Positions 1-50,586 of a DNA stretch of 50,586 bases are shown here, piece by piece. The position numbers and the translations under genes are program-made. This DNA comes from a virus. Position 1 is the first letter of the stretch. Each line of letters starts with the position of its first letter. Below the pieces are notes generated by a model, which saw only the letters and a program-made list of their open reading frames with translations, had not been told where the DNA came from and searched no databases. The DNA lies in the IMG/VR virus record IMGVR_UViG_3300009159_000094, positions 1-50,586 of that record. One strand, written 5' to 3'.

Positions 1-1889
1 ATGCCGAAGGCACAGAAGGTATGTCTGCATCCAAGATGCGTGAACATGCTAAAAATAACAACCTAAAAGAATTTAAAAAAGGTATTCCACCCCATGTAAA
101 GTCGGAACATGCTAAAGAATTGTACAATGATGTACGTAAGGGAATGAATGTCAAAGAAGATTTTGATTCTATTGTTTCCACTATTTTAAGCGAAGGTGTG
201 CATGATAAAGGCATCTTTAAAGCAGTTTTCTTATCTGGTGGACCCGGTTCAGGTAAAGATTATATCCTCGACAACACATTAGCTGGTCATGGACTGGTAG
301 AAATAAATTCAGACAAAGCACTAGAGTTCTTAATGGATAAGAATAATCTGGATAAAAAAATGCCAGAGTCTGAAAAAGAAGTTCGAACTATAATTCGCGG
401 TAAAGCAAAAGATATGACTGAACTGAAACAACACTTAGCATTATTGGGTCGAAATGGCCTTATTATTAATGGTACTGGTGATGATCCAGCTAAGTATGCA
501 AAAATTAAAAAGAATTTAGAATCTATTGGCTATGAAACTATGATGGTTTCGGTCAATACTAAAGATGAAGTTTCTTCACAAAGAAATATTGACCGTGGCA
601 AACGTGGTGGTCGTACAGTACCTGAAAATATTCGCAAAGAAAAATGGGATGCTGTTAATAATGCTAGACCTGAAATGGCAAAGTTATTTGGTCATAATTT
701 TTTTGAAATCGACAACTCTGAAGATTTACGTTCAGCGAAGCCAGAGGTTATCAAAGCTAAAAAAAATGAAATGTTGAACATTTTCAAGAAAGTTCAAGAA
801 TTTGTTAAAACAGCACCTAAGAACAATGAAGCTAAACAATGGGTTGCTGGCGAATTGAGTAAGAAAGATACATTACCAATCGATAAGAAAGGTGCAGAGT
901 ATTCTGGTCCTGCACCCGATGATGCTGCTCAAGCTGAAGCATCTAAACTTGGACTACAGTATTATGGTTTTGGTCGTTACGGTAAAAATGGTAAAGTTAC
1001 TCATCATTCTGTACATGGTAAACTGGTACAAGACCCAACACATGCACAACAACAGAAAGTTGCCGCTAAAGCTGCCAAAGTTGAACCTAATTTGAGTAGT
1101 GGTTCACCAATGGCTAAGAAAGTTTCTGAGAGCATCGATGAAGACTTTGAAAAACTTATTAATGAGGTAACTGATAAGGCTATTCATAATGGAAATTATG
1201 ATGGTCCAAAAACTGCAAAAGGTCCTGAAGGACATACATATACTGCAACGGCTGGAAAGCCAAGAGTTTATGTGATACGTAATTCGGCAGCAAAGGACGC
1301 ACACCGTATGAATGGTGAAATTGTTAAGACCGAAAAAGGTTACATGGTTAAATTAAAGGAGAATGAACATGTTGAAATTTATAAAGAGCTTTCTGAACAA
1401 AAGACAATCAGTATCAGCACCAGTGGAGACACCGGAACCAATCAAAACACCGGAGCCAGTGTTGGTGGTGGCGCCACCAGTGGAGATACCTACACCTGCA
1501 CCAGAGCCAGTGGTAGAAACACCATCAGTGAAGACACCGGATGCGAATGTGCCGCCTGTCAAGCAACCAGCAGCCGCTATGACACCAGCCCCAAAGAAAA
1601 AAAGAAACTCTACCTCTCGCAAGCCAAAGACAAGCTCGCCAAAAAAGTAAAAGAGTCTATCGACCAAGGTATTGAAACTGGAATGTCCATGGCAGCTGGA
1701 GGTGAATCTGGCAGTCGTGATATGGGCGAAAAAATAAATAAAAAAGGTAAAGCCACACCTCTTACTAAAGATTCATTGAAAGAAATGGGTGGAGATGAAA
1801 CTACCGCATCTATTGGTGACCAAAAAGAAGATGAGTTGAAGAAACAAGGTATTAGTTTAATTTCATTTAAAAAGAGAAACTACACATGA
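1..1889 (+). CDS. Modular phage protein with P-loop (zeta/kinase-like) domain, 5' partial
   Basis: The frame is open from the first base of the window, so the gene starts upstream; the first ATG inside is at 21. Counting from that ATG, a Walker A motif GGPGSGKD lies at residues 73-80, after a hydrophobic strand, as in zeta-toxin or polynucleotide-kinase-like P-loop proteins. Linker-like acidic segments (VKEDFDS near 44, VSESIDEDFEK near 370, VKESIDQG near 545) separate the parts, as in the two large proteins downstream. Residues about 450-535 read as a Thr/Ser/Gly/Cys-rich stretch that looks out of character; here another frame encodes a Pro-rich protein at 1369-1650. The substrate is unknown. 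The stop overlaps the next ATG (ATGA). Confidence 0.75.
   Translation, partial: AEGTEGMSASKMREHAKNNNLKEFKKGIPPHVKSEHAKELYNDVRKGMNVKEDFDSIVSTILSEGVHDKGIFKAVFLSGGPGSGKDYILDNTLAGHGLVEINSDKALEFLMDKNNLDKKMPESEKEVRTIIRGKAKDMTELKQHLALLGRNGLIINGTGDDPAKYAKIKKNLESIGYETMMVSVNTKDEVSSQRNIDRGKRGGRTVPENIRKEKWDAVNNARPEMAKLFGHNFFEIDNSEDLRSAKPEVIKAKKNEMLNIFKKVQEFVKTAPKNNEAKQWVAGELSKKDTLPIDKKGAEYSGPAPDDAAQAEASKLGLQYYGFGRYGKNGKVTHHSVHGKLVQDPTHAQQQKVAAKAAKVEPNLSSGSPMAKKVSESIDEDFEKLINEVTDKAIHNGNYDGPKTAKGPEGHTYTATAGKPRVYVIRNSAAKDAHRMNGEIVKTEKGYMVKLKENEHVEIYKELSEQKTISISTSGDTGTNQNTGASVGGGATSGDTYTCTRASGRNTISEDTGCECAACQATSSRYDTSPKEKKKLYLSQAKDKLAKKVKESIDQGIETGMSMAAGGESGSRDMGEKINKKGKATPLTKDSLKEMGGDETTASIGDQKEDELKKQGISLISFKKRNYT
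1369..1650 (+). CDS. Overprinted Pro-rich small protein nested in another frame
   Basis: This 93-residue frame lies inside the large P-loop gene in the +1 frame. It has its own strong ribosome binding site (AAGGAG at 1356-1361, 7 nt before the ATG at 1369). The start MLKFIKSFLNK is typical of small phage proteins. The rest is a regular repeat of P-E-T-P and T-P-E-P units with a Lys-rich tail. The regular repeat shows that this frame, not the enclosing one, shaped the sequence. Function is unknown; the composition resembles an extended periplasm-spanning or linker peptide. It could instead be a non-expressed consequence of a repeat, but the ribosome site argues for expression. Confidence 0.55.
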   Translation: MLKFIKSFLNKRQSVSAPVETPEPIKTPEPVLVVAPPVEIPTPAPEPVVETPSVKTPDANVPPVKQPAAAMTPAPKKKRNSTSRKPKTSSPKK

Positions 1890-2182
1890 AATCATTCATT
1901 TCTTTTATTACTGAAGGTTCTCCTGCTTGGCAACGCAAAGAAGGTAAAAATCCTGAAGGTGGATTAAACCGTAAAGGTATTGCTTCTTATCGTTCCGAAC
2001 ATCCAGGGTCTAAACTCTCAATGGCTGTTACAACTAAGCCCTCAGAATTAAAACCTGGTTCTAAAGCAGCCAATCGCCGTAAATCATTTTGTGCTAGAAT
2101 GAGTGGTGTTGATGGACCAATGAAGAAACCAAACGGCGAACCAACTCGTAAAGCCTTAGCCCTTAAAAAATGGAATTGCTAA
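1886..2182 (+). CDS. Conserved small phage protein (DUF6321-like)
   Basis: A basic 98-residue protein. It contains the pattern SPAWQRKEGKNPEGGLN followed by RKSFCARMSG and a C-terminal RKALALKKWNC, a signature I recall from a family common in environmental phages (DUF6321-like). The many Lys/Arg, Gly and Pro residues suggest nucleic acid contact or a virion-internal role, but no function is known to me. The start overlaps the upstream stop by ATGA, so the two are translationally coupled and lie in the same run as the modular proteins. Confidence 0.7.
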   Translation: MKSFISFITEGSPAWQRKEGKNPEGGLNRKGIASYRSEHPGSKLSMAVTTKPSELKPGSKAANRRKSFCARMSGVDGPMKKPNGEPTRKALALKKWNC

Positions 2183-2207
2183 TTTAAAACAACAACAAGG
2201 AAAAAAA

Positions 2208-3401
2208 ATGTTTCAAGACAAGTCATTACTCGCAGTAACCGAAGCGGTTAAGAAAATTTGGGCAGAAGCCTTAACAGATAAGCAAAAAAAGATTGATAAA
2301 AACCACAATAATAAAATTGATGGTCAAGACTTGGCTATTTTGCGTAAAGAAGAAACTAAAAAACCAGTTAGTCCATTCGATTGGAAAAATACACCAAAAC
2401 AAACTGGTGAAAAAGGTGAGTTATCTGGTCATACATCTAAAAAGATTTCTACAGGTACCGTATACACCAAAAAATATGTAAAAGAAGATGATACCGGATA
2501 TCAAGACCGGTTTGCTGTTAAAGATGGCAAAGCAGTTAAAAATAATCCAGAAAGAGGTGAGAGAGATCAGGCGCATCATGTTTGGGCTGATAGTGAAGAA
2601 CATGCGGTACGTAAACATGCTAAAATGAATAAAGTTAAGTTGAATGTTGAATCGAGTCCAGCAAAAGAAGGTCAAATCGCAGCCGGAGGTGGAACCCCAG
2701 CCGAACAAGGTGCAATGGCAGCCAAGTATGAAAAGAAAAAAGAAGTGAAAGAAGAAGCATCACAAGCTGAATTCACTGCTGAATTGAAAAAAGCTCAAGC
2801 TAAGTCTCAAGGCAAAGAAAAAGCTGATGTTGCTAAACCTGCTGTTCAAGCTGTGCAAAACGAACAGACACATACGCAAGTAGAAGTATTTGACTTGAAT
2901 GACGCTAATGGTGTTAAGCGTTCAGTTATTGATTTGGAAGAAGCTAAATCTGGTTACGATTTGTATCACTCTATGTATTCTGGTGCAGTTCAACATGGAT
3001 TAGCTCATCACGAAAAAAGTGGTTTGACAGTTGATCCTGATGACTATCATGATAAAGTAACGGTTGGTCCAAAAAAACCTTCAGAAGGTAAAACTGTTAG
3101 TCACAATATTAAAGCAACAAATGCTAAAGGTGAATCACATATGATTCATATGCAAGTCCACAATAAAGGTGGAAATAAACCTTACGAATTGAATACTTAT
3201 TCTAGCAAAGTTCCAAAAAAACAAGTTAAAGAAGAATTTGAACAAATTGATGAAAACCACATGACTGAGCCAGAAATGGAAAAACGTGAAAAAATTGTTA
3301 AATCTATGAAAAAAGGTTTAGCTGGTTTCAAAGAGCGTTATGGTAAAGATGCTAAGTCTGTGATGTACGCTACTGCAACAAAACAGGCGATGAAAGATTG
3401 A
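2208..3401 (+). CDS. Modular phage protein with EF-hand-like loop and cleavable-type linker
   Basis: A hydrophilic 397-residue protein. Residues 30-41 form a calcium-loop pattern (D30, N32, N34, D38, D41) like an EF-hand or dockerin loop, within a segment often seen at the N-terminus of environmental-phage modular proteins. Residues 340-349 are VKEEFEQIDE, the linker motif shared with the neighbouring large gene. The C-terminal about 45 residues (REKIVKSMKKGLAGFKERYG, then VMYATATKQAMK) form a small module recurrent in such proteins. A good ribosome site (AAGG) precedes the ATG. The architecture suggests several small domains strung on linkers, perhaps packaged or cleaved; the role is inferred only. 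Confidence 0.7.
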   Translation: MFQDKSLLAVTEAVKKIWAEALTDKQKKIDKNHNNKIDGQDLAILRKEETKKPVSPFDWKNTPKQTGEKGELSGHTSKKISTGTVYTKKYVKEDDTGYQDRFAVKDGKAVKNNPERGERDQAHHVWADSEEHAVRKHAKMNKVKLNVESSPAKEGQIAAGGGTPAEQGAMAAKYEKKKEVKEEASQAEFTAELKKAQAKSQGKEKADVAKPAVQAVQNEQTHTQVEVFDLNDANGVKRSVIDLEEAKSGYDLYHSMYSGAVQHGLAHHEKSGLTVDPDDYHDKVTVGPKKPSEGKTVSHNIKATNAKGESHMIHMQVHNKGGNKPYELNTYSSKVPKKQVKEEFEQIDENHMTEPEMEKREKIVKSMKKGLAGFKERYGKDAKSVMYATATKQAMKD

Positions 3402-3402
3402 A

Positions 3403-5880
3403 ATGAAAAGGTTTTCTGATTTTTTAGAGGGGAGATGTTGGCCTGGTTACAAACCAAAACCAGGTAAAACTCCTTATTCTCCTGGTTCTTGTGAAAAGAA
3501 AAATGAAGATGTAAATGAATCTTCTGCGGCCGCAATTGCGGCTGCCACTGCAATCGCAAAAAAGAAATCTGGGAATTATGACAAAGAAGGATTTAGAAAA
3601 ACACCTTATAAGAATCCGGATAGTCCAAATAGAAAATCTAATGATGAAAGAAGAGCTGAACTCAAAGAAGATTTGCGTAAATGGTTCAGTAAAACTGATC
3701 CAACGGGTGATTGGAAAAGAATTAACAGTAAAGGTGAAGCAATTGGTCCTTGTGCAAGAGAACCTGGTGAACCTAAACCTAAATGTATGTCAAAATCACA
3801 AAGAGCATCTTTAAGTAAAAAAGAAAAAGCATCTGCTGTAAGAAGAAAAAGACAACAAGATCCAAATGCCGAAAGACAAGGTGCACCAATAAATGTCAAA
3901 AATAAGGTAAATGAAAATATGGAACAAATAAACGAAAAAAATAAACCTACTAATCCAGAATTGTGGTCGAGAGCTATTGCTCAAGCAAAATCTAAGTTTG
4001 ATGTTTATCCTTCTGCCTATGCAAATGGTTGGGCATCAAAGTGGTATAAATCAAAAGGTGGTGGTTGGGAAAGTGTTTCGGAGTCCGCTGAAGTAAATAA
4101 AACCGGTATAAAAAAATTCAAAGAACTAGCTGCCCTTTTCCGAGAAGATATTTCTCTTGATGAAGTAATGTTCAAAAAAAGTCCTTATGGTAAAACTGCA
4201 GCAAGTCAACAACGTGCTAAAGATTTGTTAAATCCACCAAAAGAATCTTCTGAAACTAAAGCTGATGAAAAGAAAGAAGTCAAAGAAGATTTTGAGCAAC
4301 TTGACGAAATGCCAGGTGCTAACATGGATACACGGGCTGTACATTCTCACCTAAAGAAAAAAGGTTGGTCTTTAAGTCGTACTTCTGGTGGGCATGATGT
4401 ATTCACACATCCTAATGCAGTTCATCATATTCCAGTTCCTCGTCATCGTCAGTTAAAAGCACCTTTGATTAAAGGTATTTTAAAATCCTCTCAGATTAGT
4501 GAAGAAACTAAAGATGTTGGTGAATATGACTATGAAGGTCAAATGGCTCGCACACAATTACAAACAACCTTGCGTAATTGTGAAGATTTAATTGGAATGA
4601 TTAATGATAATGATAATATGCCGGAGTGGGTACAATCTAAGATAACCTTAGCCCAAGACTATATTACAACTGTTAGAGATTATCTACAATCAAAAGAGGA
4701 ACTCGGTGAAGAAGTTGAGCAGTTGGAAGAAGAGAAGCAAAAACATACTCATGTTACAATACAAGATATGGAGTTTTCTGGACATAATATTGTTAAAAAA
4801 GGTTCACACATGAGATATGTGGAAGGATCAAAACAAATGTATGTTCATTTAAAAAATGGTAAACCTGTCGAAAAAACATATCCAATTTTAAGCATACCTC
4901 ATCATCTAGTTAAAAGTATAAATGAAGAAGTTGAGCAGATTGATGAGTTGTCTAAGAAAACTCTTGGCTCATATGTCAATAAAGCAATGGACAGCGCAAG
5001 AGAATTGCCTGGTTCTGGCACGAATGCTGAAGCCAGCAAAAAGTCAAAACGTTTCGCTTCTGTTTCTGCGGCTGCATATCGCACACAAGGTCTTGCGCCA
5101 AGAAAAGGCACTGATATGTTTAAAAAGTACAAAGCTGAAAGTGTTGTGACAGAAGCTGTGACATATGAGCCTAGTCCGGGTGCTCGTCCAAATAACGCTG
5201 GACATACGCTTGTTGGTTTCTCATTTCATTCAGATAATACTAAACATGCTAACATTATGAAGCATGGTGAGACTGGTAAGTATTATGCTGCAGGCGGCAG
5301 TTCTTCACATCCCGTTAAAAGTACCACATTTCACGATACACCCGAAGATGCTGTTAAAAGCAAAAAGTCTTATGTCAAAGAATCATTTAGACCTATGGAT
5401 GAACCAAACTACAATAATTCTATTCAAGCTCGTCAAAAGAAAGCTGATGATGCCAACAAGCCACCATTTGATGGTCCTTACAAGAAGGTTAAAGGTGATG
5501 TAAAAGATAAATCTGGTGCTGTACACACAGCACAATCAATGGCAAAAGATGCAGCTTATAGAGGTATGCAAATGGCCGTGAAGAAAAAAGGTATCAAAGA
5601 ATCGAAACAAGATTCTATTGTTCGTGATGCAGTTAAAACTGACCACACCACTGCTATGAAAATTGCTAAGTCAGCCGCACGTAGACAGGCAGGAATCAAA
5701 GAAGACATGGAAGCAGACAACTCGCTTGGTAAGAATGATACTCTTGCTAAACAAAGCCTTAGCAGAACTGCTGGCATTACAAAAGACCTTGCGCTTACTG
5801 GCAAGAACAAGGAAAATGTGAAGAATAAGGAAAAGTTCGAACCGGAACCAGAATTATCCTCACAAATCGTTAAATCTTAA
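3403..5880 (+). CDS. Large modular polyprotein with embedded HicA-like domain
   Basis: An 825-residue hydrophilic protein. In order: an N-terminal CWPGYKPKPGKT segment; a DWKRINSKGEAIGPCARE module (about 90-165); a YPSAYANGWASKWYK module (about 180-222); a HicA-like module (308-365) with KKKGW, RTSGGHDVF (candidate catalytic His331) and IPVPRHRQLK; a TQLQTTLRNCEDLI helical module (about 372-431); and a SKKTLGSYVNKA module (about 517-580). Modules are separated by linkers NMEQINE (172), VKEDFEQLDE (293), EEVEQLEE (436), EEVEQIDE (508), VKESFRPMDE (658) and IKEDME (765). The linkers resemble the L/I-X-E recognition rule of the T4 prohead protease, so processing into separate peptides is plausible. 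It starts one base after the upstream stop. Confidence 0.7.
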   Translation: MKRFSDFLEGRCWPGYKPKPGKTPYSPGSCEKKNEDVNESSAAAIAAATAIAKKKSGNYDKEGFRKTPYKNPDSPNRKSNDERRAELKEDLRKWFSKTDPTGDWKRINSKGEAIGPCAREPGEPKPKCMSKSQRASLSKKEKASAVRRKRQQDPNAERQGAPINVKNKVNENMEQINEKNKPTNPELWSRAIAQAKSKFDVYPSAYANGWASKWYKSKGGGWESVSESAEVNKTGIKKFKELAALFREDISLDEVMFKKSPYGKTAASQQRAKDLLNPPKESSETKADEKKEVKEDFEQLDEMPGANMDTRAVHSHLKKKGWSLSRTSGGHDVFTHPNAVHHIPVPRHRQLKAPLIKGILKSSQISEETKDVGEYDYEGQMARTQLQTTLRNCEDLIGMINDNDNMPEWVQSKITLAQDYITTVRDYLQSKEELGEEVEQLEEEKQKHTHVTIQDMEFSGHNIVKKGSHMRYVEGSKQMYVHLKNGKPVEKTYPILSIPHHLVKSINEEVEQIDELSKKTLGSYVNKAMDSARELPGSGTNAEASKKSKRFASVSAAAYRTQGLAPRKGTDMFKKYKAESVVTEAVTYEPSPGARPNNAGHTLVGFSFHSDNTKHANIMKHGETGKYYAAGGSSSHPVKSTTFHDTPEDAVKSKKSYVKESFRPMDEPNYNNSIQARQKKADDANKPPFDGPYKKVKGDVKDKSGAVHTAQSMAKDAAYRGMQMAVKKKGIKESKQDSIVRDAVKTDHTTAMKIAKSAARRQAGIKEDMEADNSLGKNDTLAKQSLSRTAGITKDLALTGKNKENVKNKEKFEPEPELSSQIVKS

Positions 5881-5883
5881 TTT

Positions 5884-5891
5884 CATAAATA
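5884..5891 (+). promoter_or_regulatory. Possible T4-type late promoter CATAAATA
   Basis: CATAAATA fits the NATAAATA late-promoter pattern of T4-like phages and lies 26 nt before the ATG of a candidate virion protein. An octamer this AT-rich occurs by chance in such a genome, so the assignment rests on its position alone. Confidence 0.3.
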
Positions 5892-5917
5892 GAATAATAA
5901 CAAAAAGGAGACACTAA

Positions 5918-6481
5918 ATGTCACTATGGTCCGTTTCAGATTCAAGCAATGCTGCACCTAAATTTGCAGGTGTTGATGTAAGTATTGGTGCCAGTGCAAC
6001 TGGTGCATCACTGTTTGGTAACACACAAATTGCCGCATTCCAGACTAATAAAAATACCACAGTTGGTGTTTTTGGTGTAGGTACAACTGAACAAGGTGTA
6101 TCCGCTTCATCAAATATACATCCACAACATGCTGGTTGGGTTCTGGTTAAAAGTGGCACGGGCCCAGTTGTTAGCATTACAGCTAACGCTTCGGCAGTTG
6201 CAACTAATACTTACTTGACTTTCACAGGCACAACAGGTTCTACTACTGCCAACGCAACTGTGACAGTTAATACTGCTGGTTATATCCAATCAGTTACTGT
6301 TAACTCTGGTGGTAACTACTTGAGAGCACCTGCTATTACTCAAGTTGGTAACGCTAACTTCACAATCACCATGGGTGGTCGTGCTGGTCGTGTACAAACA
6401 GAAACTCTTGTTGCTATGTCGTCCATTGGCACACAAGGTGTTGCTGATGCAAGCGATAATGCTACTTTCCCAAATAGCTAA
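5918..6481 (+). CDS. Putative virion structural protein, beta-rich
   Basis: A 187-residue protein rich in Gly, Ala, Thr, Ser, Val and Asn and poor in charge, with alternating hydrophobic and small residues (for example VSITANASAV and TVTVNTAGYIQSVTVNSGG). This composition is typical of beta-sandwich virion proteins. The start MSLWSVSDSSNAAPKF resembles decoration-type proteins of environmental myoviruses. A strong AAGGAG precedes the ATG, as expected for high expression, and a possible late promoter lies upstream. The exact virion role (head decoration or fibre-associated) cannot be decided from sequence. Confidence 0.6.
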   Translation: MSLWSVSDSSNAAPKFAGVDVSIGASATGASLFGNTQIAAFQTNKNTTVGVFGVGTTEQGVSASSNIHPQHAGWVLVKSGTGPVVSITANASAVATNTYLTFTGTTGSTTANATVTVNTAGYIQSVTVNSGGNYLRAPAITQVGNANFTITMGGRAGRVQTETLVAMSSIGTQGVADASDNATFPNS

Positions 6482-6867
6482 TGATTGATTTTAAATTATT
6501 CTTGAGTGAAGAATTGGAAGACTCTGAAGTTAATTTGGTGTCTTCCTACAACAGTCAAGAACTAAATGATAGTTTGTTCAGAGATTTGAGTAGTCCTTTT
6601 CTTTCTGTACAAGCTGGATTTTCTTACTTAAGAAAAACTTTATTTTCTTATGGTATAGATATTCCACCTGTGTTTGATTTGGATCCAGAAGGTGACGAAA
6701 TGTTGTTGGATGTTTCCGGGTATGGTGCAGAGCAGTCATCAATATTGTATGTTTTATATTCTCTAACCGATGATGGTTATTATGATTTCTATGCTGAACT
6801 CACTGATGAGTCTGGTGCGGATGAATTGCTGAAATCTGGTACAGAGGAGCAAGAAGAAGAAGTTTAA
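6481..6867 (+). CDS. Acidic conserved phage protein of unknown function
   Basis: A 128-residue acidic protein, with a Glu/Asp-rich N-terminus and a tail ending in EEQEEEV. No transmembrane segment or catalytic motif is visible. The ATG overlaps the previous stop (TAATG) and its stop overlaps the next ATG, so it is translated as part of the virion-protein transcript. Its acidic charge and small size would suit a chaperone or assembly factor, but that is a guess. Confidence 0.6.
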   Translation: MIDFKLFLSEELEDSEVNLVSSYNSQELNDSLFRDLSSPFLSVQAGFSYLRKTLFSYGIDIPPVFDLDPEGDEMLLDVSGYGAEQSSILYVLYSLTDDGYYDFYAELTDESGADELLKSGTEEQEEEV

Positions 6868-7259
6868 TGTCCTTTGATGATTTGACCAGTGAAAATATTT
6901 TAATTTATGCAATGAAGGCTTATGATAGACCAGATTGCATAATGAGTGAATTTAAAGAGGACATGAAACGGTTTAATTACTTAAAAAGATTATTCCGTAA
7001 ATATCGTAAGTTGGGTGAGATTAAAGATCGGTTGGTCATAAATCACTTAGTTGTTCTGTATAATGTTTTTGGTGTTGAAGTTGCAACTCGTTTGCTTTTT
7101 TATAAAGTATCAGAAGAAGATCATATCACATTAAAAACTTACCTTATATTCTTGAATTATATGCCAAGTGTTATACCAAAAATTAATGGAAAAGATATAT
7201 TATCTTCCGATATTGCTGTCGATATGAATATAGCTGAAGTATTAAGGCAAATTAAATGA
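6867..7259 (+). CDS. Conserved T4-superfamily phage protein (DUF7207-like)
   Basis: A 130-residue protein, basic and helical, with the stretch ENILIYAMKAYDRPDC followed by FNYLKRLFRKY and LVVLYNVFGVEVATRLLFYK. I recognise this pattern from a family widespread in cyanophage- and pelagiphage-type myoviruses (DUF7207-like), where it usually lies near structural genes. Function is unknown. It is coupled by overlap to both neighbours. Confidence 0.65.
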   Translation: MSFDDLTSENILIYAMKAYDRPDCIMSEFKEDMKRFNYLKRLFRKYRKLGEIKDRLVINHLVVLYNVFGVEVATRLLFYKVSEEDHITLKTYLIFLNYMPSVIPKINGKDILSSDIAVDMNIAEVLRQIK

Positions 7260-7720
7260 ACGAAAATATCATCAAAACTGGTGCTGGTTATAAACTAGTA
7301 TCTAAAAAAACAGGCAAGAATCTTGGTACTGCTACATCATTGACCGGTATTAAGAAGCGAGAAGCACAAGTTCAATACTTCAAGCATATGCATGAAGACG
7401 GTGAAGCTCCAATGAATTCTGTTGGTTCTGGTAACGTAGCTGGTATTGGTATTAATAATCCAAAACTTCCAGACCAAGCGCAGCCTGGTGTTAAACGTAA
7501 AAAGTTTGCAGGCTCAACGGTATTTAAAGTACCAACTAAATCTTTCGTTATGGCTAAAATGCTCAAACGCAAATACGCACGATTTGAATCTTACCTTGGT
7601 GATCCAGTTGTTTCTAAAGAAATTTCTGAATTTGCTAATTCTAATTGGAAAGAAGGTATTGTTTTAGAAGATGAACAAACTGGTGCAATGATGTATGTTC
7701 GTTATGGCAAAGGAAAATAA
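7256..7720 (+). CDS. Conserved phage protein of unknown function
   Basis: A 154-residue protein. The N-terminus (YKLVSKKTGKNLGTATSL) resembles short phage modules that begin with KLVSKKTGK. The C-terminal half has KRKYARFESYLGD followed by EFANSNWKEGIVLEDE and GAMMYVRYG, a pattern I recall in T4-like environmental phages next to the preceding gene type. No membrane segment is present. It overlaps both neighbours by four or one bases. The function is not known. Confidence 0.6.
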   Translation: MNENIIKTGAGYKLVSKKTGKNLGTATSLTGIKKREAQVQYFKHMHEDGEAPMNSVGSGNVAGIGINNPKLPDQAQPGVKRKKFAGSTVFKVPTKSFVMAKMLKRKYARFESYLGDPVVSKEISEFANSNWKEGIVLEDEQTGAMMYVRYGKGK

Positions 7721-8166
7721 TGTGGATATTAAAATTTCTTCCTGACTGGATTTTCCACGCAGTGTTTTTTTTGGGGTTAATTGGGCTTGTAGCAACATAT
7801 TTGCTCAAACTAATTCCAATTCCATTTCTCTACGTCTACAAAACTCCCATACAATTAATCTCTATTGCATGTATCGTTATTGGCGTATACATGGCTGGCG
7901 CTATTGCTAATGAAGATGCATGGAATGCTAGAGTTGCTGAGTTACAAATAAAGGTAGCGGAAGCAGAAGCCAAATCTACACAGGTTAACACAGAGGTTGT
8001 TGAGAAAGTTGTTAATCGCACTCAAGTGGTTAAAGAAAAAGGTGATGAAGTCATCAAGTATGTAGAAACAGAAGTTGTCAAATATGACACTAAATTTTTA
8101 CCGGGTGGTCAATGTGAAATACCTAAAGAATTTATTATAGCATTGAATAAAGCGGCTTTACCATGA
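7720..8166 (+). CDS. Membrane/coiled-coil protein, probable inner-membrane spanin (Rz-like)
   Basis: A 148-residue protein with two N-terminal hydrophobic segments (about residues 12-30 and 42-64), then a charged helical region (AELQIKVAEAEAKSTQVNTEV) that would extend into the periplasm, and a C-terminal GGQCEIPKEFI motif. A membrane anchor followed by a periplasmic coiled coil is the i-spanin layout. The next gene is a small lipoprotein that overlaps it, and then comes the endolysin, which supports a two-component spanin assignment. Classical Rz has one membrane segment, so the second is unusual. Confidence 0.65.
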   Translation: MWILKFLPDWIFHAVFFLGLIGLVATYLLKLIPIPFLYVYKTPIQLISIACIVIGVYMAGAIANEDAWNARVAELQIKVAEAEAKSTQVNTEVVEKVVNRTQVVKEKGDEVIKYVETEVVKYDTKFLPGGQCEIPKEFIIALNKAALP

Positions 8167-8420
8167 GATATATAATTTTAACTCTATTATTGACAGGTTG
8201 TGCAAGCACTACAGTTCCAGTAACTGTTCCTTTTCCACAAGCACCACAAGTATTGATGCAGAGATGCCCACCTTTAAAACTGATGCCCGAGGATGCTAAA
8301 TTGAGTGATATTGCTCGAATTATTACTGAAAATTACATCTTATATTATAATTGTGCTATCAAAAATGATGCGTGGATTGAGTGGTTTGATAAACAAAAAC
8401 AAATTCATGGGGATTTTTAA
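8163..8420 (+). CDS. Small lipoprotein, probable outer-membrane spanin (Rz1-like)
   Basis: An 85-residue protein. It starts MRYIILTLLLTGCAS, a short signal sequence with a clear lipobox (L-T-G-C) at Cys13, then a Pro-rich stretch (VPVTVPFPQAPQ), as in o-spanins. It overlaps the i-spanin-like gene upstream by ATGA and the endolysin gene downstream. Together the pair would fuse inner and outer membranes at the end of infection. It is longer than minimal Rz1 proteins but within range. Confidence 0.7.
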   Translation: MRYIILTLLLTGCASTTVPVTVPFPQAPQVLMQRCPPLKLMPEDAKLSDIARIITENYILYYNCAIKNDAWIEWFDKQKQIHGDF

Positions 8421-9043
8421 TGGAATTATCAAAAGAACAATTAAAGCAACTGCTACCTAAGAATCCATATCTTGACCATTGGTATGATGCTTTGTCAAAA
8501 TTACTACCTGATTACGAAATCAATACACGCCAGCGTATAGCTGCATTTGTTGCACAATGTTCGCATGAATCTGGTGGTTTTACCGCACTAAAAGAAAATT
8601 TAAATTACAAAGCACAAACACTTCGTAAGATTTTTCCAAAGTATTTTCCTACGGATGCTCTTGCTAATGAATATGTAAACAAGCCTAATAAACAGGAAGC
8701 TATTGCTAACAAAGTTTATGCTAATCGCATGGGTAATGGCAATGAAGCCTCAGGTGATGGATACAAATATTGTGGTCGCGGGTTAATTCAATTAACCGGC
8801 AAAGAAAACTATTCATGGTTTGCAGCATCATTGCAAATTTCAGTTGAAGACGCTGCGGAATATTTACAAACATTTGAAGGTGCTGCACAATCTGCATGTT
8901 GGTTTTGGGAAACAAATAACCTGAATCAGTGGGCAGACAAAGGTGATATTGTCACTCTAACTAAACGTATTAATGGCGGTACCATTGGTATTGAGGACCG
9001 TATTAAACACTATGAACATGCGCTACATGTACTAGGAGCATAA
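8420..9043 (+). CDS. Endolysin, GH19 (chitinase class I-like) family
   Basis: A 207-residue protein matching the GH19 lysozyme fold used by many Gram-negative phages to cut peptidoglycan. It has the catalytic HESGGF motif (Glu50), a second acidic residue in LKENLNY (Glu59), and GRGLIQLTG (119-127) with a following NY. No signal peptide is visible, so release would depend on a holin. It follows the spanin pair directly, giving a compact lysis cassette. Length matches the family. Confidence 0.92.
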   Translation: MELSKEQLKQLLPKNPYLDHWYDALSKLLPDYEINTRQRIAAFVAQCSHESGGFTALKENLNYKAQTLRKIFPKYFPTDALANEYVNKPNKQEAIANKVYANRMGNGNEASGDGYKYCGRGLIQLTGKENYSWFAASLQISVEDAAEYLQTFEGAAQSACWFWETNNLNQWADKGDIVTLTKRINGGTIGIEDRIKHYEHALHVLGA

Positions 9044-9044
9044 T

Positions 9045-9350
9045 ATGTACGATGATAAAAAATTATTTAAACTGTTGGCTTTTTTGATTATTTTACCTCT
9101 AACTTTGGCCATATTTGGTGGAGATAAATTTCGTTATCCATGTCAAGACCCAGAAAATTGGGATAAAAAATTCTGTCAGAAACCAGCATGTGATGTGACC
9201 AGAAGTTGTCCGGAACATATTTTTAAAGGACAACACGACCCTAGATTAGGAATTCAAGATGATAAAACGATTAATAATAATTCTACAACGCCATTTTCCG
9301 TTTCTAAGCCAGATGCATGTAATGGACAAGGAGCAACCTGTGCAAAATAA
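9045..9350 (+). CDS. Small membrane-anchored Cys-rich protein
   Basis: A 101-residue protein with one N-terminal membrane segment (FKLLAFLIILPLTLAIFGG, about 8-26), then a Cys-rich hydrophilic part with six cysteines (PCQD, FCQK, ACD, SCPEH and two near the end) that would form disulfides in the periplasm. It lies one base after the endolysin and so belongs to the lysis region. It could be a lysis regulator or a superinfection-exclusion protein; I do not recognise a family. Confidence 0.6.
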   Translation: MYDDKKLFKLLAFLIILPLTLAIFGGDKFRYPCQDPENWDKKFCQKPACDVTRSCPEHIFKGQHDPRLGIQDDKTINNNSTTPFSVSKPDACNGQGATCAK

Positions 9351-9804
9351 TAATATTTTTATATATTCAGATGAACAATTAATGTCTCGTCTAAAATTCT
9401 TCATTGGTGTATGTCTAGCAACTACACTAACTGGTATCGTATTTGTTGTTCTATATTCAATTATTTTTGTTACACAACCATTGAATGCCATCAGTCCGAT
9501 TGACCAAAAATTCTTTGAATTAATCATTCCTATTGCTACATTCTTAACAGGTACTTTATCTGGTATTATGTTGTCTGGTGGTACAAAGGAAGAAAATGAA
9601 GCTAAGTTGACGGCAATGAAAATGGCTGGTGAAAATCAGGCGCAGGCTGCCAAAACCGTACAGTTTACACCACCTCCAGCACCTGTGCCTGCAGCAGTTT
9701 TTGTACCTCAAGCAACTACTGATTTTGGTTCATTTAATGCCGCACCTATCACAGGTTTTGGTGGTAAATTAGCACCACCTCCAGCACCACAGCCTGAAAA
9801 ATGA
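9340..9804 (+). CDS. Two-helix membrane protein with Pro-rich tail (GTG start)
   Basis: The preferred start is GTG at 9340: AAGGAG at 9328-9333 lies 6 nt upstream, and the upstream gene ends at 9350. An ATG at 9385 is the alternative. The protein (154 residues) has two membrane segments (RLKFFIGVCLATTLTGIVF and onward, then FFELIIPIATFLTGTLSGIM) and a C-terminal tail rich in Pro and Ala (PPPAPVPAA). This layout is common in T4-like environmental phages near lysis genes. It may be a holin or a lysis accessory protein; the sequence does not settle this. Confidence 0.65.
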   Translation: MQNNNIFIYSDEQLMSRLKFFIGVCLATTLTGIVFVVLYSIIFVTQPLNAISPIDQKFFELIIPIATFLTGTLSGIMLSGGTKEENEAKLTAMKMAGENQAQAAKTVQFTPPPAPVPAAVFVPQATTDFGSFNAAPITGFGGKLAPPPAPQPEK

Positions 9805-10034
9805 TGAACGGATTGTTGCAAGACGGTCATAATGGTTCTCTTAGTAGTAAGAGAGTCATTACTTTTCTTGCATTCATACTATGTGGCATATCTTTTATTG
9901 CTAATTTATTTTGGAACTTTAAAATAGAAGCTCACATGTATGATGGTATGATATACTTGACCATGGCAGGTCTTGGATTTACTGTAACAGAAAAATTTGC
10001 AACTATAAATAAAACAAACTCATCGGAGAAATAA
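9801..10034 (+). CDS. Small membrane protein, holin candidate
   Basis: A 77-residue protein with two hydrophobic segments (VITFLAFILCGISFIANLFW and MIYLTMAGLGFTVTEKFA), a charged turn between them and a polar C-terminus. The N-terminal GNSGSLSSKR-like stretch (here HNGSLSSKR) and the two-helix layout resemble class II holins. It lies in the lysis region and is coupled to its upstream neighbour by overlap. Of the membrane proteins in this run it is the best holin candidate. Confidence 0.55.
   Translation: MMNGLLQDGHNGSLSSKRVITFLAFILCGISFIANLFWNFKIEAHMYDGMIYLTMAGLGFTVTEKFATINKTNSSEK
10004..10011 (+). promoter_or_regulatory. Possible T4-type late promoter TATAAATA
   Basis: A perfect TATAAATA lies inside the 3' end of the holin-candidate gene, 24 nt before the next ATG at 10036. 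Several chance matches to this octamer are expected in 50 kb of AT-rich DNA, so support is positional only. Confidence 0.3.
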
Positions 10035-10035
10035 T

Positions 10036-10248
10036 ATGCCTACACTATTGCAAAAATACTCATATGTTGCTATGCACCTATTGGTTGTATTGTCTTTAGG
10101 TATTGCTACTTTTGCTATTGCAGAAGCAGAAACTCAAAAGTCTTGCGTGACTCAAAAAGATGCCAAAACAGGTAAAGAAAAAGAAGTATGCAAGACAATC
10201 AAGACTCACAAGAAACTGGAAGGAACAAAAGTTCCAGACAAAAAATAA
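10036..10248 (+). CDS. Small exported or membrane-anchored protein
   Basis: A 70-residue protein with an N-terminal hydrophobic segment (MHLLVVLSLGIATFAIAEA, about 13-31) that could be a signal peptide cleaved after AEA, then a Lys-rich tail with two cysteines. It is in the lysis/membrane cluster. Function unknown. A perfect TATAAATA lies just upstream. Confidence 0.55.
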   Translation: MPTLLQKYSYVAMHLLVVLSLGIATFAIAEAETQKSCVTQKDAKTGKEKEVCKTIKTHKKLEGTKVPDKK

Positions 10249-10685
10249 TGGCTGATACAAACGATTGTATTGAGATGAAGGTAGATGTAGGCATCTTGAA
10301 AGCTCAGGTTGCCTCGATTACTAATTTGTGTGACAAAATGGATAAGGTTATTGAAAAGTTAATAGATAACCATGACCGTATGGTTGAACAAATTTATACC
10401 GATATGGAAAAAAGAAAATCTGATACAATCGTTGATATTAAAGAGATGCATTCTCGCATCACCACTATTGACAGAAGCCTATCTGATAAGATAGAATTGA
10501 CGGAACGCCGTATTATGGAAGAAATTAAATCTCTCCGTGAAGATATTAGTGAACACAATAAAAGAGAAGATGGCGAATTGAAAAAACTTCTTGAATGGAA
10601 ATGGATGGTAGCTGGAGTTATAGTTGCCTTTGGTTGGATAATATCTAATATAAAAATTGAGGCAATCAGTAAACTTTTTGGTTGA
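10248..10685 (+). CDS. Coiled-coil protein with C-terminal membrane anchor (XhlA-like)
   Basis: A 145-residue protein starting MADTNDCIEMK, with the ATG overlapping the previous stop (TAATG); a longer frame reaches back to 10188 but would overlap the preceding gene. Most of the protein is a heptad-rich coiled coil (about residues 10-115). It ends with one membrane segment (WKWMVAGVIVAFGWIIS). This is the layout of hemolysin XhlA-type phage lysis accessory proteins. It closes the lysis/membrane run before the replication genes. Confidence 0.6.
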   Translation: MADTNDCIEMKVDVGILKAQVASITNLCDKMDKVIEKLIDNHDRMVEQIYTDMEKRKSDTIVDIKEMHSRITTIDRSLSDKIELTERRIMEEIKSLREDISEHNKREDGELKKLLEWKWMVAGVIVAFGWIISNIKIEAISKLFG

Positions 10686-10709
10686 CAATCCGTGAAAAAG
10701 GTATATAAT
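10682..10709 (+). promoter_or_regulatory. Sigma70-type promoter for primase, near-leaderless
   Basis: TTGACA (10682-10687), 16-nt spacer, TATAAT (10704-10709). The primase ATG at 10718 starts 9 nt after the -10 box, so the mRNA would start at or just before the start codon. No ribosome site fits in the transcript. Confidence 0.8.
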
Positions 10710-10717
10710 GATTGAAT

Positions 10718-11746
10718 ATGTCACTTCCTACAGACCTCAAATTCACACTTCTAATCTCGCCTAGATTCGAAAAGTTTCAGCGCAAGTCTGATTACCTCTT
10801 CAATGTGAGATGCCCCATCTGCGGAGACTCGCAGAAAAATAAAAATAAGATGCGTGGTTACATTTACCGCAAAGGTAATGACCTATTTTATCGCTGTCAC
10901 AATTGTGGCGCAGGAATGGGTATCGGTAATCTTCTCAAACACATGGATGGTTCTTTATACAGAGAATACATACTTGAGCGTTATAAAACTGGTGAAATCA
11001 ACACCAGCAATACAAAAACCCAACTGTTTGACATACCATCCCCCCGTTTCGGCAAAGTTGATATACCAACCTATGATAATGCTGAACGATGTGATAAACT
11101 ACCTGATGCACACTTCTGTAAAAAATACCTACGAAATCGCCAAATACCTGAGTGGGCATTTGAAAAACTATATTTCACGGCTAACTTCAAAAAGTTTTGT
11201 GATGAGGTCAATCCCACCCATGAAAAAGAAATCTCTCCTGATCCTAGGCTAATCATTCCATTCTATGATGAATACAATGCACTAATTGGTGTATCAGGTC
11301 GAGCATTGGTTGTAGCCGATTATAAGTTGCGTTATATCAAAATAAAAGCAAATGATAATGTGAAGAGGCTAATCTATGGAATGGATCGCATAGATAGTAC
11401 TCAAGCTGTGAAAATCGTTGAAGGTGAGATTGATTCATTGTTTCTAAGCAACGCTATTGCATCAGGAGATTCTAGTCTTATACTAACTGCTAATGCTATC
11501 ACAGCAAAAGAAAAAATATTAATTTTTGACAATGAACCTAGAAATAAAGAAATTGTCAAATTGATGAGTAATGCTATCCTAGATGGTCGTAACATTGTTA
11601 TTTGGCCTAATACGGTAGAAGGTAAGGATATTAATGAGATGGTAATGAACGGCTTTTCATGTGACGAAATTGAAAGTATTATAAGTAATAACACATTCAA
11701 AGGTCTTGCGGCTCAGACGAACTTTATTTTTTGGAAAAAAGTATAA
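10718..11746 (+). CDS. DNA primase, T4 gp61-like
   Basis: A 342-residue primase, the length of T4 gp61. The N-terminal zinc finger has CPIC (Cys32, Cys35) and CHNC (Cys60, Cys63). The TOPRIM core has IVEGEID (Glu235, Glu237), a second acidic motif IFDNEP (Asp271) and KDINEMV (Asp304). It would make RNA primers for lagging-strand synthesis with a phage helicase not in this window. A TTG at 10712 is an alternative start. A promoter overlaps the start, predicting a near-leaderless mRNA. Confidence 0.92.
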   Translation: MSLPTDLKFTLLISPRFEKFQRKSDYLFNVRCPICGDSQKNKNKMRGYIYRKGNDLFYRCHNCGAGMGIGNLLKHMDGSLYREYILERYKTGEINTSNTKTQLFDIPSPRFGKVDIPTYDNAERCDKLPDAHFCKKYLRNRQIPEWAFEKLYFTANFKKFCDEVNPTHEKEISPDPRLIIPFYDEYNALIGVSGRALVVADYKLRYIKIKANDNVKRLIYGMDRIDSTQAVKIVEGEIDSLFLSNAIASGDSSLILTANAITAKEKILIFDNEPRNKEIVKLMSNAILDGRNIVIWPNTVEGKDINEMVMNGFSCDEIESIISNNTFKGLAAQTNFIFWKKV

Positions 11747-11747
11747 A

Positions 11748-12419
11748 ATGAAAGTAAAATTGATTAGTTCTAGCAAATCTTCAAGAGAGATGCAGAGTGG
11801 GGGAATGTATGATGTTCAAGACCTTATTGCGTTTTGTGCAAGAGTTTCAAACCCAAGCAACCAATTCAACACAGAGACTGCTGAGAAGCTGATTCGCTAT
11901 TTGATTAAGCACCAGCATTGGTCACCACTTGAAATGGTTTCAGCATGTTTGGAGATTGAAACCACCAGAGATATTGCAAGACAAATTCTCCGTCACCGTT
12001 CTTTTAGTTTCCAAGAGTTTAGCCAACGATATGCAGATCCAACTAAAGATTTGGATTTTGTTATTCGTGAGGCTAGGCTACAGGACACAAAGAACAGACA
12101 GAATAGTATTGTGACTGATGATGTAGAGTTGCAAGTATGGTGGAATGCCAAACAACAATTCATCATTAATTATGTGAAAGAAGCCTATGCTGAGGCAATT
12201 GCCAAAGGTATGGCTAAAGAACAAGCAAGAGCAATTTTACCAGAAGGTAATACTGTATCTCGCCTATACATGAATGGAACACTGCGTAGTTGGATCCATT
12301 TCATTGAGTTGCGTAGTGCTAATGAAACACAACAAGAACACAGAGAAGTTGCACGTGAGTGTGCAAGAGTCATTGCAGAGATTTTTCCAATGGCAGATGA
12401 ATTCGTAAAAAAACAATAA
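11748..12419 (+). CDS. thyX: Flavin-dependent thymidylate synthase
   Basis: A 223-residue ThyX: makes dTMP from dUMP using methylene-tetrahydrofolate and FAD. The signature RHRSFSFQEFSQRY (82-95) matches the ThyX motif RHRxxSxxxxSxRY exactly. A C-terminal HFIELR segment with downstream Gln/His-rich residues fits the substrate site. It lies between primase and nrdA, one base after the primase stop, in a dNTP-supply operon. Length is normal. Confidence 0.95.
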   Translation: MKVKLISSSKSSREMQSGGMYDVQDLIAFCARVSNPSNQFNTETAEKLIRYLIKHQHWSPLEMVSACLEIETTRDIARQILRHRSFSFQEFSQRYADPTKDLDFVIREARLQDTKNRQNSIVTDDVELQVWWNAKQQFIINYVKEAYAEAIAKGMAKEQARAILPEGNTVSRLYMNGTLRSWIHFIELRSANETQQEHREVARECARVIAEIFPMADEFVKKQ

Positions 12420-12431
12420 ACTGGAGTTAAA

Positions 12432-14246
12432 ATGGAAAATATCGTACACGGTATTAAGGTAGACTATTCGCGTGATAATTTATTTGATGAACTAGGTAAA
12501 ATGCGTTTAAAAGAAAGTTACATGAAAGATGACGAAGTATCACCGCAAGAAAGATTTGCTTTCGTTTCTAAAACCTTCGGGAGCAATCAAGAACATTCTC
12601 AACGTTTATATGAGTATTCTTCTAAGCATTGGCTCAGCTATTCTACTCCCATTCTTTCTTTTGGTCGTAGCAAGCGGGGCTTACCTATTTCTTGCTTTCT
12701 ACCATATCTCCACGATAGTGCAGAAGGTTTGGTCAATTGCCTTTCAGAGGTAAATTGGCTAAGTATGTTAGGAGGAGGAATTGGAATTGGACTTGGTATT
12801 CGATCTGCTGACGATAAGTCTACTGGTATTATGCCTCATCTTCGGACATATGATGCATCAAGCCTCGCATACCGTCAAGGTCGTACTCGCCGTGGTTCTT
12901 ATGCCGCTTATCTTGATATTAGTCATCCAGACATACCTATCTTTTTGGAGATGAGAAAGCCAACTGGTGATCCAAACATGAGGGCGATGAATTTACATCA
13001 TGGAATTAATATTACTGATGATTTCATGCAATTGATTGAAAAGTCTATGATAGACCCGATGGCTGATGATACGTGGCAATTCAAAGACCCGCATGATGGT
13101 GAAGTTCGTGATACATGTTCAGCACGTGATCTATGGCAACAGATACTTGAAATGCGAATGCATACAGGTGAACCGTACATCCACTTTATTGATACTAGCA
13201 ATCGAATGATGCCACAGTATCAAAAAGATTTGGGTCTAAAAATTAATCAATCTAATTTGTGCAGTGAAATTATTCTACCTACTAACAAAGACCGTACTGC
13301 AGTGTGTTGTTTATCCTCGGTTAATTTAGAATACTATGATGAATGGAAAAATGACCCGTTGTTTCTACGTGACATTGCAGAAATGTTGGACAATGTATTG
13401 CAATATTTTATTGACCATGCAGAAGATAATATTTCTAGAGCAAAATTCAGCGCAACACAAGAACGTAGTATCGGCATTGGTGCATTAGGTTTTCATGCTG
13501 CATTACAAAAAAGAGGTATTGCATTTGAAGGTGTTATGGCTAAAGTCACTAACAATCAAATGTTCAAACATATTAGAGCTAAACTAAATGAAGCTAATTT
13601 AGAGTTGGGGGCTGAAAGAGGTTCTCCAGCAGATTGCATAGGCACAGGATTACGTTTTGCTCATGTTATGGCTATTGCTCCCAATGCATCGTCCTCAATC
13701 ATTATGGGCAATACCAGTCCATCCATTGAACCTTATCGTGCCAATGCTTATCGTCAAGATACTCTTTCGGGTGCTCACTTAAACAAGAACAAGTGGTTTG
13801 ATAAGGTTATCATTAAATACTTACAACAAGGCAATCCAGAGCAGGCTTGTGATCAAGCAGAAGTGGATAAAATTTGGTCTTCCATTATTGCCAATGATGG
13901 TAGTGTTCAGCACCTGGATTGGGTGGATGATTGGACAAAGGATGTATTTAAAACGGCAATGGAAATTGACCAGCGTTGGATAATTGAACATGCGGCAGAT
14001 CGTCAACAATATGTTGACCAAGCACAGTCATTGAATGTATTTTTCCGTCCTGATGCTAACATTAAATATCTACATGCAGTTCATTTTCTTGCATGGAAAA
14101 AAGGTTTAAAAACATTATACTATTGCCGCTCTGAAAAGTTAGCTAAGGCTGACAAGGTATCTAAACGGATTGAGCGTGAAGTTATAAGAGAACTAGATAT
14201 GTCATTGATTGTTCAGGGTAACGAATGTTTGGCTTGCGAAGGTTAA
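12432..14246 (+). CDS. nrdA: Ribonucleoside-diphosphate reductase, large subunit (class I)
   Basis: A 604-residue R1 subunit lacking the N-terminal ATP cone, so probably without dATP allosteric activity control. Active-site NLCSE (275-279) gives the catalytic cysteine and Glu; redox cysteines are Cys88 (ISCF) and Cys292/293 (VCCLSSVNL). The paired tyrosines of the radical path are in LYYCRS. The tail CLACEG carries the C-terminal shuttle cysteines. Ribosome site TGGAG precedes the ATG. It pairs with nrdB at 15481, separated by two genes. Confidence 0.95.
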   Translation: MENIVHGIKVDYSRDNLFDELGKMRLKESYMKDDEVSPQERFAFVSKTFGSNQEHSQRLYEYSSKHWLSYSTPILSFGRSKRGLPISCFLPYLHDSAEGLVNCLSEVNWLSMLGGGIGIGLGIRSADDKSTGIMPHLRTYDASSLAYRQGRTRRGSYAAYLDISHPDIPIFLEMRKPTGDPNMRAMNLHHGINITDDFMQLIEKSMIDPMADDTWQFKDPHDGEVRDTCSARDLWQQILEMRMHTGEPYIHFIDTSNRMMPQYQKDLGLKINQSNLCSEIILPTNKDRTAVCCLSSVNLEYYDEWKNDPLFLRDIAEMLDNVLQYFIDHAEDNISRAKFSATQERSIGIGALGFHAALQKRGIAFEGVMAKVTNNQMFKHIRAKLNEANLELGAERGSPADCIGTGLRFAHVMAIAPNASSSIIMGNTSPSIEPYRANAYRQDTLSGAHLNKNKWFDKVIIKYLQQGNPEQACDQAEVDKIWSSIIANDGSVQHLDWVDDWTKDVFKTAMEIDQRWIIEHAADRQQYVDQAQSLNVFFRPDANIKYLHAVHFLAWKKGLKTLYYCRSEKLAKADKVSKRIEREVIRELDMSLIVQGNECLACEG

Positions 14247-14377
14247 TGGAAAAAAATATCAAAGCAAGAATCTCATAAACCATATGTTTGGTGGATTATG
14301 CGTATAATTGAAATGATAACGTGTTTACATATCATAGCAGGTGTTTGGAGACATTGGTAAAAAATTTAAGAAATAAA

Positions 14378-15034
14378 ATGAAAACTATAGCACTATTCCA
14401 AGACGATAGAAATAAAGAATCAATATCTTGTGGGGATGGTGTGATTGAAGCACTATCTTCACATTATAATATCAAAATATTTAAAAAAGAAGAATGTACA
14501 TTGGAAACATTTGAGAATGTTGATATGCTGGTATTTCCAGGAGGTGTTGGTGATGCTGATGATTATTTTCATATGTTTCCCAGAAAAAGAGCAAATGCAA
14601 TAGTTGAATTTATTGAAAAAGGTGGTGCATATCTTGGCATATGCGTGGGTGCTTATTGGGCTGGTCCAGATTATTTTGATATACTAAAAGGTGCTGAACC
14701 TGTACAATATATAAAAAGACCAACCGCAGACATTACGAGAAGTTTTAATATTGCGGCTCATTGTATATGGGAAGGAGAAGAAGAACAAATATTCTTTCGT
14801 GATGGTTGTACATTTGTAGGAGACCTTAGTCATTCAGAAATAGTAAGCACATATTTTAATAGAGAACCAATGTGTATTGTTCAAGGTAAGATTGGTGTGA
14901 TGGGTGCATGTTTAGATTCGTTAGAGTGGTGGTATGATAACAAAAAATTAAAACAATACTGGCATGAAGGTAGGCACCACAAATTGCTTTTAGATTTTGT
15001 AGACAAATTAATTAATTATAAAGAAAGTAGATAA
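14378..15034 (+). CDS. Class I glutamine amidotransferase-like (BPL_N-type) protein
   Basis: A 218-residue protein beginning MKTIALFQDD; an upstream in-frame ATG at 14321 gives an unlikely N-terminus. It has the nucleophile-elbow motif GAYLGICVGAYWAG with the candidate Cys, after a FPGG strand-turn. This matches the amidotransferase-like domain named for the N-terminus of biotin-protein ligase. No ligase domain follows. It lies between the two RNR subunits. The real reaction is unknown; an N-glycosidase or amidase role cannot be excluded. The 131 bases before it hold no convincing gene. Confidence 0.65.
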   Translation: MKTIALFQDDRNKESISCGDGVIEALSSHYNIKIFKKEECTLETFENVDMLVFPGGVGDADDYFHMFPRKRANAIVEFIEKGGAYLGICVGAYWAGPDYFDILKGAEPVQYIKRPTADITRSFNIAAHCIWEGEEEQIFFRDGCTFVGDLSHSEIVSTYFNREPMCIVQGKIGVMGACLDSLEWWYDNKKLKQYWHEGRHHKLLLDFVDKLINYKESR

Positions 15035-15038
15035 AGAA

Positions 15039-15479
15039 ATGGAAAAAATAATAACAACAATCCTATTGGCACTGTGTATCGCACCAGTATTTGCCCAAAA
15101 AGAAAAAAGTGGTGTAACTTATGATGTGGTATTGACAAGGGTTATAGATGGTGATACCGTAGCGTTTCAAGCCAGCTGGTTACCTGATCCATTGAAGAAG
15201 GAACTAAGCCTTCGTGTCTTTGGTGTTGACACTCCAGAAAAAGGATTCCGTGCAAAATGTCCAAGTGAAGATGCCCGCGGTCAAGCTGCATCCACTTTCA
15301 CTAAAGCACAAATTAATGCATCACAGAAAAAACAGATTATCTTAATGGATTGGGACAAGTATGGTGGACGAGTATTGGGTGACTTGATACTTGATGGTAA
15401 GAGTTTAAGACAAATGTTAATAGCAAATGGTTTTGCCCGTGAATATTACGGTGAAGCCAAAACTTCATGGTGCGAATAA
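15039..15479 (+). CDS. Secreted staphylococcal-nuclease-like protein
   Basis: A 146-residue protein with a clean signal peptide (MEKIITTILLALCIAPVFA, then QKEK). The thermonuclease core follows: VIDGDTVAF (metal-binding Asp), LRVFGVDTPE (second Asp and catalytic-side Glu) and KYGGRVLGDL (Arg). Two cysteines near the core and one near the end could form a disulfide. Export to the periplasm is unusual in a dNTP operon; it may degrade incoming DNA of competing phages or host-derived DNA outside the cytoplasm. The stop is one base before nrdB. Confidence 0.85.
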   Translation: MEKIITTILLALCIAPVFAQKEKSGVTYDVVLTRVIDGDTVAFQASWLPDPLKKELSLRVFGVDTPEKGFRAKCPSEDARGQAASTFTKAQINASQKKQIILMDWDKYGGRVLGDLILDGKSLRQMLIANGFAREYYGEAKTSWCE

Positions 15480-15480
15480 A

Positions 15481-16473
15481 ATGATTAAAAAAATAGCTTC
15501 TAAATTAACCGATGATAGAGATGCATTTAAGCCTTTCAATTATCCATGGGCATATGATGCATGGTTAAAACATGAACAAAGTCATTGGTTACACACTGAA
15601 GTGCCGATGCTTGAAGACGTTAAAGATTGGAAGAAACGCCTAACCGTTGAAGAGAAACAATTCTTAACTCATATCTTCCGCTTCTTTACTCAAGGTGATA
15701 TTGATGTGGCTGGTGGTTATGTTAACAACTATCTGCCATACTTTCCACAACCTGAAGTTAGAATGATGTTGTTAGGTTTTGCCGCTAGAGAAGCCTTGCA
15801 TGTAGCCGCATATTCTCACTTGATTGAAACTCTTGGCTTGCCTGAGACCATGTACAATGAGTTCTTAGCCTATCAAGAAATGAAAGACAAACATGACTAT
15901 GTAATGGACCTATCAAATAAGAATAGCACCAAAGAGAATACAGCACGACATATTGCTGTGTTTAGTGCATTCACTGAAGGTATGCAGTTGTTTTCATCAT
16001 TCATTATGTTGTTAAACTTCCCACGCCATGGCAAGATGAAAGGTATGGGTCAGATTGTTACATGGTCTATCGTTGATGAAACGATGCACGCCGAGAATAT
16101 GATGAAGTTGTTTAAAACTTACATCAATGAAAATCAGGAAATATGGACTGATGATTTGAAGAGTTCAATTTACACTATTGCTGAGAAAATGGTAGCACTT
16201 GAAGATAAATTTATTGATCTAGCATTTGGTATCAATGAAGGTGAAAACCTAACAAAAGAGGACGTGAAAAAATATATTCGGTATATTGCAGATCGTAGGC
16301 TGATTGGTTTGGGCATGAAGGGCATTTTTAAAGTCAAACGTAATCCATTGCCATGGGTTGAAGAAATGATTAATGCACCGACACACACAAACTTTTTTGA
16401 GAACCGAGCTACAGATTATGCAAAAGGTGCATTGTCTGGCACATGGGGTGATGTTTGGGGTAAAGCTGCATAA
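15481..16473 (+). CDS. nrdB: Ribonucleoside-diphosphate reductase, small subunit (class I)
   Basis: A 330-residue R2 subunit. Metal ligands: Asp73 or Asp75 in QGDIDV, Glu104 and His107 in REALH, Glu166 in FTEGMQ, Glu200 and His203 in DETMH. The radical tyrosine is Tyr111, in the E-xx-H-xxx-Y spacing of class Ia R2. The ATG at 15481 follows the nuclease stop directly; a longer frame from 15427 would overlap the nuclease. It works with NrdA to make deoxynucleotides. Confidence 0.95.
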   Translation: MIKKIASKLTDDRDAFKPFNYPWAYDAWLKHEQSHWLHTEVPMLEDVKDWKKRLTVEEKQFLTHIFRFFTQGDIDVAGGYVNNYLPYFPQPEVRMMLLGFAAREALHVAAYSHLIETLGLPETMYNEFLAYQEMKDKHDYVMDLSNKNSTKENTARHIAVFSAFTEGMQLFSSFIMLLNFPRHGKMKGMGQIVTWSIVDETMHAENMMKLFKTYINENQEIWTDDLKSSIYTIAEKMVALEDKFIDLAFGINEGENLTKEDVKKYIRYIADRRLIGLGMKGIFKVKRNPLPWVEEMINAPTHTNFFENRATDYAKGALSGTWGDVWGKAA

Positions 16474-16494
16474 CGGCAAACATCCAATATTCTA

Positions 16495-16523
16495 TTGACA
16501 TTTGACAGAAAGAGAGCTATAAT
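16495..16523 (+). promoter_or_regulatory. Sigma70-type promoter
   Basis: TTGACA (16495-16500), 17-nt spacer, TATAAT (16518-16523), directly after nrdB. It would start a transcript about 20 nt before the small membrane protein at 16551. A second TTGACA lies at 16502. Confidence 0.8.
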
Positions 16524-16550
16524 AAGTTCTCTTTCTTATTGGAACATACC

Positions 16551-16739
16551 ATGATTAAAATTACATTTATTTTCTTATTGATTCTTTTTGCCGTAGTATT
16601 CAGCCCACTCATATCAATTTGGTCATTGAATACAATATTCACAACAAATATTGCATATACCTTTGAAACTTGGGCAGCTACAGTTTGGTTGACTATATTA
16701 ATTTTTGGTCGAATTAGCATGAAAACCAATGAAAAGTAA
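16551..16739 (+). CDS. Small membrane protein conserved in phages
   Basis: A 62-residue protein with two hydrophobic segments (IKITFIFLLILFAVVFSPL and TWAATVWLTILIFG). The pattern SLNTIF...YTFETW recurs in small membrane proteins of other environmental myoviruses. The ATG at 16551 is preferred over an upstream TTG at 16539. It begins the early-type gene run behind a strong promoter. Function unknown. Confidence 0.6.
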   Translation: MIKITFIFLLILFAVVFSPLISIWSLNTIFTTNIAYTFETWAATVWLTILIFGRISMKTNEK

Positions 16740-17007
16740 AAAACTAACAGAATTAGCCAAACAAGCAGGCTTTGTTTTCTGGGAAGAAGATGAAGGTGCA
16801 CCTTGGCATGACGAGACTGATATCGATTGGTCTAGCGACTATACCAAAGAGTTTGAACGATTATATGGTATCATCTTGCTTGAAATATTAAAAACAATCG
16901 ATGAGACAAATGTAAATTCCGTAGCATTTACATCATATGATGTTGACGTATGCAAGTATGTCAAGAATTTGATACGTAAGAACGTTGCTCAAAAATTTGG
17001 AGAATAA
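16729..17007 (+). CDS. Small phage protein, related to a local paralogous family
   Basis: A 92-residue protein. The start KKLTELAKQAGFVFW resembles the N-termini of two downstream proteins (25329 and 25908: RIKQLAEQ, IQKLAEQAG). The C-terminus lacks their LIVKEC motif. It overlaps the preceding gene by 11 bases. Function unknown. Confidence 0.55.
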   Translation: MKSKKLTELAKQAGFVFWEEDEGAPWHDETDIDWSSDYTKEFERLYGIILLEILKTIDETNVNSVAFTSYDVDVCKYVKNLIRKNVAQKFGE

Positions 17008-17058
17008 CAATGAGAATAATTGATTTAATCCATTCATTTAACACAAAGGAAAATTAAA

Positions 17059-17229
17059 ATGGCAGACGAAAAAGAAAAAACATCTAAAGCAAAAGCTGTG
17101 CAAATTGCAACAGCAACCACCAATACAGGTCAAGTTGTATTGTTCGCATTGCTTGATGATGGAACAATTCAGTCAATTCGACCAATGGCAGATGAATCGG
17201 ATTGGGTTGTAGTTAAAAAAGTAAAATGA
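17059..17229 (+). CDS. Small phage protein, 56 residues
   Basis: Starts at an ATG after AAAGGAAAATTAAA, a good ribosome site. The protein begins with a Lys/Glu-rich tail (MADEKEKTSKAK) and continues with a compact beta-like stretch (VVLFALLDDGTIQSI) ending DWVVVKKVK. No known motif. A 15-codon frame at 17010-17057 just upstream is too short to call. The stop overlaps the next ATG. Confidence 0.55.
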   Translation: MADEKEKTSKAKAVQIATATTNTGQVVLFALLDDGTIQSIRPMADESDWVVVKKVK

Positions 17230-17387
17230 ACAAGACTCTAGTTGCATTTGGTGTTTTGTTGTATAATCTTGCCATTGTAGCCGGCACCGCATACCTGTGT
17301 GCAGAATATGATTGGTCGCCTTGGACTTTTTTAGCTACATGGGTTTTTCTTATTACTTTTAAAGAGAATACGGATGATAAACATTGA
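17226..17387 (+). CDS. Small two-helix membrane protein, 53 residues
   Basis: Overlaps the previous stop by ATGA. Two hydrophobic segments (TLVAFGVLLYNLAIVAGTAYL and PWTFLATWVFLITF) separated by a short acidic turn. Overlaps the next gene by 14 bases. Likely an inner-membrane protein of unknown role. Confidence 0.5.
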   Translation: MNKTLVAFGVLLYNLAIVAGTAYLCAEYDWSPWTFLATWVFLITFKENTDDKH

Positions 17388-17676
17388 TACTGATAGAATA
17401 GATTTTTTGACCAAAGATTATGCTATTGGTGGTAAAATGATAATTGGTAAATATGAGTTAGTTTCAAACGAATTTGCAAACTTTAAAGTTGAACCAAAAT
17501 TAGTTGATTACATTAAAGAAAGACTATCATACGAGTTGGCTAAAAAAATGATTGAAGATAGACTGATCGAATTCACCGAGTATAAAAATATAAGTACAGA
17601 TTCATCGACAATAACCTTTCGTTGCTACTTAGCCCCCGATGAACAAATCAAAATATTAAGGGCATATAATGTTTAG
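17374..17676 (+). CDS. Small phage protein of unknown function
   Basis: A 100-residue, charge-balanced protein with alternating helical and strand-like stretches (KLVDYIKERLSYELAKKMIED, then ITFRCYLAPDEQ). No catalytic motif is visible. It overlaps both neighbours, so it is part of the same transcript as the nucleotidyltransferase-like gene that follows. Confidence 0.55.
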   Translation: MINIDTDRIDFLTKDYAIGGKMIIGKYELVSNEFANFKVEPKLVDYIKERLSYELAKKMIEDRLIEFTEYKNISTDSSTITFRCYLAPDEQIKILRAYNV

Positions 17677-18226
17677 TAAAGCAGACAATGCTGAAATTTT
17701 ATCGGTCAAAGCATTGATAAAAATTAAACTGAATACTGCATTAAAATCTTTGCCACCAGAATTGAGTAAATTTATAAGTGATTTTGGTATCGTTTCAGGT
17801 GGTATTTCAGCATCAATTATTCATAACGAAAAAGTCAATGATATTGATATATACCTCAAAACTGAAAAAGCTATCGAGACCTTTAATCAAGCGATTTTAC
17901 ACGATTCGGTTAAGGATCATATTTCTGATGTAGATGAAAATTATAGTAATGTCTTGGTAAAAGGTAAAATGGTTACATCAAATGCAGTTACTTTTGGCTG
18001 TAATATACAAGTTATTACCATGTATGCATCAATTGCAAGAACAACTTTTGATTTTATTCATACGATGCCATACTATGATATTTCAATGGATACATATTTT
18101 ATCTCGCGGGCTGAATATGATTCTATTATTAGTAAAAAACTAATTGCAAATCCAAATGGGACGAGCACAACAAAAAGAATAAAGAAATTCATAGACAGAG
18201 GATGGTCATATGATGAAAACCAGTGA
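17669..18226 (+). CDS. Nucleotidyltransferase-fold protein
   Basis: A 185-residue protein. SGGISASII (about 42-50) followed by NDIDIYLK (57-64) gives the Gly-Gly and D-x-D signature of the nucleotidyltransferase fold, though the spacing between them is short. Near the C-terminus, TKRIKKFIDRGW resembles the Arg/Lys-rich closing segment of phage proteins of this type. It could transfer nucleotides to RNA or to an antibiotic-like small molecule; the tRNA array in this genome makes an RNA substrate attractive, but that is inference. Confidence 0.55.
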   Translation: MFSKADNAEILSVKALIKIKLNTALKSLPPELSKFISDFGIVSGGISASIIHNEKVNDIDIYLKTEKAIETFNQAILHDSVKDHISDVDENYSNVLVKGKMVTSNAVTFGCNIQVITMYASIARTTFDFIHTMPYYDISMDTYFISRAEYDSIISKKLIANPNGTSTTKRIKKFIDRGWSYDENQ

Positions 18227-18279
18227 ATAAAAATAGAGCCGGCATTCTAGTAAATACTAGTGTTTATACTTAGTTTTTA

Positions 18280-18308
18280 TTGCATTGCAGCATATATAAT
18301 GTTATACT
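18280..18308 (+). promoter_or_regulatory. Sigma70-type promoter
   Basis: TTGCAT (18280-18285), 17-nt spacer, TATACT (18303-18308), in the 112-base gap before the gene at 18339. A TATAAT at 18295 overlaps it, so the exact -10 is uncertain. Confidence 0.55.
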
Positions 18309-18338
18309 GATGCTCACTAAAGAGGCCACTATAATTTT

Positions 18339-18482
18339 ATGTTAAAAAAACTAATCGAACTATTCAAACCAAAATCTTTCCACTGCCAAATGGAAGAGTA
18401 TATCAATTCAAAAAATCCAACGTGTGAAGCTGATGTTGAACGACTGATGCGCCAATACATATTAAGAAGAGGTTCTCTATGA
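18339..18482 (+). CDS. Small phage protein, 47 residues
   Basis: MLKKLIELFKPKSF, then a Cys-containing helix and DVERLMRQY. The pattern YI-S-NP-ADVE-L--QY recurs in small proteins of other phages. A sigma70 promoter and an AAAGAGG lie upstream, though the latter is about 13 nt from the ATG. Function unknown. Confidence 0.5.
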   Translation: MLKKLIELFKPKSFHCQMEEYINSKNPTCEADVERLMRQYILRRGSL

Positions 18483-18541
18483 TTGAAATACTCCGTGAAA
18501 TTTTAGAACTAATGAAAAACCAACCAATCGCTTACCAATAA
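18479..18541 (+). CDS. Very small possible peptide, 20 residues
   Basis: MIEILREILELMKNQ overlaps the previous stop by ATGA and could form one amphipathic helix. Coupled start and phage context support it, but length makes this uncertain. Confidence 0.25.
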   Translation: MIEILREILELMKNQPIAYQ

Positions 18542-18550
18542 GGATAAACA

Positions 18551-18778
18551 ATGACAAATTTTACCGATACAACCAAAATCTCCGACCTTGCACTAGCTAT
18601 GATTACAGCTAATGACTCTGCTACAAAATCATATATTTCTGCACTGAACCAATTTGTAGGTTCCGATTATGCTACATATACGTATGGACTAACCTACATA
18701 GCGTCAGAAATTACAAAGAATGCAAGAAAAATCGTTGAAGAATTCGCTACTCTTGCGCCAGCAGGAATTAAAGGCTAA
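18551..18778 (+). CDS. Small phage protein of unknown function
   Basis: A 75-residue protein with AAGGA before the ATG. It is rich in Ala, Thr and Ser, with alternating helical segments. No motif is recognised. The next reading frame overlaps its last 59 bases. Confidence 0.5.
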   Translation: MTNFTDTTKISDLALAMITANDSATKSYISALNQFVGSDYATYTYGLTYIASEITKNARKIVEEFATLAPAGIKG

Positions 18779-18977
18779 TACAAAATATCATAGACCTGTT
18801 GTAAGAAACGGGTGGATCATACAATTCTCAGTGTATAAAGACTCTGAGATTCTATTGTTTATGACTTCTCGGTACACAGGTCAAACAATAGTTAGATTTT
18901 TCAGTGATGAAGATCCTGCTGTGAAGTTTATCAATATGGTAATGCACCTAGACCCAACAACAATCCAACGAATTTAA
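18720..18977 (+). CDS. Small phage protein, start uncertain
   Basis: The frame from the ATG at 18720 overlaps the preceding gene by 59 bases. A TTG at 18753 would give a shorter 74-residue protein. The convincing part begins at KYHRPVVRNGWIIQFSVYKD and ends with FINMVMHLDP. The stop codon lies inside the 5' arm of the terminator that follows. Function unknown. Confidence 0.45.
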   Translation: MQEKSLKNSLLLRQQELKANTKYHRPVVRNGWIIQFSVYKDSEILLFMTSRYTGQTIVRFFSDEDPAVKFINMVMHLDPTTIQRI

Positions 18978-18999
18978 CCCACCTACTGGTGGGTTTTTT
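18976..18999 (+). terminator. Rho-independent terminator
   Basis: An 8-bp stem (AACCCACC with GGTGGGTT), 4-nt loop TACT, then a run of T at 18994-18999. It overlaps the stop codon of the preceding gene and precedes a new promoter at 19009. Confidence 0.85.
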
Positions 19000-19008
19000 C
19001 ATTATTGC

Positions 19009-19037
19009 CTGACATAAATCTATTTTTGGTGTATAAT
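19009..19037 (+). promoter_or_regulatory. Sigma70-type promoter
   Basis: CTGACA (19009-19014), 17-nt spacer, TATAAT (19032-19037). It lies just downstream of a terminator and 17 nt before the gene at 19055, which has AAGGAG as ribosome site. Confidence 0.8.
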
Positions 19038-19054
19038 ACATTAAGGAGCAAACT

Positions 19055-19255
19055 ATGAGCATAATCCTATCATGTGGGCATGAAGTTAAAAACACATATG
19101 ATGAGTACACAATCATTACTAAAGATTATAACGGTAAAGGTAAGAGAGCTATTGCATACAGAAGTGTATGCATCAAGTGTAAGCTAGGATATATTGCTGA
19201 TGATACTATTTTTGCCAATGAAGATGAAGCTATTAACTGGATGTTTGAGGAGTAA
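19055..19255 (+). CDS. Small zinc-ribbon-like protein
   Basis: A 66-residue protein. CGHEV near the start and CIKC in the middle could bind one zinc ion through Cys/His. AAGGAG sits 6 nt before the ATG, and the gene has its own promoter and an upstream terminator. Probably a small regulatory or nucleic-acid-binding early protein. Confidence 0.6.
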   Translation: MSIILSCGHEVKNTYDEYTIITKDYNGKGKRAIAYRSVCIKCKLGYIADDTIFANEDEAINWMFEE

Positions 19256-19259
19256 TATT

Positions 19260-19496
19260 ATGAAAGTATTTGAATTGATTGAACGATTGAAAGAACTTGA
19301 CCAAGAAGCTATGGTCGTAGTAAATGGCTACGAAGGTGGCGTAAACGAGGTCGGATATGCTACTGAATCAGAATTAGCATTGGATGTTAACACCGCTTGG
19401 TACTATGGCAAACACGAACTGATGAGCCACAGTTACAAAGATATGAGTGAGTATAAAAAAATAAATGCAGTGCATCTTGGTGGATTAAGTGACTAA
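19260..19496 (+). CDS. Small conserved phage protein (LIERLKELDQEA type)
   Basis: The ATG at 19260 follows the previous stop by a few bases and is preferred to the longer frame from 19194. The 78-residue protein starts MKVFELIERLKELDQEAMVVVNGYEGG, split here only by eye; this beginning is shared by a common family in phages and bacteria that pairs a helix with a DxEAxVxVxGYEGG strand. Function unknown. Confidence 0.6.
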   Translation: MKVFELIERLKELDQEAMVVVNGYEGGVNEVGYATESELALDVNTAWYYGKHELMSHSYKDMSEYKKINAVHLGGLSD

Positions 19497-19498
19497 TT

Positions 19499-19675
19499 AT
19501 GGATCATAAACAATATACCAATTTTGAAGACTGGTTTGATGAACTTGAAAGTTATAGCATGAGGTCAGAAAGATTCTTTGAAAGCCTTGGTCAATTTAAA
19601 GAAGGCCAATTATACCAAAGAAACTTAATCTTGTGGTTAGAATCAGCATTCCAAGCTGGAAGAGAAAGCAAATAA
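19499..19675 (+). CDS. Small phage protein, 58 residues
   Basis: MDHKQYTNFEDWFDELESYS, then a helix with Arg and aromatic residues. It overlaps the exonuclease start (TAATG) and shares its transcript. Acidic N-terminal half, basic C-terminal half. Function unknown. Confidence 0.5.
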   Translation: MDHKQYTNFEDWFDELESYSMRSERFFESLGQFKEGQLYQRNLILWLESAFQAGRESK

Positions 19676-20250
19676 TGTTCGTATTTGATGTTGAGACCTT
19701 AGGTAAAAGGTCAAGTTCCGTGATATTATCCATGGCCGCTGTATATTTTAATCCAGATGAGAAGCCGGATCACATCCAGCTAAGACAAAACTCCTTCTTT
19801 ACCAAGTTTGATGTACAAGACCAAATTAAGAGATTAAACCGTGAAGCAGGTAAATCCACCATAGACTGGTGGGCTAAACAATGCGAGAATGTCAAAAACA
19901 AATCATTTAAACCATCAACCAATGATGTACCGTTCGAAACTGGGTATGAATTAATGCGTGAATGGGCTAAGTCAAAGAATGATACCAAATGTTGGGTATG
20001 GGCTAGAGGTAACCTAGACCAATTAGTACTTGATGATATAGAAGAACAGATAGGCTTAGATCCAATCTGGCCATTCGCTAGGTGGAGAGATGTAAGAACA
20101 GCAGTAGATTTCCTGTATGGAACAACAACAGGATACACCGAAATCCACCATCCAGTATTTGATTCTAAGCTACATATAACAAAGCACAATCCAGTAGATG
20201 ATTGTATTTTTGATGCTATGATGTTAATGTATGGGAACAAAAATGAATGA
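19675..20250 (+). CDS. 3'-5' exonuclease, DexA/Rv2179c-like
   Basis: A 191-residue DnaQ-fold nuclease. FDVETLG gives the first Asp-Glu pair, followed by SSVILSMAAVYF; IDWWAKQ is typical of the T4 DexA and Rv2179c-like group; VWARGNLDQLVLDD gives the second acidic motif and PVDDCIFDA the third. It would degrade single-stranded DNA or RNA 3'-5'. The ATG at 19675 is chosen because it overlaps the previous stop; the frame extends further but would overlap that gene. Confidence 0.82.
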   Translation: MFVFDVETLGKRSSSVILSMAAVYFNPDEKPDHIQLRQNSFFTKFDVQDQIKRLNREAGKSTIDWWAKQCENVKNKSFKPSTNDVPFETGYELMREWAKSKNDTKCWVWARGNLDQLVLDDIEEQIGLDPIWPFARWRDVRTAVDFLYGTTTGYTEIHHPVFDSKLHITKHNPVDDCIFDAMMLMYGNKNE

Positions 20251-20416
20251 ACAAACCAAAGCCAAACTGTATGAGTTAGTGAATTACTATATCAATGGAA
20301 AAGTCCAAGAATTCCATAGTACCTCATATTCCAGTATAACATTTAAGAACAATAGATTCCAAGAGCTACAAAAAGAACATAGTGACCTGATAGAGATGAT
20401 AGATTCTATCGAGTAA
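20243..20416 (+). CDS. Small phage protein, 57 residues
   Basis: Start at 20243 (MNEQTKAK) is chosen over 20231 because it overlaps the exonuclease stop. The protein is helical and highly charged, with no motif. Function unknown. It ends just before the DnaA-box pair. Confidence 0.5.
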   Translation: MNEQTKAKLYELVNYYINGKVQEFHSTSYSSITFKNNRFQELQKEHSDLIEMIDSIE

Positions 20417-20439
20417 ATGGGTATAATAAGCTAAAATAG

Positions 20440-20459
20440 TGTGGATAAGCTGTGGATAA
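20440..20459 (+). promoter_or_regulatory. Tandem perfect DnaA boxes
   Basis: TGTGGATAA occurs at 20440-20448 and again at 20451-20459; its complement TTATCCACA is the ideal DnaA box. The repeats are 11 bp apart, about one helical turn, in an 89-base gap between genes. They suggest DnaA binding for origin use, transcription control or DnaA titration. Confidence 0.6.
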
Positions 20460-20505
20460 GTAAGTACTCACTAACTTGTGAACGCACTACTGAGGATTTT
20501 GCACT

Positions 20506-20820
20506 ATGAAACAATGCCCACGATGCGGTGTTGAACACCAAAAAAGAGGTCCGTTTTGTAGCCAATCTTGCGGTAATGTCCGAGAACAACCAGCGGAGCT
20601 ACGACAAGCAAAAAGCGAAAAGCTGAGAGCCTATCATGCATCACCAGAAGGTGCAGCTACACGGTCGATAGCCAGCGATTTTGCATCACGCCTTAATAAG
20701 AACAGAGCATTAGAACGGTCTGGCGAATACGTTTTGACTGATCCAGACTGGATGCTAGACGTTCCACTATCGGTTGACCAGATGCATACATATGACGATG
20801 ATGATAATTCATGGTTATAA
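20506..20820 (+). CDS. Small zinc-finger protein
   Basis: A 104-residue protein. CPRCG then FCSQSCG near the N-terminus make a four-Cys zinc site, with a basic RQAKSEKLRAYH helix after it and an acidic C-terminus ending YDDDDNSWL. It follows the DnaA-box gap. Probably a DNA-binding or regulatory protein; a zinc-finger attached to a homing-type domain is the alternative. Confidence 0.6.
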   Translation: MKQCPRCGVEHQKRGPFCSQSCGNVREQPAELRQAKSEKLRAYHASPEGAATRSIASDFASRLNKNRALERSGEYVLTDPDWMLDVPLSVDQMHTYDDDDNSWL

Positions 20821-20828
20821 GGATATGC

Positions 20829-20981
20829 ATGAGAACACTAAAGAACCATTGCGAGAACTGCGAAAGCACCTATAAAATCGTATATGATGAAGAATTAATG
20901 GCTGATTCCCCGAAATTCTGTCCAGTGTGTAGTGAATACATATTGGAAGACTCGGAGAATGCAGATGATGTGGATTTATAA
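20829..20981 (+). CDS. Very small zinc-ribbon protein, 50 residues
   Basis: MRTLKNHCENCESTYKIVYD, then SPKFCPVCSEYI. Two CxxC pairs make a classic zinc ribbon. Acidic tail. It overlaps the next gene by 17 bases. Similar tiny ribbons are widespread in T4-like phages. Confidence 0.7.
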   Translation: MRTLKNHCENCESTYKIVYDEELMADSPKFCPVCSEYILEDSENADDVDL

Positions 20982-21372
20982 AGACAGTGAGGTAACGCCA
21001 GAGGTCATTGGCGATTCATACGGTTTTGTTTATATCATAACGAATAAATTGACCAGCCGCCGATACATTGGTCGGAAGTACTTCACCAAAGCTGGATACA
21101 AGACTACAAACGGTAAGAAGAAAAAGATCCGAGTCTCTAGTGGTTGGGAGAATTACTGGGGTTCGAATAAAGTTTTGCTGGATGATGTTGCTAAACACGG
21201 TCCAGAGAATTTCACAAGGCATATTGTCAAGCTATGCTGTAACCGGTCAGAGTGTTCCTACTGGGAAACGCATTACATCTTCCAGTATGAAGCCTTACTA
21301 AGTGACCAATTCTACAATGAGTGGGTGTCTTGCAAGATAAGCAAGAGAAACGTCATAGACAAAAAAACTTAA
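20965..21372 (+). CDS. GIY-YIG-like endonuclease
   Basis: A 135-residue protein from ATG at 20965 (GGAG 7 nt upstream). GFVYIITNKLTSRRYIGRKY matches the GIY-YIG opening (VYI...YIG), followed by a Lys-rich region and WETHYIFQYEAL with the C-terminal Glu expected for catalysis. Close to Seg-type free-standing homing endonucleases of T4-like phages. Its neighbourhood (DnaA boxes upstream, a 319-base non-coding gap downstream) fits a mobile or origin-associated element. Confidence 0.75.
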   Translation: MMWIYKDSEVTPEVIGDSYGFVYIITNKLTSRRYIGRKYFTKAGYKTTNGKKKKIRVSSGWENYWGSNKVLLDDVAKHGPENFTRHIVKLCCNRSECSYWETHYIFQYEALLSDQFYNEWVSCKISKRNVIDKKT

Positions 21373-21375
21373 AAC

Positions 21376-21418
21376 AGCACCTCTGGACGGTGCATGGATA
21401 CTAGCTTCCAGAGGTGCT
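21376..21418. repeat. 11-bp inverted repeat
   Basis: AGCACCTCTGG (21376-21386) and CCAGAGGTGCT (21408-21418) form a perfect 11-bp stem with a 21-nt loop, just after the GIY-YIG gene. No T-run follows on the + strand; on the - strand a T-rich tract follows, so it could terminate from either side. Confidence 0.6.
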
Positions 21419-21429
21419 AAACCACCAGG

Positions 21430-21450
21430 ATCACTCCAGTGATGCTTTTT
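21430..21450 (+). terminator. Weak terminator-like hairpin
   Basis: ATCAC and GTGAT with loop TCCA, then GC and five T. The stem is short, so strength is doubtful. The gap 21373-21691 holds this hairpin, the inverted repeat and two promoters, and I see no gene in it. Confidence 0.35.
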
Positions 21451-21575
21451 GGCGATACTAGTACACCGACCACTCTCCACGTCCACCCCTCTCCAGATTC
21501 GAACCAGATTCTATTATACCCGAAGTTTTGGTATTTGTCAAACGGCAATTTGTCGAATTGTTGCAAAAAAACAAC

Positions 21576-21604
21576 TTGACATGTCTGGAAGAATCACATA
21601 TAAT
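21576..21604 (+). promoter_or_regulatory. Sigma70-type promoter
   Basis: TTGACA (21576-21581), 17-nt spacer, TATAAT (21599-21604). Its transcript would begin about 21611 and run into a second promoter at 21658. Confidence 0.75.
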
Positions 21605-21657
21605 CGTGGTGTTAGGAATGATATAAATCTTAATCCATTACTCCGGTCAAGTATTGG

Positions 21658-21685
21658 TTGACGAATACCTGGAAGCTGTTATAAT
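21658..21685 (+). promoter_or_regulatory. Sigma70-type promoter, leaderless type
   Basis: TTGACG (21658-21663), 16-nt spacer, TATAAT (21680-21685), then AGAGCC and the ATG at 21692. The ATG is 6 nt after the -10, so the message would start at the start codon. Confidence 0.75.
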
Positions 21686-21691
21686 AGAGCC

Positions 21692-21790
21692 ATGATGAAA
21701 CGAATTACTGAACTTTTCCAAGCCGCTGTAGTTGCGGTGGTGATGTTTTCACCTCTTTTTTACTACATTCTTTTTCAGATGGAACCTTAA
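21692..21790 (+). CDS. Tiny membrane peptide, probable leaderless message
   Basis: A 32-residue protein beginning MMKRITELFQAAVVAVVMFS with one membrane segment. The ATG lies 6 nt after a TATAAT box and has no ribosome site, so translation would be leaderless. Function unknown. Confidence 0.5.
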   Translation: MMKRITELFQAAVVAVVMFSPLFYYILFQMEP

Positions 21791-21792
21791 TT

Positions 21793-22041
21793 ATGCGAAC
21801 TAAAAGACTCTTTGTTGGTCTTAGGAACTCCCAGCGGATCCGAGTGATTATGGATGGTATAGGTTTTTATACCACCGTAGCCGGTACTAATGAACTTCCG
21901 TTTGTGAACCAACGGTTAGCTATCCAAATGAGCCTTATTCAGATTGGTAAAGAAAATATAAGTGGAGTTGGAAACACTTATACTTACTATGATGAAAAAA
22001 TGGTATATAAAAGTATTCAAGTACAGGTGGATTTAGTATGA
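21793..22041 (+). CDS. Small phage protein of unknown function
   Basis: An 82-residue, beta-rich looking basic protein (TKRLFVGLRNSQRIRVIMDG). No motif recognised. It begins two bases after the tiny membrane peptide and overlaps the next gene by ATGA. Confidence 0.5.
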   Translation: MRTKRLFVGLRNSQRIRVIMDGIGFYTTVAGTNELPFVNQRLAIQMSLIQIGKENISGVGNTYTYYDEKMVYKSIQVQVDLV

Positions 22042-22208
22042 AAAATAACGATTTAGCCAAACGGATTGGTCTTGCGGAAGACATTTTAAATGAAGTTTGC
22101 TTGGAGATTGATGACCAAGCTACTGAGGAGCAATCCCGACTGATTGAGGAAGCTAAAGAAGCACTGGAAAATCTCTATTTTTCTCTCCGAGACTTAAAAA
22201 TAGTCTAA
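22038..22208 (+). CDS. Small acidic helical protein, 56 residues
   Basis: Overlaps the previous stop by ATGA. The sequence (MKNNDLAKRIGLAEDILNEV, then EEQSRLIEEAKEALENLY) is one or two amphipathic helices. No motif. Function unknown. Confidence 0.5.
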   Translation: MKNNDLAKRIGLAEDILNEVCLEIDDQATEEQSRLIEEAKEALENLYFSLRDLKIV

Positions 22209-22214
22209 AAACAC

Positions 22215-22242
22215 TTGACAATTACCCGGAATCATGTATAAT
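22215..22242 (+). promoter_or_regulatory. Sigma70-type promoter, family A
   Basis: TTGACA, 16-nt spacer, TATAAT, then AGAGCCATAGAG. The stretch from the -35 box to CATAGAG is identical to that at 22786. Confidence 0.85.
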
Positions 22243-22271
22243 AGAGCCATAGAGTAAAGAAAAGGTTAAAA

Positions 22272-22544
22272 ATGTCAGAACTTACAGAATACACACTGGA
22301 AATTTACAAAACAGACAAACGTACCAAAGAAGGTAAACGTTTGGTTGCAAAACAAGACTTTGCTCCTAGTACTAAAGCGTATATTTCTTGTGTAGCCGAT
22401 GGTAAACGTAAATTAGGTCTAATTGTTGAAGTGTTTGAGACCTTTGTTACTCGTAAAAATATTATGTCTGGTAAAGAGTTTCAGGAACGCTATGATACTC
22501 CGTATTACTGCTCTCCGTCCAGTGAATCTTTTTGGTCAATGTAA
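22272..22544 (+). CDS. Small early phage protein of unknown function
   Basis: A 90-residue basic protein behind a family A promoter, with AAAGG before the ATG. It has a Lys/Thr-rich N-terminus and a Ser/Tyr-rich end. No motif. Confidence 0.5.
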   Translation: MSELTEYTLEIYKTDKRTKEGKRLVAKQDFAPSTKAYISCVADGKRKLGLIVEVFETFVTRKNIMSGKEFQERYDTPYYCSPSSESFWSM

Positions 22545-22554
22545 AGTTTTACAA

Positions 22555-22779
22555 ATGAAATCAAAAATCTTCATTGTTCAACGTGACAACGACAAGTATT
22601 TTAAGCAGAAACTGCCTACTTGGCGCAATGGTTTTTGTGAAATAGTCCGTAATGTCACGATTGAAAAGGACCCGCACGACATTTACCTAGACGGTGAATG
22701 GGGTTACATCACGGTTTATGGCCGTAAGATTTATGTCACTAGGTCCGGCACTGAATTTGCATTTGAAATTCGTGGCTAA
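22555..22779 (+). CDS. Small early phage protein of unknown function
   Basis: Start at the ATG at 22555 (MKSKIFIVQRDNDKYF); the open frame extends back to 22423 but that part overlaps the preceding gene in another frame. A 74-residue basic protein with alternating strands (IYLDGEWGYITVYGRKIYV). Function unknown. Confidence 0.5.
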   Translation: MKSKIFIVQRDNDKYFKQKLPTWRNGFCEIVRNVTIEKDPHDIYLDGEWGYITVYGRKIYVTRSGTEFAFEIRG

Positions 22780-22785
22780 AAACAC

Positions 22786-22813
22786 TTGACAATTACCCGG
22801 AATCATGTATAAT
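22786..22813 (+). promoter_or_regulatory. Sigma70-type promoter, family A
   Basis: TTGACA, 16-nt spacer, TATAAT, then AGAGCCATAGAG, a duplicate of the promoter at 22215. Confidence 0.85.
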
Positions 22814-22833
22814 AGAGCCATAGAGAGAAAAAA

Positions 22834-23052
22834 ATGAACGATTTAAATTCTATTTCAGTTGCTGATATGATGGCTGCCTTGGCTCGTTTGCCTGCGGATG
22901 CACGTTTGGTGGTTACTCATTCCGGTTATTACTGCTATGATGACTTTGCAGATATTTACGCACCTACTCCAGTGGATGCTAACGGTGACCGTGTTATGGA
23001 TCCAGCGGATGCAGTTGCTTGGTCTATCGGTCATTCTCATCAGTCTTATTAA
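22834..23052 (+). CDS. Small early phage protein of unknown function
   Basis: A 72-residue acidic protein: ISVADMMAALARLPADARLV then DPADAVAWSIGHSHQ. The first half resembles the DVAALLARLPADA helix-strand opening of small phage proteins. Own promoter upstream, terminator-like hairpin downstream. Confidence 0.5.
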   Translation: MNDLNSISVADMMAALARLPADARLVVTHSGYYCYDDFADIYAPTPVDANGDRVMDPADAVAWSIGHSHQSY

Positions 23053-23081
23053 TACCTGACTAAACCGGTCAGGTATTTCTT
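23051..23081 (+). terminator. Terminator-like hairpin
   Basis: A perfect 10-bp stem (AATACCTGAC with GTCAGGTATT) and a 7-nt loop, overlapping the stop region of the preceding gene. The T-run is interrupted (TTTCTT), so termination may be partial. A new promoter starts at 23080. Confidence 0.6.
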
Positions 23082-23107
23082 GCCATGGGTACGGAATCGT
23101 GTATAAT
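23080..23107 (+). promoter_or_regulatory. Sigma70-type promoter, family A
   Basis: TTGCCA, 16-nt spacer, TATAAT, then AGAGCCATAGATTAGAG. It shares the initial transcribed sequence with the promoters at 22215 and 22786. Confidence 0.75.
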
Positions 23108-23136
23108 AGAGCCATAGATTAGAGAAAAGGTTAAAA

Positions 23137-23337
23137 ATGTCATTCGAGAAACGTGTCCTGGAAGTTGTAGGTAATACTGTCGGTATCGAAGTTTTTGCTA
23201 AATTTGAGTATGGTACTTTGTTCGTTGAGTGTACGCCTCGTGAGGCTACCAAGATTGAAACTGCCTTGCTCAAAGTGGTTAATTGTGGTGTTATCGTTTC
23301 ACCTGTTGCTGGTGAATTTGCTTTTGATTTTACCTAA
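23137..23337 (+). CDS. Small early phage protein of unknown function
   Basis: A 66-residue protein behind a family A promoter, with AAAGG before the ATG. Alternating strand and helix (VGIEVFAKFEYGTLFVECT, then EATKIETALLKVV) looks like a small alpha/beta fold. No motif. Confidence 0.5.
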   Translation: MSFEKRVLEVVGNTVGIEVFAKFEYGTLFVECTPREATKIETALLKVVNCGVIVSPVAGEFAFDFT

Positions 23338-23345
23338 GGAATAAA

Positions 23346-23495
23346 ATGTCCGTTATGTCTGACCTCTACATCCAGATTCAGGAAATGCTTGAATCCGATG
23401 AAAGTTTTTATTACATCTCCAAAAAACTTGACATTCCGGTGTCATGGGTCCTGCAAGTAAACCAAGATATGCAGGAAGATTATGTCCAAGATTAA
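23346..23495 (+). CDS. Small protein with helix-turn-helix-like C-terminus, 49 residues
   Basis: MSVMSDLYIQIQEMLESD, then SFYYISKKLDIPVSWVLQV. The pattern ISKKLDIPVSWV resembles a helix-turn-helix recognition helix of small regulators. It follows AAGGAATAAA. Overlaps the next gene by 14 bases. Possibly a transcription regulator. Confidence 0.5.
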   Translation: MSVMSDLYIQIQEMLESDESFYYISKKLDIPVSWVLQVNQDMQEDYVQD

Positions 23496-23658
23496 AGCTG
23501 AATTTGTGACTTCCGATGGTGTTAAAATCACCATTTGTAAGCCTTCCGGACCTAGAGCTGGAGAAAAGACTTGGCGTAACAATAAGTACTCAGTTTACAA
23601 CCTAGGTGCTCAAGCATGTAAGACTGGGCGGCGTAGCGTTTTTGCAACACCCGGTTAA
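23482..23658 (+). CDS. Small basic phage protein, 58 residues
   Basis: MSKIKAEFVTSDGVKITICK, then a Gly/Arg-rich part ending GRRSVFATPG. Basic, with two cysteines. It starts inside the end of the previous gene. Function unknown. Confidence 0.5.
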   Translation: MSKIKAEFVTSDGVKITICKPSGPRAGEKTWRNNKYSVYNLGAQACKTGRRSVFATPG

Positions 23659-23665
23659 ATAATTG

Positions 23666-23693
23666 TTGCCTATTTCCCCGGAACGTGTATAAT
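23666..23693 (+). promoter_or_regulatory. Sigma70-type promoter, family B
   Basis: TTGCCT, 16-nt spacer, TATAAT, then AGGTCCTGTTGAGTTGATAA. The stretch after the -10 recurs at four other promoters in the window. Confidence 0.8.
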
Positions 23694-23729
23694 AGGTCCT
23701 GTTGAGTTGATAAATTGTTTGGAGTTTTT

Positions 23730-23813
23730 ATGTTGACCTTTGTTTTGTGTGTTTTTACTGTTTGTGTCTTGGCTGGCGCTTTTGTTGGTGGTTCAGTTGA
23801 GACTTTGGGTTAA
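23730..23813 (+). CDS. Tiny membrane peptide, 27 residues
   Basis: MLTFVLCVFTVCVLAGAFVG, then GSVETLG. GGAG precedes the ATG by 5 nt, and a family B promoter lies upstream. One membrane segment with two cysteines. Function unknown. Confidence 0.4.
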   Translation: MLTFVLCVFTVCVLAGAFVGGSVETLG

Positions 23814-23836
23814 TCTGGTGGTTATAGGAGAATAAA

Positions 23837-24031
23837 ATGTCCTACGATTTTGCTATGTTTACGGATGCTGGTAATGCGGCTGTTTTGGATGTGTGCGTTT
23901 ATGCTAAGACCAATGGTCTAAGTTGGAATAATGTCTGTGACCAATTAGAGGATTTGTCGAGACTTGAAGGTTTTAGTGAAGCTACGGATACAGAAGTCCG
24001 TGAATGTGTTTGGTCATATCTTGGCTACTAA
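23837..24031 (+). CDS. Small early phage protein of unknown function
   Basis: A 64-residue acidic protein (FAMFTDAGNAAVLDVCVYAK, then LEDLSRLEGF). AGGAG precedes the ATG. No motif. Function unknown. Confidence 0.5.
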   Translation: MSYDFAMFTDAGNAAVLDVCVYAKTNGLSWNNVCDQLEDLSRLEGFSEATDTEVRECVWSYLGY

Positions 24032-24048
24032 GATAAGAGGACTCAAAA

Positions 24049-24423
24049 ATGACTACAGAATTGAAATCTTGGGATAAGTTGACAGTGTTGGAACAGGCTC
24101 ATTACACCTATTGGGAAATGCACAAGGATGCATACGGTTTCCGTCCCCGTGGTATTGATACTTCAACTTGGACCTTGGCCGAGTTTGAGGCTGAGTTCGT
24201 AGTCCTTGGCCAAGCTATTGAAGCTGGAGAAAAGGCTCGTCAAGAAGAAGAATCTCGTGCTATTGTGGAGTTTGAAAACCGTGTTACAAATTTAATGCAC
24301 CCCGGTACTAACCGTGAGAGTGTTATTGCATGGTTGATGGATGCTGAAAGTGCTAACGGAGATTTTGAGTACTTTTGTTTCACACAGGGTTTACCCTATC
24401 AATACTTTCATAAGGTAGCATAA
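24049..24423 (+). CDS. Conserved phage protein (YGFRPRGI type)
   Basis: A 124-residue acidic helical protein. YWEMHKDAYGFRPRGIDTST, then TLAEFEAEFVVL is a pattern I recall from many environmental phages. The second half has a charged coiled region. No catalytic residues are known. It is in the early gene run after a ribosome site (AGAGGA). Confidence 0.6.
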   Translation: MTTELKSWDKLTVLEQAHYTYWEMHKDAYGFRPRGIDTSTWTLAEFEAEFVVLGQAIEAGEKARQEEESRAIVEFENRVTNLMHPGTNRESVIAWLMDAESANGDFEYFCFTQGLPYQYFHKVA

Positions 24424-24424
24424 C

Positions 24425-24453
24425 TTGCCAATAAATGGGTATTGTGCTATAAT
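24425..24453 (+). promoter_or_regulatory. Sigma70-type promoter, family A
   Basis: TTGCCA (24425-24430), 17-nt spacer, TATAAT (24448-24453), then AGAATCATAGATTAGAG. It begins right after the stop codon of the preceding gene. Confidence 0.8.
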
Positions 24454-24484
24454 AGAATCATAGATTAGAGAAAAAGGAATTAAG

Positions 24485-24814
24485 ATGCTTACAGATACAG
24501 ACTTTCCTGCGGTACATGCTACTGCATCCATGGCCGCTAGAAAAACAACCGAAGACTTTTTAGCAAAAAATGGTGACCGTGATTGTTGCGGTTTTGCTTG
24601 GGTTAACGTGTACAAAGTGCGATCCAATAGCAAATTGGGTAAGGCTCTGGTAAAAGTTGGATTTTCAAAATCCTATGAAGGCGGTTTACAATTGTGGAAT
24701 CCAAGCGGTTCATTTACACAATGCATCACTGCTAAAGAGGAAGGTGCTCAAGCCTATGCTTCCGAGTTGCGGAAATATGGTATTGAAGCCTATGCTGGTT
24801 CAAGAATGGATTAA
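24485..24814 (+). CDS. Conserved phage protein (GDRDCCGFAWV type)
   Basis: A 109-residue protein. NGDRDCCGFAWVNVY, then SKLGKALVKVGFSK and a tail EAYAGSRMD match a family common in environmental phages; the two adjacent cysteines are typical. AAAAGG precedes the ATG. Function unknown. Confidence 0.65.
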   Translation: MLTDTDFPAVHATASMAARKTTEDFLAKNGDRDCCGFAWVNVYKVRSNSKLGKALVKVGFSKSYEGGLQLWNPSGSFTQCITAKEEGAQAYASELRKYGIEAYAGSRMD

Positions 24815-24852
24815 ATTATGCAGTATGTTTAACCTGTTATAAGAATAAATCT

Positions 24853-25332
24853 ATGATGTTTTATAAATTTGGTGATAAGTCACCGGAGCCAGAAAAAGTT
24901 ATTGATTCCAGAAAGGATCCGGAAACTGCTTATAGTATCGGTGCAACCGTTGAAGGTACGCATATGACTTTGAAGCTAGGTTATTCTACCCTTACTATGA
25001 CAAGAGCTGGTGCTCAAAATTTGATTGACCAGCTAGAGGTATTTAAAAGTCAATTGTATGATGGTGATAGTGGGTACCGTGAAAGTACCAAAGAAAAGTA
25101 TGATGAATTTGTAAAAGGTCGGAATCAGTCCGGTAAGATGTTACTCCGTGAGTTTTCGAAACAAAGTGGTCTGGAGTTACACGGACTTGGTAAAGACCGT
25201 TTGAAGTGGGAATCAACTATAGAAAAGTTCTCCGAGTTGATTGTCCGAGAATGTATTGATGTTGTTCGTAAAGCAACTACTAGTCCAAATGGATATCAAG
25301 CATTAATGAAACATTTCGGAGTTGAAGAATGA
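24853..25332 (+). CDS. Two-part phage protein ending in a LIVREC module
   Basis: A 159-residue protein. The first about 75 residues form an alpha/beta domain (TVEGTHMTLKLGYSTLTMT). The C-terminus has FSELIVRECIDVV and ends KHFGVEE, the same module as the next protein and the one at 25908. It overlaps the next gene by ATGA. It looks like a fusion of a unique domain with the local paralogous module. Confidence 0.6.
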   Translation: MMFYKFGDKSPEPEKVIDSRKDPETAYSIGATVEGTHMTLKLGYSTLTMTRAGAQNLIDQLEVFKSQLYDGDSGYRESTKEKYDEFVKGRNQSGKMLLREFSKQSGLELHGLGKDRLKWESTIEKFSELIVRECIDVVRKATTSPNGYQALMKHFGVEE

Positions 25333-25547
25333 ACGAACGAATAAAACAACTTGCTGAACAAGTGGATAAAGAGTTCAATAGTCCTTATGACAGGCATAAA
25401 GCGATTGAAAGATTCGCCCAGTTGATTGTTAAGGAATGTGCTAATCATTGTGATTTACTATTAGATCATAAGATTAGTTCAGAATGGTCAAGAGGAACAC
25501 ACGATTGTTCTAGAGCGATTAAGAAACATTTCGGAGTTGAAGAATGA
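25329..25547 (+). CDS. Small LIVKEC-module protein
   Basis: A 72-residue protein: RIKQLAEQ, then FAQLIVKECANHC and a C-terminal KKHFGVEE. The motif FAxLIVKEC occurs in small proteins across many phages. Overlap with both neighbours points to one transcript. Function unknown; the His and Cys residues could bind a metal. Confidence 0.6.
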   Translation: MNERIKQLAEQVDKEFNSPYDRHKAIERFAQLIVKECANHCDLLLDHKISSEWSRGTHDCSRAIKKHFGVEE

Positions 25548-25702
25548 CCTTACGTGAATTGATTATAGACCGTATTTTATTTTCAGTTACTGAAAAAGAA
25601 CTGAATCATTATTTCCAAACTACATCCAAAGAATTGCTTGAAATGAGTGATTTGGATCTTTTTGAAATATATGAGATGCAAGATTTTGAGCAAACAATAT
25701 AA
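25544..25702 (+). CDS. Small acidic phage protein, 52 residues
   Basis: MTLRELIIDRILFSVTEKEL, then an acidic helical end (LEMSDLDLFEIYEMQDFEQ). It overlaps the previous stop by ATGA. Such small FSVTEKELxxxF proteins recur in early phage genes. Function unknown. Confidence 0.5.
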   Translation: MTLRELIIDRILFSVTEKELNHYFQTTSKELLEMSDLDLFEIYEMQDFEQTI

Positions 25703-25713
25703 GGTAATTAGCC

Positions 25714-25911
25714 ATGAAAGTATTTGTAATTTTAAGAGATGATGACATTTGTGGTATTTTTCTGAACCAAGAGGATGCACAGTCACGGATGTATGAGTTT
25801 ATCCGTGATGAGTTTTCTATTGGGGAAGATATTAAAGATTCCGACTTAGTGAATGAAATTCGTTACAGTGGTATAAATTACTGTATTGAGGGTCATTTGG
25901 TGCAGGAATGA
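25714..25911 (+). CDS. Small early phage protein of unknown function
   Basis: A 65-residue acidic protein, MKVFVILRDDDICGIFLNQE, then RDEFSIGEDIKDSDLVNEI. The pattern (strand, then NQEDAxxRxxEFI helix) is like small phage proteins that start with V-I-LRDD. Overlaps the next gene by ATGA. Confidence 0.5.
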   Translation: MKVFVILRDDDICGIFLNQEDAQSRMYEFIRDEFSIGEDIKDSDLVNEIRYSGINYCIEGHLVQE

Positions 25912-26108
25912 ATAATTTAATTCAAAAACTTGCTGAACAGGCTGGAATTTATAAATTAAATTTGTCTGATGAAACAGAATACTGGATTATGGAAAATTTC
26001 GCCGAGTTGATTGTTAAGGAATGTGCCCTTACTGCTGGACTAATGGAGCAGGAAGGTAGAAAAAATATTGGCGCACAAATATTAGATAATTTTGGAGTTA
26101 AAGAATGA
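25908..26108 (+). CDS. Small LIVKEC-module protein
   Basis: A 66-residue paralogue of the 25329 protein: IQKLAEQAG, then FAELIVKECALTAG and a C-terminal NFGVKE. It overlaps both neighbours by ATGA. The repeated presence of this module in one operon suggests local gene duplication. Confidence 0.6.
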   Translation: MNNLIQKLAEQAGIYKLNLSDETEYWIMENFAELIVKECALTAGLMEQEGRKNIGAQILDNFGVKE

Positions 26109-26293
26109 TTGAATTAGATGATGAAATTGCTGATGGTATCACTAAGGCTTCCTTGAAGTGGCACCGAGACAATACAAAAGATATGGTGGAAAAACATCAA
26201 AAAGGTGAGTATGTCCATCCTGATGATGTTGTTTATAATATTGAGTTGCTAGGAGCATTGAATGTGGTTTTAGCGTATTTTGGAGAAAAATGA
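26105..26293 (+). CDS. Small phage protein of unknown function
   Basis: A 62-residue acidic helical protein (IADGITKASLKWHRDNTKDM, then VVYNIELLGALNVVLAYFGE). It is translationally coupled to the RNA ligase gene by a 4-base overlap. Small genes of this type (DxIxxxSLKxHRDxx) occur in early phage operons. Function unknown. Confidence 0.5.
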   Translation: MIELDDEIADGITKASLKWHRDNTKDMVEKHQKGEYVHPDDVVYNIELLGALNVVLAYFGEK

Positions 26294-27300
26294 TGCGTAA
26301 AATGGCTACTCTACGGAAGATTGATAATATTCTTCCTATCGAAGGTGCTGATGCTATTGAGGCTGCTGTTGTTGGTGGCTGGAAAGTTGTAGTTAAAAAA
26401 GGTGAGTTTACAGTCGGTGATTTGGCTGTGTACTGTGAAATTGATTCTTGGATTCCTACTGAATTGGCTCCATTCCTCTCTAAAGGTAAAGAACCACGAG
26501 AGTATGAGGGTATTAAAGGCGAAAGACTCAAAACGGTTAAACTCCGTGGTCAATTGTCACAAGGTCTATTGCTGAATCTTGATAATGTTTTACAGGATAC
26601 TAATTCGTTCCAAGAAGGTGATGATGTTTCGGAGGTTCTTAATATTGTGAAGTGGGACCGCCCTATGTCAGTACAATTGGCTGGCATAGCTAAAGGTAAC
26701 TTTCCCTCATTGATTCCTAAGACGGATCAGGAACGTGTTCAAAACTTGACTAAGGAAATTGAAGCGGCTAAATCATTGCAGTTTGAGGTGACTGAAAAGC
26801 TGGAAGGCTCTTCTATGACCGTGTACATGATTGATGGTGAATTTGGTGTTTGCTCACGTAATATGGACTTGAAGCGGGATGAAAATAACTCATTCTGGAA
26901 AGTTGCTATTCGTGATAACATTGAATTGAAGATTCGTTCTATGGACATGGATAACGTTGCTATACAAGGCGAATTGATTGGACCTGGTGTTCAAGGCAAT
27001 ATCTATAAACTAGACTCACTGGAATTCTATGTTTTTGATATGTACAGCATTAAAGCTGGTCAGTACATTTCTCCAAAGATGCGGGATTATTATGCGAATC
27101 AACTTGGGTTGAAACATGTTCCAGTGTTGCTGGTGGACAAAGACCTTGGTACTGGTTCTATTGATGAACTTCTACAGTGGGCGGAAGACAAATCTAAGTT
27201 GAACCCTAAACAGGAACGTGAAGGTATCGTTTTTAAACAGGTTGATGGTGGAATGACTTTTAAAGCTATTTCAAACAAGTACCTTCTTGGAGAAAAGTGA
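26290..27300 (+). CDS. RNA ligase, DRB0094/Rnl5-like
   Basis: A 336-residue ATP-dependent RNA ligase. The first half (IEGADAIEAAVVGGWKVVVK, then VYCEIDSWIP) is the OB-type domain that precedes the ligase core in the DRB0094 group. The core has motif I as EKLEGSSM (nucleotidyl Lys), motif III-like ELIGPGVQGN, motif IV EGIVFK and motif V near MTFKAISNKY. It would seal RNA breaks, such as tRNA anticodon cuts made by host defence nucleases; the large tRNA array makes this fitting. No end-healing kinase is seen in the window. Confidence 0.88.
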   Translation: MMRKMATLRKIDNILPIEGADAIEAAVVGGWKVVVKKGEFTVGDLAVYCEIDSWIPTELAPFLSKGKEPREYEGIKGERLKTVKLRGQLSQGLLLNLDNVLQDTNSFQEGDDVSEVLNIVKWDRPMSVQLAGIAKGNFPSLIPKTDQERVQNLTKEIEAAKSLQFEVTEKLEGSSMTVYMIDGEFGVCSRNMDLKRDENNSFWKVAIRDNIELKIRSMDMDNVAIQGELIGPGVQGNIYKLDSLEFYVFDMYSIKAGQYISPKMRDYYANQLGLKHVPVLLVDKDLGTGSIDELLQWAEDKSKLNPKQEREGIVFKQVDGGMTFKAISNKYLLGEK

Positions 27301-27338
27301 TAATACTTGACCGGAGATTGTGAGTACTTTTTGCTGAC

Positions 27339-27366
27339 TTGACAACTGGCGTGGTTGTGTTAAACT
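27339..27366 (+). promoter_or_regulatory. Sigma70-type promoter, leaderless type
   Basis: TTGACA (27339-27344), 16-nt spacer, TAAACT (27361-27366), then GTACCT and the ATG at 27373. The ATG is 6 nt after the -10. Confidence 0.65.
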
Positions 27367-27372
27367 GTACCT

Positions 27373-27594
27373 ATGTTGAAAGTTATTGAGTTTGTTGGTG
27401 TTTTTTGTGGTATTCTTGGGTCATTCTTGGTGGCTCGAGGAGTACTTTCCATTGGGTTCTGTCTTTTCTTGGTCTCTTCTGTAGCATTATGTTACTCAGC
27501 TATTAAGCAAAAGAATTGGAATTTAACATTGTTGCAAAGTGCATTCTTATTTTCGAATGTACTTGGTGTTTCTAATTATGTTTTTGGAATCTAA
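27373..27594 (+). CDS. Small membrane protein, probable leaderless message
   Basis: A 73-residue protein with three hydrophobic segments (about 4-24, 27-45, 52-70). The pair NWNLTLLQSAFLFSN and VLGVSNYVFG resembles small phage membrane proteins that recall part of a PnuC-type transporter. The ATG sits 6 nt after the -10 box, with no ribosome site. Role unknown. Confidence 0.55.
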   Translation: MLKVIEFVGVFCGILGSFLVARGVLSIGFCLFLVSSVALCYSAIKQKNWNLTLLQSAFLFSNVLGVSNYVFGI

Positions 27595-27596
27595 TC

Positions 27597-28151
27597 ATGT
27601 TTAAAATTGAAACTCTGAAGGTAAAAGGTAGTGTTGCTAATTTTATTACTGAAATTCAAGATATTATGGGTATGAAATATCTTGGTTCTGGTATTAATGG
27701 TCGTGCATTTGCAGTTGATAATACAGAAATTATCAAAGTTTTTTATAAAGATGATGCATATCGATATTTCATTAAGAAATTATCAAAATTAAAACAAGAA
27801 AATAGTTTTGCACCACGTATCAACTATGTCTTGAAATTAAAAGGTAATTTTGAAACCTGCTACATGGTTTCTATGGAACGTTTATTAGGTGTTAATGAAT
27901 TGAAGAAACCAGAACGTGAGAAATTTTATGAATTTCAACGTTTTATTGAGAACTATATTAGTGATGATTTGCCTTTTCCTAAAAAAGTTGTTGATCCAAT
28001 CTTTCCAAAAGAATTGATTGATATTCTTAAGATTATCGAGACTGGTACAAAAAAACTTCGTTTTGCTTGTGATTTACATGCGGGTAATGTAATGGTCCGT
28101 GCAAATGGTGATTATGTTATTACCGATCCTATGGTTGGTGATTACGATTGA
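27597..28151 (+). CDS. Small protein-kinase-like protein
   Basis: A 184-residue protein. LGSGINGRAF (29-38) is a glycine loop, followed by EIIKVFY with the candidate ATP-contacting Lys47. DLHAGNVM (159-166) matches the catalytic loop of kinase-like and aminoglycoside-phosphotransferase-like enzymes (Asp159, Asn164), and ITDP (Asp177) the metal-binding position. This is a compact version of the kinase fold. It could phosphorylate host proteins early in infection. The start directly follows the small membrane protein. Confidence 0.7.
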   Translation: MFKIETLKVKGSVANFITEIQDIMGMKYLGSGINGRAFAVDNTEIIKVFYKDDAYRYFIKKLSKLKQENSFAPRINYVLKLKGNFETCYMVSMERLLGVNELKKPEREKFYEFQRFIENYISDDLPFPKKVVDPIFPKELIDILKIIETGTKKLRFACDLHAGNVMVRANGDYVITDPMVGDYD

Positions 28152-28183
28152 TGTTGTATTTGTGCAACAATCCAAAAAAGTTG

Positions 28184-28211
28184 TTGACATGTTGCCTGGA
28201 ACGTGTATAAT
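28184..28211 (+). promoter_or_regulatory. Sigma70-type promoter, family B
   Basis: TTGACA (28184-28189), 16-nt spacer, TATAAT (28206-28211), then AGGTCCTGTTGAGTTGATAA, the same start as the promoter at 23666. Confidence 0.85.
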
Positions 28212-28248
28212 AGGTCCTGTTGAGTTGATAAGTTGATAAGGAATTGAT

Positions 28249-28500
28249 ATGACTGTTTATTGCCTCTGGTCTTCTGGTTACAGTGTTTCCGCTTCTCTGG
28301 CGGTTTCTATTGTTAAAGAATCTGATAAAGCTATTCAGTTCCAGGTTCTGGACAATGAAAAATGTCTTTTCTGGTTGCCTAAAAAAGCGGTGAAGTTTGA
28401 TACGAAAACCGAAGGTGTTATAAATTTGGCTTCTTGGTTTGCAAAAGATTCGTTTTTAGCTTCTATGTTCAATCGGTACGGCAATCACTACAAAAGGTAA
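28249..28500 (+). CDS. Small early phage protein of unknown function
   Basis: An 83-residue protein. CLFWLPKKAVKF in the middle resembles a short motif (xFWLPKKAL) I recall from phage proteins. AAGGA precedes the ATG. Behind a family B promoter. Function unknown. Confidence 0.55.
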   Translation: MTVYCLWSSGYSVSASLAVSIVKESDKAIQFQVLDNEKCLFWLPKKAVKFDTKTEGVINLASWFAKDSFLASMFNRYGNHYKR

Positions 28501-28501
28501 T

Positions 28502-28720
28502 ATGATTCGCAAAAAAAACATTCATAGAGGTCCATTGATTATTGATTTGACTGGACCTGAAGGTAATGCATATTGTCTTATGGGTTATGCAACAAAATTT
28601 TCTAGGCAACTAGGGCTTGATTCTGAGGCTATCATTGATGAAATGAAGTCTGGCGACTATGAAAACTTAATTAAGGTTTTTGATAGTTATTTTGGTAATT
28701 ATGTTATTTTGGAGAAGTAA
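28502..28720 (+). CDS. Conserved small phage protein (IDLTGPEGNAY type)
   Basis: A 72-residue protein. LIIDLTGPEGNAYCLMGYA, then EAIIDEMKSGDYENLIKVFD is a pattern common in many environmental phages. Function unknown. It starts one base after the previous stop. Confidence 0.65.
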   Translation: MIRKKNIHRGPLIIDLTGPEGNAYCLMGYATKFSRQLGLDSEAIIDEMKSGDYENLIKVFDSYFGNYVILEK

Positions 28721-28722
28721 AA

Positions 28723-29100
28723 ATGGGTACTCGTTCTTTGACTTTTGTGTATGATGATTTGTCTCCTGTTATGTGTATGTACCGTCAATTTGATGGTTAT
28801 CCTTCAGGTCATGGTCGTGAGTTGGCTGAATTTTTAGGTGGCTTTGATGCTATCGTAAATGGTATTCCTGTTGGTGATAAACGTAAACTCGCCAATGGTA
28901 TGGGTTGTCTTGCGGCTCAATTGGTTAGTAATTTTAAAGTGGAAGTTGGTGGTTTTTATTTGTATCCTACCGATACCACTGATGCTGGTCAAGCATATGA
29001 ATATCACTTGTACTCCGATAAAATTGTCGTGAAAGATGGTGATGGTGCAAAACTGTTCACAGGTACTTGGTCCGAGTTTTCTAAATACTGCCAAGAATAA
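28723..29100 (+). CDS. Conserved phage protein (MGTRSLTFVYD type)
   Basis: A 125-residue protein. It opens MGTRSLTFVYDD and has VMCMYRQFDGYPSGHG, then a C-terminal YHLYSDKIVVKDGDG. I recall this family from many phages and some bacteria; it is predicted to be a small beta-rich protein. Function unknown. Confidence 0.65.
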   Translation: MGTRSLTFVYDDLSPVMCMYRQFDGYPSGHGRELAEFLGGFDAIVNGIPVGDKRKLANGMGCLAAQLVSNFKVEVGGFYLYPTDTTDAGQAYEYHLYSDKIVVKDGDGAKLFTGTWSEFSKYCQE

Positions 29101-29103
29101 TAT

Positions 29104-29217
29104 ATGTGGCTAAAACTTAAAATTTTATGTTGGAAAATGTCAATACAATCCGTTCTCATAGAGTGGATTGTGCTTGTGGCATTAGGAATATTGTTGCTAA
29201 CTGCAATTGTAATTTGA
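29104..29217 (+). CDS. Tiny membrane peptide, 37 residues
   Basis: One membrane segment (IEWIVLVALGILLLTAIVI) after a basic N-terminus. It begins three bases after the preceding stop. No motif. Function unknown. Confidence 0.4.
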   Translation: MWLKLKILCWKMSIQSVLIEWIVLVALGILLLTAIVI

Positions 29218-29230
29218 TTGGAAAAACTAA

Positions 29231-29437
29231 ATGGCATATATTGAAGTTGACGTTGATTTATCTGAATTCAGTGATGAAGAATTGATGGAAGAATTAGAAG
29301 ACCGGGGTTTATATGAATCTAAAGGCATAAACGTGCCAGAATTGGTTGATAAAATTTATCAACTACGTAGATTAGGAAAAAACTTCGATAAAGAATTGGA
29401 CCTATTGCTTTATGATATGACGGGTCACACTCTATAA
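29231..29437 (+). CDS. Small acidic phage protein (VDVDLSEF type)
   Basis: A 68-residue protein. IEVDVDLSEFSDEELMEELED recalls a short family of phage proteins with an acidic helix, then a Leu-rich helix (VPELVDKIYQLRRLGKNFDK). Function unknown. Confidence 0.55.
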   Translation: MAYIEVDVDLSEFSDEELMEELEDRGLYESKGINVPELVDKIYQLRRLGKNFDKELDLLLYDMTGHTL

Positions 29438-29446
29438 GGATTAAAA

Positions 29447-29584
29447 ATGTTTAAGCCGAGGAATTTCATAGCAAAAGATTTACGCACACCAAAATATCGT
29501 ATGCGGGTAGTTCCTCTGGCGAAAATGTATGACCGTAAAAAAGAAGTTGCTAAATTCATTCGAGAATTAAAAAATGGAAAATGA
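29447..29584 (+). CDS. Small basic phage protein, 45 residues
   Basis: MFKPRNFIAKDLRTPKYRMR, then VPLAKMYDRKKEVAK. This NF-AK-LRTPKYR-RVVP pattern recurs in phages. AAGGA precedes the ATG by 6-7 nt. The end overlaps the next gene by 11 bases. Function unknown. Confidence 0.55.
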   Translation: MFKPRNFIAKDLRTPKYRMRVVPLAKMYDRKKEVAKFIRELKNGK

Positions 29585-29933
29585 AATGCAAGATTATGAT
29601 GGCATGATGTTTTTGCCTATGGATACTGATAATGAAGATGAAGATGGGCTGGAGTTTAAGTTCATTACATTCAATGAAGATTTTGGTAAAAAGATAGAGG
29701 GTAATACTCTCGGTGAAAAATATCACGTGGCATTTTTTAAATGTGATGATGAAGGTGAATATACCTTCGATGAAACGTTTGAGGCTATCTTTATGGATCC
29801 TGTAGAGTATGCTAAAACATTTGTTGGTATGAATCTAGCCGGTACATTTATCAAAAAACGCGAAAAAACAACAGAATGGTTTAAAAATTACTTGCAAGGT
29901 ATCTTAGATACGTGTAAAATACAGAATGTTTAA
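29574..29933 (+). CDS. Acidic phage protein of unknown function
   Basis: A 119-residue protein with an acidic N-terminal third (MDTDNEDEDGLEFK) and a C-terminal helix (TTEWFKNYLQGILDTCK). No motif. It overlaps the previous gene by 11 bases. Confidence 0.5.
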   Translation: MENEMQDYDGMMFLPMDTDNEDEDGLEFKFITFNEDFGKKIEGNTLGEKYHVAFFKCDDEGEYTFDETFEAIFMDPVEYAKTFVGMNLAGTFIKKREKTTEWFKNYLQGILDTCKIQNV

Positions 29934-29946
29934 TGAAAGGTTTATT

Positions 29947-30228
29947 ATGAATGTTTTTTCTGATGGTGTAAATGATGTTGCTGGTCGTGAATGGTTGACC
30001 GATGCACTGAAGATTGGTATATTGATTGTTGAATTTGTGAAAAAAGATGGTACAGTTCGTAGCATGACTTGTACTTTGGATCCTGCTTTGCTTCCTAAGT
30101 TTACTGATTCTGATAAACCTAAAGTTGAACGAAAATTATCACCCGAAGTTCTAGCTGTTTATGATACCGAAGCTAAAGGTTGGCGTTCATTCCGTTGGGA
30201 CTCAATTAAGTCTGCAAGTTTTGATTGA
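29947..30228 (+). CDS. DUF2693-like SH3-type phage protein
   Basis: The ATG at 29947 has AAGG 6 nt upstream and is chosen over an earlier start at 29926. The 93-residue protein has VEFVKKDGTVRSMTCTLDPA, then EVLAVYDTEAKGWRSFRWDS, a beta-barrel pattern shared by a family (DUF2693-like, SH3 fold) found in phages and plasmids. Function unknown. Confidence 0.65.
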   Translation: MNVFSDGVNDVAGREWLTDALKIGILIVEFVKKDGTVRSMTCTLDPALLPKFTDSDKPKVERKLSPEVLAVYDTEAKGWRSFRWDSIKSASFD

Positions 30229-30255
30229 TAATAACTAAATTTTAAAGGATAAAAA

Positions 30256-30543
30256 ATGAAATATATTGTGGAAACTTTGAGTACGTTTAAACTGTATCAT
30301 GTGGTAGAAGCTGAAAATGAGGCTGATGCTATGTTGATTGCTGAAAATGCTGATGACAATGACCAAGAATTTCTTGGCCTTATGAAATATAACATTGAAG
30401 AAGCTACGGATACTAGGCTTGAAAAATTAAAAGACAAAAACTATTTTTGGAAAGGTACCTCTTTTATCAATGAAGAAGGTTACATTGCATACAAAGATGT
30501 GGATGGAAATATTCATTCGGCGGGTGAAGTAAAGGTAAAATAA
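30256..30543 (+). CDS. Small phage protein of unknown function
   Basis: A 95-residue protein beginning MKYIVETLSTFKLYHVVEAE, then a helix EADAMLIAENADDNDQEFLG. This N-terminal pattern (VxTxxxFxxxYxVEAENEADAxxIA) recurs in many phage proteins. AAGGA precedes the ATG. The last gene before the tRNA array. Confidence 0.55.
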   Translation: MKYIVETLSTFKLYHVVEAENEADAMLIAENADDNDQEFLGLMKYNIEEATDTRLEKLKDKNYFWKGTSFINEEGYIAYKDVDGNIHSAGEVKVK

Positions 30544-30565
30544 AAAAATATTTTTTGAAAAGCTA

Positions 30566-30594
30566 TTGCCAAAAGAAAAGAAAGCCTATATAAT
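30566..30594 (+). promoter_or_regulatory. Sigma70-type promoter, leaderless type
   Basis: TTGCCA (30566-30571), 17-nt spacer, TATAAT (30589-30594), then ATTACT and ATG at 30601. It drives a short transcript of about 180 nt ending at the terminator at 30749. Confidence 0.75.
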
Positions 30595-30600
30595 ATTACT

Positions 30601-30726
30601 ATGATGAATAAACATTCCTTTAAACAACCGACACGAATTAATTCGTGGCTGGCCAGCTATTGCCTTGAGGATTCAAGAGTATTAGGTGGAAGTGGAAAAG
30701 GGGTTAGTGAAGGTCGAGACAACTAA
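30601..30726 (+). CDS. Leaderless 41-residue peptide or small RNA
   Basis: The frame starts ATGATG at the predicted transcript start, 6 nt after TATAAT, and reads MMNKHSFKQPTRINSWLASY, then a Gly/Ser-rich end, stop at 30724. No ribosome site is present. The unit is closed by a strong terminator, so it forms a free-standing transcript. Coding potential is uncertain: it may be a small regulatory RNA. Confidence 0.35.
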   Translation: MMNKHSFKQPTRINSWLASYCLEDSRVLGGSGKGVSEGRDN

Positions 30727-30748
30727 AAGAAGTCTAAACTAATTTGCA

Positions 30749-30781
30749 AACCCCTAGAATCCAAAGTTCTAGGGGTTTTTT
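30749..30781 (+). terminator. Strong rho-independent terminator
   Basis: An 11-bp stem (AACCCCTAGAA with TTCTAGGGGTT), 7-nt loop TCCAAAG and six T. It ends the short unit that starts at about 30601 and isolates the tRNA array. Confidence 0.92.
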
Positions 30782-30819
30782 CTTATGTGTTGTTTTTTTA
30801 CAGCATATTGGAAAAAGAG

Positions 30820-30848
30820 TTGACAGTTGCATCGCCATCTGTTACAAT
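30820..30848 (+). promoter_or_regulatory. Promoter of the tRNA array
   Basis: TTGACA (30820-30825), 17-nt spacer, TACAAT (30843-30848), 35 nt before the first tRNA. It is followed by a boxA-like element. Confidence 0.8.
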
Positions 30849-30854
30849 GAGGTA

Positions 30855-30876
30855 GTTCTTTAAAAATTTGTAGAGT
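30855..30876 (+). promoter_or_regulatory. boxA-like antitermination leader
   Basis: GTTCTTTAAAAATTTGTAGA and GT form a 22-nt element similar to rRNA boxA (TGCTCTTTAACA), which binds NusB/S10. The same 22 nt recur at 32313. It sits between promoter and tRNA, as in host stable-RNA operons. Confidence 0.55.
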
Positions 30877-30883
30877 AATATTT

Positions 30884-30958
30884 ACCCGGTTAGCCAAGCG
30901 GAAAGGCAATGGACTTTGACTCCATGATGCGTAGGTTCGATCCCTCCACCGGGTGCCA
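30884..30958 (+). tRNA. tRNA-Gln (TTG), CCA encoded
   Basis: Acceptor ACCCGGT pairs with ACCGGGT; anticodon loop CTTTGAC gives TTG; T-loop GGTTCGATCC; discriminator G and CCA encoded. First gene of the array. Confidence 0.9.
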
Positions 30959-30996
30959 TATTAAAATTCATTTAATGAGTGAGTTTCAGTATGTCT

Positions 30997-31088
30997 GGAA
31001 AGTAATGCAGGTGGGTTGGTCCGCCGACCAGCCTTGAAAACTGGGTTCTCAGAAATGGGATGGGGTTCGACTCCTCTGCTTTCCGCCA
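30997..31088 (+). tRNA. tRNA-Ser (TGA), CCA encoded
   Basis: Acceptor GGAAAG pairs with CTTTCC; anticodon loop CTTGAAA gives TGA; long variable arm as expected for Ser; GCCA end. Confidence 0.9.
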
Positions 31089-31107
31089 GTTATATAAAGG
31101 AAATTAT

Positions 31108-31485
31108 ATGTACGTAAATTTTGAATCCCTATTAGGGAAAGTTTTAAAAGAAGTTGATGTTGATAATGATAACATCAAATTTGTTACTGTTGATGGTGAA
31201 GTGTATAACATGTACCATGACCAAGATTGTTGCGAGTCTGTTTCAGTTGAGTCCGTTGTTGGTGATGTTCAAGACCTGATCGGTGTTCCATTGCTTGTTG
31301 CTGAAGAGTCATCGAGCAATGAAAATCCAGAAGGTGCTGAAGTGCCAAATTACCAAGATTCGTTCACATGGACATTCTACAAGCTAGCCACTATCAAAGG
31401 TTATGTTGACATTCGTTGGTATGGTGAGTCTAATGGCTACTATTCCGAAAGCGTTTCATTGCATAAAGTGGTAAAAGGAGTTTGA
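31108..31485 (+). CDS. Conserved phage protein (DUF7448-like)
   Basis: The ATG at 31108 follows AAAGGAAATT; an earlier start at 31060 lies in the tRNA. The 125-residue acidic protein has YHDQDCCESVSVESVVGD and a C-terminal FYKLATIKGYVDIRWYGES, then NGYYSESV, a DUF7448-like pattern frequent in phages. Two adjacent Cys may be functional. It sits between tRNA genes, as extra coding genes often do in phage arrays. Function unknown. Confidence 0.7.
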   Translation: MYVNFESLLGKVLKEVDVDNDNIKFVTVDGEVYNMYHDQDCCESVSVESVVGDVQDLIGVPLLVAEESSSNENPEGAEVPNYQDSFTWTFYKLATIKGYVDIRWYGESNGYYSESVSLHKVVKGV

Positions 31486-31486
31486 T

Positions 31487-32050
31487 ATGCCATCAGTATT
31501 TCTCGTAAGTGACACACACTTTGGTCATGCCGGTGTATGTCGTTTCACAGATTCTAAAACAAATGAAAAGATTAGACCATGGACGGATCCAAATGAAATG
31601 GATGAAGAAATGGTCAAACGTTGGAATGAAACCGTTGGTCCAAAAGATAAAGTGTATCATCTGGGTGACGTTGTTATTAACCGTAAATCACTAAGCATTA
31701 TGCATAGACTGAATGGTGACAAAGTTCTCATCCGAGGTAACCATGATATTTTTCGTGATGATGAATATCGAGTACACTTTCGGGAACTCCGTGCATATCA
31801 CGTAATGAACGGAATGATTCTTTCTCATATTCCACTTCACCCTGAAAGTCTTGGTCGATTTGGAGTTAACATTCATGGACACCTTCATACAGGACGTGTT
31901 ATGAAGGATGAAAAGATTGATACAAGGTACCATTGTGTATGTGTAGAACAAACTGATTTTACTCCTATTCTTTTTGAAAATGTTATCAAACGAATCAAAG
32001 AAGAAGGTGGTGAAGTAGGATTTAGGAACGGTAACGGACCTATAATGTAA
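31487..32050 (+). CDS. Calcineurin-like metallophosphoesterase
   Basis: A 187-residue two-metal phosphoesterase: SDTHFGH (Asp9, His11), HLGDVV, RGNHD, SHIPLHP and GHLHTG give the five metal-binding and catalytic blocks. It may act on nucleic acids, phosphoproteins or nucleotides; short phage members of this group have no confirmed substrate. It lies between tRNA-Ser(TGA) and tRNA-Ser(GCT), starting one base after the previous gene. Confidence 0.88.
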   Translation: MPSVFLVSDTHFGHAGVCRFTDSKTNEKIRPWTDPNEMDEEMVKRWNETVGPKDKVYHLGDVVINRKSLSIMHRLNGDKVLIRGNHDIFRDDEYRVHFRELRAYHVMNGMILSHIPLHPESLGRFGVNIHGHLHTGRVMKDEKIDTRYHCVCVEQTDFTPILFENVIKRIKEEGGEVGFRNGNGPIM

Positions 32051-32053
32051 TTT

Positions 32054-32143
32054 GGAGAGTGGGCAGGACGGTAATGCAGTAGATTGCTAATCTATAGACT
32101 ATAGTAATATGGTCACAGGGTTCGACTCCCTGACTCTCCACCA
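32054..32143 (+). tRNA. tRNA-Ser (GCT), CCA encoded
   Basis: Acceptor GGAGAGT pairs with ACTCTCC; anticodon loop TTGCTAA gives GCT; long variable arm; ACCA end. Begins 3 bases after the phosphoesterase stop. Confidence 0.9.
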
Positions 32144-32149
32144 AAAAAT

Positions 32150-32225
32150 GTAGGTGTGACCCGAAAGGCTAGGGAACAGATTGCAAATCTGTTTTATGCA
32201 GGTTCGATTCCTGTCACCTACTCCA
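32150..32225 (+). tRNA. tRNA-Cys (GCA), CCA encoded
   Basis: Acceptor GTAGGTG pairs with CACCTAC; anticodon loop TTGCAAA gives GCA; T-loop GGTTCGATTC; TCCA end. Confidence 0.88.
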
Positions 32226-32258
32226 GTTGTTAAAAAAACAACAACATGCAAATAGATG

Positions 32259-32286
32259 TTGACAAAACCTCTGGTTGTGTTATACT
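32259..32286 (+). promoter_or_regulatory. Second promoter inside the tRNA array
   Basis: TTGACA (32259-32264), 16-nt spacer, TATACT (32281-32286), followed by a second boxA-like leader. It would make a separate transcript of the tRNAs from Glu onward. Confidence 0.75.
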
Positions 32287-32312
32287 CTATACATGAGTTG
32301 AGAAATCAACAT

Positions 32313-32334
32313 GTTCTTTAAAAATTTGTAGAGT
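32313..32334 (+). promoter_or_regulatory. boxA-like antitermination leader, second copy
   Basis: A 22-nt exact copy of the element at 30855-30876, between the second promoter and tRNA-Glu. Confidence 0.55.
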
Positions 32335-32341
32335 TTAATTT

Positions 32342-32416
32342 ACTCCGTTCGTCTATCGGTTAGGACACCGGGTTTTCAACCCGATAAGACCAGTTCGATT
32401 CTGGTACGGAGTACCA
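32342..32416 (+). tRNA. tRNA-Glu (TTC), CCA encoded
   Basis: Acceptor ACTCCGT pairs with ACGGAGT; anticodon loop TTTTCAA gives TTC; ACCA end. Confidence 0.9.
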
Positions 32417-32525
32417 TATTAAAACATATTACAGGTTGGGATAGATTCGCGGTCTAACTATTTGGGTATTATAGACTAGATAATTACTAGCACTGATACT
32501 AAGATACGTAGTATGTTTTAATATG
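32415..32525 (+). ncRNA. Candidate structured RNA between tRNA-Glu and tRNA-Ile2
   Basis: An 18-bp closing stem (32415-32432 with 32508-32525) is continuous apart from one wobble pair and encloses about 75 nt that can form small hairpins (for example ATACTA with TAGTAT). The stem begins at the CCA of tRNA-Glu. It does not fold as a tRNA and has no T-loop. A similar stem occurs at 34682-34764. Confidence 0.5.
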
Positions 32526-32533
32526 GTAGAAAT

Positions 32534-32608
32534 GCCTTGGTAGCTTAATGGTAAAGCAGGCGACTCATAATCGCTTGAGTGGGAGTTCAATTCTCTCTCA
32601 AGGCACCA
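32534..32608 (+). tRNA. tRNA-Ile2 (CAT), probable lysidine type, CCA encoded
   Basis: Acceptor GCCTTGG pairs with TCAAGGC. The anticodon arm GGCGACTCATAATCGCT closely matches the arm of bacterial tRNA-Ile2 (AUA), whose C34 is changed to lysidine by TilS. An elongator Met role is the alternative. Confidence 0.75.
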
Positions 32609-32614
32609 AGATTC

Positions 32615-32689
32615 GGGGGTATAACTTAACGGCTAAAGTATCTGGCTTTTAACCAGGTAATCCGAGTTCGATTCTCGGTACCCCTACCA
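32615..32689 (+). tRNA. tRNA-Lys (TTT), CCA encoded
   Basis: Acceptor GGGGGTA pairs with TACCCCT (one wobble); anticodon loop CTTTTAA gives TTT; ACCA end. Confidence 0.88.
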
Positions 32690-32698
32690 AAAAAATTC

Positions 32699-32791
32699 GG
32701 AGTAATTGATGCTATGGCGTGTGCATCGGCGGACTGTAAATCCGTCCCCTTGTGGTAAACATTCTTGGTTCGACTCCAAGTTACTCCACCA
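32699..32791 (+). tRNA. tRNA-Tyr (GTA), CCA encoded
   Basis: Acceptor GGAGTAA pairs with TTACTCC; anticodon loop CTGTAAA gives GTA; long variable arm as expected; ACCA end. Confidence 0.9.
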
Positions 32792-32796
32792 AATTT

Positions 32797-32871
32797 GGTC
32801 TCAAAGTGTTCATGGACGCACATCAGCCTGTCACGCTGAAAGAAGGGGATCGTTACCCCTTGGGACCGCCA
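32797..32871 (+). tRNA. tRNA-Asp (GTC), CCA encoded
   Basis: Acceptor GGTCTCA pairs with TGGGACC (one wobble); anticodon loop CTGTCAC gives GTC; GCCA end with discriminator G as expected for Asp. Confidence 0.88.
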
Positions 32872-32878
32872 AGTTTAT

Positions 32879-32954
32879 TCCCTAGTAGCACAGCGGTAGT
32901 TGCACTTGACTGTTAATCAAGGTGTCCGTGGTTCGATCCCACGCTGGGGAGCCA
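32879..32954 (+). tRNA. tRNA-Asn (GTT), CCA encoded
   Basis: Acceptor TCCCTAG pairs with CTGGGGA (one wobble); anticodon loop CTGTTAA gives GTT; discriminator G and CCA. Confidence 0.88.
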
Positions 32955-32958
32955 ATAT

Positions 32959-33035
32959 CGCGATGTATGGAAGTGGTCATCCGCCCAGTCTCATAAGCTG
33001 TGGAATCGCTGGTTCGAATCCAGCCATCGCAACCA
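32959..33035 (+). tRNA. tRNA-fMet (CAT), initiator-like, CCA encoded
   Basis: Acceptor CGCGATG against CATCGCA leaves a C1-A72 mismatch, the hallmark of bacterial initiator tRNA; loop CTCATAA gives CAT. The usual three G-C pairs of the initiator anticodon stem are not complete, so the assignment rests on the 1-72 mismatch. Confidence 0.7.
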
Positions 33036-33292
33036 AACGTGCCAAGTGTCTTTGGCTAATGTGATCCGCATGACGAGAAACAGTGTGACAACTGTAGGAT
33101 GGTTCTTCTTCTGTAATGGAAGTCATGGGTAACCATGGGTCGACCTAACCAGCGTTAGCAACACGAAAGTCTTGTGCATGACGAGTGGGTGGAAGGTATG
33201 TGTGATGCATAGAATCCCCAACCTTAGTTGAGTTGGAATCAGGATTAATCTATGTTGATGTACTATAATTACCACGATGTGCAGGAAGCATT
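33036..33292 (+). ncRNA. 257-nt structured, tRNA-free segment in the array
   Basis: No tRNA or gene is visible. The segment can form a series of hairpins: GCCAA/TTGGC, ACAGT/ACTGT, CATGG-GTAA-CCATG (GNRA-type tetraloop, 33124-33137), CACGA/TTGTG and CCAAC/GTTGG. The 9-mer GCATGACGA occurs twice. Density of hairpins suggests a folded RNA of unknown class; T4 also has non-tRNA stable RNAs in its tRNA cluster. Confidence 0.4.
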
Positions 33293-33366
33293 GCCCTATT
33301 AGTATAATGGTATTACACCTGTTTTGTAATCAGGTTACGGCAGTTCGATTCTGTCATGGGGCACCA
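33293..33366 (+). tRNA. tRNA-Thr (TGT), CCA encoded
   Basis: Acceptor GCCCTAT pairs with ATGGGGC (one wobble); anticodon loop TTTGTAA gives TGT; ACCA end. Confidence 0.88.
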
Positions 33367-33399
33367 AGTTTTGTAAGTGTGACTTAAAAATTCAATATT

Positions 33400-33475
33400 G
33401 CCCTGGTGACGGAATGGTATACGTACTGGTCTTAGAAACCAGGTTCTGAGAGTTCGAGTCTCTCCTAGGGCACCA
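33400..33475 (+). tRNA. tRNA-Leu (TAG), CCA encoded
   Basis: Acceptor GCCCTGG pairs with CTAGGGC; anticodon loop CTTAGAA gives TAG; ACCA end. The variable arm is shorter than usual for bacterial Leu. Confidence 0.85.
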
Positions 33476-33524
33476 AATCTCGCCTTGACTTATGGCGTAC
33501 AATGAGATAAGTAATAAGTCATTT

Positions 33525-33599
33525 GGGCTGTTAGTGATAATGGTAGCACATGTGCTTTGCAAGCATGAAGTGGGAGTTCGATTCTCCCACGGTCCACCA
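33525..33599 (+). tRNA. tRNA-Ala (TGC), CCA encoded
   Basis: Acceptor GGGCTGT pairs with ACGGTCC, with wobble pairs including G3-T70, the G3-U70 identity element of Ala. Anticodon loop TTTGCAA gives TGC; ACCA end. Confidence 0.9.
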
Positions 33600-33607
33600 A
33601 TAGTTTT

Positions 33608-33681
33608 CTCGGTGTAGTGAAATGGCATCACCCGTGGTTTGGGACCATGTAGCGCAAGTTCGATTCTTGCCACCGAGACCA
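33608..33681 (+). tRNA. tRNA-Pro (TGG), CCA encoded
   Basis: Acceptor CTCGGTG pairs with CACCGAG; anticodon loop TTTGGGA gives TGG; ACCA end. Confidence 0.9.
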
Positions 33682-33689
33682 ATTTTTAT

Positions 33690-33760
33690 TGCGGGTATTC
33701 AGGGTATCGGTAAGTCTCATAAGCTCTATCTAGTGGGTTCGAATCCCACACCCGCAACCA
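33690..33760 (+). tRNA. tRNA-like CAT gene with shortened D-arm
   Basis: Acceptor TGCGGGT pairs with ACCCGCA; T-arm GTGGG-TTCGAAT-CCCAC is intact; loop CTCATAA gives CAT. Between acceptor and anticodon only 17 nt remain against 22 in the fMet-like gene, and the anticodon stem is poorly paired. A degenerating or unusually folded Met-type tRNA. Confidence 0.55.
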
Positions 33761-33765
33761 GTTTT

Positions 33766-33840
33766 GGTGATATAGTTCAATGGTAGAACACCACCTTCAT
33801 ACGGTGATTGTTGGGAGTTCAAGTCTCTCTATCACCACCA
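33766..33840 (+). tRNA. tRNA-Met (CAT), elongator candidate, CCA encoded
   Basis: Acceptor GGTGATA pairs with TATCACC; loop TTCATAC gives CAT with stem CACC/GGTG; ACCA end. Confidence 0.8.
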
Positions 33841-33845
33841 AATAT

Positions 33846-33922
33846 GCGTCCTTAATTCAACTGGATAGAAAGCAGGTCTTCGAAACCTGAGGTTGGGAGT
33901 TCGAATCTCTCAGGACGCACCA
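33846..33922 (+). tRNA. tRNA-Arg (TCG), CCA encoded
   Basis: Acceptor GCGTCCT pairs with AGGACGC; anticodon loop CTTCGAA gives TCG; ACCA end. Confidence 0.9.
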
Positions 33923-33926
33923 ATTA

Positions 33927-34001
33927 ACCGATATAGCTCAGAGGAAGAGCAAACGCTTGATAAGCGTTAGGTCGACATTTCGAAATTGTCTATCGGTACC
34001 A
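33927..34001 (+). tRNA. tRNA-Ile (GAT), CCA encoded
   Basis: Acceptor ACCGATA pairs with TATCGGT; anticodon loop TTGATAA gives GAT; ACCA end. Confidence 0.9.
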
Positions 34002-34006
34002 AATAT

Positions 34007-34082
34007 GTCTCGGTAGCTCAATTGGCAGAGCAGTGGTCTCCAAAACCAAAGGTTGAAGGTTCGATTCCTTCCCGGGATGCCA
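34007..34082 (+). tRNA. tRNA-Trp (CCA), CCA encoded
   Basis: Acceptor GTCTCGG pairs with CCGGGAT (wobble pairs); anticodon loop CTCCAAA gives CCA; discriminator G as in bacterial Trp. Confidence 0.88.
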
Positions 34083-34101
34083 ATTTTTTAAGGGGTACAA
34101 T

Positions 34102-34572
34102 ATGTACAATGATAAACTCGACTTGAATTTAGTTAAAACATATATCGAAAGTTGCGGTCCAGAAACTAAAATTTATCTTGGATGTGACTCCGAGAAGATT
34201 AAAATTAATGGCGATTGGTATGCTGATTACATTGTTGCTATCGTTGTTCATATTGACGGTAAGCACGGTTGTAAAATTTTTGGACAAGTTACCAGAGAAC
34301 GTGACTATGAAGTCAAGCGAGACAAACCTAGAATGAGGTTAATGAATGAGGTATATAAAGTTGCTGAAATGTACATACAATTAGCGGAAATAATCCCTAA
34401 TGATATTGAAGTTCATCTTGACATAAATCCAAATTTGATGTATAATTCAAGTATCGTAGTAAACGAAGCTATCGGTTACATTAAGGGTATGTGTAACGTT
34501 GTTCCTTTGGTCAAACCAAATGCATTTGCGGCTTCTTATGCGGCTGATAGATTGAAAAGTCTAGCGGCTTAG
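34102..34572 (+). CDS. RNase H-like YkuK-family protein
   Basis: A 156-residue protein inside the tRNA array. IYLGCDSEK gives an RNase H-fold acidic start (Asp), HLDINPN a second acidic site, and GYIKGMCNVVPLVKPNAFAA, then AADR, is a signature of the YkuK/RNaseH_like family (PF04308). It may process or degrade RNA, possibly array transcripts. AAGGGGTAC precedes the ATG. Confidence 0.78.
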   Translation: MYNDKLDLNLVKTYIESCGPETKIYLGCDSEKIKINGDWYADYIVAIVVHIDGKHGCKIFGQVTRERDYEVKRDKPRMRLMNEVYKVAEMYIQLAEIIPNDIEVHLDINPNLMYNSSIVVNEAIGYIKGMCNVVPLVKPNAFAASYAADRLKSLAA

Positions 34573-34609
34573 AACAGACTCCGATGCCCATATCGTTAAA
34601 TGGGATTTT

Positions 34610-34683
34610 GCGGGATTAGTTTAGTGGTAAAACGTCATCCTTCCAAGTTGAAGTTGCGAGTTCGATTCTCGCATCCCGCTCCA
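34610..34683 (+). tRNA. tRNA-Gly (TCC), CCA encoded
   Basis: Acceptor GCGGGAT pairs with ATCCCGC; anticodon loop CTTCCAA gives TCC; discriminator T and CCA as in bacterial Gly. Confidence 0.9.
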
Positions 34684-34764
34684 TATACAAACACATTTTG
34701 ATGCCTATAAGATTGTAGATTTGATCACCTACGATACGGTGCGTGATGAGTGTGTTTCTATATG
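34682..34764 (+). ncRNA. Candidate structured RNA between the two tRNA-Gly genes
   Basis: A 16-bp stem (34682-34697 with 34749-34764), broken by one mismatch and one wobble, encloses about 51 nt that can form CACC/GGTG and ATCAC/GTGAT hairpins. As at 32415, the stem starts in the CCA of the upstream tRNA; its last base is the first base of the next tRNA. This geometry suggests a processing element or a small RNA. Confidence 0.5.
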
Positions 34765-34837
34765 CGGGTATGATGTAAAGGTAGCCTGTGACCTTGCCAA
34801 GGTTAGTGTGAGAGTTCGATTCTCTCTACCCGCTCCA
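34764..34837 (+). tRNA. tRNA-Gly (GCC), CCA encoded
   Basis: Acceptor GCGGGTA pairs with TACCCGC; anticodon loop TTGCCAA gives GCC; discriminator T and CCA. Confidence 0.9.
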
Positions 34838-34842
34838 AATAT

Positions 34843-34917
34843 GGAGTTGTTAGTTTAGTGGTAAAACCGCGGGTTGTGATTCCGCTATCACGGGTTCGAT
34901 TCCCGTACTTCTCCCCA
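34843..34917 (+). tRNA. tRNA-His (GTG), CCA encoded, two T-T mismatches
   Basis: Loop TTGTGAT gives GTG; the extra 5' G pairs with discriminator C73, the His identity pair. The acceptor stem has two T-T mismatches at positions 4-69 and 5-68, which is unusual and may need RNA editing or simply lower activity. Confidence 0.8.
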
Positions 34918-34920
34918 AGC

Positions 34921-34995
34921 GCCTTGTTAACTCAGCGGTAGAGTGTCTCCCTTACAAGGAGAAGGTCGGCGGTTCGATCCCGTCACAAGGTACCA
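34921..34995 (+). tRNA. tRNA-Val (TAC), CCA encoded
   Basis: Acceptor GCCTTGT pairs with ACAAGGT (one wobble); anticodon loop CTTACAA gives TAC; ACCA end. Confidence 0.9.
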
Positions 34996-34999
34996 ATTT

Positions 35000-35073
35000 G
35001 CTCCCATAGTACAGTGATAGTACACGCCCTTGGTACGGGTGAGACCTGAGTTTGATTCTCGGTGAGAGCACCA
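35000..35073 (+). tRNA. tRNA-Thr (GGT), CCA encoded
   Basis: Acceptor GCTCCCA against TGAGAGC has one mismatch; anticodon loop TTGGTAC gives GGT; ACCA end. T-loop reads GTTTGATTC. Confidence 0.85.
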
Positions 35074-35078
35074 ATTTA

Positions 35079-35154
35079 GCAACTTTAGCTGATGTGGTCA
35101 TAGCGGTGGTCTGAAGAACCATTGAAGTAGGTTCGATTCCTACAGGTTGCACCA
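35079..35154 (+). tRNA. tRNA-Phe (GAA), CCA encoded
   Basis: Acceptor GCAACTT pairs with AGGTTGC (one wobble); anticodon loop CTGAAGA gives GAA; ACCA end. Confidence 0.9.
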
Positions 35155-35161
35155 AAATTCT

Positions 35162-35237
35162 GCGGATATAGCGCAAAGGTAGAGGCAAGGGACTTAAAAT
35201 CCCTCAAGTCTGGGTTCGAATCCCAGTATCCGCACCA
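35162..35237 (+). tRNA. tRNA-Leu (TAA), CCA encoded
   Basis: Acceptor GCGGATA pairs with TATCCGC; anticodon loop CTTAAAA gives TAA; ACCA end. The variable arm is short for a bacterial Leu tRNA. Confidence 0.88.
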
Positions 35238-35240
35238 TAT

Positions 35241-35317
35241 GCCCTCGTAGCCCAATCGGTAGAGGCGATGGATTCAAAATCCATTCAGTGTCAGTTCGAA
35301 TCTGACCTAGGGTACCA
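35241..35317 (+). tRNA. tRNA-Leu (CAA), CCA encoded
   Basis: Acceptor GCCCTCG against CTAGGGT has one mismatch and one wobble; anticodon loop TTCAAAA gives CAA; ACCA end. Confidence 0.85.
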
Positions 35318-35323
35318 CACAAT

Positions 35324-35398
35324 GTCTCTATAGTTCAACGGACAGAATAGGGACCTCCTAAGTCCCGGATACAGGTTCGATTCCTGTTGGAGACACCA
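35324..35398 (+). tRNA. tRNA-Arg (CCT), CCA encoded
   Basis: Acceptor GTCTCTA pairs with TGGAGAC (one wobble); anticodon loop CTCCTAA gives CCT; ACCA end. Confidence 0.9.
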
Positions 35399-35425
35399 AA
35401 TGGTAAACCTGTAAATAATATATTA

Positions 35426-35440
35426 ACTCTACAAATTTTT
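35426..35440 (+). repeat. Inverted copy of the tRNA-leader boxA-like element
   Basis: ACTCTACAAATTTTT is the exact reverse complement of the last 15 nt of the boxA-like leaders at 30855 and 32313. It lies just before the last tRNA, so leader and tail of the array transcript could base-pair. Confidence 0.6.
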
Positions 35441-35443
35441 TAT

Positions 35444-35518
35444 CTGGCGTTCGTTCAATGGACAGGACAAGATTCTTCTAAAGTCTTTATAGAGGTTCGA
35501 TTCCTCTACGCCGGACCA
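35444..35518 (+). tRNA. tRNA-Arg (TCT), CCA encoded
   Basis: Acceptor CTGGCGT pairs with ACGCCGG (one wobble); anticodon loop CTTCTAA gives TCT; ACCA end. Last tRNA of the array. Confidence 0.9.
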
Positions 35519-35582
35519 TAACCTTTAGCATTTAAGTTTAATAAATATCCAGAACACCTCGTTCAAGCAATAAGGAAATAAA

Positions 35583-35729
35583 ATGCTCAAAAAGATACCT
35601 CTGACGGTACTTTTTGTTATGCTTACATCATTGTCCTTCGCACAGACAACCTATGACTCGAAAACTTTAGTAGATACGACAAGATTCAAAAGGCTATTGA
35701 CACTACACTCGCAAATAAGTGATGTATGA
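35583..35729 (+). CDS. Small secreted protein, 48 residues
   Basis: Starts MLKKIPLTVLFVMLTSLSFA, then QTTYDSKT, a typical signal peptide with an Ala-X-Ala-like cleavage site, leaving about 28 residues. AAGGAAATAAA precedes the ATG. AATAAATA at 35540 might be a late promoter. It overlaps the next gene by ATGA. Function unknown. Confidence 0.5.
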   Translation: MLKKIPLTVLFVMLTSLSFAQTTYDSKTLVDTTRFKRLLTLHSQISDV

Positions 35730-36217
35730 TCGATCCTGTGAGCATTGGACTAGCTTTTGCTGCTGTACAACAAGTTGTTGGTGGGATTAAGTCTGCCATT
35801 GGCACAGGAAAAGATATCAACGGTATTATAACAGACATTGGCAAATTTCTAAATCTCAGTTCAGATATTTACAAAGCCAATGGACAGGTCAAGATGCAAC
35901 TGTTGAGCAAGACCAACGCAGAACTTGAAAGTATGGCGTTTCAAACATCTATGATGGCAAATCAAGTTACTGAACATCGAAAAAAAATAAAAGAATTATT
36001 GATTTGGTCCGGTCATGGCGATATCTGGGAAAATATGGTTCGAGAGCACACACGACTGTTAAAAGAACGTAGAGAACTAGAAGAAAAACATCGAGCGGTA
36101 CAACGCAAACGCAAACAAGATTTAGCCGAGGTACTGTTTGGAGGAATAATTGCAGTGCTATTATTAGCAATAACAGGTTTTATTGGTATAGCAGTGTTCT
36201 ATGGATACACAAGATGA
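35726..36217 (+). CDS. Conserved phage protein with C-terminal membrane anchor
   Basis: A 163-residue protein. The N-terminus MIDPVSIGLAFAAVQQVVGG resembles a phage family that starts MIDPxTAxxxA and carries a long basic helix (KERRELEEKHRAVQRKRK). The C-terminus is a membrane segment (LLLAITGFIGIAVFYG). Possibly a membrane-linked early or virion-associated protein. It converges on the minus-strand racemase gene with a 16-base gap. Confidence 0.6.
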   Translation: MIDPVSIGLAFAAVQQVVGGIKSAIGTGKDINGIITDIGKFLNLSSDIYKANGQVKMQLLSKTNAELESMAFQTSMMANQVTEHRKKIKELLIWSGHGDIWENMVREHTRLLKERRELEEKHRAVQRKRKQDLAEVLFGGIIAVLLLAITGFIGIAVFYGYTR

Positions 36218-36233
36218 AAGCTATCAACGACCA

Positions 36234-36929
36234 TTAGCTAACAAATGAGTAGCGTTTGACCACAGCATTAACTAAGCTATCAATGCTGTTGACTATGGGG
36301 ATACCATCTTGATAGGCCGCTGTTACTGCCAGAGGTATCTCTGTACACCCTAATATCACTGCTGTTGCACCACGATCTATTAGACTTCCTACAACAGACA
36401 TTAACATTGAATGAGCTTGGACAATATTTCCACCTTTAATTAAATCAATTGCAGGTTGGACTAATGTATCCATCTCTAGTGTGGAAGGTACAATACAATT
36501 CCATCCCAGTTTATTCAACCTGTATTGATACAAACCAAATTCAATCGTAGCTTGTGTGCCCATAATTCCTATGGTCGAATTGCTAACATCAACCTCACGT
36601 AATGCGTCTGCTATACTGTCAACGATGTGAATGATAGGAATATTTTGTTTAATTAGTTCGTGATGCCAAAAATGTGCTGTGTTACAGGGTATGACTATTA
36701 AATCACACCCGGTAAATTTTAATGCTTGTATGCCATCCAGCAAGTACGGCAAAGGATTATCATCACCATTACGCATACTGATGCTACGGTCCGGAATTTG
36801 TGGTTCATTCCAGAGAACAAATGGAATATGATCTTGGTCTTTAGTAGCAGGAGTTTTTTTAATTAATCTTGTCACAAACTCTGCACTGGCTGCTGGACCC
36901 ATTCCACCCAAAACCCCCAACTTTTTCAT
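36234..36929 (-). CDS. Aspartate/glutamate racemase
   Basis: A 231-residue enzyme starting MKKLGVLGGMGPAAS; the frame extends to 37022 but the extra 31 residues are not racemase-like. The two catalytic cysteines sit in IPCNTAHF (Cys82) and LGCTEIP (Cys195), the signature of the cofactor-independent Asp/Glu/hydantoin racemase superfamily. It would interconvert L- and D-aspartate or glutamate. Last gene of a minus-strand operon with a binding protein and symporter. D-Glu and D-Asp can feed cell-wall synthesis or be broken down as nitrogen sources. Confidence 0.9.
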   Translation of the reverse strand: MKKLGVLGGMGPAASAEFVTRLIKKTPATKDQDHIPFVLWNEPQIPDRSISMRNGDDNPLPYLLDGIQALKFTGCDLIVIPCNTAHFWHHELIKQNIPIIHIVDSIADALREVDVSNSTIGIMGTQATIEFGLYQYRLNKLGWNCIVPSTLEMDTLVQPAIDLIKGGNIVQAHSMLMSVVGSLIDRGATAVILGCTEIPLAVTAAYQDGIPIVNSIDSLVNAVVKRYSFVS

Positions 36930-36990
36930 AACAGTACAATCAGTAAAATAATTATTATGATGCCACAGAATATAACAGAAGGAAGTCTCA

Positions 36991-37599
36991 TCATTTTTTA
37001 AATAATAAACTACTAGCAACATGCATCACAGCTTGCTCATTAGCAACCTCATCTGGGTCAGGTTTTGATTTCCATCCAACTGAAATTTGTCCAATAAATG
37101 TACCGGGTTCCGCAGGTACACTTATACGACACATATATTTTACGCCTCTTTCAACATAAACGAATCCCATAAAACTTTGAGGTGTTAGGTAATCTTGACA
37201 TGGTACTTTTCCCGACATCATTGAAATCACATCATTATTATTGTCGTAATTTTTAGTCAGTAGACCAACATCTGTGCCATAGTAATCTTTTTCAATTCCA
37301 CCGCTGCGAGTAGTAAAATAAACTAGCTTGCGCGTGTTCAATATTGTATTGACTTGAAATACTGCAATCAATTCTGCTTGACTATATTTCAATATAAAAT
37401 TTGAGGCTTTTTCATATTCTCCGTTCATACGCGGTAATGCTTGTTCGGCACGATAACTTGCCATAAATGCATCTTTTTCAGAATATAAAAACCAACCACC
37501 AAATCCAAATACACATAAAATTATAACCGCAAATAGGCGAAATGGACTCTCGCCTATCCAAGTCAATAAACTAAGAAGTATTTCCTTAGCTTTGTCCAT
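36991..37599 (-). CDS. Membrane-anchored periplasmic protein of unknown function
   Basis: A 202-residue protein from ATG at 37599 (MDKAKEIL); an earlier start at 37626 overlaps the symporter gene more. One membrane segment (FRLFAVIILCVFGFGGWFLY, about 20-40) anchors a roughly 150-residue periplasmic domain with two cysteines (VPCQDYL and YMCRISV). The domain resembles sensor-type periplasmic domains without output module. It lies between symporter and racemase in the operon, so it may gate or sense transport. I do not recognise a family. Confidence 0.65.
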   Translation of the reverse strand: MDKAKEILLSLLTWIGESPFRLFAVIILCVFGFGGWFLYSEKDAFMASYRAEQALPRMNGEYEKASNFILKYSQAELIAVFQVNTILNTRKLVYFTTRSGGIEKDYYGTDVGLLTKNYDNNNDVISMMSGKVPCQDYLTPQSFMGFVYVERGVKYMCRISVPAEPGTFIGQISVGWKSKPDPDEVANEQAVMHVASSLLFKK

Positions 37600-38860
37600 T
37601 GTCGGTTGCTTCTTTGTCACAGACAAATGAGGTTACTGCAATATTGCCATGTACATGACTTGCTGTACGAATCATATCCATTAATGGATCAACTGCAATT
37701 AGCAAAACTAATACAGCTTCACTTGGTAGTTTTAACAAGTCACAAACAACCGCCACGGTTGCAACAGTAAGGATACCTGTTGTACCTGCACTTGCCAAAC
37801 CAGCCAAGATACTACCAAACAATACTACTAACAATCCCACAGCACCCAATGGTGAATCATAAATGTTAGCAATAAACACCGTGGCAATCGCATAATAAAC
37901 AATACTACCAATTCTGTTGACAGTAAAACTTAGCGGAACAGTTAGTTCAACACCACCTTTGTCGAAATGCAATCTATGTAATGCTTCTTGTGCATATGGA
38001 ATACAAGCTAATGAACTACGTGAACTAATAGCAACAATCAATGTTTCTTTAGTTTCTTTAATAACGGTCATCAAACTCAATCCACTACGCATCCATATTA
38101 CTACAGTACCTGCAACAATAACAAGTACTCCACCAACAAACTGTTGAAATACAAAGTCAAACATGGTCATAAAGATGCCCACCCCAACTTTACCAACTTG
38201 ACTGCTAATCATTGCTAACAATGCGAATGGTAAGAAGTAGTTTAGGAACTTAAAGATACTTATACTTGCCTGTTGAACACTCTTTAGTACTTCAACCAAC
38301 ATGCGTTGTCCTTCTGTTTTTAAATGTCCTAGTGCAACACCAAAGATCAAACAGAAGATAACAATCTTCAAACTCTCACCATTGTTAAGTGTGTTGAAAA
38401 TGTTTTCTGGAATAAACTTCTCAGCCATCTTACCAGCACTGATTGGAGGTGCTGTTGGCATTGGCTCATGTAATGTTATATTTAAATCAGTTCCTGTGTC
38501 TTTGTTGTTGACTAATACACCAAACTCAGTCTTCTTTTGTGGAGTCATTTCTGTACCAGTGACTAACACAGTACCAACACCAATGACTGCGGCCAAAAAC
38601 ATACTTCCCACAAAACCAATGATAATTTTCCTTATAAGTGTTTCACTACCTTCTTTTTGTAATAGTCCTATGATACCAACTAGAATAGTTGCCAACAAGA
38701 ATGGTAGCACAACTACTTTTAACAAACTGATATAGATACTACCAATGCTGTCAAGGTTCATGCTAAAGTCAGGGGTATAAACTCCACCAAGAATACCTAA
38801 TACAATTGAACCAAGAATAGTCCATGGACTAGTTAAGAATGTTTTCAAGTGGGAGATCAT
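37586..38860 (-). CDS. DAACS-family dicarboxylate/amino-acid symporter
   Basis: A 424-residue inner-membrane transporter with the DAACS layout: SSRSS (279-283) in hairpin 1, PLSFTVNRIGS in helix 7, AGLASAGTTG (353-362) in hairpin 2 and DPLMDMIRTASHVHGN (391-406) in helix 8. Substrate-contacting Asp395 and Arg398 (GltPh Asp394, Arg397) are kept, so acidic amino acids or dicarboxylates are likely. Cation-site residues are changed: the NMDGT motif reads NRIGS and the last helix-8 Asp is Asn406. It overlaps the binding-protein gene by ATGA. Confidence 0.9.
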   Translation of the reverse strand: MISHLKTFLTSPWTILGSIVLGILGGVYTPDFSMNLDSIGSIYISLLKVVVLPFLLATILVGIIGLLQKEGSETLIRKIIIGFVGSMFLAAVIGVGTVLVTGTEMTPQKKTEFGVLVNNKDTGTDLNITLHEPMPTAPPISAGKMAEKFIPENIFNTLNNGESLKIVIFCLIFGVALGHLKTEGQRMLVEVLKSVQQASISIFKFLNYFLPFALLAMISSQVGKVGVGIFMTMFDFVFQQFVGGVLVIVAGTVVIWMRSGLSLMTVIKETKETLIVAISSRSSLACIPYAQEALHRLHFDKGGVELTVPLSFTVNRIGSIVYYAIATVFIANIYDSPLGAVGLLVVLFGSILAGLASAGTTGILTVATVAVVCDLLKLPSEAVLVLLIAVDPLMDMIRTASHVHGNIAVTSFVCDKEATDNGQS

Positions 38861-39684
38861 TTTTTATCCTTTTTTTCTGCTTTATATCTGTCCATTAACT
38901 TTTTAGTGTCAATGTTGTTGTATTCATTTTTAATAACGTAATTAACCATACTTAGCAATTGAATTGCTTTTGGGTTAACTGCTACGGCAATATAATCCAC
39001 ACTGTCAGAAATTGTAATTGTCTTGGTGCTGATTGCAGCATCTGGCTTTTCAAAACTAATTTTCTTAATTTCAAACTCGTCACGGTAAGCAGCAGCAATA
39101 TCTCCACGTGTAACTCTATCAATGATTACATCCCACTTTTCTTCAGGAAGAAAAGTTGCATTAGGAAAATTAATTCGTGCAAATGTATCATAGCTGGAGT
39201 TTTTGATGAAACTTATTTTTCCATTGAAATCGCGAATCACTTGATATGTTTCTTTACCTTGACTGTTTTGACTGAGCCATAAACGATTAATAATTAAACT
39301 TTGCTTTAGCTTGACATAGGGATCGCTAAATCTAACAACCTGTAATCGAGGACCTGTTACGGACAATTTACTAACCGCAATGTCTGCTCTACCGTCCCTA
39401 ACCTGTTCAACAACCTCAGCAAAACTTTCTGCATCTCGTCTAAACTGTACAGGAACTCCAAGTAATACACCAATTCTTTGTGCAATTTCAACGTCAAGAC
39501 CGTGAATGCTATCTCCTTCTCCCGAAAAGAAAGGAGGAACATCTTTTTTGGTCATTGCCACAATAAGAACATTGGCTTTCTTAATTGTGGCGATATCTGG
39601 TGGTAAAGGAATTGTTGATGTGGGTAACTGTGCATACGTAGCCGTAATGAACAACAAAGCCAACAAAGCAAATAATTTTTTCAT
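38857..39684 (-). CDS. Periplasmic amino-acid-binding protein (SBP family 3)
   Basis: A 275-residue protein with signal peptide MKKLFALLALLFITATYA. GLDVEIAQRIGVLLGVPV, then DGRADIAVSKLSVTGPR and FSDPYVKLKQSLII match family 3 solute-binding proteins of polar/acidic amino acids. No ABC permease or ATPase is near; it is joined to a DAACS symporter instead. First gene of the minus-strand operon. The lack of a lipobox means it is a free periplasmic protein, as expected in a Gram-negative host. Confidence 0.9.
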   Translation of the reverse strand: MKKLFALLALLFITATYAQLPTSTIPLPPDIATIKKANVLIVAMTKKDVPPFFSGEGDSIHGLDVEIAQRIGVLLGVPVQFRRDAESFAEVVEQVRDGRADIAVSKLSVTGPRLQVVRFSDPYVKLKQSLIINRLWLSQNSQGKETYQVIRDFNGKISFIKNSSYDTFARINFPNATFLPEEKWDVIIDRVTRGDIAAAYRDEFEIKKISFEKPDAAISTKTITISDSVDYIAVAVNPKAIQLLSMVNYVIKNEYNNIDTKKLMDRYKAEKKDKK

Positions 39685-39698
39685 TGTAAATTTCCATT

Positions 39699-39726
39699 AA
39701 ATTTGATAAATTTGATAACATTATCA
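39699..39726 (-). promoter_or_regulatory. Operator-like elements upstream of the amino-acid operon
   Basis: Two tandem AAATTTGAT repeats (39699-39716) adjoin a perfect palindrome TGATAA-CA-TTATCA (39713-39726), in the leader between the possible promoter and the binding-protein ATG at 39684. They could bind a regulator. Confidence 0.35.
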
Positions 39727-39734
39727 TATTTTAG

Positions 39735-39742
39735 TATTTATA
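39735..39742 (-). promoter_or_regulatory. Possible T4-type late promoter on the minus strand
   Basis: TATAAATA read on the minus strand, 51 nt upstream of the binding-protein ATG. No good sigma70 promoter is visible for this operon. Chance matches are expected at a few per window. Confidence 0.3.
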
Positions 39743-39785
39743 TTCTAAATACTTGACTAAAAATGTTGAGAACTTTTTTCTTATA

Positions 39786-39813
39786 TTGACATTCTTGCAA
39801 ATTTCTGTATAAT
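39786..39813 (+). promoter_or_regulatory. Sigma70-type promoter, family B
   Basis: TTGACA (39786-39791), 16-nt spacer, TATAAT (39808-39813), then AGGTACTGTTGATTGATTG. Starts the + strand run to the right of the minus-strand operon. Confidence 0.85.
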
Positions 39814-39845
39814 AGGTACTGTTGATTGATTGAAAAGGTGCTGAT

Positions 39846-40049
39846 ATGTCTTGGAATTTAGAAGGTAAAAAAGTTTCGGGTAAATATTTGGATGAATTTG
39901 TGTTCATCGGTACAGTAGTTGAAAGCCGTGTTAAGTATGGCGGAAAAGTATCTAACACAATAGTATTAGATATTCCTGTTACTGTGTTTGGTGAAGTTAG
40001 AACTAAATTTCTGATGGATTCCGACCAAATTAGTCAAGTATTCGCTTGA
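39846..40049 (+). CDS. Conserved small phage protein (LEGKKVSGKYL type)
   Basis: A 67-residue protein with WNLEGKKVSGKYLDEF, then VESRVKYGGKVSNTIVLD. The pattern (VxxxYLxxFxxxGxVxxSRVKYGGxVxHTVVLD) is common in environmental phages and looks like a small beta-barrel. AAGG precedes the ATG. Function unknown. Confidence 0.6.
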   Translation: MSWNLEGKKVSGKYLDEFVFIGTVVESRVKYGGKVSNTIVLDIPVTVFGEVRTKFLMDSDQISQVFA

Positions 40050-40074
40050 CAATGTTGCCTGCCTATGATACAAT
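40046..40074 (+). promoter_or_regulatory. Sigma70-type promoter, family B
   Basis: TTGACA (40046-40051), 17-nt spacer, TACAAT (40069-40074), then AGGTCTTGTTGATTGATTG. The -35 box overlaps the stop codon of the preceding gene. Confidence 0.8.
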
Positions 40075-40106
40075 AGGTCTTGTTGATTGATTGAAAAGGA
40101 TTTAAA

Positions 40107-40517
40107 ATGGCTTATATGAACCAAGAACGCAAAGCTAAAATTAAAGCGATGCTGGACAAAAACCTCAAAGGCACCGGCGTTAAATTTTCGTTGCGTTGCA
40201 CCTCTCTTTCTATTACTTGTACAATTAAATCAGCACCAATTGATTTGATTGCTAATAGTAATGAAACTTGCTCCAAAGATTCCTATCAAGTAGCCCGTGG
40301 GTTTAAACCAAATACGACTGCATATGAACAAGTAAATCAGTATCATTATAAAGAACATTTTTCTGGTAAATCACTAGATATTATGGACCGAATTGTAAAA
40401 TCAATGTATGCCGCTGATTATTATGATAATTCGGATGCAATGACTGATTATTTTGATACTGCATATTATATAAATATTCAAATTGGTCAATGGGATAAAC
40501 CTTTTATTGTAAAATGA
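40107..40517 (+). CDS. Conserved phage protein (MAYMNQERKAKI type)
   Basis: A 136-residue protein. It opens MAYMNQERKAKIKAML and has TIKSAPIDLI, HYKEHFSGK and a C-terminal YYINIQIGQWDKPF, a family I recall from many phages and plasmids. It could be a small alpha/beta protein with a nucleic-acid role. Function unknown. Confidence 0.65.
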   Translation: MAYMNQERKAKIKAMLDKNLKGTGVKFSLRCTSLSITCTIKSAPIDLIANSNETCSKDSYQVARGFKPNTTAYEQVNQYHYKEHFSGKSLDIMDRIVKSMYAADYYDNSDAMTDYFDTAYYINIQIGQWDKPFIVK

Positions 40518-40636
40518 AAAGATTTATAGTTATTGCCGATAACCAAGTTGTCGGCATCTTTATCGTTTTTGCTTGTGCCGAAATTTATGCCAGAGGCTTA
40601 AAAAACACTTGCATTGAAATTGTAGATATGTTATAA
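40514..40636 (+). CDS. Small protein, 40 residues; its 3' end carries the next promoter
   Basis: Starts by ATGA overlap: MKRFIVIADNQVVGIFIVFA, then CAEIYARGLKN. Its last codons contain the -35 and -10 boxes of the leaderless gene at 40644, so coding and promoter sequence overlap. One hydrophobic stretch. Function unknown. Confidence 0.4.
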   Translation: MKRFIVIADNQVVGIFIVFACAEIYARGLKNTCIEIVDML

Positions 40637-40637
40637 T
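40609..40637 (+). promoter_or_regulatory. Sigma70-type promoter, leaderless type
   Basis: TTGCAT (40609-40614), 17-nt spacer, TATAAT (40632-40637), then GGACTT and the ATG at 40644. The ATG is 6 nt after the -10. Confidence 0.75.
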
Positions 40638-40643
40638 GGACTT

Positions 40644-40778
40644 ATGATGAAAAATATTGAAACACTCCAAGATTTGTATGAAGATTCGCCAGTCTCTCCA
40701 GAGTTGACTGATGCAGAACTATTGGCCATGGCCAAATATTATGGGTATGAGGATGAACCAGAATGTGAGTTTGGATAA
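40644..40778 (+). CDS. Small acidic protein, 44 residues, probable leaderless message
   Basis: MMKNIETLQDLYEDSPVSPE, then AELLAMAKYYGYEDEPE. An acidic, helical peptide. The ATG is 6 nt after the -10 box, with no ribosome site. Its stop overlaps the next ATG. Function unknown. Confidence 0.5.
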   Translation: MMKNIETLQDLYEDSPVSPELTDAELLAMAKYYGYEDEPECEFG

Positions 40779-41068
40779 TGCGTGGAATTTATATACTAAT
40801 GACCAGTGATGGTTTTCGTGTCGCTGGTATGGACAACTATGAAGATTTGTATGAAGGTTATGCATGTGATATGAAACGTTACATCAATACTGAGGTATTA
40901 ACAAAAACTTTTAATGATTGTGTGCCTTTATTAGAACTTGATGCACGTGAAGTAGCAAACAATATGGCAAAAGCCTACCGCGAATTACCTGATGGCATTC
41001 GCACCGTAGTAACCTATCGGAATTATTCTTTTGAGGATTTAAAAAATGGCTCGGCTTCCAAAAATTGA
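40778..41068 (+). CDS. Conserved small phage protein (YILMTSDGFRV type)
   Basis: A 96-residue protein. RGIYILMTSDGFRVAGMDNY, then a helical Ala-rich part and YRNYSFEDL. Translationally coupled to its upstream gene. Function unknown. It overlaps the next gene by 23 bases. Confidence 0.5.
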   Translation: MRGIYILMTSDGFRVAGMDNYEDLYEGYACDMKRYINTEVLTKTFNDCVPLLELDAREVANNMAKAYRELPDGIRTVVTYRNYSFEDLKNGSASKN

Positions 41069-42092
41069 AGAACCAAAATTTGTTGGTGAAATGTCCAATA
41101 TTAATTTGATGAATGCATTAAATTGGTATCATCAAAATTTTGAGAACAAAGATGCCCAAAATTTTATTTTAGAATATGCCAAGAAAAATAAAATTCCTGG
41201 TCGTATTGATACTTCTGGCAGTTATCTAACCCTTGGTTGGATTTGCCGTCTTTTGACTAATGGAAATAACATTGGTGAAAAAGGCAATTTATTTATTACT
41301 AACCAATTAAAACAAGTATTGGTGGCTGAAGTACAGGCACCAACTGTTGTTACTGAAACAGTACCGACAATTTCAATCCAAGAACGTTTGCGTGAAAAGA
41401 TTGGTGAAATTGCCGGAGAGTTAGAAGGCGCCATAGATGAGTATATTGAAAGTGATTTTAAGATTGAAAAATCGCCAATGGCTTTGATGCAAGAAAAAGC
41501 CAAAGGTATGCACGCCGCCAAATTAATTGAAATTTTCAGAAAACGCCGTATAGAATTTGATGAAGTCCTGAATACGGATGACAAACAAATAAAAGAAGGC
41601 TATAGTAATTTCACAAGACCTCAATTGAAAAAATTGATTGCGTATTGTGATAGTATTATTCTGGATGCAATGAAAATTGCAGGCGAAGCAAAGATTAACC
41701 GTAAGCCACGTAAAGTTAAGAAAAAAACACCTGAACAATTGGTGTCTAAAATGCTTTACTTGGATAAATTTGATGAGTTGAAATTGCAGTCGATTCCAGC
41801 TAAACAAATAATTGGTGCTACGCAACTTTGGGTGTACAATACCAAATACAAAAAACTTGGTGCTTATATTGCCGAGGATGCCGGTGGATTTACCGTAAAA
41901 GGTTCCTGTTTGCTTAATTACAGTGAATCAAAATCCGTACAAAAAGCAATACGTAAACCTGCAGAGGTTTTACCTGAAGCCATGAAAGCCGGCAAGATTG
42001 TTCTCCGTAATTTACTTGGCAAACTTACCACCAAAGAATCTTTGTTGGGTGGTCGTATCAATCGAGATACAATACTTCTCCGTGTGCTATAA
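41046..42092 (+). CDS. Large conserved phage protein of unknown function
   Basis: A 348-residue, mostly helical basic protein. The N-terminal part (NLMNALNWYHQNFENKDAQ, then EYAKKNKIPGR) resembles a small folded domain. The middle holds a charged coiled region and a basic patch (INRKPRKVKKKTPEQL). The C-terminal half (QLWVYNTKYKKLGAYIAED, then FTVKGSCLLNYSES) looks like a beta-rich domain. I recall homologues in cyanophage- and pelagiphage-type genomes, without function. The start overlaps the preceding gene. Confidence 0.6.
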   Translation: MARLPKIEEPKFVGEMSNINLMNALNWYHQNFENKDAQNFILEYAKKNKIPGRIDTSGSYLTLGWICRLLTNGNNIGEKGNLFITNQLKQVLVAEVQAPTVVTETVPTISIQERLREKIGEIAGELEGAIDEYIESDFKIEKSPMALMQEKAKGMHAAKLIEIFRKRRIEFDEVLNTDDKQIKEGYSNFTRPQLKKLIAYCDSIILDAMKIAGEAKINRKPRKVKKKTPEQLVSKMLYLDKFDELKLQSIPAKQIIGATQLWVYNTKYKKLGAYIAEDAGGFTVKGSCLLNYSESKSVQKAIRKPAEVLPEAMKAGKIVLRNLLGKLTTKESLLGGRINRDTILLRVL

Positions 42093-42096
42093 TTGC

Positions 42097-42125
42097 CTGC
42101 CTTTTGTAATTGACTATGTTATACT
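42097..42125 (+). promoter_or_regulatory. Sigma70-type promoter, leaderless type
   Basis: CTGCCT (42097-42102), 17-nt spacer, TATACT (42120-42125), then TGAATC and ATG at 42132. The -35 box is poor, but the ATG is again 6 nt after the -10. Confidence 0.55.
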
Positions 42126-42131
42126 TGAATC

Positions 42132-42971
42132 ATGATTATATTTGACTTTAACCAGGTTGTAATTGCCAACCTTATGGAACAAATTGGTTCCAGCAAAACT
42201 CCAGTTGAAGAATCGTTGGTTCGCCACATGGTTCTCAATACTATTCGGGCTAACGTTCGAAAATTCCGCGAATACGGCGAAGTCGTTATTGCATGTGACA
42301 GTAAAAGCTACTGGCGCCGTGAAGTATTTCCTGCCTATAAAGGTTTACGCAAGAAAAACCGTGACGCATCCGGACATGATTGGGCATCCATTTTCGAATG
42401 TATGTCCAAGATTCGTGAAGAATTAAAAGTTAATTCACCATATAAAGTGATTGAAATTTATGGTGCCGAAGCTGATGACATTATTGGTGTGCTTACACAA
42501 ACATACGGTCAACGAGAGAATATTATGATTCTTTCGAGTGATAAAGATTTCGTTCAGCTACAAACTAATCCAAAGGTTTTTCAATATTCTCCAAGTATGA
42601 AAAAGAATATTAAGACAGAGGATGCCGAGAAACAACTTTTCGAATTGATTATTCGTGGAGATAGTGGTGATGGCGTTCCTAATGTATTGTCTCCAGATAA
42701 TTGTCTGATTGAAGGCGTTCGCCAAAAACCTATTACTGAAAAAGCCATGAACAACATCATGGAACAAGTCCGTGGCGAAATGTCAGATACCCTAAAACGT
42801 AATTGGTCGCGCAATAAACAGTTGATTGACCTCTCTTGTATTCCAGAAAGTCTTTCCAAAAATATTATAGATACATACATGGAGACAAAGCCAGCTAATC
42901 GCCAGCAATTTATGAACTATATGATTGCAAACAAGTTGATGAACCTGTTGGCTGTTATTGATGAATTTTAA
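42132..42971 (+). CDS. rnh: RNase H / 5'-3' FEN-type nuclease, T4 Rnh-like
   Basis: A 279-residue nuclease of the FEN/PIN fold. IFDFNQ (Asp5), ACDSKSYWRREVFPAYKG (Asp56), EADDIIGVL, SSDKDFVQL and RGDSGDGVPNVLS give the metal-binding aspartates. It removes RNA primers and flaps from Okazaki fragments in T4. The mRNA is predicted leaderless. Confidence 0.93.
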   Translation: MIIFDFNQVVIANLMEQIGSSKTPVEESLVRHMVLNTIRANVRKFREYGEVVIACDSKSYWRREVFPAYKGLRKKNRDASGHDWASIFECMSKIREELKVNSPYKVIEIYGAEADDIIGVLTQTYGQRENIMILSSDKDFVQLQTNPKVFQYSPSMKKNIKTEDAEKQLFELIIRGDSGDGVPNVLSPDNCLIEGVRQKPITEKAMNNIMEQVRGEMSDTLKRNWSRNKQLIDLSCIPESLSKNIIDTYMETKPANRQQFMNYMIANKLMNLLAVIDEF

Positions 42972-42974
42972 AAT

Positions 42975-43403
42975 ATGAACAACTTAATGTACCACGAGAT
43001 TTTCGAACTCTTTGAAAAAACCGAAAAACGATCTGACAAAATTGAGGTGTTGCGTAAACATGCAAATAATAATTTTGTTCAATTCTTAATTATGGCATTC
43101 AATCCAAATGTAAAATTTGATGTTGAAATTCCTGAATATAAATCATCGGTTGATCCTGCAGGACTAAATGTTCTGTATCTACATAATGAAGTTTCTAAGA
43201 TGTACCGGTTTATTGTGAATCATCCACGCCGGGCAGTAGGATTAACCTCCGAAAAACAAAAGAGTCTTCTAATTTCTGTTTTAGAAGCACTTCATAAAGA
43301 TGAGGCTAATTTAATGATTCGTTGCATTCAAAAAGATTTAAAAATTCCTTTCCTCACAAAGAAACTTATTGGTGAGGCTTTTCCGGATATTGAATTGGAA
43401 TAA
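42975..43403 (+). CDS. DUF6433-like phage protein
   Basis: A 142-residue protein. YHEIFELFEKTEKRSDKIEV, then LRKHANNNFVQFLIMAFNPN and IQKDLKIPFLTKKLIGEAFP match a family (DUF6433-like) of T4-like environmental phages that usually sits next to rnh. Function unknown. It starts 3 bases after rnh. Confidence 0.7.
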   Translation: MNNLMYHEIFELFEKTEKRSDKIEVLRKHANNNFVQFLIMAFNPNVKFDVEIPEYKSSVDPAGLNVLYLHNEVSKMYRFIVNHPRRAVGLTSEKQKSLLISVLEALHKDEANLMIRCIQKDLKIPFLTKKLIGEAFPDIELE

Positions 43404-43408
43404 AATTT

Positions 43409-44122
43409 ATGAAAGTTGCAATAGTAACTCCGACAATAGGAACTAAACATCTTTCTAAATGCATAGAATCGGTAGACAAACAAAGCTACCAAAACTTAAC
43501 GCATTATTTGTTTGTTGATGGAAAAGATTCCTTTAATGCTGTTCTTCAACAGAGTGAAGGTTCAACTAAAACAAAAATAAATTTACTAGAAGAGAATATC
43601 GGTAAAGGCTGGTATGGTCATCGTGTATATGCGGCATGTTCATTTCTGGTGAATGCTGATGCTATCATCTATTTGGACGAAGATAATTGGATTGATGAAA
43701 ACCATGTGCAAGATATGGTTGATGTTTTACAAAAAGGTAATGATTGGGCTTACTCACTAAGGAAAATTTATGATAAAGATGGCAAAATGTTGTGTGAAGA
43801 CAATTGCGAATCTCTGGGAAAATGGCCCGTATTCTTTGATGAAAAAGTCCATCATATTGATACCTCTTGTTTTGCCATTCGGCGTGATATTGCTGTTCGT
43901 ATTGGTCATGCTTGGTACGGTCAGTGGGGAGCTGACCGACAGTTTTATCAAGCAATATCCACCCATTTTCCCAATTACGACTGCACAAAATCACATAGTC
44001 TATGCTATCGTTTAGATGGTAATGATAATTCGGTAAAATTTGAATTTTTCGAATCTGGTAATGCTATACAAGCAACAAAATATTTCGGTAAATTTCCTTG
44101 GTCTAAAATAACAAATATCTAA
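43409..44122 (+). CDS. Glycosyltransferase family 2-like (GT-A)
   Basis: A 237-residue protein. VTPTIGTKHLSKCIESVDKQ, then YLDEDNWI as the D-x-D-type metal site and SCFAIRRDIAVRIG after it are typical GT-A features. It would transfer a sugar from a nucleotide sugar; targets may be phage DNA, the cell surface or virion proteins. It lies between DUF6433 and the ClpP-like gene. The ATG follows a short gap. Confidence 0.78.
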   Translation: MKVAIVTPTIGTKHLSKCIESVDKQSYQNLTHYLFVDGKDSFNAVLQQSEGSTKTKINLLEENIGKGWYGHRVYAACSFLVNADAIIYLDEDNWIDENHVQDMVDVLQKGNDWAYSLRKIYDKDGKMLCEDNCESLGKWPVFFDEKVHHIDTSCFAIRRDIAVRIGHAWYGQWGADRQFYQAISTHFPNYDCTKSHSLCYRLDGNDNSVKFEFFESGNAIQATKYFGKFPWSKITNI

Positions 44123-44124
44123 AT

Positions 44125-44745
44125 ATGATTAAACATATACCATATCGCACAGCAAAAATTCGCAGTAGAGAAGACCTTGTGACAGAAAAAGAAATGATTT
44201 TTAGTATACAAGACCGCATGGAAAATGTTTTCTTGGACAACCATATTCACTTTTTGTATGGTGATATTGTAGAAGAAAACGTTCAGAGAGCTATCGAATG
44301 GATCATTTATGAAAATTCCATGGAATGTAGTAAAGAAACTGTTCTCCAATTGCATGTAAATTCTATTGGCGGTGATCTTTATCAAGCACTCGGTTTAATT
44401 GATGTTATGAGACTAAGTAAAATTCCTATTCGCACCATAGGACTCGGTGCAGTTATGTCCGCAGGCTTTCTTATTTTTGCATCGGGCACTCCTGGACAAA
44501 GATATATTACTAAAAATTGTGGTATCATGTGTCACCAATATTCAGACACATATGAAGGTAAACACCACGATTTAAAATCTTTTACTAAAGAAGCTGAATT
44601 AACAAATAGGCGTATGCTTCAAATTCTTCAAGATGCCAGTGGCATGACAGCTAAAGCCGTCAAAACTAAATTATTATCACCTAGTGACGTTTGGTTAACT
44701 GCGGAAGAATTAGTAAGTTTAGGTGTTGCGGATCAAATTCTTTAA
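44125..44745 (+). CDS. ClpP-like serine protease
   Basis: A 206-residue protein of ClpP fold: IGGDLYQALGLIDVMR is the helix-turn before the active site; the triad is Ser112 in GAVMSAGF, His137 in MCHQYSD and Asp188 in SPSDVWLT. The family unfolds with an ATPase partner, but no phage ClpX/A-like gene is seen here, so it may use host ClpX. In a phage it might process head proteins or host regulators. Length matches ClpP. Confidence 0.88.
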   Translation: MIKHIPYRTAKIRSREDLVTEKEMIFSIQDRMENVFLDNHIHFLYGDIVEENVQRAIEWIIYENSMECSKETVLQLHVNSIGGDLYQALGLIDVMRLSKIPIRTIGLGAVMSAGFLIFASGTPGQRYITKNCGIMCHQYSDTYEGKHHDLKSFTKEAELTNRRMLQILQDASGMTAKAVKTKLLSPSDVWLTAEELVSLGVADQIL

Positions 44746-44768
44746 CGGAGGTTTATTTAAAAACAGAT

Positions 44769-44948
44769 ATGATTGGTGCAATTAAAATTGAGCGAACCGC
44801 GAAAACGAAGTTTCGAAAAAATAATGATGGTAATCGTGAACAACAAAACAAACAAAAACATCACGACAAGTCCTTTTATAGATTAATGAAAGAGGAACAA
44901 GAATATGCAAATGATCCAAAAAATTCAAAAAGAGATACGAGAGATTGA
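44769..44948 (+). CDS. Small basic protein, 59 residues
   Basis: MIGAIKIERTAKTKFRKNND, then a Gln/Lys/His-rich part. Strongly basic. A GGAGG lies after the previous stop but 19 nt from the ATG, and no nearer start fits. It overlaps the next gene. Function unknown. Confidence 0.4.
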   Translation: MIGAIKIERTAKTKFRKNNDGNREQQNKQKHHDKSFYRLMKEEQEYANDPKNSKRDTRD

Positions 44949-45072
44949 AGAACGAATCTCCGGTGAAAAAGGCGACCTCGACCAGTTGAAACGTTTATTA
45001 GAACGTTTGAAAATGCAAGAGTTTGAGGAAGACCTTAGAGAATCCGACAATCGGCAATTACTCAAAGGTTAG
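44905..45072 (+). CDS. Small coiled-coil protein, 55 residues
   Basis: MQMIQKIQKEIREIEERISG, then DLDQLKRLLERLKMQEFEED. A clear heptad-repeat helix. AGAGGA is 8 nt before the ATG. It overlaps the previous gene by 44 bases. Function unknown. Confidence 0.45.
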   Translation: MQMIQKIQKEIREIEERISGEKGDLDQLKRLLERLKMQEFEEDLRESDNRQLLKG

Positions 45073-45094
45073 TTGTTTTTTAACAACAAAATGG

Positions 45095-45122
45095 TTGTAC
45101 AATCCGTTCATTGTGCTATAAT
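45095..45122 (+). promoter_or_regulatory. Sigma70-type promoter
   Basis: TTGTAC (45095-45100), 16-nt spacer, TATAAT (45117-45122), then AGAATTATCGG. The transcript has a normal leader with AGGAG before the ATG at 45147. Confidence 0.7.
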
Positions 45123-45146
45123 AGAATTATCGGTTCAGGAGATTTT

Positions 45147-45374
45147 ATGAATGACTGGGATAAAGACAATTTAAATTTCATTATGTCAGCCGACAAAGAT
45201 ACTTATATGGAATGGGTATTATCGTTGGATGAAGATGGTTTAGATTATGCAATTAACTTGGTTCACACTTATCGAGCCACATTAATTGAGCAAGAGTTGG
45301 ATTGGATGGAAAATGATTTAGAAGATTTCTCCGAATCATATTTTATTTTGAGTAAGTTTACATTAAAAGGTTGA
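45147..45374 (+). CDS. Small acidic phage protein, 75 residues
   Basis: MNDWDKDNLNFIMSADKDTY, then a helix with Trp and Glu (EQELDWMENDLEDFSESYF). The start at 45147 has AGGAG upstream. A pattern (NxxFIxxADxxTxxxWxxSLxxDxxxYA) typical of small early phage proteins. Function unknown. Confidence 0.5.
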   Translation: MNDWDKDNLNFIMSADKDTYMEWVLSLDEDGLDYAINLVHTYRATLIEQELDWMENDLEDFSESYFILSKFTLKG

Positions 45375-45376
45375 TT

Positions 45377-45568
45377 ATGGATTCGTTTGCTATGATGGTT
45401 GATTATCTTGAGAAAAGATATATGCGGGTGTTTGATAATATTAATTACAACGATGAACAAATTGAAAATTCATCATTAGCATTGGTTGAAAGTGTGTTAT
45501 TGAATGGCTACACGATTAATGATTGTGCTCAATATAAACCAATGAATAAAATTGTAAGAGTTAATTAA
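45377..45568 (+). CDS. Small phage protein, 63 residues
   Basis: ATG at 45377 has AAAAGG 6 nt upstream. MDSFAMMVDYLEKRYMRVFD, then NSSLALVESVLLNGYTIND. Acidic helical protein, no motif. Function unknown. Confidence 0.5.
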   Translation: MDSFAMMVDYLEKRYMRVFDNINYNDEQIENSSLALVESVLLNGYTINDCAQYKPMNKIVRVN

Positions 45569-45570
45569 AC

Positions 45571-45684
45571 ATGACAGAGTTTTATTTTTATCTCGATGCG
45601 TGGAATTATTGTCAAAAAAATAATATTCCATTAAATTTTATTAGTCGTAGAGACTGGAAAACTTGGCAAATAGAAATTATATGA
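45571..45684 (+). CDS. Very small phage protein, 37 residues
   Basis: MTEFYFYLDAWNYCQKNNIP, then SRRDWKTWQIEII. Starts two bases after the previous stop and overlaps the next ATG by ATGA, so it is probably translated. Trp-rich. Function unknown. Confidence 0.45.
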   Translation: MTEFYFYLDAWNYCQKNNIPLNFISRRDWKTWQIEII

Positions 45685-46034
45685 TGATATATTGTCGTGA
45701 TAAGGGCAAACGTAAAAACCCTACACAAAAACAAAAAGCTGAATATCAGGCTTGGTTAGATTCGGTTAATAATATTCCGAATATATCTGGTCGTAAATTT
45801 AATTCAGTTAAACCAAAATCAGTTGCTGTTATTCCGGCATTAACTGTGCCAGCCGGTCGTGTAACTACAAAGTATTCAAGTTTATATACACCGGGTGGTC
45901 TTTGCACCAAACCGGTTGAATCTAAAGTATACACCGGAACTGCCATGAAAGGCATTGGTACCTTACATAAGAGCAACGCTGTTCCAATATTCTCGGATGA
46001 AGAGGCCAAGGCTCAGGCGCTTATGCGGAGATGA
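45681..46034 (+). CDS. Conserved phage protein of unknown function
   Basis: A 117-residue basic protein from ATG at 45681 (MMIYCRDKGKRKNPTQKQK). The C-terminus TGTAMKGIGTLHKSNAVPIF, then SDEEAKAQALMRR, is a pattern common in environmental phages. Pro/Ser-rich middle. It follows the 37-residue gene by overlap. Function unknown. Confidence 0.6.
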   Translation: MMIYCRDKGKRKNPTQKQKAEYQAWLDSVNNIPNISGRKFNSVKPKSVAVIPALTVPAGRVTTKYSSLYTPGGLCTKPVESKVYTGTAMKGIGTLHKSNAVPIFSDEEAKAQALMRR

Positions 46035-46035
46035 C

Positions 46036-46164
46036 ATGCAAGTCCTACTATCACCTGCAACAATTTTCGTCCTAGGTGCGTTCCTAGGCGCTTTGGTGGG
46101 TAGAACTTTTACATTCTTTTTGATGGCCATTTGGCTCTTGTGTTTTTTAATACTAAAGTATTAG
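46036..46164 (+). CDS. Small membrane protein, 42 residues
   Basis: MQVLLSPATIFVLGAFLGAL, then a second hydrophobic part FFLMAIWLLCFLILKY. Two short membrane segments. It starts 1 base after the preceding stop. Function unknown. Confidence 0.45.
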   Translation: MQVLLSPATIFVLGAFLGALVGRTFTFFLMAIWLLCFLILKY

Positions 46165-46196
46165 TGTTGTATTTTTGCAACTTTTGAAAAAAAGTG

Positions 46197-46224
46197 TTGA
46201 CTTTATTGCCGGTTGATGTATAAT
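46197..46224 (+). promoter_or_regulatory. Sigma70-type promoter, family B
   Basis: TTGACT (46197-46202), 16-nt spacer, TATAAT (46219-46224), then TGGTCCTGTTGAGTTGATAA. Confidence 0.8.
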
Positions 46225-46256
46225 TGGTCCTGTTGAGTTGATAAAGAGATACGAAA

Positions 46257-47006
46257 ATGAAATTGCTTTCCACGGGTAACCCCAAAATTCTTAAAGGTCT
46301 TAGCCAAGGCTTTAATACTTACATCTTACACCTCGCTCCTGCGAATGTGTCTGGTTATGAAACCTGTCCTAAACGAACCGCTGGATGTACCGCGGCTTGT
46401 TTAAATACTGCCGGTCGTGGTGGTATGTTTAAGCGTGGCGAAACAACAAACGTTATTCAAGAGGCACGTAAGCGGAAAACCCGTATGTTCTTTGAGTACC
46501 GTACGGAGTTTATGGCTCTTTTGGTTAAAGATATTGAATTAGGTATTAAACAATCGGCTCGATTGAATTTAGTTCCTGTATTTCGCTTAAATGGTACTTC
46601 CGATTTGTCATTTGAAAAATATGAAGTAATTCGTAATGGTGTTTTATATCGTAATATTTTCACCGCTTTTCCTGAAGTCCAATTTTATGATTACACCAAG
46701 GTTCTTGGTCGTAAAGTAAAAGATATTTCAAATTATCAATTGACATTCTCTGCCGCCGATGGTAATGATGCGGATGTTTTCCGTGCTATTTCCGAAGGTT
46801 TGAATGTTGCTACCGTGTTCGGTTTGAAAAAAACCGAACCAATGCCTGCCGAATATTTGGGTCGCCCAGTATTCAACGGTGACGAATCCGACTTGCGCTT
46901 CCTTGATCCAAAAGGTGTTATTGTTGGTCTCTATGCAAAAGGTAAAGCCAAAAAAGATACAAGCGGTTTCGTTAAGTATCCTACCTTTTTGTTGCAAGCG
47001 GCATGA
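46257..47006 (+). CDS. GP88-like phage protein
   Basis: A 249-residue protein. SGYETCPKRTAGCTAACLNT, then AGRGGM shows four cysteines in the arrangement of the GP88 family. FRLNGTSDLSFEKYEVI and TFSAADGNDADVF follow in the second half. The cysteines may bind a metal or iron-sulfur cluster. Function is unknown; the family is widespread in tailed phages. Own family B promoter. Confidence 0.75.
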   Translation: MKLLSTGNPKILKGLSQGFNTYILHLAPANVSGYETCPKRTAGCTAACLNTAGRGGMFKRGETTNVIQEARKRKTRMFFEYRTEFMALLVKDIELGIKQSARLNLVPVFRLNGTSDLSFEKYEVIRNGVLYRNIFTAFPEVQFYDYTKVLGRKVKDISNYQLTFSAADGNDADVFRAISEGLNVATVFGLKKTEPMPAEYLGRPVFNGDESDLRFLDPKGVIVGLYAKGKAKKDTSGFVKYPTFLLQAA

Positions 47007-47020
47007 TTGCCGCCAAATGG

Positions 47021-47049
47021 TTGCCAGTACCTACTGGCTATGTTATACT
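47021..47049 (+). promoter_or_regulatory. Sigma70-type promoter, leaderless type
   Basis: TTGCCA (47021-47026), 17-nt spacer, TATACT (47044-47049), then TGTTAC and an ATG at 47056, 6 nt after the -10. The ATG opens a 10-codon frame that overlaps the next gene. Confidence 0.7.
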
Positions 47050-47055
47050 TGTTAC

Positions 47056-47088
47056 ATGTTCAATTTGATAGGAATTTATTATGTCTAA
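47056..47088 (+). CDS. Possible leaderless 10-residue leader peptide
   Basis: ATG six nt after the -10 box, reading MFNLIGIYYV then stop at 47086. It overlaps the ATG of the next gene (47081), so it could couple or control its translation. It may be fortuitous. Confidence 0.3.
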   Translation: MFNLIGIYYV

Positions 47089-47443
47089 AGCCACCGCCGT
47101 GAAAGTTACAAAACTCAAACCTTTCGAGAAGGTTTTGAATGTATTGTTGTCAGGCAAACCCACTGCAAAAGAAGATATTGATGCTTTGCTTGGCAAAGAA
47201 ATCTATATGTACCGAATCTCGACTTATATTTGGCACTGTAAAACAATTGCTGGTGCGGTTATTCGTGCAAATAAAGATGGACGAAAAGTTTCCAGTTATC
47301 AGCTAATGAATGTTGATACTGCCAAAAAATATTTGAAGATGATGGATGTTCTTCTGGAACAACCAAGTGTTGTCAAACTTACTGACTTAGGCGCTGAGCC
47401 TGCTGTGGTTGAAGAAGCCGTGGCAGAAACGGAAACCGCTTAA
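47081..47443 (+). CDS. Conserved phage protein of unknown function
   Basis: A 120-residue protein. LKPFEKVLNVLLSGKPTAKE, then DIDALLGKEIYMYRISTYIW and AGAVIRANKDGRKV resemble a helical phage family that may bind DNA (a winged-helix-like core). C-terminal tail acidic (EEAVAETETA). ATAGGA precedes the ATG. A terminator follows. Confidence 0.6.
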   Translation: MSKATAVKVTKLKPFEKVLNVLLSGKPTAKEDIDALLGKEIYMYRISTYIWHCKTIAGAVIRANKDGRKVSSYQLMNVDTAKKYLKMMDVLLEQPSVVKLTDLGAEPAVVEEAVAETETA

Positions 47444-47462
47444 TTTTTAATTCCTTTAATCT

Positions 47463-47484
47463 AGCCTGATTCGTCAGGCTTTTT
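47463..47484 (+). terminator. Rho-independent terminator with UUCG loop
   Basis: A 7-bp stem AGCCTGA/TCAGGCT with a stable TTCG loop and five T. It ends the 47081 transcript just before the gene at 47490. Confidence 0.9.
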
Positions 47485-47489
47485 GTGCT

Positions 47490-48041
47490 ATGAATATTTT
47501 TTATCTCGACCATGATGTTTACAAATGTGCTGAAATGCACAATGACAAACACACAGTTAAAATGATCCTTGAATATGCTCAATTACTTTCTACTGCTCAT
47601 CGGTATCTCGATGGCGTTCCTATTATTGATCGGGGAGGTAGGTCTGGCAGACAACGAACCTCGTATATACTCTCTGATAGCCGTGATTCTTTGCTTTATC
47701 GGGCTACTCATATCAATCACCCTTCCGCTATTTGGTGCCGTAAAGGCATAGTACAATATCGTTGGTTACACAACCTTTTGATTGAACTATGTAAAGAATA
47801 TACTCACCGATACGGTAAAATTCATAAAGTTGAACGTGGAGGTTTACTTTGGAAATTAGAACAACCTCCACACAGTATTCATCATGATGTATTCTGGTGT
47901 GAACCAACACCTGCAATGCCAGATGAAATGAAGATTCCTGGTAATTCTATTGCATCATATCGGAATTACTACATAAACAACAAAGCACATCTTGCAAATT
48001 GGAAAAAACGTCCAATTCCAGAATGGTTTTCGACTAAATAA
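47490..48041 (+). CDS. Conserved phage protein, pyrimidine-dimer-glycosylase-like
   Basis: A 183-residue protein. MNIFYLDHDVYKCAEMHNDK, then HTVKMILEYAQLLSTAHR and HINHPSAIWCRKG form a signature I recall in many phages and that is sometimes labelled pyrimidine-dimer DNA glycosylase-like. The repeated His/Asp/Lys motifs could be catalytic. It follows a terminator by 5 bases, so it may rely on read-through or a promoter within the terminator region. Function uncertain. Confidence 0.6.
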   Translation: MNIFYLDHDVYKCAEMHNDKHTVKMILEYAQLLSTAHRYLDGVPIIDRGGRSGRQRTSYILSDSRDSLLYRATHINHPSAIWCRKGIVQYRWLHNLLIELCKEYTHRYGKIHKVERGGLLWKLEQPPHSIHHDVFWCEPTPAMPDEMKIPGNSIASYRNYYINNKAHLANWKKRPIPEWFSTK

Positions 48042-48049
48042 GAGTATAC

Positions 48050-48367
48050 ATGCCAACATATGATTTTCTCAACAATGAGACTGGCGAAGTATTTGAAACG
48101 TTTATGAAAATTTCAGAACGTGAAGAATATCTGAAAACCAATTCTCACATTCAACCTGTTATGACTGCACCTGCGATTGTGTCTGGTGTATCCACTTCAA
48201 CTCAAACCAAAGTACCCACCGGCTTCCAAGAGGTTCTCTCTAAGGTAGCAGAGGCGCATCCAGCAAGCACCGTAGGTGATAGATACGGTAAAAAGTCCAT
48301 TAAACAAGTCAGAACCGAACAGGTTGTTAAGAAGCATGTAGAAAGGGTTACTGGCGCAAAAACTTAA
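48050..48367 (+). CDS. FmdB-like zinc-ribbon protein lacking cysteines
   Basis: A 105-residue protein. MPTYDFLNNETGEVFETFMK has the layout of the FmdB zinc-ribbon (PTYDFxCxxCGxxFE) but the Cys pairs are lost. IQPVMTAPAIVSGVS, then GDRYGKKSIKQVRTE is a conserved tail. The group occurs in many T4-like environmental phages beside PhoH. It may have become a structural or protein-binding module. Confidence 0.65.
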   Translation: MPTYDFLNNETGEVFETFMKISEREEYLKTNSHIQPVMTAPAIVSGVSTSTQTKVPTGFQEVLSKVAEAHPASTVGDRYGKKSIKQVRTEQVVKKHVERVTGAKT

Positions 48368-48379
48368 TGGAAGTTCCTC

Positions 48380-49135
48380 ATGGCAAGAAAAACCGCAAAC
48401 ACCAAAATTAGAATTGTTGATGAAACTGATACGCAAATTCGTCCTACAAACGGATTAAAAATTAGAATTGATGATCTAAAAACTTTTGATCCTTTGACAC
48501 AAAATCAAAAAATATTTTTTGATGCGTATAAGAGAGGAGATTATTTTGTAGCATTACATGGTGTTGCTGGCACAGGTAAAACCTTTTGTGCAGTATACAA
48601 AGCATTAGAAGAAGTTTTGGATAGAAGTAATCCGTTCAAAAAAATTATCATTGTTCGTTCCGCTGTTCAATCCCGTGAAATTGGACATTTGCCTGGTGAC
48701 GTAACAGAAAAAATGGAGATTTATCAACAACCTTATATTCAAATTTGCGATACACTTTTCGGAAGAAAAGATGCATATCAAAGACTTGAAGAGCAAGGTT
48801 ACATAGAATTTATTTCCACATCCTTCATTCGCGGTATGAGTTTTGATGATGCTATCATTATTGTTGATGAAATGCAAAATTTGACATTTGAAGAAATTGA
48901 TACAGTTATGACTCGTGTAGGTTATCGTTCTAAAATCTTGTGGTGTGGTGACTATCGCCAGACCGACCTGAATAAAAAACGTAATGACATGAGTGGTATC
49001 TTGAAATTTTTTGATATCGCCGAAAGAATGGGAGCATTCACTAAAATTGAATTTACTCCTGATGACATTGTGAGAAGTTCTTTGGTAAGAGATTATATTC
49101 TTGCCAAACTTGATTATGAAGATGAGATTAATTGA
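48380..49135 (+). CDS. phoH: PhoH-like ATPase
   Basis: A 251-residue P-loop ATPase. Walker A GVAGTGKT (61-68), Walker B IIIVDEMQNL and the sensor-like WCGDYRQTD are all intact. PhoH proteins occur widely in environmental phages and may act on RNA or in phosphate-stress responses; the true function is not settled. The N-terminal about 40 residues form a phage-type extension. The stop overlaps the next start. Confidence 0.93.
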   Translation: MARKTANTKIRIVDETDTQIRPTNGLKIRIDDLKTFDPLTQNQKIFFDAYKRGDYFVALHGVAGTGKTFCAVYKALEEVLDRSNPFKKIIIVRSAVQSREIGHLPGDVTEKMEIYQQPYIQICDTLFGRKDAYQRLEEQGYIEFISTSFIRGMSFDDAIIIVDEMQNLTFEEIDTVMTRVGYRSKILWCGDYRQTDLNKKRNDMSGILKFFDIAERMGAFTKIEFTPDDIVRSSLVRDYILAKLDYEDEIN

Positions 49136-49803
49136 TGTTTGAATTCGTAAAACTACCTGAGTTAGATTTTGATATGAAAGCTGTGACTACCGACTCGGGT
49201 AGGGTTTACGTCACACCTTCTGGACTTAAATATCCTTCTGTAACAACGGTGCTATCACCATACGGAAAGAAGGCTCTATTTGAATGGAGAGAACGTGTGG
49301 GTGCGGAGGAAGCCAATCGTGTGGCTGCCAAGGCATCTCGCCGTGGAACTGCATTACATACAGTTTGTGAAAAATACTTATTGAATGAAATGTCTAGCAC
49401 AAAACTTGCTAGTATGCTTCCAACAACAAAAGAGCTATTCTACAAAATAAAACCACATATTGATACCAGTATTGGTAAAATTTATTCTCTTGAACAAGCA
49501 TTGTATTCTGATGGTCTACGTATTGCTGGTCGTGTGGATTGTATTGCTGAATGGAATGGAAAACTATCCATCATCGACTTTAAATCTTCTACCCGACAAA
49601 AAGAAAAAGATGGAATCGGTAATTATTTCATGCAGTGTACAGCATATGCAGTTATGTTTGAAGAGTTGACTGGTAAACTTATTGAACAGATTGTGGTTTT
49701 GATTGGAACCGAAAACGGACCAAGTCAGGTGTTCATTGAGGAGAAGACTAAATATTATGAGGAGCTGAAGAGATATATCTCAAACCATTACTCAAAGCTA
49801 TGA
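49135..49803 (+). CDS. PD-(D/E)XK exonuclease, MGME1-like
   Basis: A 222-residue nuclease from ATG at 49135; a TTG at 49132 is possible. SVTTVLSP, then RRGTALHTVCEKYL (His75), AGRVDCIAEW (Asp135) and IIDFKSS (Asp148, Lys150) give the PD-(D/E)XK core of the RecB/MGME1 type. Likely a single-strand DNA exonuclease in recombination or genome maintenance. Coupled to phoH by overlap. Confidence 0.88.
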   Translation: MFEFVKLPELDFDMKAVTTDSGRVYVTPSGLKYPSVTTVLSPYGKKALFEWRERVGAEEANRVAAKASRRGTALHTVCEKYLLNEMSSTKLASMLPTTKELFYKIKPHIDTSIGKIYSLEQALYSDGLRIAGRVDCIAEWNGKLSIIDFKSSTRQKEKDGIGNYFMQCTAYAVMFEELTGKLIEQIVVLIGTENGPSQVFIEEKTKYYEELKRYISNHYSKL

Positions 49804-50573
49804 TAGAAAATAAAAAATATCGCTCTATCTTTATTTCTGATGTCCACTTAGGTACTAGAGACTGCAAGGCAGAACACCTAAACAATTTCCTAAAGCACAA
49901 CTCTTGCGAAACCCTATATCTTGTTGGAGACATTATCGATGCATGGAGAATACAGCAGAACAAGTGGCGATGGAAGCAAAGCCATACTAATGTTGTTCGC
50001 AGAGTTCTTGGTCATGCAAAACGTGGCACTCGTGTGGTTTACGTAGCTGGTAATCATGATGAATTTTTAAGACCCATGATACCATATGAGTTTAGTTTTG
50101 GTCTAGTCGAAATACACAATCAAATAGAACATATAGGCGCCGATGGCAAACATTACCTTGTGATACATGGTGATTTGTTTGATGGTATTACCAGACTGGC
50201 ACCATGGATAGCATTTTTAGGAGATAAATCATATGATATCATTTTATCGCTCAATAGTAGGTTCAATTGGATACGCCATCGCTTTGGTTTTGGGTACTTT
50301 AGTCTTAGCCAGTATCTTAAAGGAAGAGTAAAGAAAGCAGTAGACTTTATTTTTCATTTTGAGAAAAATTTAGCGGCATATTGTAAGAAACGCGGATTTG
50401 ATGGCGTAATATGTGGACACATCCATCATGCTGAAATAAAAGACATTGATGGTATTCGATATATGAATGACGGAGATTGGGTCGAATCTTGCACTGCCCT
50501 TGTAGAGCATCACGATGGCCGTTGGGAAATTGTAACCTGGAATAAAGAAAAAGACATACCTGTGCCAATATAA
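49800..50573 (+). CDS. LpxH-like metallophosphoesterase
   Basis: A 257-residue two-metal phosphoesterase. FISDVHLGT (Asp14, His16), VGDIIDAW, AGNHDE, HGDLFD and CGHIHHAE give the five blocks; the order and spacing resemble UDP-2,3-diacylglucosamine pyrophosphatase (LpxH) and its paralogues. It might act on lipid A precursors and so on the cell surface, or on another nucleotide-linked substrate. It starts inside the end of the exonuclease gene (ATGA). Close to the right end of the window. Confidence 0.82.
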   Translation: MIENKKYRSIFISDVHLGTRDCKAEHLNNFLKHNSCETLYLVGDIIDAWRIQQNKWRWKQSHTNVVRRVLGHAKRGTRVVYVAGNHDEFLRPMIPYEFSFGLVEIHNQIEHIGADGKHYLVIHGDLFDGITRLAPWIAFLGDKSYDIILSLNSRFNWIRHRFGFGYFSLSQYLKGRVKKAVDFIFHFEKNLAAYCKKRGFDGVICGHIHHAEIKDIDGIRYMNDGDWVESCTALVEHHDGRWEIVTWNKEKDIPVPI

Positions 50574-50586
50574 ATACTATTTTAAT

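Follow-up and report, generated by a model that had tools for sequence, protein, structure and literature searches.

The window, by which we mean the whole stretch of DNA analyzed here, is a linear virus record of 50.6 kb (IMG/VR record IMGVR_UViG_3300009159_000094, 50,586 nucleotides) with 83 ORFs. The ORF at 3403-5880, whose coordinates as given in an earlier sequence-only reading of this DNA were reproduced by the ORF call, encodes a predicted modular virion polyprotein of 825 amino acids. The window is collinear with a 162-kb contig, G001, at 85-99% nucleotide identity; around the HicA module the identity is 97%, and the HicA domains of both are 99% identical. HicA was the only enzyme-type domain recognized in the polyprotein, and a peptidase domain was not found in it. 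The features of the locus are listed below, where CTS stands for capsid-targeting sequence and an arrow marks a predicted cut.

21..1889, + strand: neighboring cargo gene, its start cut by the window edge (Pfam; full-length G001 copy; S-CREM2 gp154)
1886..2182, + strand: DUF6321 protein with the CTS MKSFISFITE↓G joined directly to it (Pfam; CTS pattern)
2208..3401, + strand: second modular cargo protein, the G001 homologue of which has an EVEQIDE linker (ORF call; G001 comparison)
3403..5880, + strand: predicted 825-aa modular virion polyprotein (ORF call; collinear with G001)
3403..3429, + strand: T4-like CTS propeptide MKRFSDFLE, predicted cut after FLE (FLE↓G) (N-terminal pattern; T4 CTS rules)
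3670..3936, + strand: basic module, residues 90-178, common to many cyanophage proteins (tblastn; phrog_727, phrog_3477)
4288..4308, + strand: acidic linker DFEQLDE before the HicA cassette, predicted prohead-protease site LDE↓M (P1/P3 conservation)
4309..4503, + strand: HicA cassette, residues 303-367 (Pfam; PDB profile; AlphaFold and Foldseek; dN/dS; charge)
4393..4395, + strand: codon of His331, the catalytic-position His (invariant in the alignment; aligned with the His of B. pseudomallei HicA)
4525..4710, + strand: acidic module YDYEGQMARTQLQ..., residues 375-436, near HicA in many relatives (relatives' sequences)
4711..4731, + strand: acidic linker EVEQLEE, predicted protease site (window/G001 module-swap junction)
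4732..4926, + strand: module EKQKHTHVTIQDMEF..., swapped for an unrelated module in G001 (alignment with G001)
4927..4947, + strand: acidic linker EVEQIDE, predicted protease site (motif restricted to 3 of 203 G001 ORFs)
4948..5157, + strand: module LSKKTLGSYVNKAMDSAREL..., common to relatives (comparison of relatives, including G001)
6481..6867, + strand: further CTS-bearing protein, MIDFKLFLSE↓E (CTS pattern)

With the polyprotein as tblastn query 347 phage records were matched, mostly through query residues 87-235. The domain that concerns us here is a genuine HicA domain, well beyond chance. The sequence-only reading had noticed a HicA pattern in residues 308-365 (MDTRAVHSHLKKKGWSLSRTSGGHDVFTHPNAVHHIPVPRHRQLKAPLIKGILKSSQI) and had proposed a profile search and a structure prediction as checks; both confirmed it. 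Pfam HicA_toxin (PF07927) matched residues 313-364 at 2e-9 (37.8 bits, above the curated cut-off of 27), the isolated HicA region at 1e-10 and all 38 of 38 aligned HicA-module proteins. A profile built from 18 relatives led to the solved HicAs 4c26, 6g26 and 1whz at 6e-5 to 2e-3. The AlphaFold model (pLDDT 77) adopted an alpha-beta-beta-beta-alpha, dsRBD-like fold. Its top seven Foldseek matches in the PDB were HicA structures (6g26, 4c26, 4p78, 5yrz, 6hpb) and the HicA homologue 1whz, and superposition on 6g26, 1whz and 5yrz gave an rmsd of 1.1-1.5 Å. The domain resembles the HicA of HicAB systems in sequence profile, fold and the residues equivalent to Gly22 and His24, but differs from it in lying within a polyprotein, in having no HicB and in its family-specific VPRHxQLKAPL loop.

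The absence of a HicB partner nearby, which had also been claimed beforehand, held over a wider range: the window record and the related 162-, 214- and 87-kb records gave no match to either HicB family, PF15919 or PF05534. The window and the three related long records hold one HicA each, and the adjacent or fused HicB of a HicAB toxin-antitoxin system was seen in none of the four. Two scans of viral contigs returned 26 and 61 loci, the first set being mostly contained in the second, with 51 distinct HicA-bearing polyprotein ORFs including that of the window, which fall into 35 clusters. All distinct ORFs examined had the module within a larger protein of 175-1431 aa, and in none was it free-standing. 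When bacterial and archaeal genomes were scanned, no close cellular relative turned up. The 1431-aa polyprotein (L062, 4824-9116) also exhibited a weak match to intein splicing, below the Pfam cut-off, at about residues 873-1027.

The acidic linkers that the first inspection had described on both sides of the HicA domain are indeed present in the sequence. The T4 gp21 prohead protease has a specificity for L/I-x-E (PMC9026906), which is a short and common motif, and the cassette-bounding linkers, (E)EVEQ(L/I)DE, fit it. Among 34 non-redundant proteins, the linker before HicA had Glu at P1 in 34 and Leu or Ile at P3 in 33. In these proteins conservation set in at position -8, exactly at the eight-residue linker with consensus EEVEQLDE: mean pairwise identity was 0.05-0.12 upstream (unrelated sequence) and 0.4-1.0 from the linker on, and conservation faded about 65 residues downstream of the linker. 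Four relatives (L050, L057, L058, L059) carry the cassette between a CTS-like N-terminus and DUF6321; in the structure model of the L058 form, HicA and the C-terminal DUF6321 were confident, and the linkers at the predicted cuts had low confidence.

The polyproteins of the window and G001, with their nearly identical HicA module, differ by the insertion, loss or replacement of modules at linkers (VKE|DFEQLDE, LGEEV| and VVAE|). When the BLAST breakpoints of all modules were considered, 22% fell within 10 aa of an L/I-x-E site versus 19% at random, which is no clear excess. This test is blunt since BLAST extends through similar linkers, and for this reason the cassette-anchored test and the near-identical window/G001 pair were used. 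Across the whole window protein, L/I/F-x-E occurred 14 times versus 7 expected, a modest excess that we do not use as proof. In G001, the linker motif was present in three of 203 ORFs, namely two cargo proteins and one prohead-core protein adjoining gp21. The latter is small and basic, its gene lies between those for the portal and the prohead protease, and its linker reads EEIEILDE↓A.

One might take EEVEQ(L/I)DE for plain linkers or recombination hot spots in a structural head or tail protein that stays whole, in line with the shortness of L/I-x-E and with the negative global breakpoint test. The confinement of the motif to cargo and prohead-core proteins among the 203 ORFs of G001, the invariant Glu at P1 and the CTS with which related cargo proteins begin, however, render this explanation improbable. 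Another explanation concerns two methionines, Met303 (4309-4311), which immediately follows the predicted cut, and Met308 (4324-4326). Both are invariant across the non-redundant relatives, and the second aligns with the region where free HicA starts. Internal translation initiation at either of them could yield a free HicA toxin in the infected cell. Neither ATG, though, is preceded by an evident ribosome-binding site, and variation in the linker is synonymous (pS 0.74, pN 0.26), so that the linker is kept at the protein level. We therefore rejected an internal start as the main route and regard it as highly improbable.

T4 internal proteins carry a short N-terminal CTS that is taken off by gp21 (PMC9026906). 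The window polyprotein begins with MKRFSDFLE, which ends in L/I/F-x-E as does the CTS of T4-type internal proteins. The gp21-type prohead protease (Peptidase_S77) that belongs to such proteins is encoded, together with the gp23 capsid protein, in G001, G002 and G003, the three long records with the HicA module. Both genes are absent from the 50-kb window itself; for this virus we presume them from the close relative G001. The gp23 N-termini in the three long records, YLTE↓A, QLTE↓A and YLSE↓A, are as expected from the L/I-x-E specificity of gp21. By gp23 DNA the closest isolate was Pelagibacter phage Mosig (70%).

The CTS pattern was found in 3 of the 83 window ORFs, all within the first 7 kb, versus 0.07 expected from shuffled N-termini, and in 4 of the 203 ORFs of G001 versus 0.12 expected in the same way. 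In the second subfamily (MPESSM type), most relatives have no obvious T4-like CTS, and neither has gp160 of cyanophage S-CREM2. Since many relatives are without an obvious CTS, targeting may use other signals. In G003 (L039, 3131-4144), a 337-aa CTS-bearing protein near the cargo locus starts with MKTFKSFLAE↓Q.

In its full-length G001 copy (83930-86257; L108, 3930-6257), the first ORF of the window combines the CTS MDFKSFLDE with a cytidylyltransferase and a zeta-toxin-type kinase (Pfam 5e-11). Ten related records also have a large cytidylyltransferase ORF, which lies on the strand of the HicA gene and about 3-7 kb upstream of it. DUF6321, for its part, may be a domain of internal head proteins. 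As a separate observation, the zeta-toxin-type kinase constitutes a second toxin-like domain in the cargo locus that carries HicA.

In S-CREM2, mass spectrometry identified gp154 and gp160 among the virion proteins, with the reservation of its authors that carry-over of abundant non-virion proteins remains possible (PMC10665884). We found gp154 to be a cytidylyltransferase with the N-terminus MKNFSSFLTE↓A that matches the full-length G001 copy of the first window ORF. gp160 aligned with the window polyprotein at 28.6% over 161 aa and, judged from this alignment and its position, is likely its syntenic homologue. gp159 matched window positions 6867-7259 and gp162 positions 10712-11746. S-CREM2 shares with the window the locus order (cytidylyltransferase, modular protein, primase, RNR), one module and, on gp154, a CTS, whereas gp160 differs from the window polyprotein in having neither the HicA module nor a clear CTS.

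Our proposal is that the window gene would encode, for a T4-like phage, an internal head protein built of modules. MKRFSDFLE would take the polyprotein into the prohead core, where a gp21-type prohead protease would cut after Glu at L/I-x-E in the acidic linkers. Cleavage would leave small, mostly basic domains in the head, among them a HicA-sized piece (approximately residues 303-367) of about the size of free HicA. The released pieces would enter the host together with the DNA, and the HicA domain would most likely act at once, without HicB, as an RNase on host or defense-system RNA. The producing cell would be spared, or spared for long enough, if the prohead kept the domain sequestered or if the domain became active only on cleavage. 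Packaging and cleavage of the window polyprotein, as predicted from its sequence, are well supported; cleavage at the L/I-x-E linker sites, and injection, we infer. The full course from capsid packaging over release by the prohead protease and injection with the DNA to a probable RNase action on host or defense RNA appears to us on balance probable, if by a modest degree. The notion in the sequence-only reading that a larger protein delivers the domain or releases it gains support from the CTS at the N-terminus and the L/I-x-E sites at the cassette edges. Capsid targeting combined with prohead-protease sites would be a specific form of delivery that had not been named there, and the sequence features support it.

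What the domain might do after release can be approached from its conserved residues. Residue 331, placed at the catalytic position in the initial reading, is a His and is invariant, as are G329 and the VPRH loop (n = 38 aligned proteins). In the profile alignment, the solved B. pseudomallei HicA has Ala at the position of H331. The toxicity of this HicA depends on Gly22 and His24, and the form used for its structure was the H24A mutant (PMC3969222). By alignment, G329 and H331 are the equivalents of Gly22 and His24. Purifying selection acts on the HicA module (median dN/dS 0.17). Its beta3-alpha2 loop, VPRHxQLKAPL, is unlike that of free HicA, so that there may have been a change in activity, in specificity or in the binding of HicB. 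A retained function is favored because Gly329, His331 and the VPRH loop are conserved. Of the initial proposal of a toxin-type RNase inside a larger protein, the HicA fold thus stands, and the RNase part is suggested by the conserved residues; such an activity and its target are putative.

Alternatively, the module may be packaged and released with its nuclease lost, as a basic, nucleic-acid-binding head filler in the manner of histone-like internal proteins. The cassette is about 7 kDa in size and very basic (pI about 11.6 for residues 303-365), the other predicted fragments are mostly basic too, and a dsRBD-like fold binds nucleic acid. Invariance of Gly329, His331 and VPRH in 38 proteins and strong purifying selection nevertheless exceed what charge alone would need, and we consider a pure filler rather unlikely. 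The injected domain could also be a decoy or competitor directed against host HicB or other toxin-antitoxin or defense components, with no cutting of RNA. The T4 internal proteins with known action are anti-defense factors: IPI* blocks GmrSD (PMC3012670) and IPIII is needed on ECOR17 (PMC9391042). A decoy, however, need not keep the catalytic-position His, which makes this role distinctly improbable. Returning to the injected RNase, its most pronounced form would be an active HicA without antitoxin that serves as a virion effector, has no contact with RNA while in the head, degrades host mRNA early and belongs to a platform whose protease-bounded cassettes pass between phages; we advance this form tentatively, its chances being somewhat short of even.

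With T4 IPI, IPII, IPIII and Alt the window polyprotein shares an N-terminal CTS (L/I/F-x-E), a gp21-type protease (in related contigs), small basic cargo and T4-like head genes. Unlike them, its chain has many modules and several predicted internal sites, with HicA as part of the cargo, and no homology was seen between its mature parts and T4 internal proteins. Polyvalent proteins are similar in being multi-domain, in their modular exchange, in that they are thought to be injected with DNA and in that they can include RNase domains (Iyer et al. 2017, PMC5512222). For those proteins, processing by built-in zincin metallopeptidases was proposed (PMC5512222), whereas the window polyprotein would be processed in trans by the prohead protease. 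The several disparate activities of polyvalent proteins, often with a zincin peptidase, were not found in it, and HicA is unmentioned in the polyvalent-protein paper (PMC5512222).

The survey of Gerdes 2024 distinguishes 14 HicA contexts, and a virion polyprotein is not among them (PMC10865869); a capsid-packaged HicA would be a context outside this published scheme. Our literature search for HicA in virions, covering openly licensed papers, returned nothing relevant. If the proposal is true, a toxin-antitoxin RNase would be employed as an injected virion effector without its antitoxin. The simple rule, a CTS followed by a cassette with L/I-x-E prohead-protease sites at its ends, would split the uncharacterized domains in virion proteins of T4-like aquatic phages into testable units, and a cargo with a predicted activity makes the function of T4-type internal proteins testable.

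In tblastn searches of isolate phages, no virion polyprotein with HicA was found and the HicA module of the window had no match; other variants of the module gave weak matches only, several of them to genes annotated as free HicA. In Cyanophage S-RIM4, a stretch of 37 aa that weakly matches the HicA module overlaps the start and upstream bases of a 64-aa hypothetical gene (L114, 3025-3216). By its sequence this gene may encode a free HicA-like protein; the match lies in a run of small genes after a helicase.
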